A stretch of 33,193 bases of DNA, taken from NCBI GenBank assembly GCA_015490995.1, contig WFWT01000117.1, positions 1 to 33,193 of the forward strand. The letters are read 5' to 3'. The notes under the pieces are model-generated. The model made no database searches and was not told where the DNA came from. It saw only the letters and a program-made list of their open reading frames with translations. The first letter of the stretch is position 1; each line of letters begins with the position of its first letter. The stretch is from Anaerolineae bacterium (GTDB lineage: Bacteria; Chloroflexota; Anaerolineae; JAADDB01). Shown here one piece after another: positions 1 to 33,193 of this stretch. Made by a program: the position numbers and the translations under genes.

Positions 1-23
1 ATATGCCATTGTTGTTGCTCCAT
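1..23 (-). CDS. 5' end of a gene running out of the window
   Basis: Only the first seven codons and part of the eighth are present (M-E-Q-Q-Q-W-H). They begin at an ATG read on the minus strand at position 23, preceded by a good Shine-Dalgarno, AGGAGG, three bases upstream of the ATG. The gene is divergent from the ABC ATPase on the other side of the 24-384 region. Nothing can be said about the product; the call rests on the ribosome binding site and on a promoter-like pair upstream at 247-276. Confidence 0.5.
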
Positions 24-173
24 GACCTCCTAACTCATACCCCGGTGGGACCTATGTCCGGTTGAAGCCTCATGAGGGACCGCAGCAAGGAAATTGTCTC
101 CTCACACATCGCTCGGAAATCGTTGTGTTCCCGTAAATACACTTAGAGCATATATCTCCTTCGGTGATATAGC

Positions 174-185
174 TGAACGCGTTCA
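174..185. promoter_or_regulatory. Perfect 12-bp palindrome, possible operator
   Basis: TGAACGCGTTCA is identical to its reverse complement and has the central CG typical of LacI-family operators. It lies in the leader of the leftward gene. Which protein, if any, binds it cannot be seen. Confidence 0.3.
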
Positions 186-246
186 TCCCAGGGCGTGGGG
201 CAAAAGGTGGAAACTCTTCTTTTCAGGTGATTAGGTGACCACTGGC

Positions 247-276
247 ACTGTAGCATGGTTATCGGTTCCATGTCAA
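247..276 (-). promoter_or_regulatory. Promoter for the leftward partial gene
   Basis: On the minus strand a perfect -35 TTGACA (271-276) is followed after 18 nt by TACAGT (247-252). It would start transcription near 240, giving a long leader before the ATG at 23. Confidence 0.45.
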
Positions 277-312
277 ATCACTGCCACCGAAATCATATCC
301 TGTTGAAACAGA

Positions 313-342
313 TTGCATGGGGCCGTAAGTGCTAGATACAAT
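313..342 (+). promoter_or_regulatory. Promoter for the ABC ATPase gene
   Basis: TTGCAT (313-318), 18-nt spacer and TACAAT (337-342) lie 43 bases before the ATG of the ABC ATPase. The -35 box is weak, so the call is tentative. Confidence 0.35.
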
Positions 343-384
343 GAAAGTCCGGTCCGCGATACCTCAAGAGGAGGAGGCAACGTC

Positions 385-1170
385 ATGACACCGATTGTTG
401 AGATGTACCGTGTGTCTGTGCGCCGTGGAGATACCCATGTGCTGCACGACGTTACGTTGAGCATTCCTCAGGGCCATCACACCGCTATCTTGGGGCCGAA
501 CGGTGCCGGGAAAACAACGCTGCTCAAGCTTATTACTCGTGAGATTTACCCCCTTCACCAGCCACACACCCGTGTGCGGCTGTTTGGGCGGGAGCGGTGG
601 AACGTATGGGAGCTCCGGGCTCGCTTCGGTGTGGTTTCCCACGAGTTACACCGGGGGTACTCGGATTACACCAGGGGAGTGGATGTGGTACTTTCGGGGT
701 TCTACTGGAGCATAGGGACGTGGCCTCACCAGACGTTTGGCGCGGCACATCGCCGTCGAGCGCGAGAGATCATGCGGTGGTTTGGCATTGAGACGCTGGC
801 AGATAAACGTTTTGGGGAGATGTCCACCGGGGAACAACGTCGTTGTCTGCTGGCCCGCGCCCTCGTCCACGATCCGGAAGTGCTCATCCTGGACGAACCC
901 ACCAATGGCTTGGACCTGGCCAGTCGGTTTCGGTTTCTCGGTTTAGTACGTCAGCTGGTGCAACAGGGGAAAACGATCGTGCTTGTGACCCATCGGGTCG
1001 ATGAGATCATCCCGGAAATTCGGCACGTTATTCTGCTCAAGCAAGGACAGGTTATGGCTAGCGGGTCGAAGGAGGAGGTCCTTACCGCCGAACACTTAAG
1101 TCGCCTGTTTGACGTTCCCCTCACCGTGGTTCAGGCTAACGGTTATTTTCAGGTTGTGCCGGCTGCATGA
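385..1170 (+). CDS. Stand-alone ABC ATPase (YlmA/ModF-like)
   Basis: A 261-residue nucleotide-binding subunit of an ABC system. Walker A GPNGAGKT is at residues 37-44, a variant signature motif STGEQ at about 147-151, Walker B VLILDEP at 166-172 and the switch histidine H203 in VTHRVDEI. The stretch around residues 67-112, with an eLRxxfGvvS pattern followed by VVLSGFYWSIG, resembles the YlmA/ModF-type soluble ATPases, whose transport partners are usually unknown. The start is the ATG at 385 because GAGGAGG precedes it at the right distance; an upstream in-frame methionine at 313 lacks such a site. No permease gene is adjacent, so either it works with a distant partner or it has a non-transport role. 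It ends 30 bases before the convergent flippase-like gene. Confidence 0.85.
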   Translation: MTPIVEMYRVSVRRGDTHVLHDVTLSIPQGHHTAILGPNGAGKTTLLKLITREIYPLHQPHTRVRLFGRERWNVWELRARFGVVSHELHRGYSDYTRGVDVVLSGFYWSIGTWPHQTFGAAHRRRAREIMRWFGIETLADKRFGEMSTGEQRRCLLARALVHDPEVLILDEPTNGLDLASRFRFLGLVRQLVQQGKTIVLVTHRVDEIIPEIRHVILLKQGQVMASGSKEEVLTAEHLSRLFDVPLTVVQANGYFQVVPAA

Positions 1171-1200
1171 TGCTCCGCCTTTTCCTCATAAAGGGTTATC

Positions 1201-2133
1201 TCACCGTGCCAGTAACCATCCAAGTACGGCAGCGAGGGCATCACGCATGGTAAGCCAAACACGATATCCCAGGGCGACAGCCATCGCGGTCGACACGGGA
1301 ATGTAGGGTGCCAGCAACAACACGAGCACTCCTTCTCTGACACCGATGCCCGTGGGGGCGAAGACAGAGATGTAGCCGACCACCCACGCTCCAATGTACG
1401 TGGTGAGGAGCAATGCTGCCGTCGGCCAGGCGAGGACGTTGGTCTCCATCAAGCCCACGCCTTGCGCGAAGAACACAAAGCCTGCGCCCTGCAATCCATG
1501 GGCTGTACTGTACATCAGGAAAAGTAAAACCCGTCGCCAGGCGGGTAAGTGTGGGGTAAGGGGCACATGCCCAATGCGGGAGAGTATATGTGGTAGAAGT
1601 CGAGGTAACAAGGGGGAAAGTATGCCAACAGAGAGCCCCAGGAGCGCAAGGCTTAACCAGGGGATGTAAGGTGTAAAGTCCGGATTGGGAAAGAAAAAGC
1701 CTACACTGAGCAGAAACATGCCGGCCGTGAGGACTTGAAACCCAATTTCCTCCACTGCAGCGGCTCCAATTGTCTGTAATGCTATCGCCTGCGCATGACT
1801 CATTGCCGCGCGCGCTGCGATGTCCCACACACCACCGGGCAGATAACGGGCTAGCTGGGCGCGCAACCATATGCTGCTGGCCATCTGCCAGGTAAGGTTC
1901 TCGCCCATGCTCCGGAGGACCTGCCACCATGCTGTGGCCAACACTACCATCTGGCCAAGCAGAACGACCAACGCCAGAAGGAGCCATCCCTCATGAGCTT
2001 GCCACTTTAGACGGCGCATGGCAGGCCATTGGCTCCACAGAGCTCGTGCCCAAAGGAGAATAATCATCCCTATCAGTGCCCATCGGGCCCACCGAATCAC
2101 GTGTCTACGTCGACGCACGTGTTGCAGAGTCAT
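1201..2133 (-). CDS. Flippase-like membrane protein (UPF0104/LPG synthase TM family)
   Basis: A 310-residue polytopic membrane protein with seven to eight hydrophobic segments and the family motif RYLPGGVWD at about residues 97-104. This matches the lysylphosphatidylglycerol synthase transmembrane-region/UPF0104 family, which in several bacteria acts as a lipid or glycolipid flippase-like component. There is no C-terminal aminoacyl-transferase domain, so MprF-type lysinylation is not expected. The ATG at 2133 is chosen because it gives a basic N-terminus leading directly into the first membrane helix; it overlaps the end of the upstream membrane gene by 29 bases, implying coupling. The pairing with a GT-C-like protein suggests cell-envelope glycolipid work (inference). 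Confidence 0.75.
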   Translation of the reverse strand: MTLQHVRRRRHVIRWARWALIGMIILLWARALWSQWPAMRRLKWQAHEGWLLLALVVLLGQMVVLATAWWQVLRSMGENLTWQMASSIWLRAQLARYLPGGVWDIAARAAMSHAQAIALQTIGAAAVEEIGFQVLTAGMFLLSVGFFFPNPDFTPYIPWLSLALLGLSVGILSPLLPRLLPHILSRIGHVPLTPHLPAWRRVLLFLMYSTAHGLQGAGFVFFAQGVGLMETNVLAWPTAALLLTTYIGAWVVGYISVFAPTGIGVREGVLVLLLAPYIPVSTAMAVALGYRVWLTMRDALAAVLGWLLAR

Positions 2134-3607
2134 CGGATATCCCGGAAAGAGGACAGCGGCGTACAAAGATAACCGCGATGTCATCCTCGTATAGTTTTTC
2201 CCAACATGGAGAGGCCATTGCTGCTCGAATACCATCCTTATGATCGGCCACGGAGAACATCAAGTGGGTGAGCCGGTATTGGGCGGCAATGTTCTCCCAG
2301 TCGAAGCGTCCCATACCGATGGCAAAGTAGTCCTCCCACTGAGATGCGGGGTAGAGCTCCACACGGGTGTCAATGAACACCGGCAGGCGAGGACATGCCC
2401 ATATCTGGTAACTTCCAAAGCCTTGTTCCTGATATACCCGGGCCTCGGGTGGGGCCTGTTTACACAGGAATGCAGTTGCCGCTACCGGTGTGCTCCGACT
2501 AAGCACGCGTTCCGGGGTCCATGGGGGCAAGGTGCCTCGCCACCATGGAAGGCCCAGGCCGACCATTACCCCCATGATGGCGATAAGCAGCAGGTTGACC
2601 CAGGACTTTCCCTTCGGCAAAGGCCGTTGCCAATAGGCATGAGGGGCGATGGTTTCGGCCAACACCGGTATGAGTGCCATACCGTACCACGAGATGACGC
2701 GACGGCTCCACAGTGTACCCAACCCAAAGGCTAATATCATAAGCACATGCGCTGTAGGGGGCATGTGTTGGTATCGGATGAGGAGGTACACGAGAGCCAG
2801 GGAAAGTCCTATCATTAGCTGACCGTCTGCATCCCTCAGGGTAAGAGGCATGAACTCCATGTTAGCTTGAAGGGTCACCGGATTGCGCAAAAAGCCCGCA
2901 AAGTAACGGATCATCCCTTGAAGTCCAGCTGGGGTGACAGCGAGGGCGAGAATACAGCCCAGGAGGATGATCCCTAAGCGACGGGCATCGGCCATACTCT
3001 TGCCATACCGTATGGTGTCTATGACCGCTGCTACAAAGTAAGCTCCCACAAGGCCAAGGCCAAAGAGGACGGCCCCGTGCAAGTTGGCCCAGAAAACAAA
3101 CAGGGGAACGAGAAGCCACACATGGCGACGTGCGCCGCGGCGATGGGCTTCCAGAAGAATGAGAACTAACGCGAAGAGGGGGAAGGAGAAAGTCTGAGGT
3201 CGTACTGCCCAGTTGGCCATGCCCACGGATGCACCGGCCAGCGTGGCTACAGTAGCCGCGCGGCGGCCAGACCATCGGCTCTGCGTGTAGTCGAGGAGGC
3301 TATATGCCAGGGCAATGGTAAAAGCGTGCACCAGTAGCACACCAGCTTCCCCGACGCGTTGGTAGATCAAAAACCATCCCACTTCGGCCAGCCACGCTTG
3401 ATAAGTCCATTGGGCACCGGCACGAGTGAAGGAAAAGAGGTCGGTAGTTGGTATGGTGCGGTAAGTCCAGATGTATTCCCCAACCCGGAGGTGCCACCAG
3501 AAATCATTGGGCGCGATCTCGATGCGCAACACTGCCATCAGCACCAGAAGGGGGACCGCCAGTCCCCACACGTGGCCTAGTGTCACCTGTGGCCATTGGG
3601 TTTTCAT
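2105..3607 (-). CDS. Polytopic membrane protein, GT-C glycosyltransferase-like
   Basis: A 500-residue protein with about ten hydrophobic segments and a soluble C-terminal domain from roughly residue 375. Near the N-terminus it carries NDFWWHLRVGEYI (34-46), then IPTTDLFSF (52-60) and W-x-x-Q-x-W-L (67-73). An acidic residue just before WWHL in the first extracytoplasmic loop is typical of large bacterial GT-C-like membrane proteins of unknown specificity. The C-terminal domain contains FGSYQIW and VFIDTRVELY, also common in that group. The ATG at 3607 follows GGGAG at a suitable distance; a GTG six codons earlier is the alternative. It starts 27 bases after the PEP carboxykinase stop and is probably co-transcribed with it. 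The substrate cannot be inferred. Confidence 0.7.
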   Translation of the reverse strand: MKTQWPQVTLGHVWGLAVPLLVLMAVLRIEIAPNDFWWHLRVGEYIWTYRTIPTTDLFSFTRAGAQWTYQAWLAEVGWFLIYQRVGEAGVLLVHAFTIALAYSLLDYTQSRWSGRRAATVATLAGASVGMANWAVRPQTFSFPLFALVLILLEAHRRGARRHVWLLVPLFVFWANLHGAVLFGLGLVGAYFVAAVIDTIRYGKSMADARRLGIILLGCILALAVTPAGLQGMIRYFAGFLRNPVTLQANMEFMPLTLRDADGQLMIGLSLALVYLLIRYQHMPPTAHVLMILAFGLGTLWSRRVISWYGMALIPVLAETIAPHAYWQRPLPKGKSWVNLLLIAIMGVMVGLGLPWWRGTLPPWTPERVLSRSTPVAATAFLCKQAPPEARVYQEQGFGSYQIWACPRLPVFIDTRVELYPASQWEDYFAIGMGRFDWENIAAQYRLTHLMFSVADHKDGIRAAMASPCWEKLYEDDIAVIFVRRCPLSGISDDSATRAST

Positions 3608-3634
3608 CCGTGCGTGTTCTCCCACGGTCGTGTT

Positions 3635-5251
3635 TCACGTTAACCGAGGCCCTGCGACGCGCACGTCTTCCGTGACTTCGGCGGCGAATTGGCGGAAGTT
3701 TTCGTGGAAACGGCGGGCCAACTCACGCGCCTGGCGTTCGTATGCTTGGGGGTCGGCCCAGGTATCGCGCGGGGTTAATATGTTCTCCGGGACACCTGGG
3801 CAACGCACGGGCACGTTTAGGCCGAAGATGGGGTCGGTACGGGTGGGCACGTCGTCCAGTTCCCCTTGTAACGCGGCCCGGATCATAGCACGGGTGTACG
3901 CCAAACGAATGCGTTTTCCTACACCGTAAGGCCCTCCGGTCCATCCAGTGTTGACCAACCATACCCGCACATTGTGCCGACAGATTTTCTCCTTGAGAAG
4001 TGTAGCGTAGAGGGTCGGCGGAAGGGGGAGAAAAGGGGCCCCGAAACAGGTGGAAAATGTGGCCTGCGGTTCCTGCCCTAATCCCTGTTCTGTACCGGCC
4101 AGTTTTGAGGTATATCCGGACAGGAAGTAGTACATGGCTTGTTCCGGGGTGAGACGGGCAATAGGGGGCATAACACCAAAAGCGTCCGCGGTGAGGAAGA
4201 AGATGTGGCGTGGGTGTCCTGCCCGTCCATCCGGCACGTAGTTAGGGATGGCGGAAATGGGATATGCCCCTCGCGTGTTCTCGGTGTAGCGGTCATCGTC
4301 GAAGTCCACGTCGCGGGTGACGGGGTCCACTACTACGTTTTCCAGCACCACGCCGAACTGGTGAATGGCCTGCCAAATAAGCGGTTCGTGTTCAGGTCGC
4401 AACCGGATGGTTTTAGCGTAGCATCCTCCTTCGAAGTTGAAGATACCGTCGTCACCCCATCCATGCTCGTCATCCCCGATCAGCCTGCGTTCTGGGTCAG
4501 AGGAAAGGGTAGTTTTGCCCGTGCCCGAGAGGCCAAAGAACAGGGCGACGTCTCCTCGTTCACCGACATTGGCCGAGCAGTGCATGGGTAGAACGCCGTG
4601 TTGGGGAAGGTGATAGTTTAGTACAGTGAAGATGGACTTTTTAATTTCCCCCGCGTAGAGAGTGCCCCCTATGAGCACCAAGCGACGACCGAAGTGCAGG
4701 ACAATAAAAGTTTCTGAACGGGTTCCGTCCGTTTCAGGGTTTGCCCGTAGGCTCGGCGCGTGCAGGACCGTGAACCTGGGATGATGTGCCGGGATTTCTG
4801 AGGGAGAGAGGCGCAAGAACAGGTGACGGGCAAAAAGGCTATGCCAGGCATGTTCTGTCACCACCCGGATGGGCAACCGGTATCGCGGGTGGTTTGCCAC
4901 AACCGCGTCCATAACAAACACATCTCGTTGTTGGAAGTACGTGGTCATGCGTGTCAACAAGCGCTCAAAGTGCGCTTCGCTCATGGGATGATTAATCTCA
5001 CCCCACCAGATACGCGCGGCGCTGGATGGCTCTTCTACAACGAACTTGTCCTGAGGAGACCGACCGGTGTGTGGTAGGGTCAATACGGCCAGGGCACCCG
5101 TGTTGGTAAGCACCCCCTCACCCCGTTGGACAGCCTCTTCAATTAAGCGCGCCACCGGCAGATTCCAGAAGGCCCGTCGAAGGCCCTGCAGGCCATGTTC
5201 CTTGAGGGAGGTGGCGCTCTGAACGCCCACGTGGTTCGTCTGGTCGTTCAT
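3635..5251 (-). CDS. pckA: Phosphoenolpyruvate carboxykinase (ATP)
   Basis: Catalyses oxaloacetate + ATP to phosphoenolpyruvate + ADP + CO2, the entry step of gluconeogenesis, in the cytoplasm. The 538-residue length fits the ATP-dependent family. Visible signatures are RSPQDKF (64-70), [15 protein letters not shown] (199-213), the kinase-1 P-loop GLSGTGKTT (240-248) and the metal/nucleotide motif LIGDDEHGW (257-265). The reading frame extends further upstream, but ATG 5251 is preceded by GGAGAGG nine bases away and begins where family members usually begin; the 93 extra residues upstream look like non-coding read-through overlapping the serine protease gene. It lies downstream of the protease gene and upstream of two membrane-protein genes. 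Confidence 0.95.
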
Positions 5252-5328
5252 GGTGTGGATCCTCTCCATATGCGGTTTTCGTGGTGGCCTCCGTGGCCGG
5301 GATGAGGGGCAACCGACGGCCATCAGGT

Positions 5329-5334
5329 ATGGTA
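5329..5334 (-). promoter_or_regulatory. Possible extended -10 box for pckA
   Basis: On the minus strand TGC-TACCAT forms an extended -10 like element about 80 bases before the pckA start. No good -35 box is visible, so this is weak. Confidence 0.25.
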
Positions 5335-5403
5335 GCACAGTTTTTCTGGGAGAGGGGAACTTGGAGGCTCGTAGAGCACAGCTCAGTGGTCTTGCGAAAG
5401 GCC

Positions 5404-6717
5404 TTAGGGTTCGACAAGAGGAATGGAGGGCAACGGGCTCAACAGGCGATATCCCTCTGCCGTCACTTCTGGTAGCCATCCTTCTATGGTCTCGTTGCCT
5501 ACACGCCACCAGATGAGCCCATCTACCCATACAGGGGGCTCGAGAACGGTCACAAGTGTACCCCCGGCCAGGCTACCGAGGAGCGCGTCCTCCCCCGTGT
5601 ATCCTGGACTGTAAACCGGCAGGGCACAGGGGGCCTGGGTCAGGCAGGTTACAACGGCGCGTTCTCCCGGCGTTAACCGTGACGTGACCGGGGTCATGTA
5701 CGGCTGTACTAGGGTGGTGCGTTCTGTGCGTTCTTTGACCCATCCCATGCGGCCGCGATTATCCACCGTTGCCCACCATCCCTGCCACTTGCCCGGAGGG
5801 ATTACGTGTAAAACGCTGCCGGGAGGCAGTGTGGTGATGATGGTGTCTGCACCGCCTGCAGTGCTGGGCTCCACGCGCCAATTCACACCTAATGGTCCAA
5901 CAATTTTCACTTGCCATTCGTCCACCTGAAGGATGGTGGGGGCGGCCGGAGTTACTTCGACAAGAGCAGTGGAAGTAGTTTCGATAGATGCCAGTAACGG
6001 GAGCAGGGGCGGGTATGGACGGACGGCGGTGATGCGCTGTTCAATACCCCGTAACCTGGCTGCTCGCTGGCCCAAGACTATCCCTACCAGTTCGCCCTGT
6101 TCATTAAACACAGGGCCACCACTGCTTCCCCAACTGGCGAAAGCCTCGGTCAATAACCAACAGCTTTCTGCCGTGTCGCAGGAGCCCAAACTCAGCACGG
6201 TGTCGCTATCATAGGCTAAGAGCCCTTCGGCCAGTGCTGGGAAGCCCAGGACGTGTACCATCTCGCCCACCCGAGGTGGAGTGGTGGCTAGAGGCGCGTA
6301 CGGGAGGGGTGTCGGTAAAGGAGGGTTGGTAGGTTGCTGGCGGATGGAGAGAATGGCCAGATCCATGGCGGGGTCCCGTGCAGCCAGAAACGCCTCATAG
6401 GTTAAAGGGACGTCTTCGTTAAGGCGAGCGCCGATGCCCACTCGTACGGTGCACGATGCCATGTGTTCCGCCGGTTCCACAAGATGGTAGGCAGTAGCAA
6501 TGTCCCCATTGGCGGAGATCACCACCCCGCTACCGTTACGGACTTCTCCGTTAGGGCAGGCTATCTGGACACGGGCCACATAATGGGCCAGGCGGGCAGC
6601 AGCCGGGGACGAGGGAGATGCTGGCACACAAGCGCTCAGAATGAGCAACACACTCAGCACCAATGCGCACGCGAGACGGGTACGATGAGGCGGCCATGGT
6701 CCTACGCGCGAGCTCAC
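5404..6717 (-). CDS. Trypsin-like serine protease lipoprotein with two SH3-like domains
   Basis: A 437-residue exported lipoprotein. A basic N-terminus and hydrophobic stretch end in the lipobox LSAC with the lipidated cysteine at C30. The S1-type protease domain (about 45-235) shows the triad H78 (TAYHLV), D119 (PAMDLAIL) and S199 in GSSGGPVF. Two SH3-like modules follow, around 265-335 and 345-425, each ending in a G-W-(L/V) pattern; these often bind cell-wall or peptide ligands. There is no PDZ domain, so it is not a classical DegP/HtrA. The start is a GTG at 6717 with GGAGGG four bases upstream; an ATG two bases further upstream is in another frame. Its own promoter is at 6794-6822. It likely processes or monitors proteins at the outer face of the membrane (inference). 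Confidence 0.85.
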
Positions 6718-6793
6718 ATGTCCCTCCGTGTACAGACGTCCGGACCGGCTCTGAGTCGGTCATTCGGAAAAGGTAGGATACCGGCAAGATGGA

Positions 6794-6822
6794 ATTATAT
6801 AAGCAGATGAATCCGTTGACAA
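6794..6822 (-). promoter_or_regulatory. Promoter for the serine protease gene
   Basis: On the minus strand TTGTCA (6817-6822) and TATAAT (6794-6799) are exactly 17 nt apart. Transcription would begin near 6787, about 70 nt ahead of the GTG start, and may continue into pckA. Confidence 0.6.
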
Positions 6823-6960
6823 AAAATTGTGGCACTCGCAGCGAGGACGAGCACGCATAAGGGGCTGGGTGCTGCCTGACCCGCATCCAAAAAGCTTTTC
6901 TTCCCCCACCTTCCCCGTACAGTTGCCTCTAAGGGCAACGTTTATTTCCTAGAGTGGTGA

Positions 6961-6993
6961 AGAGAAAAAATAAAAGGGGGCGGAAGCCCCCTT
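6961..6993 (-). terminator. Intrinsic terminator of the tRNA-Ser unit
   Basis: A perfect 8-bp stem AAGGGGGC / GCCCCCTT with a four-base loop (6974-6993) is followed on the minus strand by a run of T with a single A interruption. It lies 12 bases beyond the CCA end of the last tRNA and cleanly ends that transcript. Confidence 0.8.
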
Positions 6994-7005
6994 GTGGTGG
7001 GATTA

Positions 7006-7096
7006 TGGCGGAGGGGGTGGGATTCGAACCCACGGGGGCATAACGCCCCACGCGCTCTCCAGGCGCGCGCACTCGGCCAGGCTATGCGACCCCTCC
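7006..7096 (-). tRNA. tRNA-Ser (anticodon GGA)
   Basis: Read on the minus strand, a 7-bp acceptor stem GGAGGGG / CCCCTCC, discriminator G and an encoded CCA (7006-7008) frame a class II tRNA of 91 nt including CCA. The anticodon loop is CTGGAGA with GGA at 7058-7060, the long variable arm is GC-rich, and the T loop GTTCGAATC is standard. It reads UCC/UCU serine codons. It is the second of two tandem serine tRNAs. Confidence 0.95.
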
Positions 7097-7156
7097 ATGC
7101 TATGTTGAAATGGTAGCTTCAGTCATGCCGATCAAGCCGATTAAACGAGGATCATG

Positions 7157-7247
7157 TGGCGGAGGGGGTGGGATTCGAACCCACGGGGGCATAACGCCCC
7201 AGGCGATTTCGAGTCGCCCGCACTCGGCCAGGCTATGCGACCCCTCC
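7157..7247 (-). tRNA. tRNA-Ser (anticodon CGA)
   Basis: A second class II tRNA with the same acceptor stem, D arm, variable arm and T arm as its neighbour, and encoded CCA at 7157-7159. The anticodon loop is CTCGAAA with CGA at 7209-7211, reading UCG. It differs from tRNA-Ser(GGA) almost only in the anticodon arm, which points to duplication followed by anticodon-stem divergence. It is first in the two-gene transcript. Confidence 0.95.
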
Positions 7248-7277
7248 GCAGCACCTTTGGCCTTTCCTACCTTCCCA

Positions 7278-7306
7278 ATTATAACCGTACGCATGTCCAA
7301 TACCAA
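7278..7306 (-). promoter_or_regulatory. Promoter for the tandem tRNA-Ser genes
   Basis: On the minus strand TTGGTA (7301-7306), a 17-nt spacer and a perfect TATAAT (7278-7283) lie about 31 bases before the first tRNA. No separate promoter is seen between the two tRNAs, so they are probably one transcript. Confidence 0.6.
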
Positions 7307-7350
7307 ATGTGTTACTTGGCTGGGCACATGCCGAATACCTCGCCGCCCGT

Positions 7351-7380
7351 TAGACAACCCATTTCTGTTCCCGGTATAAT
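7351..7380 (+). promoter_or_regulatory. Promoter for the MFS transporter gene
   Basis: TAGACA (7351-7356), an 18-nt spacer and TATAAT (7375-7380). The start would be near 7387, leaving a leader of about 130 nt before the ATG at 7519. No known riboswitch was recognised in that leader. Confidence 0.55.
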
Positions 7381-7518
7381 GAGGTCTGTTAACGATGTAG
7401 GCTCCGCGACGTGACGAGCGGGTCATCCACCGGTCACCAGTGGGGAGCAACACTTTCCCTCATATGGTGTTTTAGGTCACGGGCATCCCCCTAATCCCCC
7501 GGATGGTAGGAGGCGGCA

Positions 7519-8784
7519 ATGGTGTCGGAACATCGGCGGAAGATGTCACTCTTCTCGCTACCTGTGATCTCCTGGGCGCTTTATGACCTTGCAAACACCA
7601 TGTTTTCTATGAGCATTGTGTCGCTCTATTTCCCTTTATGGGTCGTTAACGTTATGGGGGGTACTGATCAGCTGTACGGCAATGCAAACGCTCTGTCCAT
7701 GGCCCTGATGTTTCTGACCGCGCCGGTGTTGGGCGCGATTTCGGATCAGGCCAACCGACGAATGCCGTTCCTCATCGCGAGCACTTTGTTATGTGTGCTG
7801 TTCACCGCGTTGCTGGGACTTGGCGGGCTGGTGCTTTCCATTGTTTTCTTTGTGGTGGCGAATTATATGTTTCAGGCGGGATTGGTTTTTTACGATGCGT
7901 TGCTGGCAGAGGTGAGTACGGATGAGAATCGAGGACGAGTGGGAGGCTTGGGCATTGGCCTGGGGTACATGGGCTCGTTTATTATTGTGGGGTTAGGGTT
8001 GTGGATTGTGCGTGACGAGGTCCCGGAAACCCTGGTGACCATGTTCCGACTCACTGCCATACTCTTTCTGCTTTTTGCTCTGCCCTGTTTTCTCTTTGTC
8101 AAGGAACGTCGGCGGCAGACGGCCGGTGTGTCCTGGAAGGTGGTGCGAGGCGCGTTCCTTCAGGTCAAGCACACCGTCGCCCATGCCCGGTCTTTCCCCG
8201 GGTTGCTTCGTTTCCTGATCGGCCGGGTGTTCTACACGGACCCGGTCAATACCGTAATTGTGTTCATGGGCGTGTACGTGACCAACGAGGTCGGTTTTAC
8301 CACCACTGAAGCCCAGGTGTTGCTTCTAGTAGCTATTGCCGCGGCAGTGTTAGGTGGGTTTGTCTGGGGTATGGTTGTGGACAACCAAGGTCCCAAGCGC
8401 ACATTGAACATGGTCTTGGGGTTATGGGGTGTGGTTTTCGCCATGGCTATCGGCGTGGCGATATTCCAGTTACCCAAGGGGCTTTTCTGGGTAGTCGGAG
8501 CGCTTGCCGGTGTCGCCTTGGGGGGCACCTGGGCTGCTGATAGGCCGTGGATGTTGATCCTCTCCCCGCCGCGTTACTTAGGAGAGTTTTACGGGTTGTA
8601 CAGCATGGCAGGGCGCTTTGCTTCCATTGTGGGACCGTTCACGTGGGGCTTGGTGGTGAACACCTTGGGGTGGGGACGACCGGCTGCAGTAGGAGTGTTG
8701 CTGGTGTTGCTCGTCGTGGCTTTCATCATTTTACAGGGGGTTGACGATACCCCCCGAGATTGGCCTGTGGAGCTTCGCGGGTGA
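7519..8784 (+). CDS. MFS transporter, UMF1/Atg22-like family
   Basis: A 421-residue integral membrane protein with about twelve hydrophobic helices. The N-terminal motif SWALYDLANT (18-27) and the long first helices followed by ISDQANRRMP between helices 2 and 3 are typical of the UMF1 branch of the major facilitator superfamily, related to the yeast vacuolar amino-acid exporter Atg22. The substrate in bacteria is generally unknown. ATG 7519 has TAGGAGG seven bases upstream. It appears to be a single-gene unit: its own promoter lies upstream and a new promoter for the translin gene lies downstream. Confidence 0.85.
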   Translation: MVSEHRRKMSLFSLPVISWALYDLANTMFSMSIVSLYFPLWVVNVMGGTDQLYGNANALSMALMFLTAPVLGAISDQANRRMPFLIASTLLCVLFTALLGLGGLVLSIVFFVVANYMFQAGLVFYDALLAEVSTDENRGRVGGLGIGLGYMGSFIIVGLGLWIVRDEVPETLVTMFRLTAILFLLFALPCFLFVKERRRQTAGVSWKVVRGAFLQVKHTVAHARSFPGLLRFLIGRVFYTDPVNTVIVFMGVYVTNEVGFTTTEAQVLLLVAIAAAVLGGFVWGMVVDNQGPKRTLNMVLGLWGVVFAMAIGVAIFQLPKGLFWVVGALAGVALGGTWAADRPWMLILSPPRYLGEFYGLYSMAGRFASIVGPFTWGLVVNTLGWGRPAAVGVLLVLLVVAFIILQGVDDTPRDWPVELRG

Positions 8785-8955
8785 CGGGATGAGAGTGTAT
8801 GTTATTGGGCCGGAAAGGGCAAAACGTACATGCTGCCGAATGGCCTTCGGGTCGTCAAACGGTTCATACCACGTATTGTGGCACTTCTGTTCATTCCACG
8901 GCCGACGGGCAATGGTCTTGAATGATCGTGTCGTTCCATCCAGAGGGCTTTCGGC

Positions 8956-8984
8956 TTGGCAAGGTGTATCGGGCCTGGTATACT
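8956..8984 (+). promoter_or_regulatory. Strong promoter for the translin-nuclease operon
   Basis: TTGGCA (8956-8961), exactly 17 nt, then TATACT (8979-8984). Transcription would start near 8991, about 28 nt before the translin start codon. This defines the beginning of the plus-strand unit that may run as far as queA. Confidence 0.6.
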
Positions 8985-9018
8985 CGCAATATCACGGATC
9001 GGCAACCGGGAACCGGTG

Positions 9019-9675
9019 ATGTCTATGACGGGCATACAGGCGATTGTGGAGCGAATTTTGGAACGCTTAGAGGTGAAAAATCAGGTGCGAGATGAAACCC
9101 TTCAACGCTCTCGTGAGCTGATTCGCACTTGCGCGCTGGTGACCCGGGCTATTCACCGCCAGAGCTGGGATGATGCTCGGTCGTTGCTAGCACAGGCTCG
9201 GTCTCAGGCTAGGGCTATGGTAGCCTCCTTACAGGGACATCCCGACCTGTTTTACACCGGCTATACCGGGGATGCCCTTAAAGAGTGGGTGGAAGCCGAG
9301 GTTTTGTACGCCATCGTGGTAGGGGAGACCCTTCCTACTCCCGAAAGCCTAAGGGTCCCAGACGGGGTTTATTTGGGAGGAGTGGCGGAAGCGGCTACGG
9401 AGTTGCGAAGACACATTCTTGACCTGATGCGTCATGGGCGCCTGGAAGACGCGGAACGCCTTCTGACGTGGATGGATGACATCTATGACGCCCTCATTCT
9501 GGTAGACTATCCGGATGCTATCACCGGCGGGCTACGGCGGGCAGTGGACGTCCTGCGGGGCGTGTTGGAGCGCACCCGAGGGGACCTAACCTTGTCATGG
9601 CAGCATCAACGGCTGACCATCGCACTACGCAATGCAGAACAACGCTGGAGCACCTCAGACCACACAACGGGATGA
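9019..9675 (+). CDS. Translin family protein
   Basis: A 218-residue, almost entirely helical protein matching the translin/TRAX family, which in eukaryotes binds RNA and single-stranded DNA and, as the C3PO complex, cleaves RNA. Recognisable blocks are LKEWVEAEVLYAIVV (87-101), YLGGVAEAATELRR (118-131), WMDDIYDALILVDYPDAITGGLRR (151-174) and VLRGVLERTRGDLTL (178-192). The acidic pair E89/E92 lies in the helix where TRAX carries catalytic acids; whether this protein is catalytic is not decidable by eye. ATG 9019 is used because the promoter at 8956-8984 would exclude an earlier start; ATG 9025 is an alternative. The end overlaps the next gene by 44 bases. Confidence 0.85.
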   Translation: MSMTGIQAIVERILERLEVKNQVRDETLQRSRELIRTCALVTRAIHRQSWDDARSLLAQARSQARAMVASLQGHPDLFYTGYTGDALKEWVEAEVLYAIVVGETLPTPESLRVPDGVYLGGVAEAATELRRHILDLMRHGRLEDAERLLTWMDDIYDALILVDYPDAITGGLRRAVDVLRGVLERTRGDLTLSWQHQRLTIALRNAEQRWSTSDHTTG

Positions 9676-9931
9676 CAGGTATCCACGCTTTATCCGGGCC
9701 AGTGAACTGGCTCGATGGGCATATTGCCATCGAGCTTGGTGGCTAGAGTACGTGCGTGGATACGCTCCTATGAACCTGGAAGCCCTCGCTAAAGGCCGTG
9801 CCTTCCACGAACAGCACGGCCGTTCGCGCGCTTGGGCGGATTATTATCGCCGGATGGCCCTATGGATGCTCTTCGGCGCGGTGGGCCTATTTCTAATGCT
9901 GCTGGCCTTGGTGCTGTTCTGGCTTCAATAG
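9632..9931 (+). CDS. N-terminal half of a split Cas4-like nuclease with a C-terminal membrane helix
   Basis: A 99-residue protein. Residues 21-65 read like the N-terminal part of Cas4/Dna2-type PD-(D/E)XK nucleases: RASELARWAYCHRAWWLEYVRG with the single N-terminal iron-sulfur cysteine C32, and KGRAFHEQHG with the conserved histidine H60. Instead of continuing into the nuclease core, it passes through YYRRMALW into one transmembrane helix (about 77-98) and stops. The basic residues before the helix place the N-terminal domain in the cytoplasm. The ATG at 9632 lies inside the translin gene and has no good Shine-Dalgarno, so translation is probably coupled to translin. The rest of the nuclease is in the next gene. 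Confidence 0.7.
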   Translation: MQNNAGAPQTTQRDDRYPRFIRASELARWAYCHRAWWLEYVRGYAPMNLEALAKGRAFHEQHGRSRAWADYYRRMALWMLFGAVGLFLMLLALVLFWLQ

Positions 9932-10020
9932 ACAGCACTCGAATACGGGATTAAGACCGACACAGGCCCACCCCCGAGGGGGAGACGTGCGGTGTGGCCA
10001 TAAGCCCGGGGAGGTGAAAC

Positions 10021-10563
10021 GTGGGCGTGGCATTGGTAGCCTTAACGTTGATCATCGTGATTTGGCTGGCTGTAACATATGTAGTGTGGCAGCGGGCAGC
10101 CGCGGCTCAGCGGGTTACCGGTTTGCCTCGGGCGAAAGTGGTGTATGAGGACATGTGTTCCGCGTTGCCGCCAGAGGGACCGCTGGTGAGTGAAGCCCGT
10201 CGCTTGGTGGGCAAGCCCGATTATCTCCTGGACGAAGGGGACTACATTATCCCCGTGGAAGTGAAGTCTACCTCTCTGCCCCGTTCCGGTGAACCGTATC
10301 CTGGACACGTGCTTCAACTGGCTGCGTATTGCCTGTTGGTGGAGGATGTGTACGGAAAACGTCCCCCCTACGGTTATATCCGCTACCGGGATAAGATGGT
10401 GCGGGTGCCTTACACCGATGAGGTTCGCATGTTACTCCTACGCACCCTAGCCGATATGCAGGCGGCCCTTGAAGCCACCTCTGTTGTTCGCTCCCATCGG
10501 GATCCCTGGCGATGTGCCCGGTGTGGCCTCGCGTACGCGTGTGGCCGCGAACGTCTCATGTAA
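10021..10563 (+). CDS. C-terminal half of a split Cas4-like nuclease with an N-terminal membrane helix
   Basis: A 180-residue protein. It opens with one transmembrane helix (3-23) followed by basic residues on the cytoplasmic side, then carries the missing nuclease core: GKPDYLL with D67, PVEVKS with E80 and K82 (the D, ExK pattern of PD-(D/E)XK enzymes), QLAAY (Q99, Y103) and the C-terminal cysteines C165, C168 and C174 in CARCGLAYAC. Together with C32 of the preceding protein these would complete a Cas4-type four-cysteine iron-sulfur site. The GTG start has GGGGAGGTG upstream, and an in-frame stop lies only three bases before it, so this is a real separate start, not a simple frameshift. 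It sits 89 bases after the N-half and 29 bases before manC. Confidence 0.75.
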   Translation: MGVALVALTLIIVIWLAVTYVVWQRAAAAQRVTGLPRAKVVYEDMCSALPPEGPLVSEARRLVGKPDYLLDEGDYIIPVEVKSTSLPRSGEPYPGHVLQLAAYCLLVEDVYGKRPPYGYIRYRDKMVRVPYTDEVRMLLLRTLADMQAALEATSVVRSHRDPWRCARCGLAYACGRERLM

Positions 10564-10592
10564 ATTCGAATTCTTTGTCGGGAGGTTCCTTG

Positions 10593-11678
10593 ATGACTGC
10601 TATACCTCATTTCTATCCTGTCATTATGGCGGGCGGAAGCGGCACCCGTCTGTGGCCATGGAGTCGCCGTGCCCGCCCGAAACAGTTTCTGCGCTTTAAC
10701 AGTCCCTACACGTTACTCCAAGAGACTTACCGTCGTGTGTTGCCGTTGACTTCTCCGGAGCGAGTGTTGGTAGTGACCAATCGACGTTTTGTGAACGAAG
10801 TGCAGGAGCAGTTGCCGGAGTTGCCGCCGGAAAATGTACTGGGTGAACCCGAGGGCCGTAACACCGCACCTGCCATCGGGTGGGCCGCTGTGGTACTCCA
10901 TCGACGAGACCCAAACGCCGTCATGGCCGCGTTGCCGGCGGATCACATAATTGCTCGAGTCGAACGTTTCCGGCGAGTACTGCGTGCGGCCGTTGCGGTC
11001 GCTCAGGAAGGGTACATCGTCACTCTCGGTATCACACCGACACACCCGGCCACCGGCTATGGCTACATCGAACAAGGGGATGTGCTCACAGAGCGAGAGG
11101 GATTTACTGTGTATCGCCTACTTCGGTTTACCGAAAAGCCCGACCGGACGACGGCTGAAGCGTTTCTGAAAGCCGGGCGGTACGTGTGGAACAGCGGCAT
11201 GTTCATATGGCGGGTGGACCGGGTACTCCGGGAAATACAACAACAGATGCCGGATTTGTACGCGGGGTTAGAGCGTCTAGGTGCTGTTTGGGGAACACCT
11301 GCAGCCCCCGAGACCCTTGCCGAAGTGTGGCCTACGCTTCCCAAGGAATCAGTGGATTACGGTATCATGGAACACGTGACCGACGCGGCTGTTATACCGG
11401 CGGACATCGGTTGGAATGATGTGGGGAGCTGGGAGGCCGTTTACCAAGAATATCCTAAGGATGCTTCTGGAAACGCGGTGTCCGGTGAGGTGCTGATGAT
11501 CGACGCCGAGGATAACCTTGTGCTAGGCGAGCGCCGTCTTGTGGTGGTGGTGGGTGCTACGAACTTGGTGGTCGTGGAGACGGAAGATGCTATCCTGATC
11601 TGCACGCGAGAGCGGGCTCAAGATGTGCGGCAGGTAGTAAAAACGTTAACAGCCCAAGGGCGCGAGGAGTACCTATGA
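10593..11678 (+). CDS. manC: Mannose-1-phosphate guanylyltransferase
   Basis: Makes GDP-mannose from mannose 1-phosphate and GTP, feeding glycan and glycoprotein synthesis. The 361-residue protein starts with the nucleotidyltransferase signature PVIMAGGSGTRLWPWSRRARPKQF (9-32), and has PADHII (about 110-115), the FTEKPD motif and NSGMFIW downstream. It lacks the C-terminal phosphomannose isomerase domain of bifunctional ManC/AlgA, so it is the shorter monofunctional type. ATG 10593 follows GGGAGG; the open frame extends upstream but overlaps the nuclease gene. Its stop overlaps the start of the surface-protein gene by four bases (ATGA), which couples sugar-nucleotide supply to a large exported protein. 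Confidence 0.92.
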   Translation: MTAIPHFYPVIMAGGSGTRLWPWSRRARPKQFLRFNSPYTLLQETYRRVLPLTSPERVLVVTNRRFVNEVQEQLPELPPENVLGEPEGRNTAPAIGWAAVVLHRRDPNAVMAALPADHIIARVERFRRVLRAAVAVAQEGYIVTLGITPTHPATGYGYIEQGDVLTEREGFTVYRLLRFTEKPDRTTAEAFLKAGRYVWNSGMFIWRVDRVLREIQQQMPDLYAGLERLGAVWGTPAAPETLAEVWPTLPKESVDYGIMEHVTDAAVIPADIGWNDVGSWEAVYQEYPKDASGNAVSGEVLMIDAEDNLVLGERRLVVVVGATNLVVVETEDAILICTRERAQDVRQVVKTLTAQGREEYL

Positions 11679-14329
11679 GCCGTACACTGCAACGACCCGT
11701 GTTCTTTTCTCGAATTCGACCCAGATCTTGGCCGCTGGGTTGGGACTTACAGCGGCGAGCAGGGTGGTTTCAATCAAGAATAGGAATGGTCCTTGCGTTG
11801 TTGATAGTCCTGTTGGCTCCCGTTGAATCATCCTCCGTCGCGGCCACCCCCTTTGTGGCCCAACAGTCGGGTTTGTGGGAGGATCCCGCAACTTGGGGAA
11901 AGGAGGGACCGGCCGTACCGGATGTAACCATCCCCGGACCGAATAGTTCGGTAACCGTGCCTGCCAACATTACAGTCACACTCACCCGCTCACCCGTTGT
12001 GGTCTCTGATCTGACGGTGGCTTCCCGCGGTACCCTTCAGGCCGCTGCGGGTGTGGATGTCGCGATCCAAGCGCGAGGGGATGTACTCATCCACGGACAG
12101 GTGCTGGGTAGTGACGGGGACGAGAATCGACCGGCCGGCAGTGTGACGTTATCCACCTCTGAGGGGAACGTTGTAGTTACCGGACGGGTGCGGGGAGGTC
12201 ACGCGAAAACCCTGGGACCGGGAGGCTGGGTGCGTCTGTTCGCCGGGCGCGGTGCGGTCGAAAACTGGGGATGGGTCTACGGTGGGCGTGGCGGCGCGGG
12301 GGCACCAGGCGGTTGGGTGGCCTTGTATGCTCCTCAGGGTGTGGTGCGCAACCGAGGAGAAGTCCGTGGTGGTGAAGGGGACTGGGGCGGAACAGTGATA
12401 GGGTACGCAGTAACCGTTGACAGCACCGATGGCCGTTGGCTAGGGGGACTGGGCAATCGTAGCGACGGTGATGTTTACCTAAGCGCCCGACAAGCTGCTC
12501 TTGTCGGCCACCGGGCCAGTCGGATCGGGGGACAGCGCGTGAGCTTGCTGACTGCAGCAGGAGGACTTATCGACGTACAGAACGTGGAAACCATGGGACT
12601 GGTGGCCCAGGACAACATTTGGTTGATCGGAGGTCCTGATGCCCGTCTGTATGCTACCGGTAATCAAGGACGTTTCCCGCCCCTTCACCCTCTCACCGGC
12701 GCGTTACATGTGTGGATGGACCCTGACCAGCGCTTTCTTGACCCTGGGTTAACCTTAGCAGACATAAGCGCGGGGCCGGTGATGACCGACAGCGGTCAGT
12801 TAACGGCTCAGCCGGCCCTTCTTTACCGGACTTGGCAGCCGCTGAATGCGGGAACAGCGCAGTGGCAGCTGGAGGTGCGCAACCTGGGCAACGTGACAGA
12901 TACCATACGTCTGACCGGCACCACCGTTGACGGATGGTCCGTTACAATTGTGCCGGACCGTCTTCCGGACTTGGCCCCCGGCACGGCGGTAACGGTGATG
13001 GTTACCGTGACGTTGCCCGCTGGCATCCTGCCTGCCCCGGACAGCCAGGTGCGCCTGGTAGCTCGGGCAGAAGGGGGGAGAGAGTGGGAAGCATCCCTGA
13101 CGTTGCCTGTTACATTGCCTCGTGCCTTACGGTATTTCCCCTGGCTGGGTTACCACGCTCAGACTTCAAGTCAGCCACAAGTGGTGCTCGCCTCCGCGGA
13201 CACAACCGAGGTCACATTGAGTTGGCCAGGTGCTCTCCAGGGAATGGCCGTGGTGGACCAGACCCTGTTCACTGTAGCTGTGACACCCGGTACTCCTGTG
13301 GCCGGCGTGGACCTGGCTTATTGGGATGGTCAGCGGTGGGTACCTGTGGCTATGCCGGTGGACATGCAGAACCTGGTGGAAGATGGGGTGTGGTATGTGC
13401 TGTGGGACGCCAGTATTCTGCCTTTGCCCCAGGTATATGTGCGGGCGCGGGTGTGGAGTGAACAGGCCCAGGTGGGTGAGACGGTCCAGGTCGTGCCCAT
13501 TGCACATCGACCTATTGCTCAAGGGGTAGCCACCTTTACTCCAGAGGGAGATGTTGTGTGGGATGCGACACCTAGTGTGGATCTGGACGGCAACTTGGCA
13601 GCGTATGCATGGGACTTAGGGGATGGGACGTGGGCCACCGGCATAACCGTCACGCACCGGTACGAGCCAGGAGAGTATGTGGTGCGCTTGGTGGTTACAG
13701 ACACTACCGGCCTAAGTGACGAAGCAGTGTATGTCTTGGACACAGTGGCGGGTACATGGCGAGAACAGGATGCGTGTGGCTGTCAGAGCATACAACTTCG
13801 GACAACCGGTCCGGCGCCGCTCCTGCTGCCGTGGTTTTCCGAAGCACGGCAAACTCTTGGCCCAGTTGCTTTCGTAGAAAACAACCAATGGTATTTAAGG
13901 GCTAATCTGGCAGTAGAGGTCTCCCTGACTCCGGGGAGCAATGCCAGGATGTGTCGTATTGCCCAGTGGGGACGTATGAGCTGGCGGGTGGGGCCTGCTG
14001 CGTCCCAGGCGTGGTCGTGGGCAGGGCAGCGCTTTCCCCGGGAAGGAACGGCCTGGGGAGCCATGGGTTACACCCGTCCGTCCGCGTTGCTTGAAGCACA
14101 GGGAGAGCGCGTTCGGTGGGTATTGGCGCCGGGATGGGGCTGGCAACCTGAGGGCCGTGGGTTGCCCGGTGAGATGTTGACCGGCGATGGTGTTCAATTA
14201 CAAGGAGTCTTTCGGGCTGAGGTAGCTGGTAGCAACGGCGGTTGTGCCTGTGTGTGGGAGGTGACTATCTTGGCCAGGGAGGGCGCGACGCCACAGGTGA
14301 TTATCCAGCCCCAATGTCCAGCCCCCTAA
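11675..14329 (+). CDS. Large secreted surface protein with a PKD domain
   Basis: An 884-residue exported protein. A long basic N-terminus precedes a hydrophobic signal/anchor at about 37-50; an internal ATG at 11786 would give a more conventional signal peptide. Residues 64-330 start with SGLWEDPATWG and run into a glycine- and valine-rich repetitive stretch (RGGHAKTLGPGGW, GGRGGAGAPGGW) that suggests a beta-helix or G8-like fold. Around 385-460 is an Ig-like/NEW3-type segment (LEVRNLGNVTDTIRL). Residues about 612-690 form a clear PKD domain with YAWDLGDG and H-R-Y-x-x-G-x-Y-V-V-R-L-V-V-T-D. The C-terminal 190 residues contain several cysteines and no recognisable anchor. No catalytic domain was seen; a structural, glycosylated surface role is inferred. 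Confidence 0.8.
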   Translation: MSRTLQRPVFFSRIRPRSWPLGWDLQRRAGWFQSRIGMVLALLIVLLAPVESSSVAATPFVAQQSGLWEDPATWGKEGPAVPDVTIPGPNSSVTVPANITVTLTRSPVVVSDLTVASRGTLQAAAGVDVAIQARGDVLIHGQVLGSDGDENRPAGSVTLSTSEGNVVVTGRVRGGHAKTLGPGGWVRLFAGRGAVENWGWVYGGRGGAGAPGGWVALYAPQGVVRNRGEVRGGEGDWGGTVIGYAVTVDSTDGRWLGGLGNRSDGDVYLSARQAALVGHRASRIGGQRVSLLTAAGGLIDVQNVETMGLVAQDNIWLIGGPDARLYATGNQGRFPPLHPLTGALHVWMDPDQRFLDPGLTLADISAGPVMTDSGQLTAQPALLYRTWQPLNAGTAQWQLEVRNLGNVTDTIRLTGTTVDGWSVTIVPDRLPDLAPGTAVTVMVTVTLPAGILPAPDSQVRLVARAEGGREWEASLTLPVTLPRALRYFPWLGYHAQTSSQPQVVLASADTTEVTLSWPGALQGMAVVDQTLFTVAVTPGTPVAGVDLAYWDGQRWVPVAMPVDMQNLVEDGVWYVLWDASILPLPQVYVRARVWSEQAQVGETVQVVPIAHRPIAQGVATFTPEGDVVWDATPSVDLDGNLAAYAWDLGDGTWATGITVTHRYEPGEYVVRLVVTDTTGLSDEAVYVLDTVAGTWREQDACGCQSIQLRTTGPAPLLLPWFSEARQTLGPVAFVENNQWYLRANLAVEVSLTPGSNARMCRIAQWGRMSWRVGPAASQAWSWAGQRFPREGTAWGAMGYTRPSALLEAQGERVRWVLAPGWGWQPEGRGLPGEMLTGDGVQLQGVFRAEVAGSNGGCACVWEVTILAREGATPQVIIQPQCPAP

Positions 14330-14381
14330 TCGGGCTGTCACGGAACCGGGAGGAGGACACCGTGGTGAGGAGGGGAGGACC

Positions 14382-14621
14382 ATGACAGGGTTTGAAGACT
14401 TGGGTAAAATGCTGGTGTTGTTCGGCGCCTTCTTCATCGGCGTAGGTGTCCTCGTGTTGGCCCTGGGCAAACTCGGTTCGTTTGGATTTGGCCGTTTGCC
14501 CGGGGACATTGTTATTGAACGGGAGAACATTTCGTGTTTCTTTCCCCTGACCAGTATGCTCATTTTGAGCCTTGTGCTCACGGTGCTGTTAAACTTGCTG
14601 GCCCGGTTGCTCGGACGTTAG
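14382..14621 (+). CDS. DUF2905 small membrane protein
   Basis: A 79-residue protein with two transmembrane helices separated by GRLPGDIVIERENISCFFPLTSM. The G-R-L-P-G-D-I core and the FPLTSM entry to the second helix match DUF2905, a widespread small membrane family without known function. The start has GGGGAGG four bases upstream. DUF2905 genes are commonly found near queA, ruvABC and related housekeeping genes, and here queA follows directly. Confidence 0.88.
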   Translation: MTGFEDLGKMLVLFGAFFIGVGVLVLALGKLGSFGFGRLPGDIVIERENISCFFPLTSMLILSLVLTVLLNLLARLLGR

Positions 14622-14676
14622 GAAAGATGTTAGATCGCGCTGGGTTTGGAGATGTACACGGAACAAGGTAAGGCGA

Positions 14677-15753
14677 ATGATGCGCACAGAACGTTTTGAT
14701 TACGAGCTGCCTGAGGAATTGATTGCTCAGGAGCCGGTAGAGCCGCGCGATGCCTCACGGCTTATGGTGGTGGACCGACGAACCGGTGAGATTGTGCACC
14801 GTCGCTTTCGCGATTTGCCCGATATCCTGCGCCCGGGTGATGTCCTGGTGGCCAACGATAGTCGGGTCATACCCGCACGCCTGTTTGCCCGTAAACAGAC
14901 GGGGGGGCGGGTGGAAATCCTCCTTTTAGTGCGGCGGGACGAGGTTACCTGGGAAGCGTTGGTGCGCGGACGGCGCGTCCGTCCTGGAACGGTGATGCAC
15001 CTGGAAAACCGGCCTGAGGTTAAGATAGAGGTACTGGATGTGACCTCAGCCGGAGGACGTTTGTTGCGGTTTAACCAGCCGTTGAATGGTCTCCTTTCAC
15101 AGGTGGGTCAGGTACCTCTGCCCCCATACATTCGTCGTCCTCTGGCCGATCCTGAGCGCTATCAGACCGTTTATGCACGCGAGGTAGGCTCAGCCGCGGC
15201 GCCCACCGCCGGCTTGCACTTCACACCTCGCCTCATTGACGCCTTGAAAGCACGGGGTATCACCTTTCATTTCGTGACCTTACACGTGGGCATAGACACG
15301 TTTCGCCCTATCACAGAGGAACACGTGGAGGATCACACCATTCATGCCGAATGGGCCGAATTGGATCCGGACACTTCTCTTGCGTTAAACAAGGCCATCG
15401 CCGAAGGTCGGCGGGTGATTGCTGTGGGCACCACCACCATGCGGGTCCTGGAGACCGCGACGTATCCGGAATACGTGCGAGAAGGTGATGTTGGTTGGCC
15501 GGACAACAGGCCATCTGTAGCTTCATTGGGACCCCTTGTGCCATTCCGTGGCTGGACAACACTTTACATTACACCGGGCTTTTCCTTCCGGGCCGTGAGC
15601 GCGTTGATCACGAACTTTCACCTGCCACGTTCCACCCTCCTAGTCCTGGTGGCCGCCTTCATGGGAGAAGACCTGATGTGGCGGGCCTATCAGGAAGCCA
15701 TTCGGCAACGATACCGGTTTTACTCCTTTGGCGATGCTATGCTAATCCTGTGA
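14677..15753 (+). CDS. queA: tRNA preQ1(34) S-adenosylmethionine ribosyltransferase-isomerase
   Basis: Transfers and rearranges the ribosyl group of S-adenosylmethionine onto preQ1 at the wobble position of GUN tRNAs, the penultimate queuosine step. The 358-residue length fits. Family blocks seen are FDYELPEELIAQEPVEPRDASRLMV near the N-terminus, RPGDVLVANDSRVIPARL (about 51-68), PLPPYIRRP, the TVYA-x-x-x-GSAAAPTAGLHF stretch, and ITNFHLPRSTLLVLVAAFMG near the end. Two ATGs stand side by side (14677, 14680); the first is listed. A 19-bp hairpin begins 125 bases beyond the stop. Confidence 0.96.
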   Translation: MMRTERFDYELPEELIAQEPVEPRDASRLMVVDRRTGEIVHRRFRDLPDILRPGDVLVANDSRVIPARLFARKQTGGRVEILLLVRRDEVTWEALVRGRRVRPGTVMHLENRPEVKIEVLDVTSAGGRLLRFNQPLNGLLSQVGQVPLPPYIRRPLADPERYQTVYAREVGSAAAPTAGLHFTPRLIDALKARGITFHFVTLHVGIDTFRPITEEHVEDHTIHAEWAELDPDTSLALNKAIAEGRRVIAVGTTTMRVLETATYPEYVREGDVGWPDNRPSVASLGPLVPFRGWTTLYITPGFSFRAVSALITNFHLPRSTLLVLVAAFMGEDLMWRAYQEAIRQRYRFYSFGDAMLIL

Positions 15754-15803
15754 TCCTCTCTCGTTGGGGAAAAATCAGGAGCTCTCCCTGCTGGCGTTGG
15801 TCC

Positions 15804-15815
15804 TATCATATGATA
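15804..15815. promoter_or_regulatory. Perfect AT-rich 12-bp palindrome
   Basis: TATCATATGATA is its own reverse complement and lies in an AT-rich patch 47 bases upstream of a perfect TATAAT box. It could be an operator or a chance feature of the AT-rich stretch. Confidence 0.25.
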
Positions 15816-15861
15816 ATAAAACATGCAATAAACTTATACATTCGTTAGCCAGTTGGTGCTT

Positions 15862-15867
15862 TATAAT
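15862..15867 (+). promoter_or_regulatory. Orphan TATAAT box ahead of the 19-bp hairpin
   Basis: A perfect -10 hexamer without a good -35 box. If used, transcription would start near 15874, right at the base of the hairpin, with no gene on that strand downstream. Confidence 0.25.
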
Positions 15868-15878
15868 GGAGGATGGGT

Positions 15879-15937
15879 CCAGCGCCTGAAGCGTCGGGTT
15901 GTGGGGGATGACCGGCGTTTCAGGCGCTGGTTCTTTA
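15879..15937 (+). terminator. 19-bp hairpin, probable queA terminator
   Basis: The arms 15879-15897 and 15912-15930 pair over 19 bp with two G-U wobbles, around a 14-base loop, and are followed by TTCTTT. The arms are nearly perfect and GC-rich. It lies between the convergent queA and sugar-permease genes and may stop transcription from both sides, although the T-tract is short. Confidence 0.55.
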
Positions 15938-16002
15938 AGGGGATGACATCGATAGCAGTTGTTGCTCAAAGGCGGAGGTGTTGAGAGCGCCGTGAGTGAT
16001 GG

Positions 16003-16824
16003 CTACTTGAGGGTCCAGCCAACCAAGCCGCGAATGTAATAGCGTTGTAGCAATGCGAAAACTAGAATGGGGACGCTCATGGTTAACAATGAGGCCGCGG
16101 TGAGCACTCCCCAATCTACCTGATATTGCCCTCGCAATAAGGGAATCCGCTGAGTGGCTACTAGCTTATCCGGATCAAATAGCAGGATCAGGGCCATAAA
16201 GAAGTCATTCCAGGCCCAGGTCAGCTGTAAGGCCATGGCAGAAGCAAGACCGGGCACACTTAAAGGGAGTACGATGCGCGTGAAGATCTGAAATCGATTT
16301 GCGCCATCTAGGCTGGCAGCCTCCTCAATTTCCGGAGGAAGAGTGGACAGGTAATTGCGGAGGAACAGGATCACCCAAGGTAGCGCCCATGCACTGTGGA
16401 CCAGTACCAACCCTGTATACGTGTCCAATAATCCCACATCGCGCATGAAACGGAACAGAGGGACGGCCACCATCTGTTGGGGAATCGACATCAAAAGCAC
16501 AATTATCAGAAATAAGGTATTGCTGAAGGGAACACGGAATCTGAGAAATCCATAGGCAGCCATCGCTCCGATAAAAAGGGGGACGATGGTGGCCGGAATA
16601 ACGACAATGAGAGAATTGCGGATTCCTTGGCCCAGAGGCGCCGATGGGTGATTCCACGCTTCGATGAAGTTGTCCAAGGAGAGTGTGAAAGGTGAGAGGT
16701 TCCACCACCCGTGAATGAGCTCTCGCTGGGGGCGGAGAGAACTCATCACGATGCCTACGAAAGGTATGAGCCAGATTAACCCGATCGCCCAGGCGATGAG
16801 GTGAATGCCCAGCCGACGTGTCAT
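16003..16824 (-). CDS. Sugar ABC transporter permease, MalG type
   Basis: A 273-residue inner-membrane permease with six hydrophobic segments. The cytoplasmic EAA loop that contacts the ATPase reads EEAASLDGANRFQIFTRIVLPLS at about residues 167-189, and the sequence SSLRPQRELIHGWW after the first helix is typical of the second permease of carbohydrate uptake (CUT1) systems. ATG 16824 has AAGGAGAG nine bases upstream and lies 14 bases after the upstream permease gene. It is the last gene of the operon; no ATPase gene accompanies it, so a shared MsmK/UgpC-type ATPase elsewhere is expected. Confidence 0.9.
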   Translation of the reverse strand: MTRRLGIHLIAWAIGLIWLIPFVGIVMSSLRPQRELIHGWWNLSPFTLSLDNFIEAWNHPSAPLGQGIRNSLIVVIPATIVPLFIGAMAAYGFLRFRVPFSNTLFLIIVLLMSIPQQMVAVPLFRFMRDVGLLDTYTGLVLVHSAWALPWVILFLRNYLSTLPPEIEEAASLDGANRFQIFTRIVLPLSVPGLASAMALQLTWAWNDFFMALILLFDPDKLVATQRIPLLRGQYQVDWGVLTAASLLTMSVPILVFALLQRYYIRGLVGWTLK

Positions 16825-16838
16825 GGTGCTTCTCTCCT

Positions 16839-17759
16839 TCAGGTGCGCATGGTTCGAGTAAACCAGAGCCCAACGATGAAGGTGAATAAGCTGAGGAGGG
16901 TAGCTACCGCGGCGGCATGATTGAACTGAAGGGCTCGGAACGCGTAAAAGTACATCTGAAGGGCTAGGACCATGGTGGCCCCGCCAGGTCCGCCTAAGGT
17001 AGCGGTGTATACGATATCAAAGATCTTGAGTTCCCACAGGATGGTCATCGCCACAATGACCAAAGTCACCGGACGTAGGGCAGGGATGGTGATGTGCCAG
17101 AACTGCTGAAGGGGGCCGGCACCGTCTACTGCTGCTGCCTCGTAGTATTCACGTGGAATAGTTGCCAACCCGGCACTGTACAGAATCATGCTAAAGCCCA
17201 CCCACAACCATACCGAGCCCAGAATAAGGGCTACCAGGGCCGTTTCCGGGTATGCTGTCCACGTGCGCCCTAGCGCCTCCAGACCTATCCCGCGCAGAAT
17301 TGCGGTAATAATGCCTGCGTTTTCGTCGAAAAGGAAACGAATTATGACACCACCGATGATCATAGGTGTCACCATGCCCAGGAAAATGATGGACTTTAGC
17401 ACGGTCGCTCCCCACGCTTTATCCAGCACCACTGCAAGGATCAAACCCAGAGCGACGCTCAATGGAAGATGGACAAGAATCCACACCGCGTTGTGCACCA
17501 GTGAACCCCAGGGGGGGATACCTGGGGGGAACCGGCGTATGTTCCACGTGTCCGGGTTTGCTAAGACCTCCCGAAAGTAACGAAGGCCAACGAACGCGCC
17601 GGTGTCATCGGTGAAGCTGAGCACAATGGTCTGTACGGCCGGGAGAATAATGAAGAGGACGATCAACACCAAGGCAGGCCCCGTGAACATAATAAAGGCT
17701 AAGCCATCCCGTACACGGGGATGATGCCATATCCGGCGGCGTTGCATCATCCGTGCCAT
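16839..17759 (-). CDS. Sugar ABC transporter permease, MalF type
   Basis: A 306-residue inner-membrane permease with six to seven hydrophobic segments. The EAA loop YEAAAVDGAGPLQQFWHITIPALRP is at about residues 208-232. The N-terminal basic stretch (RMMQRRRIWHHPRVRDG) precedes the first helix. It pairs with the MalG-type permease directly downstream. The binding-protein gene lies upstream across a 173-base gap holding a strong hairpin, which probably sets lower expression of the permeases than of the binding protein. The Shine-Dalgarno before ATG 17759 is weak (GGGAAAAG), consistent with that. Confidence 0.9.
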   Translation of the reverse strand: MARMMQRRRIWHHPRVRDGLAFIMFTGPALVLIVLFIILPAVQTIVLSFTDDTGAFVGLRYFREVLANPDTWNIRRFPPGIPPWGSLVHNAVWILVHLPLSVALGLILAVVLDKAWGATVLKSIIFLGMVTPMIIGGVIIRFLFDENAGIITAILRGIGLEALGRTWTAYPETALVALILGSVWLWVGFSMILYSAGLATIPREYYEAAAVDGAGPLQQFWHITIPALRPVTLVIVAMTILWELKIFDIVYTATLGGPGGATMVLALQMYFYAFRALQFNHAAAVATLLSLFTFIVGLWFTRTMRT

Positions 17760-17889
17760 CTTTCTTTTCCCGTTCGCTTCTCGTTGGTTTCACTCTTGGC
17801 TGTGACGTTGCGCCTTTTAACCCTCAAGGATTGGAAAAGGACGTAGGACATGCTTTTTGTCCCTGATGTACCCCTGGTGGGAGGAATGC

Positions 17890-17922
17890 CCCGGCGCGGG
17901 CGTTGTTCTTCCCCGCGCCGGG
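17890..17922 (-). promoter_or_regulatory. Stem-loop between binding protein and permease genes
   Basis: A perfect 11-bp stem CCCGGCGCGGG / CCCGCGCCGGG with an 11-base loop lies ten bases after the binding-protein stop. There is no T-tract, so it is better read as an mRNA 3'-end stabiliser or partial attenuator, as known for the malE-malF gap, than as a full terminator. Confidence 0.6.
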
Positions 17923-17932
17923 ACAAGGATGC

Positions 17933-19195
17933 TTACTGAGTCGGGAAACGGGCGTCCAGGTTCTCAAGAACGGTGTCTAGCTGATCCGGCTTAACCCATA
18001 GGAGCTTCATCTGATCCCAGAAATACCGTTGCCAGTCACCGCCCACCGCGTCGTCCAGATCCGGCACTGCGGGGTTTTCGATTTGCGCCAGTGCTTCTGC
18101 CAGTGCCCGATCCGCGGGCGGGTAGGCGTTGGGGGAAACGTCCTTGCGGCTTGCCAGCTTACCTCCTTGCTTCACTCGGATTTCCATGCCCTCCTTGCTG
18201 ATCATGAACGCGATGAGGGCTTTCGCCGCGTCCACGTTTTCGCTGTACTTGGGAACGAAAGCCCAGTCCGTGCCGCCGACCACACCGCGAGCGCCTGGCA
18301 GGGTGAACACGCCCAGGTCGTCTGGATCTTCGACCATCCCGGTAAGCCAGTTACCCATGAAGTACAGGCCATACTCTTCATTCCACCACAAGTCGATGGC
18401 CTGGGTCCACTCCACCGGATCGCTGAAATACGTGCCCAACAAGGGCACCAGACGCTCGGCAAAGATTTGACGGACCTGGGGATCGGTGAATTTAACCTTG
18501 CCTGCGATGAGGTCTTCCTGCAGTTCCGGGCCACCGAAGGTGATGAGGAAGTGTTCTACAATGTCGCCCACGGGCCAGCCGACCCCATCACCGGTAATGA
18601 TGGCCTTCTTTACTCCCGGGATCGCGCTGATCTTATCCAGGAGGGCAATAAACTCATCCCATGTGGTAGGGGGCTCCAGCCCGTTCTTTTCGAAAAAGGA
18701 TTTCTTGTACCAGAAACCCGGTTTGACCCAAAGCACATAGGGGACATTGTAGATTTTGCCGTCAACAGGCGTGGGTTGAAGCATGAATTGCTCTGCTTCG
18801 GAAGCCCAGATGTCGCTCAAGTCCACCGCGTGTTCCGCGTTTTCACGTACCCACCATTCCCACATGAAGATGACATCACCGGGGGCCTGCTGGGCGGCGA
18901 ACTGCGGGGGTAACACTTGCGACAGATCCTCGGCGCGATAGATGCGATATCGGACTTTAATGCCGAGTTTTTCCTCCGCGGCCGCCAACACCGGGGTGAA
19001 CTGGTCCATCTCCGCACCGGCCCAGGGACCGATGACCGTGAGGGTGGGGATCTCCTTCGTTACAACCTTTTCCACTTCCTTAGTGACCACTACTGTTTCT
19101 TTGATCACCTGGGGAGTGGGTGTTGCACAGGCTGCCAAAACAAGACCCAGGACGACCAACCACACCACACCGAGCCACCACGTTCGACGTCCCAT
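17933..19195 (-). CDS. Sugar ABC transporter substrate-binding lipoprotein
   Basis: A 420-residue extracytoplasmic solute-binding protein. The signal peptide ends in the lipobox LAAC with C23, followed by the linker VIKETVVVTKEVEKVVTKE (30-48), a hallmark of many Chloroflexota lipoproteins. The mature part shows family 1 features: LTVIGPWAGAEMDQFTPVLAAAEE, PGDVIFMWEW, YNVPYVLWVKPGFWYKKSFFEKNGLEPPTTWDEF and GGTDWAFVPKYSENVDAAKALIAFM. Clustered aromatic residues fit a carbohydrate ligand, but the sugar cannot be named. The ATG at 19195 is preceded by GAGGAGGAG. It lies downstream of the LacI gene and is likely under its control. Confidence 0.9.
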   Translation of the reverse strand: MGRRTWWLGVVWLVVLGLVLAACATPTPQVIKETVVVTKEVEKVVTKEIPTLTVIGPWAGAEMDQFTPVLAAAEEKLGIKVRYRIYRAEDLSQVLPPQFAAQQAPGDVIFMWEWWVRENAEHAVDLSDIWASEAEQFMLQPTPVDGKIYNVPYVLWVKPGFWYKKSFFEKNGLEPPTTWDEFIALLDKISAIPGVKKAIITGDGVGWPVGDIVEHFLITFGGPELQEDLIAGKVKFTDPQVRQIFAERLVPLLGTYFSDPVEWTQAIDLWWNEEYGLYFMGNWLTGMVEDPDDLGVFTLPGARGVVGGTDWAFVPKYSENVDAAKALIAFMISKEGMEIRVKQGGKLASRKDVSPNAYPPADRALAEALAQIENPAVPDLDDAVGGDWQRYFWDQMKLLWVKPDQLDTVLENLDARFPTQ

Positions 19196-19282
19196 GGCTT
19201 CTCCTCCTCAACACGTTGCTTCTAAGGTGAGTGACGGCATGGTCACGGTGGGAAAGCGGGTCTGACAGGCGTTCATCTCGTT

Positions 19283-19307
19283 CTCCCGTGCCCCTGTGGC
19301 ACAGGAG
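19283..19307 (-). promoter_or_regulatory. Stem-loop between lacI-type gene and binding-protein gene
   Basis: The arms CTCCCGTGCC (19283-19292) and GGCACAGGAG (19298-19307) pair with one wobble around a five-base loop, in the 125-base gap after the regulator stop. No T-tract follows on the minus strand. It could attenuate read-through into the binding-protein gene or be incidental. Confidence 0.3.
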
Positions 19308-19320
19308 AGGACAACCGGCG

Positions 19321-20406
19321 TTAGGTGTTCGAACCCGTTTCACCTCCTTTCGACTGAGGGTTGTGCAGGGCCTGCAAGGCGCCGCACGATGCCCGGACCA
19401 CCAGTGCGGTGCTGAGCACCGTTCGGGAAGACGGTGGGGACTCTCCTGCGACCAAAGTTAGAAGAAGACGGGCTGCCTCTCGCCCTAGCTCGTAAGCGGG
19501 TAGCCGCACGGTGGTCAGGGGGGGATCCACATATGCGGCCAGGGGGATGTCGTCGAAGCCGACCAGGGCCATATCTTCCGGCACCCGGATACCTGCCTGG
19601 CGCAAAGTGACCAAGGCTCCGAGGGCGACCGTGTCGCTGGCCACGAACACCGCCGTGGGACGAGGACGGACGGTCAGCAGCCGGCGCATGGCCTCTTCCC
19701 CGCTCTCCGCGGTGAAATGCCCTTCCACCACCAGATCCGGTTCAAACGGTATGTTGTACTTGGCCAGCCCTTGGCGATAGCCGTTCAAGCGTTCCTGGCT
19801 GGCAGTGTAGTGGAGAGGGCCGTTGGTGATCATGCCGATACGGCGGTGGCCCAGACGGATAAGGTGTGTGACCGCGGTGTACGCCGCGCGCACGTTGTCC
19901 ACGTCCACCGAGGGGATAGCCACGTCCGGTAAGTGACCTAAAAGAACGATAGGGATACCCTCCTTGTGGAGCTCTCGCAGGGCCACATCATCCACCCGAG
20001 GGCCGGAGAGGATGAATCCATCGATGCGTTTTTCCCGAGCAAGGTCTAAGTAGTCCTCTCTCAGGGAGGGTTCAGCCACGGTTTCCAACAAAAGGCGGTA
20101 TTCGGTTTTCTGAAGGGCCCCTGTAATTCCCAATAACACCTGGGGAAGGAAGGGATCAGTGTACACGTGCGCGGGTGGATGACAGAGGATCAGGCCGAGG
20201 GTCATGGCCTGTTGGCGTACCAGGCTGCGGGCTGCGGCGTTAGGGCGGTACCCCAGTTGACGGGCAGCTTCTAAAACACGCCGCCGCGTTTCAGGAGCAA
20301 TACGGGCATGCGGCACGTCGTTCAACACAAGGGAAACCGTGGTGCGGGAAACCCCTGCCAGCCGGGCAACATCTTTGCTCGTCACGCGTCGGGGCCTGCG
20401 GCCCAT
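19321..20406 (-). CDS. LacI-family transcriptional regulator
   Basis: A 361-residue repressor. The N-terminal helix-turn-helix VTSKDVARLAGVSRTTVSLVLND (8-30) is followed by the hinge helix RRVLEAARQLGYRPNAAARSL and a periplasmic-binding-protein-like effector domain (about 65-335; QAMTLGLIL, RIDGFILSG, VDVDNVRAAY, LGHRRIGMI, ALVGFDDIPLAAYVDPPLTTVRLP). It presumably senses the sugar carried by the adjacent transporter. ATG 20406 has GGGGGAGAA just upstream. The palindromic operator at 20420-20450 overlaps its own -10 box, so negative autoregulation is strongly suggested, and the transporter genes downstream may be transcribed from the same promoter. Confidence 0.92.
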   Translation of the reverse strand: MGRRPRRVTSKDVARLAGVSRTTVSLVLNDVPHARIAPETRRRVLEAARQLGYRPNAAARSLVRQQAMTLGLILCHPPAHVYTDPFLPQVLLGITGALQKTEYRLLLETVAEPSLREDYLDLAREKRIDGFILSGPRVDDVALRELHKEGIPIVLLGHLPDVAIPSVDVDNVRAAYTAVTHLIRLGHRRIGMITNGPLHYTASQERLNGYRQGLAKYNIPFEPDLVVEGHFTAESGEEAMRRLLTVRPRPTAVFVASDTVALGALVTLRQAGIRVPEDMALVGFDDIPLAAYVDPPLTTVRLPAYELGREAARLLLTLVAGESPPSSRTVLSTALVVRASCGALQALHNPQSKGGETGSNT

Positions 20407-20419
20407 GTTCTCCCCCTGG

Positions 20420-20450
20420 TGCTAATACGTGTCAGTAACACGTGTTAGCA
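20420..20450. promoter_or_regulatory. LacI-family operator, two palindromes within a larger inverted repeat
   Basis: The arms 20420-20432 and 20438-20450 form a 13-bp inverted repeat with a single mismatch around a 5-base centre. Each half is itself palindromic: 20436-20447 is the perfect TAACACGTGTTA, and 20423-20434 is the imperfect TAATACGTGTCA, both with the central CG of LacI-type operators, 13 bp apart. The block overlaps the -10 box of the regulator promoter, so bound repressor would block RNA polymerase. Confidence 0.65.
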
Positions 20451-20475
20451 TACCCCACTTAACGATGCCTGTCAA
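20447..20475 (-). promoter_or_regulatory. Promoter of the LacI regulator gene
   Basis: On the minus strand a perfect TTGACA (20470-20475), a 17-nt spacer and TATGCT (20447-20452). The -10 box runs into the operator. Confidence 0.65.
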
Positions 20476-20517
20476 ATTCACCCACTTGGAGCAGACGTAC
20501 GCCTCTTCGACCGTTGG

Positions 20518-21444
20518 CTACAATTCCGCGCTTCGGCGTTGGCGCCGCTCCAGCCGTCGACGACGCCGTTCCTCCCGGGCTTGTGGGGCCTCTTGCTGGC
20601 GCATGGCCGAGATCCATCGGGTACAGTTTTCATCGTGTCCTAGAAGCATGTCGGCCGCCAGAATAGCCAGTCGGATCTGAGGTTCTAAAGGATTGGTAAT
20701 GGCTGAGGTGAGGCCGCTGGCTATCGCCATGGCAAGAAAGATAGCGTTCACCGTGGGGCGGCCGGGCAGCCCGAAGGAGATGTTGCTCGCGCCACACACA
20801 GTATTACACCCCAGTTCTTCGCGCACCATGCGCAAGATCTCGAAGACCTGCCGGCCCGCAGCCGGGACAGCGCCGGCAGGCAACACCAGCGGGTCGACAA
20901 GCACGTCCTCCCGGGGAATGCCGTATGCTTCTGCCCGTTCCACAATTTTCTTGGCCACCAGAAAACGCTCTTTCGGGTCGTATAGGATGCCTCGTTCATC
21001 GTTACAGATAGCTATGACCGCAGCACGGTGCTCCGCTACCATGGGAAGAACCGCTTCTAGGCGTTCCTCCTCCCCTGTGACGGAATTGACGATGGGTTTT
21101 CCTTTAGCCACTTCCAGGCCGGCCTTCAAGGCCGGTACGACGGATGAATCGATACAGATGGGCACATCGACGACTTCTTGGACGGCTTGGATAGCTTCCG
21201 CCAGGACTCGAGGTTCCACTTCGTGGGGGTTAGCTACTCCCAGGCCTGCATTCACGTCCAGAATATGCGCACCGGCCTGTACCTGCGCGATGGCATCCTG
21301 TTTTACGCGTTCATAGTTGCCAGCGGCCATTTCTGATGCTAGCCGCTTGCGGCCGCTTGGATTGATGCGTTCACCGATGATGACAAAGGAATGATCGGGG
21401 CTAATGATGACTTTTCGGGTCTCTGACCAGACGACGGTTTCCAT
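20518..21444 (-). CDS. Methyltetrahydrofolate:corrinoid methyltransferase-like protein (AcsE/pterin-binding family)
   Basis: A 308-residue TIM-barrel pterin-binding protein. Landmarks are FVIIGERINPSGRKRL (20-35), QAGAHILDVNAG (56-67), PICIDSS (about 95-101), KPIVNSVTGEEERL (about 115-128) and GLPGRPTVNAIFLAMAIASGL. These match methyltetrahydrofolate methyltransferases that pass methyl groups to a corrinoid protein (AcsE, or the MeTr part of MetH) rather than dihydropteroate synthase. ATG 21444 has GGGAGG five bases upstream. The last twenty residues form an unusual arginine-rich tail (REERRRRRLERRQRR). No corrinoid protein, CODH/ACS subunit or other methyltransferase is adjacent, so its partner is unknown. 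It follows the CoA-transferase gene by 42 bases. Confidence 0.8.
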   Translation of the reverse strand: METVVWSETRKVIISPDHSFVIIGERINPSGRKRLASEMAAGNYERVKQDAIAQVQAGAHILDVNAGLGVANPHEVEPRVLAEAIQAVQEVVDVPICIDSSVVPALKAGLEVAKGKPIVNSVTGEEERLEAVLPMVAEHRAAVIAICNDERGILYDPKERFLVAKKIVERAEAYGIPREDVLVDPLVLPAGAVPAAGRQVFEILRMVREELGCNTVCGASNISFGLPGRPTVNAIFLAMAIASGLTSAITNPLEPQIRLAILAADMLLGHDENCTRWISAMRQQEAPQAREERRRRRLERRQRRSAEL

Positions 21445-21486
21445 ATACACCTCCCTGTGATTGACGTGGTGATCTTAGCGTTGAAG

Positions 21487-22692
21487 TTATATTACACCCT
21501 TGTCCCGTAGGTCAGCAATTGTCGCCTCGGAATACCCCAGTTCTCGCAAGATTTCGTCCGTGTGTTCACCCAGTCGGGGGGGAGGCAGGCGATACTGGGC
21601 CGGTGTACGGCTGAAATGAGGGGGGAAGGCCAGGCTGCGTACCTGACCGGCTGAGGGATGGGATTGTTCCACGATCATGCCTCGTGCTCGGACGTGGGGA
21701 TCGTTGAGGGTTTCATCTAAATGGTAGATGAGGGAGCAGGGCACGTTGGCTTTTTGGAGACATTCCACCCATTCCTGGGCGTCCTTCTGACGGAAATGCT
21801 CCTCCAGAATAGCGTACAAGGCGTCACGATGTTGCAGCCGGTCTGGATTGGTGGCAAAGCGAGGGTCATCGAGCAGGTGCTCTAGGCCTACAACGGCACA
21901 GAAGCGTTGCCAGATGGCCTCACTGCCTACGGCTAGGATAAAGTAACGGCCATCTCGAGCTTGGAAGGGGCGATAGGGGGTGATGGTGGGATGGTCGTTG
22001 CCGCGGCGTGAGGGGCGCTGGCCGGTCGCAAAATAGGCACCGGCCACATTGGTCATCCACCCTATCTGGCTTTCCAGCAAGGAAATATCGATGGCCTGCC
22101 CCTCGCCGGTGCGTTCACGGTGGTACAGGGCTCCGAGGATGCTGGCCAGCGCGTACAGGCCGGCGGTCATGTCCGCCAATGGGGTAGGAAAACGGTAGGG
22201 TTCGTCCCGGTCCGCAGGTCCTGTGAGGGCCATGCTTCCTGACATCGCCTGGGCCAGAATGTCGTACCCCGGGCGCCCCGCGTAAGGGCCGGTGTGACCG
22301 AAACCGGTAATGGTGACGTGGATGAGGCGGGGGTTCCGTTGCAAACACGCTTCCGGGTCTAGGCCACGCTTGCGGAGAGAGGCCATGCGGGGCAAATTGG
22401 TGATGAACACATCCGCGGTATCAAGCAGTCGGTGTAGGATGCGTAAGCCCTCCTCGGTCTGTATGTTCAAGGTCAAACTGCGTTTGTTACGGTTGGTGGA
22501 CAGAAAATACGCGCTTTGGTCCCCAACGTAGGGGGGGGCCCACCGCCGTGATTGGTCGCCTGTGCCTACCCGTTCGATCTTGATGACATCTGCGCCTAGG
22601 TCGCCGAGGTACATGGCACAGTAGGGACCGGCCAAGGCTTCCGTCATCTCGATGACTCGAATACCTTCGAGGATGCGGGGATGTGTGCTCAT
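21487..22692 (-). CDS. Class III CoA-transferase (CaiB/BaiF family)
   Basis: A 401-residue enzyme of the formyl-CoA transferase family, which moves CoA between carboxylic acids through an aspartyl-CoA thioester intermediate. Family features are ILEGIRVIEMTEALAGPYCAMYLGDLGADVIKIE (7-40), STNRNKRSLTLNI (65-77), GFGHTGPYAGRPGYD (130-144) and the catalytic aspartate D174 in PTPLADMTAG. The C-terminal PRLGEHTDEILRELGY is also typical. ATG 22692 has AAGGAGGTG upstream. The acids used cannot be inferred. It sits between the XdhC-like and methyltransferase genes in one orientation. Confidence 0.9.
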   Translation of the reverse strand: MSTHPRILEGIRVIEMTEALAGPYCAMYLGDLGADVIKIERVGTGDQSRRWAPPYVGDQSAYFLSTNRNKRSLTLNIQTEEGLRILHRLLDTADVFITNLPRMASLRKRGLDPEACLQRNPRLIHVTITGFGHTGPYAGRPGYDILAQAMSGSMALTGPADRDEPYRFPTPLADMTAGLYALASILGALYHRERTGEGQAIDISLLESQIGWMTNVAGAYFATGQRPSRRGNDHPTITPYRPFQARDGRYFILAVGSEAIWQRFCAVVGLEHLLDDPRFATNPDRLQHRDALYAILEEHFRQKDAQEWVECLQKANVPCSLIYHLDETLNDPHVRARGMIVEQSHPSAGQVRSLAFPPHFSRTPAQYRLPPPRLGEHTDEILRELGYSEATIADLRDKGVI

Positions 22693-22752
22693 CGCTCAGC
22701 ACCTCCTTGCCGTATTGGACTGTTTAAACCCCGGAAGCGTGTGCCTTGAAGC

Positions 22753-23937
22753 TTAGGGTGATCTTGTGGGGCACCCTGCGTGCTGGGAGGGGGACCGTGT
22801 GGGCGCGCGCCTGGAAGGATGGCGTTCCCGGAAGGGGCCTTTGAGCTCTCGTAGGGGGCGGCCACTACCCCCTTTGCGGACCAGGATAATTTCCGCCATG
22901 ATGGCAGTGGCTATTTCCGCCGGCGTTTCGGCGCCGATGTCCAGTCCCACCGGCGCGTGGACGCGGGCCAACCGGGCGGGAGGAACGTGTTTTTCCGCTT
23001 GCAGAAGCTGAAACACAGCACGTACGCGACGTTGGCTCCCAATCATCCCGAGGTATGCCCAGGAGCGGTCTAGGAGCACCAACAAGCAAGCCACGTCCAG
23101 TTGATGGCCTCGCGTCACCAGCACAATGTATGTCTCCTCGTCCGTAGGGAGGGTTTCTATTATATCGGGAAGTGGGCCTACGTGGATGCGCGTGGCTGTA
23201 GGAAAGCGCTGTTGGGTTGCCAGGGAGGGCCGGTCGTCCACGATCTCCACCTGAAAGTCATTGAGGTGTCCTAGAGAGGCCAGCGGTGCGGCGATGTGGC
23301 CGGCACCTACAATGATGAGCCGGGGCGGGGGGCGCCAGACATCGATGAAGACGTGAATTTCGCCTTCGGCCGTGCGATGTTTCAACAGCCGGTGGCGTCC
23401 TGTGGCGAGGGCTTCTTGCGCGGCAGCCATAATATCGGGCCAATGAGGCACGGTGAGGTGCCCCTTGCGCGTGCCTTGTGCATCAACCAAGGCGCGTTGG
23501 CCCACCATATGGGCCCATTGTCCTGAAGCATGGGTTACAACCAACCGGGCTACAGGTTCCCCTCGTCGAGTGGCTTCTTCCCAGGCGACCAGGAGGGGAA
23601 CATCCTCAGGAGACCAAGGTTCCACAAAGACGCGATATATGCCGCCGCACACTCCAGTTGCTTCCAAGGTAATAGGTTCGGTAAGGTCGATGACCACGGT
23701 TTCCGGTTTGTTGGTAGCGATGACATCTAGGCCGGTGCGAATGACGTCTGCTTCCCCACACCCTCCGCCCACGGTGCCCACGTGCAAGCTTAGGGGGTGC
23801 ACGATCATCTGTGTGCCGACCTCACGCGGGGTGGACCCCCTGGCTTCCACAATGGTGGCCAGGGCCACCCGTTGCCCTTGTTGTAACAACTCCCGTAGTT
23901 GGGGGTACAGTTCTCCCATCTCCTTATCCCGTGTCAA
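22753..23937 (-). CDS. XdhC/CoxF-family protein
   Basis: A 394-residue protein with the two-part XdhC layout: an N-terminal domain with VALATIVEARGSTPREVGTQM and the GTVGGGCGEADV motif, and a C-terminal Rossmann domain with LIIVGAGHIAAPLA and VLVTRGHQLDVACL and the AYLGMIGSQRRV signature. XdhC proteins bind and sulfurate the molybdenum cofactor for xanthine dehydrogenase-type hydroxylases. No such hydroxylase is in the window. The start is a TTG at 23937 that overlaps the upstream stop by four bases; ATG 23919 is the alternative but has AAGGAG directly abutting it. The last 25 residues are a basic, Pro/Ser-rich tail without family resemblance. Confidence 0.85.
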   Translation of the reverse strand: MTRDKEMGELYPQLRELLQQGQRVALATIVEARGSTPREVGTQMIVHPLSLHVGTVGGGCGEADVIRTGLDVIATNKPETVVIDLTEPITLEATGVCGGIYRVFVEPWSPEDVPLLVAWEEATRRGEPVARLVVTHASGQWAHMVGQRALVDAQGTRKGHLTVPHWPDIMAAAQEALATGRHRLLKHRTAEGEIHVFIDVWRPPPRLIIVGAGHIAAPLASLGHLNDFQVEIVDDRPSLATQQRFPTATRIHVGPLPDIIETLPTDEETYIVLVTRGHQLDVACLLVLLDRSWAYLGMIGSQRRVRAVFQLLQAEKHVPPARLARVHAPVGLDIGAETPAEIATAIMAEIILVRKGGSGRPLRELKGPFRERHPSRRAPTRSPSQHAGCPTRSP

Positions 23938-24695
23938 TCGGTATCGCCCCCGAGGAAGGAGCCAAGCACACTGTCCCCAAAGCCGGCGATGCCGCGAGCT
24001 TCTTCGCGGCTGCTACCGGCTGCGGCCATAATGCGGTCAGCCAGGCGGGCGAAGGGGAGACTCTGTAGGAAGACCGTGCCGGGGCCGGTGACTTTGACCA
24101 AGAAGAGACCCTCACCTCCGAACAGGGCGTTGCGGAACCCACCGATAAACTGAATGTCGTAGTCGACACTTTCGGCGAATCCCACAATACACCCGGTATC
24201 GACGCGCAACACTTCCCCCGCTGCCAGATCGCGGCGAATGACCGTGCCGCCGGCATGTAAAAAGGCGAGTCCATCTCCTGCTAGGCGTTGCAGGATGAAA
24301 CCCTCACCGCCGAAAAGGCCGGCCCCCAAGCGTTTGGTAAAGGCGATGTCCACATCAACGTTGCCTCCCGCGCAAAGGAACGACTCCTTCTGGCATAGGA
24401 AGCGTCCGCCGTACTCCCGTAAGTCCAGGGGAACGATTTTGCCCGGATAGGGAGCGCTAAAGGCCACTCGCATAGGTTGTGCTGAGTTGTTAATGAAGGA
24501 CGTAATGAAGAAACTTTCACCGGTTAGGGCGCGCTTGAGGCCACGAAGTAACCCGCCGCCCGTGGTGGTTTGTAGTTCGACTCCGGCGTCCATGAAAAGC
24601 ATGGCACCGGGTTCGGCGCGTACAAGGGTGCCGGGCTCGAGGGTGATTTCCACCAATTGCATGTCATCACCGTGGATCACGTACTGGATGGCCAT
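23934..24695 (-). CDS. AIM24/TIGR00266 family protein
   Basis: A 253-residue beta-rich protein. It shows the family patterns VRAEPGAMLFMDAGVELQT (26-44), GGGLLRGLKRALTGESFF (46-63), GGEGFILQRLAGDGLAFLHAGG and a second copy-like GGEGLFLVKVTGPGTVFLQSLP near the end, as in the AIM24/TIGR00266 group; the function of the bacterial members is unknown. ATG 24695 has AGGAGG upstream. It is the first gene of a minus-strand set with XdhC, CoA-transferase and methyltransferase, and is divergent from purB. Confidence 0.88.
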   Translation of the reverse strand: MAIQYVIHGDDMQLVEITLEPGTLVRAEPGAMLFMDAGVELQTTTGGGLLRGLKRALTGESFFITSFINNSAQPMRVAFSAPYPGKIVPLDLREYGGRFLCQKESFLCAGGNVDVDIAFTKRLGAGLFGGEGFILQRLAGDGLAFLHAGGTVIRRDLAAGEVLRVDTGCIVGFAESVDYDIQFIGGFRNALFGGEGLFLVKVTGPGTVFLQSLPFARLADRIMAAAGSSREEARGIAGFGDSVLGSFLGGDTD

Positions 24696-24755
24696 AATTG
24701 TTTCCTCCTCTGCTCACAACCTGGTAGTGTACGGCTCTCTTTCCGGGGCAGACGC

Positions 24756-24784
24756 TTGGTGTACCTGTGCTGGGCCAGTATACT
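24756..24784 (+). promoter_or_regulatory. Promoter for purB
   Basis: TTGGTG (24756-24761), 17 nt, TATACT (24779-24784). It is very similar in form to the translin promoter and lies 45 bases ahead of the purB start. Confidence 0.5.
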
Positions 24785-24829
24785 CCCTCCCAGGGTGCTG
24801 TTCAAAACGCGGAAGAGGAGAGGTGGGTC

Positions 24830-26236
24830 ATGACCTCATTTGATTATTCGACATATTTGTCCCCCCTAACCTGGCGGTACGGGTCTCCGGAGATGCGTCG
24901 TATCTGGTCAGAGGTGTACCGGCGGCGATTGTGGCGTCGGGTGTGGGTGGCCCTGGCCAGGGCGGAAATGCGGGCAGGGTTGGTCACTCCGGAACAGGTT
25001 GCCGATTTGGAAGCCCACGTTGATGATATAGACCTCGCGGCAGCACTGGCTGTGGAACAGGAAATTGGCCACGATGTTATGGCGGAAATCCACGTGTACG
25101 CTCGTCAGTGTCCGGTTGGGGGGCGCGTTTTGCACCTGGGGGCGACGACCATGGACATTACGGACAACGCGGATGTGCTGCGCGTTCGAGAGGCGTTAGA
25201 CCTGTTGAAGAGCCGGGTACGTGATTTGGGCCTGGCACTGGCTGCGCAAGTGGAGCGATGGGCGGATACGCCTTGTATGGGGTTCACGCACCTGCAACCG
25301 GCCGAACCCACTACTGTGGGGTACCGACTCGCGGTCACGCTACAGGATGTGTTAGAGGATTATCGTGCATTGTGCTGGATACGCTCACGGTTGCGCGGAA
25401 AAGGGTTTCGCGGGGCGGTGGGGACAGCTGCTTCGTATAGCCAATTGCTATCCCACACCAACATTTCTCCCATCCAATTGGAACAGTGGGCGCTGGAAGA
25501 ATTGGGGTTAGAAGCGTTTGCGGTAACGACCCAAGTGTACCCGCGGAAACAGGACTGGCAGGTTCTCATGGTATTGGCCGGGTTGGGGCAAACGCTGTAT
25601 CGTTTTGCTTTTGACGTGCGGGTATTGCAAAGTCCTTTGGTAGGGGAATGGTCGGAGCCCTTCGGCGCGCGACAAGTTGGGTCATCTGCGATGCCGTTTA
25701 AGCGCAATCCGGTGCATGCGGAAAACGTGAACAGCCTGGCTCGTTACCTTGCACGGCTGCCGGAGATAGGGTGGGATAACGCGGCACATTCGTTGCTGGA
25801 ACGGACGCTGGATGATTCGGGGAACCGTCGTATTGTCTTGGCGGAGGCATTTTTGGTGGCGGATGAGTTGGTACGGCGGGTTATTCGTATAGTCAACGGG
25901 CTATCCTTCCACACTCACAAAATACAACACAACCTCCAAACCTTCGGTACCTTCGCAGCCACCGAACGCGTACTTCTAGAAGCTACAAAAGCCGGGGCCG
26001 ACCGTCAAGAAATTCACGAAATTATCCGTCAACACAGTATGGAAGCCTGGCAGGCCATTCATCGTGGTCAGCCCAACCCCCTCCCGGAACGTCTTGCCAG
26101 TGACCCACGTATAACCCGTTGGTTGTCTCCAGAAACTATTTATTCATTGTTAGATGCTTCCAGCTATCTAGGCCTCGCTCCCTCACGGGCGAGAGCAATG
26201 GCTGAGGAAGCGCGAACTGTTCTGAATTCTGAATAG
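24830..26236 (+). CDS. purB: Adenylosuccinate lyase
   Basis: A 468-residue member of the fumarase/aspartase superfamily. It cleaves SAICAR and adenylosuccinate, releasing fumarate, in purine synthesis. Features are YLSPLTWRYGSPEMRRIWSE at the N-terminus (9-28), GHDVMAEIH (80-88), THLQPAEPTT with the likely acid H154, and the superfamily signature GSSAMPFKRNP (284-294) whose loop serine is the catalytic base. The ATG at 24830 follows GGAGAGG; an earlier in-frame methionine overlaps the promoter. Argininosuccinate lyase is less likely given the ASL-type N-terminus. A hairpin-rich region follows the stop. Confidence 0.85.
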   Translation: MTSFDYSTYLSPLTWRYGSPEMRRIWSEVYRRRLWRRVWVALARAEMRAGLVTPEQVADLEAHVDDIDLAAALAVEQEIGHDVMAEIHVYARQCPVGGRVLHLGATTMDITDNADVLRVREALDLLKSRVRDLGLALAAQVERWADTPCMGFTHLQPAEPTTVGYRLAVTLQDVLEDYRALCWIRSRLRGKGFRGAVGTAASYSQLLSHTNISPIQLEQWALEELGLEAFAVTTQVYPRKQDWQVLMVLAGLGQTLYRFAFDVRVLQSPLVGEWSEPFGARQVGSSAMPFKRNPVHAENVNSLARYLARLPEIGWDNAAHSLLERTLDDSGNRRIVLAEAFLVADELVRRVIRIVNGLSFHTHKIQHNLQTFGTFAATERVLLEATKAGADRQEIHEIIRQHSMEAWQAIHRGQPNPLPERLASDPRITRWLSPETIYSLLDASSYLGLAPSRARAMAEEARTVLNSE

Positions 26237-26264
26237 GGAAGGCAACAAGGAGGACGTTAACGCG

Positions 26265-26293
26265 TGAGGGGCCCGGCTATGCCGGGCCCCTCA
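26265..26293. terminator. 13-bp perfect hairpin after purB, likely bidirectional terminator
   Basis: TGAGGGGCCCGGC and GCCGGGCCCCTCA pair perfectly around a three-base loop, 28 bases after the purB stop. T-tracts are poor on both strands, so termination may be inefficient or factor-assisted. Confidence 0.6.
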
Positions 26294-26302
26294 CCTTCCT
26301 GT

Positions 26303-26386
26303 GCGCCGTGGCATCTAACGGAGGTTCCGAGGTGATGCCACGGCGCGGTTCATTCTGCTACGTTTACTGTCCATTGGCATCACCTC
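26303..26386. promoter_or_regulatory. Mutually exclusive hairpins in the purB-deaminase gap
   Basis: Arms 26303-26315 and 26334-26346 pair perfectly over 13 bp. Arms 26329-26340 and 26375-26386 pair perfectly over 12 bp. The two structures share 26334-26340, so only one can form at a time. On the plus strand the second hairpin is followed by C and five T, like a terminator. On the minus strand it masks the Shine-Dalgarno GGAGGTGAT of a 19-codon frame. Confidence 0.5.
26315..26374 (-). CDS. Possible 19-residue basic peptide
   Basis: An ATG-to-TAG frame of 19 codons encodes a peptide with five arginines and one lysine and no hydrophobic stretch. An unusually complete Shine-Dalgarno, GGAGGTGAT, ends four bases before the ATG, and a promoter-like element lies upstream at 26457-26486. 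It starts 128 bases after the deaminase stop and has no gene behind it on that strand. The masking hairpin argues for a regulated leader-type frame, but chance cannot be excluded. Confidence 0.22.
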   Translation of the reverse strand: MDSKRSRMNRAVASPRNLR

Positions 26387-26456
26387 CCCCCTTTTTAGGA
26401 TGGCAAACCTGAGTGCCTGTCCCAGACAGGCATGTGAGGTGCTATGAATTGCAGGC

Positions 26457-26486
26457 ATTATCTCACAGGTAAGGATTAGGAGGCAA
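26457..26486 (-). promoter_or_regulatory. Promoter-like element for a minus-strand intergenic transcript
   Basis: TTGCCT (26481-26486), an 18-nt spacer and GATAAT (26457-26462) with an extended TGA in front of the -10 box. It lies directly behind the deaminase stop and would drive a transcript of about 180 nt ending at the 26265-26293 hairpin. A further 8-bp hairpin with a three-base loop lies at 26414-26432 in that transcript. Confidence 0.4.
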
Positions 26487-26502
26487 ATTCACTGAATGCC
26501 CT

Positions 26503-28527
26503 TCAGTCGGCAAGGTCGACATACTCCCCGCGGACCAGGGCTTCAGGACGGATACCGAATTTCTCCAAAAGTTCGGTGGCCAGGCCAGCTTTGCGCAGTG
26601 CATCCTCTTGTGACCACGTGCGACTTTTAATCTCAAGGAAGGAGATCTCCTGGGCTGGCTTGCTGAGTTTGTCGATGTTCACGGCAAAATCCACCCCCTT
26701 ATACCGAATACGGTACCGGTTGCGCCATTTGACAACTTCCCGTACCTGTGTGGGCTGAAAGTACTCCCGGTAGAAGCGCAAGGAATACACCGCGGGCGCG
26801 GTGAAACGGGAGCGTGATAAGATAATCGAATTGCCGTACTCCCGTTCGTGGGTTGGCCCTAGGAGCGTAAGTGTATAGATGGGTTCTACGTCTAAGGGAG
26901 CCAGGGCACCTCGCTCTTCAGTGGTACGAATGACGTTGTCTTCCCGATAGCGAATAATACCGTGCCTCCGGCCGTTAAAAAGAAAGTAGGTGTCGTACTG
27001 TTGACGCACGGTGTGTTTGACGATTTCAATATCAGGGTCGTTTTGTAGTACCTGCTCAATGTGAGCGGGGTTGGTTATGCGCGCTTTCACCTGAATTTCA
27101 AACGTCTCACTGCGCTCCAAGCCACCGATAGCTAGCAGTTTGTCCAGGAGACTGGCTTCTCGTTTCTGTAGGAACTGGCCAATCCGTTCGGCAATCTGTT
27201 GTGTTTCCGCATAGACACGTTCTACATCCACCGTTAGGACTTCCCCATCCCGTAACACTTGGCGACCGTTGATCCACACGTGGCGGACATCGCCAGCATG
27301 GGCAGTGTACACAAGGTGGCTGTACACATTATGTTCGTCCACCTGATGGTGGGGCCAAGCATGAGGGCCGTCCCAGGCGAGCACCACGATATCGGCCCGC
27401 TTGCCGGGTTCCAAGGAGCCGATGATGTGGTCCAAATGTAATGCTCGCGCACCTTCGATGGTGGCCATGGCAAAGGCCTCTTGCGCAGGGAGAGCCGTAG
27501 GATCCCCCAACATGCCTTTAGGTAGCAAGGCCGCTAGGCGCATCTCCTCGAACAGATCTTGATCGTTGTTGCTCGCGGGGCCATCGGTACCGATACCGAC
27601 AGCTATACCGGCTTTGCGCATCTGCACGACCGGTGCTACGCCCGATGCCAACTTCAGGTTGCTGGTGGGGTTATGGGCAACTCCGGCACGATGACCTGCC
27701 AGCACACGCATCTCCCGTTCTTCGATGTGGACACAGTGGGCCGCAATGACCCTTGCTCGAAAGAGATCCAACGTCTCAGCCCACAGAATGGGAGGGAGCC
27801 CGCGTTCACGGTAGTTGTCTTCCACCTCTTTACGCGTTTCAGAGAGATGAATGTGCACCGGTACGTCAAACTCCAGCGCGAGTTCCAGGCATTGACGCAT
27901 CATGTCATCGGTGGCTGTGTAGGGGGCGTGTGGCGCGACGGCTGGGGTAATCAGCTCGTGGCCTTTCCACTTCTGGATGAAATCACGGGCGTACGCCAGG
28001 CTTTCATCGTATGACTGCGCGTCTGGAGAAGGAAATTTCAAGATGGTTTGACCACATATCGCGCGCATGCCCGCTTCCGCTGCTGCCGTGGCCACCTGAT
28101 CCTCAAAGTAATACATGTCGCAAAAGGTAGTGATCCCTCCACGGATCATCTCGAGACAAGAGAGCAACGTCCCCCAACGGACAAATTCGGGATCCACAAA
28201 TTCGCGTTCAATGGGCATCATGTATCCTAACAACCACACATCCAATCGCTGGTCATCCACCAGCCCGCGCAAGATGGACATGGGCACATGGGTGTGGGCG
28301 TTAATCAGTCCTGGGATGACCAGATGATCCCGCACATCCAGCACGTCGGCCTCTGGATACCGGGGCAACACTTCGGATGCCGGTCCTACCGCCACGATAT
28401 CTGTGCCCGACACTACCACCGCGCCTTCGGGTATCACGCGACGCTGCGCGTCCATGGTGACCACTGTGCCGTAGGCGAGGGCCCACAACGGTTTTTGGGT
28501 CTTTTCCTGCGATGTCTGTTGGCTCAT
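26503..28527 (-). CDS. Amidohydrolase (MTA/SAH deaminase-like) fused to a CYTH-like domain
   Basis: A 674-residue fusion. Residues 1-450 are a metal-dependent amidohydrolase of the TRZ/ATZ and 5'-methylthioadenosine/S-adenosylhomocysteine deaminase branch: NAHTH (H78, H80), VHIHLSE (H225, H227, E230), AAHCVH (H264) and GTDGPASNN (D315). Residues about 474-674 resemble a CYTH (triphosphate tunnel) domain: FEIQVKARI, QQYDTYFLF, IIRYRED, VVKWRNRYRIRYKG and FLEIKSRTW; the usual ExExK start reads E-I-Q-V-K here. CYTH enzymes act on triphosphates or make cAMP. ATG 28527 has GAGGAG five bases upstream and overlaps the stop of the acidic mini-protein by four bases. Deamination of a methylated or S-linked purine nucleoside is the likeliest activity; the role of the CYTH part is unknown. 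Confidence 0.82.
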   Translation of the reverse strand: MSQQTSQEKTQKPLWALAYGTVVTMDAQRRVIPEGAVVVSGTDIVAVGPASEVLPRYPEADVLDVRDHLVIPGLINAHTHVPMSILRGLVDDQRLDVWLLGYMMPIEREFVDPEFVRWGTLLSCLEMIRGGITTFCDMYYFEDQVATAAAEAGMRAICGQTILKFPSPDAQSYDESLAYARDFIQKWKGHELITPAVAPHAPYTATDDMMRQCLELALEFDVPVHIHLSETRKEVEDNYRERGLPPILWAETLDLFRARVIAAHCVHIEEREMRVLAGHRAGVAHNPTSNLKLASGVAPVVQMRKAGIAVGIGTDGPASNNDQDLFEEMRLAALLPKGMLGDPTALPAQEAFAMATIEGARALHLDHIIGSLEPGKRADIVVLAWDGPHAWPHHQVDEHNVYSHLVYTAHAGDVRHVWINGRQVLRDGEVLTVDVERVYAETQQIAERIGQFLQKREASLLDKLLAIGGLERSETFEIQVKARITNPAHIEQVLQNDPDIEIVKHTVRQQYDTYFLFNGRRHGIIRYREDNVIRTTEERGALAPLDVEPIYTLTLLGPTHEREYGNSIILSRSRFTAPAVYSLRFYREYFQPTQVREVVKWRNRYRIRYKGVDFAVNIDKLSKPAQEISFLEIKSRTWSQEDALRKAGLATELLEKFGIRPEALVRGEYVDLAD

Positions 28528-28754
28528 ACCCACTCCTCGTCCTCATCTTCGTCCATATCTTCTAGAGCTAGCTCTTCGTCTTCCTCCTCCCATTCATCCT
28601 CTTCAACTAACTCTTCGTCGTGCAGTTCGAGATCTCCCAGTTCCTCAAAGGTCATGCAGGACAGATCCTCGGGATCCAACTCGATCTCTTCCGCGGAACA
28701 ATACCCTTCCTCCCAAAAGACACAGGCGCTGGCAGGACATTTAATGCGCGGCAT
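28524..28754 (-). CDS. DUF1540-like four-cysteine mini-protein with acidic tail
   Basis: A 76-residue protein. The first 36 residues carry four cysteines (C6, C11, C19, C33) in the pattern C-x4-C-x7-C-S-A-x-x-I then C-x-T-F, which resembles the DUF1540 metal-binding-like motif. The remaining 40 residues are almost entirely acidic (VEEDEWEEEDEELALEDMDEDEDEEWV region), giving a very low isoelectric point. GAGG lies five bases before the ATG. It overlaps the VKOR gene by 14 bases and the deaminase gene by four, so all are translated together. A zinc-binding or redox-sensing adaptor is possible, but no function is established. Confidence 0.75.
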   Translation of the reverse strand: MPRIKCPASACVFWEEGYCSAEEIELDPEDLSCMTFEELGDLELHDEELVEEDEWEEEDEELALEDMDEDEDEEWV

Positions 28755-29196
28755 GGTGTTCCTCCTCTACCGTGCTTGGTTTCCATATTTCTAGGGCCAA
28801 AATGAGGCACAACGCCGTGATACTAATAGCCGAGATGATACAGTACACGCAATAGGCCCGCAAGACAAATGCCTCAATAGCGGTAAGATAAGCTGAGTAT
28901 AAGGTACCAGCGAAGGCAACGCCAAAAGCCCCTTGTAAGGCAAGGAAAGCCCGTTCAGGCGGGACACCCCGATAAGCAATGATGCCTAGACCCAAAATGG
29001 TCAGGTAAGCTAAAAGTCCCAGCAGGGAAATTGGCACGCCGAATATCTTGGCATAGGAACTGGCCTGTACAAGGGCACAATCCCCAATCCCATAGCATTG
29101 GGGATCGACGTCCATGTAATGCGTGTAGGTCAAGTAGGCTGAAGCCCCTATCCCTGTCGCCAGGAAGAAGGAGAAGCCCACGTGACGCCATCTCAT
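28741..29196 (-). CDS. Vitamin K epoxide reductase family protein (VKOR)
   Basis: A 151-residue membrane protein with four to five helices that reoxidises a DsbA-type partner and passes electrons to quinone. The loop cysteines C34 and C40 (DPQCYGIGDCALVQAS), the YAKIFGVPISLLGLLAY block, and the active CVYC motif (C116, C119) in the last-but-one helix are all present. ATG 29196 is used because it overlaps the DsbA-like stop as ATGA and follows GAGGTGGG; a 21-residue upstream extension of the frame is not needed. It forms a disulfide-generating pair with the gene before it. Confidence 0.92.
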   Translation of the reverse strand: MRWRHVGFSFFLATGIGASAYLTYTHYMDVDPQCYGIGDCALVQASSYAKIFGVPISLLGLLAYLTILGLGIIAYRGVPPERAFLALQGAFGVAFAGTLYSAYLTAIEAFVLRAYCVYCIISAISITALCLILALEIWKPSTVEEEHHAAH

Positions 29197-29897
29197 GGCC
29201 CACCTCGTGTCTCTGCGGCTTGTAATGCTTGTTCCACGGCAGCTTTCAAGTCCGGCCACAGAGCTCCTCGTGGGATAAGTTGGCCATTAACGAAGATAGT
29301 GGGCGTGCCCCGAACACCCAGTGCCCGTCCTTCCTCCATCTCTTGTAACACGACATCCATGTATTTGCCACTGTCGACACACTGGGAGAAGGCATTCATG
29401 TCTAAACCGAGGTCATTAGCATATTGTTTTAGTTCTTCCGGTGTGAAAGGAGCGTCACTTTCCTGCTTCGTGAACAGATAATCGTGATAGGCCCAGAACT
29501 TGCCTTGCTCGGCCGCACACTCACTGGCATTGGCTGCCTGGTAGGATCGCAGCACGATAAAGTGTTTGTACACGAGGCGAACCTTCCCCGGTTTAACGTA
29601 CTCCTCGATTAACTGCTGGGCGGGACCCAGCGCAAAGGTGCGGCAATGAGGACAATGAAAATCAGAAAAATCCCACACCTCTACTGGGGCCTCGGGGAAA
29701 CCCAACACCTTGCCGGAAGCAGGTAGCTCCTCCGCGTATTGGGCGGTCTGAGGGATTTCCTGGGAGCGGGAAAGCATACCTGCTACAATCAACACCAGCA
29801 CGGCCAGCCCTGACAATCCCAAGACTAACCATAACGTCTGGACGGGGCGCCCTTCCGGTGTCGTCTGAGCTCGAGGGCGTCGTTTAGGTCGCGCCAT
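29193..29897 (-). CDS. DsbA-like thiol oxidoreductase, membrane anchored
   Basis: A 234-residue protein with a basic N-terminus, one transmembrane helix (about 21-41) and an extracytoplasmic thioredoxin-4/DsbA-type domain. The active site is FHCPHCRTF (C82, C85), the cis-proline loop is RGTPTIFVNG, and the helical insertion contains AANASECAAEQGKFWAYHDYLF. It introduces disulfide bonds into exported proteins and is presumably reoxidised by the VKOR encoded next. ATG 29897 follows GAAAGGACAC; the frame opens earlier but without a site. It heads a four-gene transcript driven by the promoter at 29951-29979. Confidence 0.92.
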   Translation of the reverse strand: MARPKRRPRAQTTPEGRPVQTLWLVLGLSGLAVLVLIVAGMLSRSQEIPQTAQYAEELPASGKVLGFPEAPVEVWDFSDFHCPHCRTFALGPAQQLIEEYVKPGKVRLVYKHFIVLRSYQAANASECAAEQGKFWAYHDYLFTKQESDAPFTPEELKQYANDLGLDMNAFSQCVDSGKYMDVVLQEMEEGRALGVRGTPTIFVNGQLIPRGALWPDLKAAVEQALQAAETRGGP

Positions 29898-29950
29898 GTG
29901 TCCTTTCTCCGTGTTCTGATTGGTTAGGGGGTACCCCACCCGTTGAGGAT

Positions 29951-29979
29951 AGCATAATGCGGTTGGGCGGCTTTGTCAA
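29951..29979 (-). promoter_or_regulatory. Promoter of the DsbA-VKOR-deaminase operon
   Basis: On the minus strand a perfect TTGACA (29974-29979), 17 nt, TATGCT (29951-29956). The boxes are identical to those of the LacI-regulator promoter. Start near 29944, about 47 nt before the ATG. Confidence 0.65.
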
Positions 29980-30061
29980 TGACCACCGACACCGTTTAGC
30001 CGGGACGTGCTGTTTGTTCCAACATCCGGTGTGCTGACTTCGGGGAGGCTGTCAGCGCCTG

Positions 30062-30067
30062 TATAAT
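30062..30067 (+). promoter_or_regulatory. -10 box for fabF
   Basis: A perfect TATAAT 41 bases ahead of the fabF ATG. The -35 region is not recognisable at the standard distance (TGACTT lies 21 nt upstream). Confidence 0.4.
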
Positions 30068-30107
30068 GCCCTATGGTATCCTTACGTTCATTGGAGGAGG
30101 AGGTCTT

Positions 30108-31349
30108 ATGGATAGGCCACGCTTGGTTATCACCGGTATCGCCGCAATTACTCCTGTAGGTCTGGACACACAGAGTACGTGGGAGAACCTGGTCAACGGT
30201 GTGTGTGGGGTGGACTATATCACATTGTTTGACGCGTCGGAGTTACCGGTGCGCATCGCGGCGGAAGTGCGTAATTTTGACCCCACCCGCTACATGCCTG
30301 CCAAAGAAGTGCGACGTACTACACGCGCGATTCACTTTGCCGTTGCTCTGGGACGCATGGCCTTGGAAGACGCGGGGCTGGAGATCACGGAAGAGAATAC
30401 CGAGAGAACTGCTGTTGTGATGAACACCGGTGGTGGAGGCATTTCGGTTATCTACGATGCTACCTTGGACATGTTGAACAAAGGCGCCCGTGGCGTCAGC
30501 CCCTTTGTTATCCCCAACGTGATGCCCAATGCAGTCTCTTGTCAGATCTCCATCGCGGAGGGGATTAAAGGGCCTATCCTGACGGGTACGGCGGCCTGTG
30601 CCAGCGGGAACATGGCTTTTGTCGACGCTGCACGCCTCCTGTGGTTGGGTGAAGCTGATGTGGCCATTGTAGGGGGCGTGGAAGCGGGTATCAACCCGGT
30701 GGCCGTTGCTTCCCTAGCCCGGGCGGGGGCACTGTCCACCCGTAACGACGATCCTAAACATGCCAGTCGACCATTTGATAAGCACCGGGACGGGTTCGTT
30801 TTCGGGGAAGGGGGCGCAGCTATGGTGATAGAGACCGAAGAACATGCCCGGCGCCGCGGTGCCCGCATTTACGCGGAGCTGGTAGGTGGTGCGGTTACCG
30901 GGGATGCCTTTCACATCACCGCGCCTCCCCCAGGCGGGGAAGGCGCAGCTCGTGCCATGCGCCTCGCCCTTGAACGAAGCCGTATTACGCCGGAGGAGGT
31001 AGATCTCATCAGTGCTCATGCTACTTCAACGCCTTTGAATGACGTCGCAGAGACCCAGGCGATCAAAAGTGTCTTTGGGGAACATGCGTATAACCTCTCT
31101 ATCACTGCGACCAAATCCATGGTAGGGCACCTATTGGGCGGCGCAGGAGCTATTGCTGCGTTCGCTGCTGTGATGAGCATTTATACCGGCATCATACCTC
31201 CTACTATCAACCTCGAGGACCCCGATCCCGAATGTGACTTGGATTACACACCGAACGAGGCTCGTGAGCGCCCTGTGCGAGTCGCCTTAGCTAACGGCTT
31301 TGGGTTTGGAGGGCAGAACGCCGTTGCCGTGTTTCGCAAGTACGAGTAA
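30108..31349 (+). CDS. fabF: 3-oxoacyl-ACP synthase II
   Basis: Condenses malonyl-ACP with growing acyl-ACP in fatty acid elongation. The 413-residue thiolase-fold protein has the catalytic cysteine C164 in GTAACASGNMAF, histidines H304 (ISAHATSTPLND) and H341 (TKSMVGHLLGGAGA), lysine K336, and the C-terminal NGFGFGGQN. ATG 30108 is taken because a strong GGAGGAGGAGG lies just upstream; the frame extends 14 codons further. No acpP, fabD or fabG lies nearby, so it is a stand-alone copy and could belong to a secondary lipid pathway. A 16-bp hairpin follows the stop. Confidence 0.92.
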   Translation: MDRPRLVITGIAAITPVGLDTQSTWENLVNGVCGVDYITLFDASELPVRIAAEVRNFDPTRYMPAKEVRRTTRAIHFAVALGRMALEDAGLEITEENTERTAVVMNTGGGGISVIYDATLDMLNKGARGVSPFVIPNVMPNAVSCQISIAEGIKGPILTGTAACASGNMAFVDAARLLWLGEADVAIVGGVEAGINPVAVASLARAGALSTRNDDPKHASRPFDKHRDGFVFGEGGAAMVIETEEHARRRGARIYAELVGGAVTGDAFHITAPPPGGEGAARAMRLALERSRITPEEVDLISAHATSTPLNDVAETQAIKSVFGEHAYNLSITATKSMVGHLLGGAGAIAAFAAVMSIYTGIIPPTINLEDPDPECDLDYTPNEARERPVRVALANGFGFGGQNAVAVFRKYE

Positions 31350-31355
31350 ACACCT

Positions 31356-31403
31356 ATCTCGGGTGAGGCAGATGGTTTTACGTCTACCTGCCTCACCCGA
31401 GAT
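31356..31403 (+). terminator. Perfect 16-bp hairpin after fabF
   Basis: ATCTCGGGTGAGGCAG (31356-31371) and CTGCCTCACCCGAGAT (31388-31403) pair without mismatch around a 16-base loop, six bases after the fabF stop. There is no T-tract behind it, so it may be a terminator that needs a factor, or an attenuator ahead of the STAND gene. Confidence 0.5.
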
Positions 31404-31485
31404 TCGCCGCGTGCTCGGTATCCACACACGAAAAATAGTGACCACACAATCGCGGTAGCACACAGTGTGGACCCGGAGGCACAAT

Positions 31486-33193
31486 GTGACTCAAGGGATT
31501 CATGCTACCATTGAGGGCACTGTTTCCGGTCAAGTCGCGGTAGGGGAGCATATCCTGCAGATCGGTGCGGTCGAGGGGGGTATTGTTTACGTTGCGCCTC
31601 CTGGTGAGCGTTTGGAAGATCGTATTCGGCCGCGCGCCCGGCCCGTAGACCTTCGCCCACGGCCCTTCTCGGCTCTTCTGGACCGCCAGACCGAAATCTC
31701 GCAAATGCGCACAGCCTGGTCGGAGCAACGTTCCATAAATCTATACGGTCAGGCCGGCATCGGCCGCACCACTTTAATGCGTTACCTCCTCCATCAACCC
31801 GGTGTGTTGGATATATATCCCGACGGTGTTATCTACATTCAAGCCCGACGCATGCTCTTGGATGATGTGCTGAACGCTTTGTTCGACGCTTTCTACGAGA
31901 GCGATGTGCCTGTCCACCCCACACCGACCCAAGCGCGCACGCACCTGCGTTCTATACAGGCCCTTCTTGTCCTGGACGACGTGACGCTGTCACGAGAAGA
32001 CACAGAGGCCCTGCTCAGTTACCTGCCCCGCAGTCTTTTTGTCATCATCACCGTGAAACGCACGTTGTGGGAAGACTCTTTTCCTCTGCGAATGGACGGT
32101 TTGCCGGAAGAGGCGGCCGTCATGTTGTTCGCGCGGGAATTAGGACGTTCCCTTTCTCCCGACGAGGCGTCCATTGTTCGCGACATCGGTGTTCATCTGA
32201 AAGGGCATCCTCTGTCCATCGTGCAAGCCGCCGCGATCGTCCGTGAGGACGAGCTTTCCCTTACAGCTCTGCGAGATGCGCTTACGAGCCGTCCGAATGG
32301 TGAGCAGGCGCCAATGCCGCAGGCCCTCCAGCACCTCACCGAGGATCAACAACGTGTGCTCGCGGCGTTGCTAGCCCTGGGAAATGTGGCCATGCCGGAG
32401 GAACATATAGGTGGAATCACCGAATTGCCCAAAGTAGATGATATCCTGAAACAGCTCGAGCGTCGGGGGCTTGTACGGGCAAACAGTCGTCATTATACGG
32501 TAGCGCCCAACGTGGCCGCATACCTGGAGGCGCATTGGAACCTGAAAGCCTGGCAACAGCGTGATCTTCAATATCTCGTAACATGGGCCTACCGCCATGC
32601 TGGCGATCTTGAAGCGCTCGATCAGGCGCGGGAGCCTCTTTGCCAGGTACAGACACTCCTGGCCCAAGAGGCCCAATGGGACGATGTTATCCGTCTAGGG
32701 CGAATTCTGGAGGCGGCATTGGCCTTGAAAGGACGGTGGGGCACGCGCTATGACGTGCTCTCCAAGGCGAGGGCGGCCGCCCGTCAAGCCGGTGATCGGG
32801 CCGCTGAGGCGTGGGCACTTCACGAATTAGGTACACATGCCCTTTGTTTAGGAGATCGGTCCACCGCATTATCCTTGCTGCAAGAGGCACTTCAGTTACG
32901 AGAGAGGCTGGGCGATACCGCAGGTATCTCTGCCACGCGTGCCAACTTAAATCTGCTAACCTCCCCTCCGCCACCACCTCAACCACCGTCACCGCCATCG
33001 AATACGCCTACGCCGGGCCTTACCGGAGGAGGGGTGCCCTGGGGTATAGTGCTTTCCGTAGCGAGCGTATTTGTTCTAGCAGCGATAGTCTTGTGGTCGT
33101 GGCTGGGTCGAGGATCCCGAATTTCACCCCCTATACCCTCCTCAACACCCACCCCAACCTTCACCCTGCAAGCGGTCCAGGCTATTCCCTCCC
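31486..33193 (+). CDS. Membrane-anchored STAND (NB-ARC-like) NTPase, 3' end missing
   Basis: The open frame runs from a GTG at 31486 off the window end (569 codons visible). Residues 1-40 are a glycine/valine-rich beta-like module (GTVSGQVAVGEHILQIG). The ATPase core has Walker A GQAGIGRTT (88-96) with arginine in place of the usual lysine, Walker B ALLVLDD (159-165), a sensor-like IITVKR (187-192) and a GLPL-like KGHPLSIV (239-246). A winged-helix-like part follows (about 285-345), then helical TPR-type repeats (about 360-490; AEAWALHELGTHALCLGD). A Pro-rich linker (493-511) leads to a transmembrane helix (about 519-540) and a Pro/Thr-rich outer segment. GGAGG precedes the GTG; an ATG two bases earlier is followed at once by a stop. 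Such proteins act as ligand-triggered signalling switches; the trigger and output are unknown. Confidence 0.8.
   Translation, partial: MTQGIHATIEGTVSGQVAVGEHILQIGAVEGGIVYVAPPGERLEDRIRPRARPVDLRPRPFSALLDRQTEISQMRTAWSEQRSINLYGQAGIGRTTLMRYLLHQPGVLDIYPDGVIYIQARRMLLDDVLNALFDAFYESDVPVHPTPTQARTHLRSIQALLVLDDVTLSREDTEALLSYLPRSLFVIITVKRTLWEDSFPLRMDGLPEEAAVMLFARELGRSLSPDEASIVRDIGVHLKGHPLSIVQAAAIVREDELSLTALRDALTSRPNGEQAPMPQALQHLTEDQQRVLAALLALGNVAMPEEHIGGITELPKVDDILKQLERRGLVRANSRHYTVAPNVAAYLEAHWNLKAWQQRDLQYLVTWAYRHAGDLEALDQAREPLCQVQTLLAQEAQWDDVIRLGRILEAALALKGRWGTRYDVLSKARAAARQAGDRAAEAWALHELGTHALCLGDRSTALSLLQEALQLRERLGDTAGISATRANLNLLTSPPPPPQPPSPPSNTPTPGLTGGGVPWGIVLSVASVFVLAAIVLWSWLGRGSRISPPIPSSTPTPTFTLQAVQAIPS

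Follow-up and report, generated by a model that had tools for sequence, protein, structure and literature searches.

Cas4 nucleases (Pfam PF01930 / TIGR00372; solved structures 7mi4, 8d3l, 4r5q and 4ic1) are the closest described relatives of the gene pair reported here. Once its two halves are joined, the pair has in common with them the fold, the D-ExK-Q motif and a set of one plus three cysteines. The nuclease domains of Dna2, AdnA/AddB, Exo5 and MGME1 also have a RecB/Cas4-type fold in common with the joined halves, but at lower Z scores (9 to 15, versus 19 to 21 among the top-scoring Cas4s), and there the domain sits in one chain, unlike the split halves. According to the main text of Hudaiberdiev et al. 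(2017; PMC5704561), solo-Cas4 occurs in many Chloroflexi, is monophyletic there, and four cysteines are conserved in every Cas4 member; the words split, truncated and transmembrane do not occur in that main text. In contrast to the solo-Cas4s as that text presents them, each half described here holds only part of the four-cysteine set, and some of those Chloroflexi proteins may be the C-half described below.

The window is the whole stretch of DNA that we analysed, 33,193 nucleotides of contig WFWT01000117.1 from an Anaerolineae bacterium (phylum Chloroflexota). It contains two neighbouring genes, the N-half and the C-half, whose products we consider likely to be the two subunits of a single membrane-anchored Cas4-type PD-(D/E)XK nuclease with a shared iron-sulfur cluster and active site. 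We found no description of a split or membrane-anchored two-subunit Cas4 in the open-licence literature. The Cas4 fold and Chloroflexi solo-Cas4 are already known; the two-gene, membrane-anchored arrangement is new as far as that literature goes. If our reading is true, the pair forms a naturally split nuclease in which two membrane proteins contribute the cluster ligands, kept through much of the phylum and occasionally fused. Solo-Cas4 counts in Chloroflexota may then be tallying half-enzymes.

Cas4 features divided between two genes

The original prediction, a Cas4-like nuclease made as two membrane-anchored halves, placed C32 in the first protein and D67, E80, K82, Q99, C165, C168 and C174 in the second, and all of these positions are right (Table 1). 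The Cas4 histidine of the first protein, given as H60, was off by one and is H59. It was also correct that the second half has its own GGGGAGGTG site and an in-frame stop just before its GTG (TGA at 10015-10017, two codons upstream of the GTG at 10021). The two open reading frames lie 89 nt apart in different frames.

Table 1. Features of the window, followed by the two single-chain versions found in other genomes
Feature	Position	Strand	Details
N-half gene	9632..9931	+	99 aa; C32 (first cluster cysteine), H59 (motif-I histidine) and a membrane helix at the C-terminus
C-half gene	10021..10563	+	180 aa; N-terminal membrane helix, D67, E80, K82, Q99, C165, C168, C174
C32 codon (N-half)	9725..9727	+	from sequence; kept in 74/75 and 18/18 relatives
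H59 codon (N-half)	9806..9808	+	from sequence; 75/75 in main group; lost or impossible to align in deep lineages
N-half membrane helix, about residues 80-98	9869..9925	+	most hydrophobic run of 19 residues, average hydropathy 2.68
GGGGAGGTG, predicted ribosome-binding site of C-half	10008..10016	+	from sequence; rated good, precedes GTG
C-half membrane helix, about residues 3-24	10027..10092	+	from sequence and family-wide hydropathy/charge test
Predicted PD-(D/E)XK catalytic segment, D67 to E80-x-K82	10219..10266	+	invariant in 28 relatives
Putative cluster cysteines C165, C168, C174	10513..10542	+	invariant in 28 relatives; kept in nearly all of 125
Translin-family gene	8956..9675	+	NF011160, 8e-76; directly upstream, 44-nt overlap with N-half start
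Single-chain version, G320	L251:322-1311	-	330 aa
Single-chain version, G080	L253:53-1111	+	both halves in one frame

Each half was scanned alone against TIGR00372 (cas4). The C-half matched profile positions 60-178 (3e-17, 63 bits) and the N-half positions 2-44 (4e-4, 20.3 bits); thus the halves tile one Cas4, with each score, taken alone, below the curated equivalog cut-off of 65 bits. Across Pfam and NCBIfam, the C-half is recognized as Cas4/PD-(D/E)XK, above the cut-offs of two Pfam models and slightly below that of TIGR00372, while the N-half had no match above any curated family cut-off tested, and because of this the complex is easily missed. With these TIGR00372 matches and a pair conserved phylum-wide, the observation is far beyond chance. 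In a profile alignment to Cas4 8d3l_I, the N-half cysteine corresponds to FQFC and the C-half cysteines to CNNC...C, the N-half part being weak alone.

Taken jointly, the halves match Cas4 in fold, site and cysteines and depart from it in chain number, equivalog score (each half scanned alone) and CRISPR context. The RecB-like Cas4 fold is predicted for the joined halves of a relative, described below. The putative PD-(D/E)XK residues are spread over both proteins, with H59 in the N-half and D67, E80, K82 and Q99 in the C-half, some deep lineages having lost them. The predicted four-cysteine set, one N-terminal and three C-terminal, is complete only when C32 is combined with C165, C168 and C174. 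Unlike Cas4 nucleases, the halves come from separate genes, in the window as in all 80 frame-checked loci; each has a membrane helix, and neither cas genes among the conserved neighbours nor Cas1 in the genome accompany them.

In a few loci the N and C frames coincide, with one stop between them. One such locus, L134, was joined by reading through its TGA, and the alignment used to model it comprised 101 more rows (N-halves, C-halves and other joined pairs). AlphaFold2 predicted the joined chain with a pLDDT of 93.8 and a pTM of 0.90, including two long helices (37-82 and 88-115). By VIA-align, the model superposed best on Cas4 7mi4_A (Z 20.8, 2.8 Å, 183 residues, model 2..259 to 5..200), followed by other Cas4s and then AdnA, Exo5 and Dna2, and Foldseek agrees. 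The original prediction expected the heterodimer to bring the four cysteines together with the helices paired; run as this single chain, the model gives one complete Cas4, superposed end to end, with the helices as an inserted hairpin, and in the profile alignment the cysteines pair with those of a solved Cas4. The model shows that the halves make one fold, for a chain joined beforehand and with some N rows misaligned in the helix region.

The predicted topology, one membrane helix per half with positive residues on the inner side, holds across relatives. For the best 19-residue hydrophobic stretch, the Kyte-Doolittle mean is 2.46 in the N-half and 2.58 in the C-half. Lys/Arg precede the helix in 21 of 22 N-halves and follow it in 27 of 28 C-halves; therefore both soluble parts should be cytoplasmic, with the loops outside. 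Ordinary Chloroflexota Cas4s were considered as single-chain hairpin versions and dismissed, since none of the 20 checked has a membrane hairpin: their maximum 19-residue hydropathy is 0.6-1.7, versus about 2.0-3.2 in nearly all split-type members.

In the complex that we propose, the N subunit, which ends with a membrane helix, would contribute the motif-I histidine and the first of the cluster cysteines; the C subunit, which begins with a membrane helix, would contribute the catalytic D-ExK-Q residues and the other three cysteines. The helices would pair as a hairpin, letting the soluble parts close one Cas4 fold at the cytoplasmic face, where the subunits would share a single iron-sulfur cluster and a single active site. 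Neither half is complete alone, and activity should therefore depend on assembly. Computation shows the split and its conservation, how the halves co-occur, the topology signals, the natural fusions and the fold of one joined relative. We infer the physical association of the halves, the cluster and the nuclease activity; substrate and cellular role are guesses. Most likely, DNA with single-stranded ends, itself a guessed substrate, would be trimmed or cut at the inner membrane face.

Conservation of the residues and of the pair

The proposed check for conservation of the split in relatives came out in favour, across the class as well as in further Chloroflexota lineages. The C-half is present in 46 of 60 relatives, and at least 23 of the first 30 loci have an upstream open reading frame with the N motif. 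Invariant positions are A23, S24, C32, W36, L38, G55, H59 and H62 in the N-half (22 relatives) and D67, E80, K82, Q99, Y103 and the three cysteines in the C-half (28 relatives). The 80-locus set covers Anaerolineae, Caldilineae, Thermoflexales, Chloroflexales (e.g., Candidatus Viridilinea) and one record titled Acidobacteria. A search for viral carriers gave one weak match, confined to the core.

The catalytic site is intact in the window's lineage. Across 125 split-type C sequences, a set that counts a few loci twice, substitutions affect D67 in 8 sequences, E80 in 7 and K82 in 4, most of them from deep lineages; only one or two sequences, truncated or unusual, do not keep the cysteines. Deep-lineage members without catalytic residues that retain the cluster cysteines are L190, L249, L250, L251, L253-L256 and L234. 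Since D67, E80 or K82 can be lost while the cysteines stay, cutting is not essential in all members; judging from these sequences, cutting seems less important in the deep lineages than the cluster or the fold. The same pattern, together with the retention in deep-lineage N-halves of the cysteine and not of the histidine, would suit a membrane-bound iron-sulfur scaffold or sensor that keeps the Cas4 fold and cluster, with nucleic-acid binding or redox sensing as its main function and cutting secondary or absent. However, the complete catalytic set is invariant in the window's class, as expected of an active enzyme, and we regard a scaffold or sensor as unlikely.

Among 301 Chloroflexota genomes, both halves were found in 82, the C-half only in 9, the N-half only in 3 and neither in 207. 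These tallies were made by hand from hit lists, the C-half being counted if its match spanned the membrane-helix part or was very strong, and the Fisher test of N/C co-occurrence ignores the shared ancestry of the genomes. In several of the 'C only' genomes an N part is present but escaped the search (G067, G080, G180, G269, G320 and G340), and G184, tallied as 'N only', carries an ordinary single-chain Cas4.

The original prediction proposed looking for one-chain homologues that carry a membrane hairpin at this position, and two exist, both in the distant family f60 (Table 1). Each has both halves in one frame and two hydrophobic helices with a short loop between them; the other f60 members are split. 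In a tree, the split-type sequences fall on one side of a branch from the 20 ordinary Cas4s (SH-aLRT 85, from few columns and not decisive). The single-chain state requires two changes on this tree, and the fusions therefore look secondary.

We also considered that the N- and C-halves do not work together, each acting alone or as a homo-oligomer. The genes are unlinked in some genomes, and translin accompanies the N-half and not the C-half, as separate proteins might. Yet neither half has the full Cas4 core or cluster set, natural fusions exist and the joined chain models as one Cas4. Furthermore, co-occurrence is nearly constant (82 genomes with both halves, 12 with one only), even where the halves are unlinked, as in G015 (at 3.05 Mb and 0.24 Mb of a single contig) and G335 (0.89 Mb apart on the same contig). 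We therefore find separate functions very improbable and retain the two-subunit nuclease.

Arrangement of the two genes

Within the 80 loci, the N-half lies inside the fetched stretch in 52, and in none are both halves in one frame. In 34 loci the halves adjoin or overlap each other, and in 16 an L,D-transpeptidase gene lies between them. Halves that are unlinked or have an intervening gene mean that neither sequencing error nor expression of one chain by frameshift can serve as a general explanation; read-through to a single chain was likewise ruled out as a general account by the conservation, the intervening genes and the unlinked halves. A local break (sequencing error, pseudogene or frameshifted single gene) would account for neighbouring reading frames that together equal one Cas4, but it is refuted by a split that runs through the class and beyond, by the 16 interrupted loci and by halves that are unlinked yet co-retained, and we give it practically no weight. 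An intact single gene with identical flanks, which would have pointed to such a break, was looked for and not found; single-chain genes occur only in the distant family.

The intervening L,D-transpeptidase (YkuD) was seen in L094, L099, L101, L107, L131, L132, L133, L141, L163 and L167, and is odd beside a nuclease placed at the cytoplasmic face. The split pair of the record titled Acidobacteria (L118:7501-8579) may reflect horizontal transfer or misbinning; its surroundings, named by eye, presumably encode Clp protease subunits and an aminoacyl transferase.

Neighbouring genes and possible roles

Cas4 models give the best profile matches, and the pair could in principle be a split Cas4 of CRISPR adaptation. 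However, the source genome (99% complete) has no match to Cas1 and no further match to the Cas4 model, which makes such a role very unlikely; with neighbours such as translin, L,D-transpeptidase, HisS, NAD kinase and RecN, no cas genes, and a place on the tree apart from ordinary Cas4s, we discount it almost entirely.

A translin-family gene lies directly before the N-half in 35 of the 48 loci with room for it (gap -7 to 129 nt) and near the C-half in none of the 18 loci where the N-half lies elsewhere; thus translin goes with the N-half. The gene of one relative matches Pfam Translin (1e-4). Translin is present in 167 of the 301 genomes, more broadly than the split nuclease, so co-occurrence at the genome level says little and adjacency is the better evidence. 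The product of the translin-family gene next to the N-half may be a partner of the nuclease.

Our best guess is that the two-subunit nuclease has a housekeeping nucleic-acid function at the membrane, with DNA repair, DNA uptake and defence as alternatives. A bolder version, which we entertain tentatively and lean slightly against, is an ancient, phylum-wide and obligate two-subunit membrane nuclease whose only cluster and active site would arise upon pairing of the two membrane proteins and for which assembly or cluster loading would be the on-switch, coupled to bacterial translin in an undescribed inner-membrane nucleic-acid pathway. If the two-subunit nuclease itself works as proposed, it would be assembly-gated, Chloroflexota would gain a membrane-located nucleic-acid enzyme, and there would be a lead on the function of bacterial translin.

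Across loci, downstream neighbours include HisS, NAD kinase and RecN, and DUF3467 and SSB lie further upstream. In Chloroflexales-type loci, the upstream gene is one that we take, from sequence only, to encode an RseP-type membrane protease. Near the split pair of two deep-lineage loci lies a gene or fragment (L202:10856-12169 and L204:5554-5871) that presumably belongs to the ComM/YifB Mg-chelatase-like family, as named by eye, and a link to DNA uptake is possible. In the window, the flanks hold an Atg22-like MFS transporter (7519-8784) and a mannose-1-phosphate guanylyltransferase-type gene (10512-11678), neither of which stood out as a conserved neighbour. Note that the NCBIfam PRK14562 models matching the window's translin-family gene are named 'haloacid dehalogenase superfamily protein'; since a relative's gene matches Pfam Translin, that name seems misapplied.

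Follow-up and report, generated by a model that had tools for sequence, protein, structure and literature searches.

What is encoded in the structured gap between purB and an amidohydrolase gene of this Anaerolineae bacterium, on which strand, and is it peculiar to this gap? We analysed the whole 33,193-nucleotide stretch that contains it (contig WFWT01000117.1, hereafter the window). The first-pass annotation had offered two answers: on the minus strand, a regulatory small RNA or a mini-gene under regulation; on the plus strand, a transcription switch at the end of purB. Comparison with relatives argues for the former, with a predicted promoter of its own, a masked Shine-Dalgarno sequence (SD), competing pairings and a terminator hairpin, and indicates that the element is a gene found across the phylum Chloroflexota, beyond a local feature of the purB gap. 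We consider it fairly probable that this free-standing Chloroflexota gene specifies an RNA, predicted at about 170-190 nt, that would work as a translation-gated SD/anti-SD switch.

Layout of the element in the window

At 26486-26264 of the minus strand, a promoter, a 5' hairpin, an SD, an open reading frame (ORF), a 3' arm and a terminator hairpin follow each other in the layout of a free-standing gene. The minus-strand features listed in the first-pass annotation were all found again, shifted by at most one base, and they are conserved. The promoter-like element (26457-26486) reads as a sigma70-type TTGCCT-18-GATAAT with TG preceding the -10 (motif match 9/12), and the 801-base region around it contains two promoter-like sites against a shuffle mean of 0.6. 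An inverted-repeat search recovered the 8-bp hairpin of the 5' untranslated region exactly (26414-26432, arms 26414-26421 and 26425-26432); 69% of 107 copies fold more stably in this region than shuffled sequence does, with means of -8.0 and -6.0 kcal/mol, and the sequence of the region is not conserved. The conserved 5' motif GCCATCCTAA (26395-26404) takes the form GCYATCC in the class, with G, C, A and T invariant or nearly so across 58 aligned sequences. The near-perfect SD, GGAGGTGATG (26378-26387), is near-invariant in both of the alignments described below (58 and 31 sequences). It stands before the 19-codon ORF MDSKRSRMNRAVASPRNLR (26374-26315), which is preceded by GGAGGTGATGCC and ends with the stop codon TAG.

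The SD is involved in a first pairing, S1, whose 5' arm (26375-26386) overlaps it and forms an exact 12-bp inverted repeat with 26329-26340, the anti-SD within the ORF. A second pairing, S2, joins 26334-26346 to 26303-26315 over an exact 13 bp, and the first base of this 3' arm is the last base of the stop codon. The dual pairing proposed for 26329-26346 was thus recovered. Since S1 and S2 share 7 nt (26334-26340), they cannot both form at full length, and to this extent the mutual exclusion claimed for them stood, whereas a partial pseudoknot of the two is possible. The window fold also contains a small hairpin, S3 (26319-26329, 4 bp, CGGA-ACC-TCCG), in the S2 loop directly before the stop codon, and S3-like small hairpins were seen by eye, uncounted, in many relatives. 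The closing terminator-type hairpin (26264-26294, arms 26264-26277 and 26281-26294) has 14 bp, one more than the 13 first annotated, and is followed by a poor T-tract with just 3 T in the best 8 nt downstream.

The flanking genes are adenylosuccinate lyase purB, convergent with the element (Pfam Lyase_1 and ADSL_C), and the amidohydrolase (26503-28533, minus strand). At its C-terminus, the latter carries a CYTH-like domain (PF01928), whose score of 21.0 bits is slightly below the cut-off of 23.2, and we know of no earlier description of this combination. Elsewhere on the minus strand of the window are two tRNA genes of 88 nt, near each other at 7009-7096 and 7160-7247, and, at 28524-29939, successive genes with DUF1540, VKOR and DsbA/thioredoxin-like domains.

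Distribution across Chloroflexota

Of 60 relatives searched at the DNA level, 48 had a match of some kind at E <= 1, about 20 of them clear. In all of the first 20 aligned loci, the SD and the arms are present and the ORF stays in frame, with an ending of AVASPxxx or near it; L019 starts with GTG, and L027 has a longer SD-ATG gap. A covariance model built from these 20 loci (R1, E <= 0.001 in the class search) detected the element in 233/396 genomes of the window's class, including 144 of the 234 of high quality, with one match per genome among the matches listed. Over the phylum, R1 matched 41/301 genomes, 11 of them outside the class. One of these outside matches, L148 in G630, was rejected as a chance match, because it has no SD and the true copy of G630 lies elsewhere (L186).

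A second model, R2, was built from 8 of the more distant copies and used at E <= 0.01. It matched 89/400 genomes of the phylum, and in a second class, that of G406, it matched 132/150 genomes (68/76 genera; 89/93 of the high-quality genomes). The R1 and R2 searches overlap in genomes, so that these counts are not additive. The element is mostly single-copy in the second class, with two copies in a few genomes (G666, G786, G828); the two copies of G666, L207 and L208, differ in sequence. Evidently, the arrangement of the parts is repeated across the phylum beyond chance expectation.

Negative genomes in these searches have to be read with care. G004, which belongs to the same family as the window and is 97% complete, gave no match even at E <= 1. 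On the other hand, a renewed search of 20 R1-negative genomes gave weak matches in two loci, L220 and L223, which look by eye like real divergent members, and R1-negative genomes are not proven absences. In L223, the SD is GGAGGTGGTG and the anti-SD is correspondingly changed to GGCACCACC.

Outside the phylum, the sole genome searched with both models, G838, gave 0 matches. An exact pattern of the Anaerolineae type, which says nothing on the other sequence type outside the phylum, was found over 84,980 species at 50 loci, 49 of them titled Chloroflexota or its groups; the remaining locus, from Pseudopropionibacterium, had no model match. The window's own genome contains a single strong copy, and with one copy per genome in nearly all members we rejected a mobile or repeat element. 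Two patterns gave 0 stretches in viral contigs, and no phage record matched.

Conservation of the S1 and S2 pairings

Pairing was scored in two alignments: A5, with 58 sequences of the window's type, and A6, with 31 sequences of the other type. The set of distinct copies, used for the counts below, has 108 members after removal of L148, which has no SD, and of rows with identical 80-base cores. By choice, A5 and A6 leave out 18 distinct copies with shifted or hard-to-align arms, including the broken copy L070, and further L120, L123 and L095 (a near-duplicate of L094); some arms had their ends shifted manually by 1-18 bases. Paired bases fill 99.8% of the 580 S1 cells and 99.8% of the 577 S2 cells of A5; the A6 values are 99.6% of 279 for S1 and 97.7% of 217 for S2. 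Slid-partner controls were far lower in all cases, as expected for a structure derived from sequence. The first-pass annotation had proposed a search of relatives for compensating base changes in both stems and for the 19-codon frame; the stems hold in both alignments, and so does the frame (see below).

The support by covariation differs in kind for the two stems. Two-sided changes were found at 6/10 pairs of S2 in A5 and at 5/7 in A6, and its covariation was above all 500 shuffles in each alignment. Owing to the near-constant SD, most of the covariation in S1 is confined to one side. One pair of S1 in A5 varies on both sides (AU 52, GC 4, GU 2). In A6, where the shuffle control is uninformative on S1, the SD arm is invariant and the five variable positions of the 3' arm swap only pairing bases, with one exceptional cell; the S2 3' arm follows these changes with compensating changes of its own. 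In the A6 type, the letters of the S2 arm come close to repeating those of the SD (GGTGATGCC), so that the anti-SD arm stands between two competing partners. Moreover, in L108, L109, L125, L163, L164, L165 and L158, the anti-SD appears in another register, as CCTCCTC or nearly so against GAGGAGG.

One base common to S1 and S2 reads on both stems at once. In each of the 52 rows read by script (59 rows in total), it fits its S2 partner, and its changes also go with those of the base on the SD side (Fisher p = 5e-7, uncorrected for kinship). Where it is A, pairing on the SD side is possible in just 18/36 rows. The overlap between S1 and S2 is as small as 0-6 nt in much of the class, and their coexistence as an SD-locking pseudoknot might therefore occur instead of exclusion; such a pseudoknot of S1 and S2 appears possible, from the arm positions, in many class members.

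A frame kept apart from its peptide

Judged on alignment columns, the frame is open to the end of the anti-SD in 58/58 sequences of A5 and 31/31 of A6, and it is closed before the S2 arm in 58/58 and 29/31, against 0-2 for the other two frames. Two copies, L157 and L187, are without the usual stop. The ORF has 13-22 codons across members, and the distance from ATG to the anti-SD is 37, 40, 43 or 46 nt in one group and 27, 30 or 33 nt in the other, changing only by multiples of three. The frame is locked to the ATG though the SD-ATG distance varies (offsets 12-17). The one known frame-broken ORF, with both arms intact, is that of L070 (5306-5403) and L115 (5007-5104), from one closed metagenome-assembled genome, and reflects either real loss or sequencing error.

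The amino acids behave differently. The anti-SD letters are read as GCA TCA CCT in one type and as GGC ATC ACC in the other, which indicates that the letters are kept and the peptide is not. Among loop codons, the synonymous fraction was 0.22 against a neutral expectation of 0.22 (26 pairs, 54 single-change codons), and in the second group 0.14 against 0.20 (14 pairs, 28 codons); this test, based on disjoint closest pairs and single-change codons, has modest power. Many members retain the codons AGT-AAG-CGT without a single base change, so that its neutral outcome may reflect constraint at the RNA level or low power. We favour selection for in-frame translation over selection for the peptide, as the frame and codon data suggest. 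A motif UAGUA(R), which contains stop codons in another frame, recurs in the ORF loop phylum-wide (L096, L152, L202).

These data bear on two rivals of a translation-gated switch. If the element were a true micropeptide gene, its peptide of 14-19 aa would be the product and the SD/anti-SD folds would autoregulate its translation. The perfect SD, start, stop and frame, all kept, agree with such a gene, as do the many members beginning M-(S/D/N)-x-S-(S/K) and the similarity of MNDSKRMGVAAGEAR (L151) to MDSSKRTGAVASPPVEG (L096). However, the loop codons show no synonymous excess, identical anti-SD letters are read in two frames, and the C-termini vary by group (AVASP..., AVASLL..., G[IV][TA]...) as set by the pairing; a micropeptide gene thus seems to us a possible reading with a minor share of the probability. 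Alternatively, the element might be a small RNA with no coding role, equipped with an anti-SD arm and bearing its ORF by accident, which would suit its strong base pairing, its letter-level conservation and its promoter and terminator, and for which ubiquitous cyanobacterial RNAs with anti-SD-like motifs offer a precedent (Yfr1, as described in PMC2190773). An accidental ORF is hard to reconcile with a frame that survives several length changes, all of them multiples of three, with the regular stop before the S2 arm and with the tie to the ATG where its distance from the SD shifts, and we regard it as quite improbable.

A gene with its own signals and varied neighbours

In 78/88 loci (a raw count including duplicates), a promoter-like -10 scoring at least 5 of 7 precedes the SD by 28-75 nt, and members of the distant group have clear TTGACA ... 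TATAGT promoters by eye. Of the 108 distinct copies, 97 have a terminator-type hairpin of at least 7 bp after the S2 arm and 77 one with at least 4 T; shuffling gave means of 19.7 and 3.0.

The neighbours vary from locus to locus. In 94 loci, the genes on both sides lie within 600 bases of the element, and here the four possible orientations occur 27, 25, 22 and 20 times; the downstream gene lies on the same strand in 49 and is convergent in the other 45, as at purB. Downstream genes fall into 139 clusters, 111 of them singletons, with recurrence within lineages and none throughout; the largest, of 15 loci, is AIR-synthase-like (named from its sequence, with no family search). The element is free-standing and has no conserved neighbour, as judged from these gene contexts.

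Were the element to act in cis on the downstream gene, as a leader or an attenuator, the same-strand neighbours, including the recurrent AIR-synthase-like one, would speak for it. Nearly half of the next genes are nonetheless convergent, no neighbour is shared, and a terminator-type hairpin intervenes in most copies, so that we rejected a leader-peptide attenuator acting in cis and hold any cis-acting leader to be extremely unlikely. For a plus-strand switch at the end of purB, the second answer of the first-pass annotation, there is practically no chance left. The T-tailed hairpin noted on that strand does exist in the window, where CCCCCCTTTTT follows the S1 arms, because A/G-rich sequence precedes the SD there; it is not kept in relatives, in which the T-run is unconserved, and most copies have no purB beside them. 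The functional signals all read on the minus strand, among varied genes in all four orientations.

Relation to known RNAs

Rfam 15 has no family for the element. At gathering cut-offs, the window matched two tRNAs and nothing else; the element region, searched at E up to 10, gave unrelated weak matches alone; 12 loci that include distant members gave, again at gathering scores, just tRNAs and a T-box, outside the element; and the element of L202 had no match at E up to 1. Chloroflexi-1 (RF01698), which is listed in the survey of PMC2864571, had no match in the 12 loci either. Our literature searches found no report of the element, and the names of the phylum are absent from the text of two structured-RNA surveys (PMC11109978, PMC6429828). 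A tmRNA or its substitute was rejected, as the tmRNA of this genome (RF00023) lies elsewhere (G000:C84:9043-9458, 163 bits).

The element falls outside the full definition of the hok kind, of leader ORFs and of Yfr1, though each has something in common with it. Yfr1 is described as a small free-standing RNA throughout cyanobacteria (PMC2190773, PMC6778093), with 54-69 nt, two stem-loops and the unpaired motif ACUCCUCACAC (PMC2190773). In distribution, the element resembles Yfr1 by analogy: both are small free-standing RNAs, phylum-wide, with a short conserved anti-SD-like motif, which in the description of Yfr1 is ACUCCUCACAC. The predicted RNA of the element is however about three times longer, and its anti-SD forms part of an ORF and pairs with the RNA's own SD or with the 3' arm, whereas that of Yfr1 is described as unpaired. 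Identity with Yfr1 was rejected, because the window RNA lacks ACUCCUCACAC and is longer.

The self-masked SD, the alternative long-range pairing with 3' sequence and the short free-standing ORF recall mRNAs of the hok type. Hok works through self-masking folds of this kind, and type I toxin loci, plasmid or genomic, are not known to be single-copy and near-universal in a class. On this reading, the element would be a type I toxin-like mRNA that kept the fold and lost or changed the toxin, which the shared masking, competing arm and short ORF would allow. In contrast to such mRNAs, it encodes no hydrophobic toxin, its peptide is unconserved, and it occurs at one copy per genome phylum-wide, near-universally in one class. 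Its 108 peptides consist mainly of S, A, R, V, G and P and are not hydrophobic membrane peptides. We rejected a type I toxin mRNA on the hydrophobicity of the peptide and regard a toxin-derived mRNA as very unlikely.

The ilvB uORF is presented in PMC11109978 as a leader-peptide attenuator, a short ORF with start, stop and SD. The likeness, as far as that account goes, is a short ORF expected, through its translation, to decide which of the alternative stems forms; unlike it, the element has no common downstream gene, and its RNA ends in its own terminator. In its way of working, the element may have some likeness to hok-type mRNAs that mask themselves, or to a leader ORF without a downstream gene.

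RNAIII, SgrS/SgrT and Spot 42/SpfP are dual-function small RNAs with a known peptide or trans target, and the C-rich loops of RNAIII act against SDs. The element resembles them as a small RNA carrying a short frame, here a predicted one. For the element, a free-standing layout and a conserved frame were found in sequence; a known peptide sequence or trans target sets those RNAs apart from it.

A probable translation-gated switch

In the reading that we prefer, the RNA would be transcribed and translated, and S1 would mask its start site. The S2 arm, placed past the stop codon, most likely competes for the same or a neighbouring anti-SD segment. A ribosome traversing the ORF would melt S1, S2 and S3, so that the state of the RNA (S1, S2 or ribosome-bound) would report the ease of initiation. 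Selection in the loop codons would then keep the act of translation and not the peptide. The likeliest output may be that, in an RNA acting in trans, the state determines how far the anti-SD arm is exposed or how stable the RNA is.

Folding models suggest what the pairings alone could do. The two folds of the window differ by 2.2 kcal/mol. Over 107 copies (without L070), modelled SD accessibility was 0.16 before the S2 arm and 0.21 with it, 0.18 with the terminator and 0.15 with a shuffled arm; nested folding cannot represent a pseudoknot. On addition of the arm, accessibility rose by more than 0.05 in 49/107 copies and fell in 18, an increase that is statistically clear and small. Since accessibility is low in every state, folding alone gives no clean OFF/ON switch, and a clean thermodynamic switch was rejected as weakly supported at best. 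In the lowest-energy fold of the window, the freed SD pairs with the upstream conserved GCCATCC, a possible third competitor for the SD according to this model. A look for trans targets in the own genome gave chance matches of 14-20 nt, for example at an adk-like start (named by eye), too few for conclusions.

Taken further, and quite tentatively, the element may be a phylum-core RNA with the initiating ribosome as its "ligand", which would gauge initiation capacity through a throw-away ORF and signal in trans by its anti-SD arm or its stability. The kept frame, the apparently free amino acids and the kept anti-SD letters point to translation as the signal rather than to its product. A single-copy RNA gene on deep branches of the phylum, in 132/150 and 233/396 genomes of two classes, likely has a basic role in Chloroflexota.
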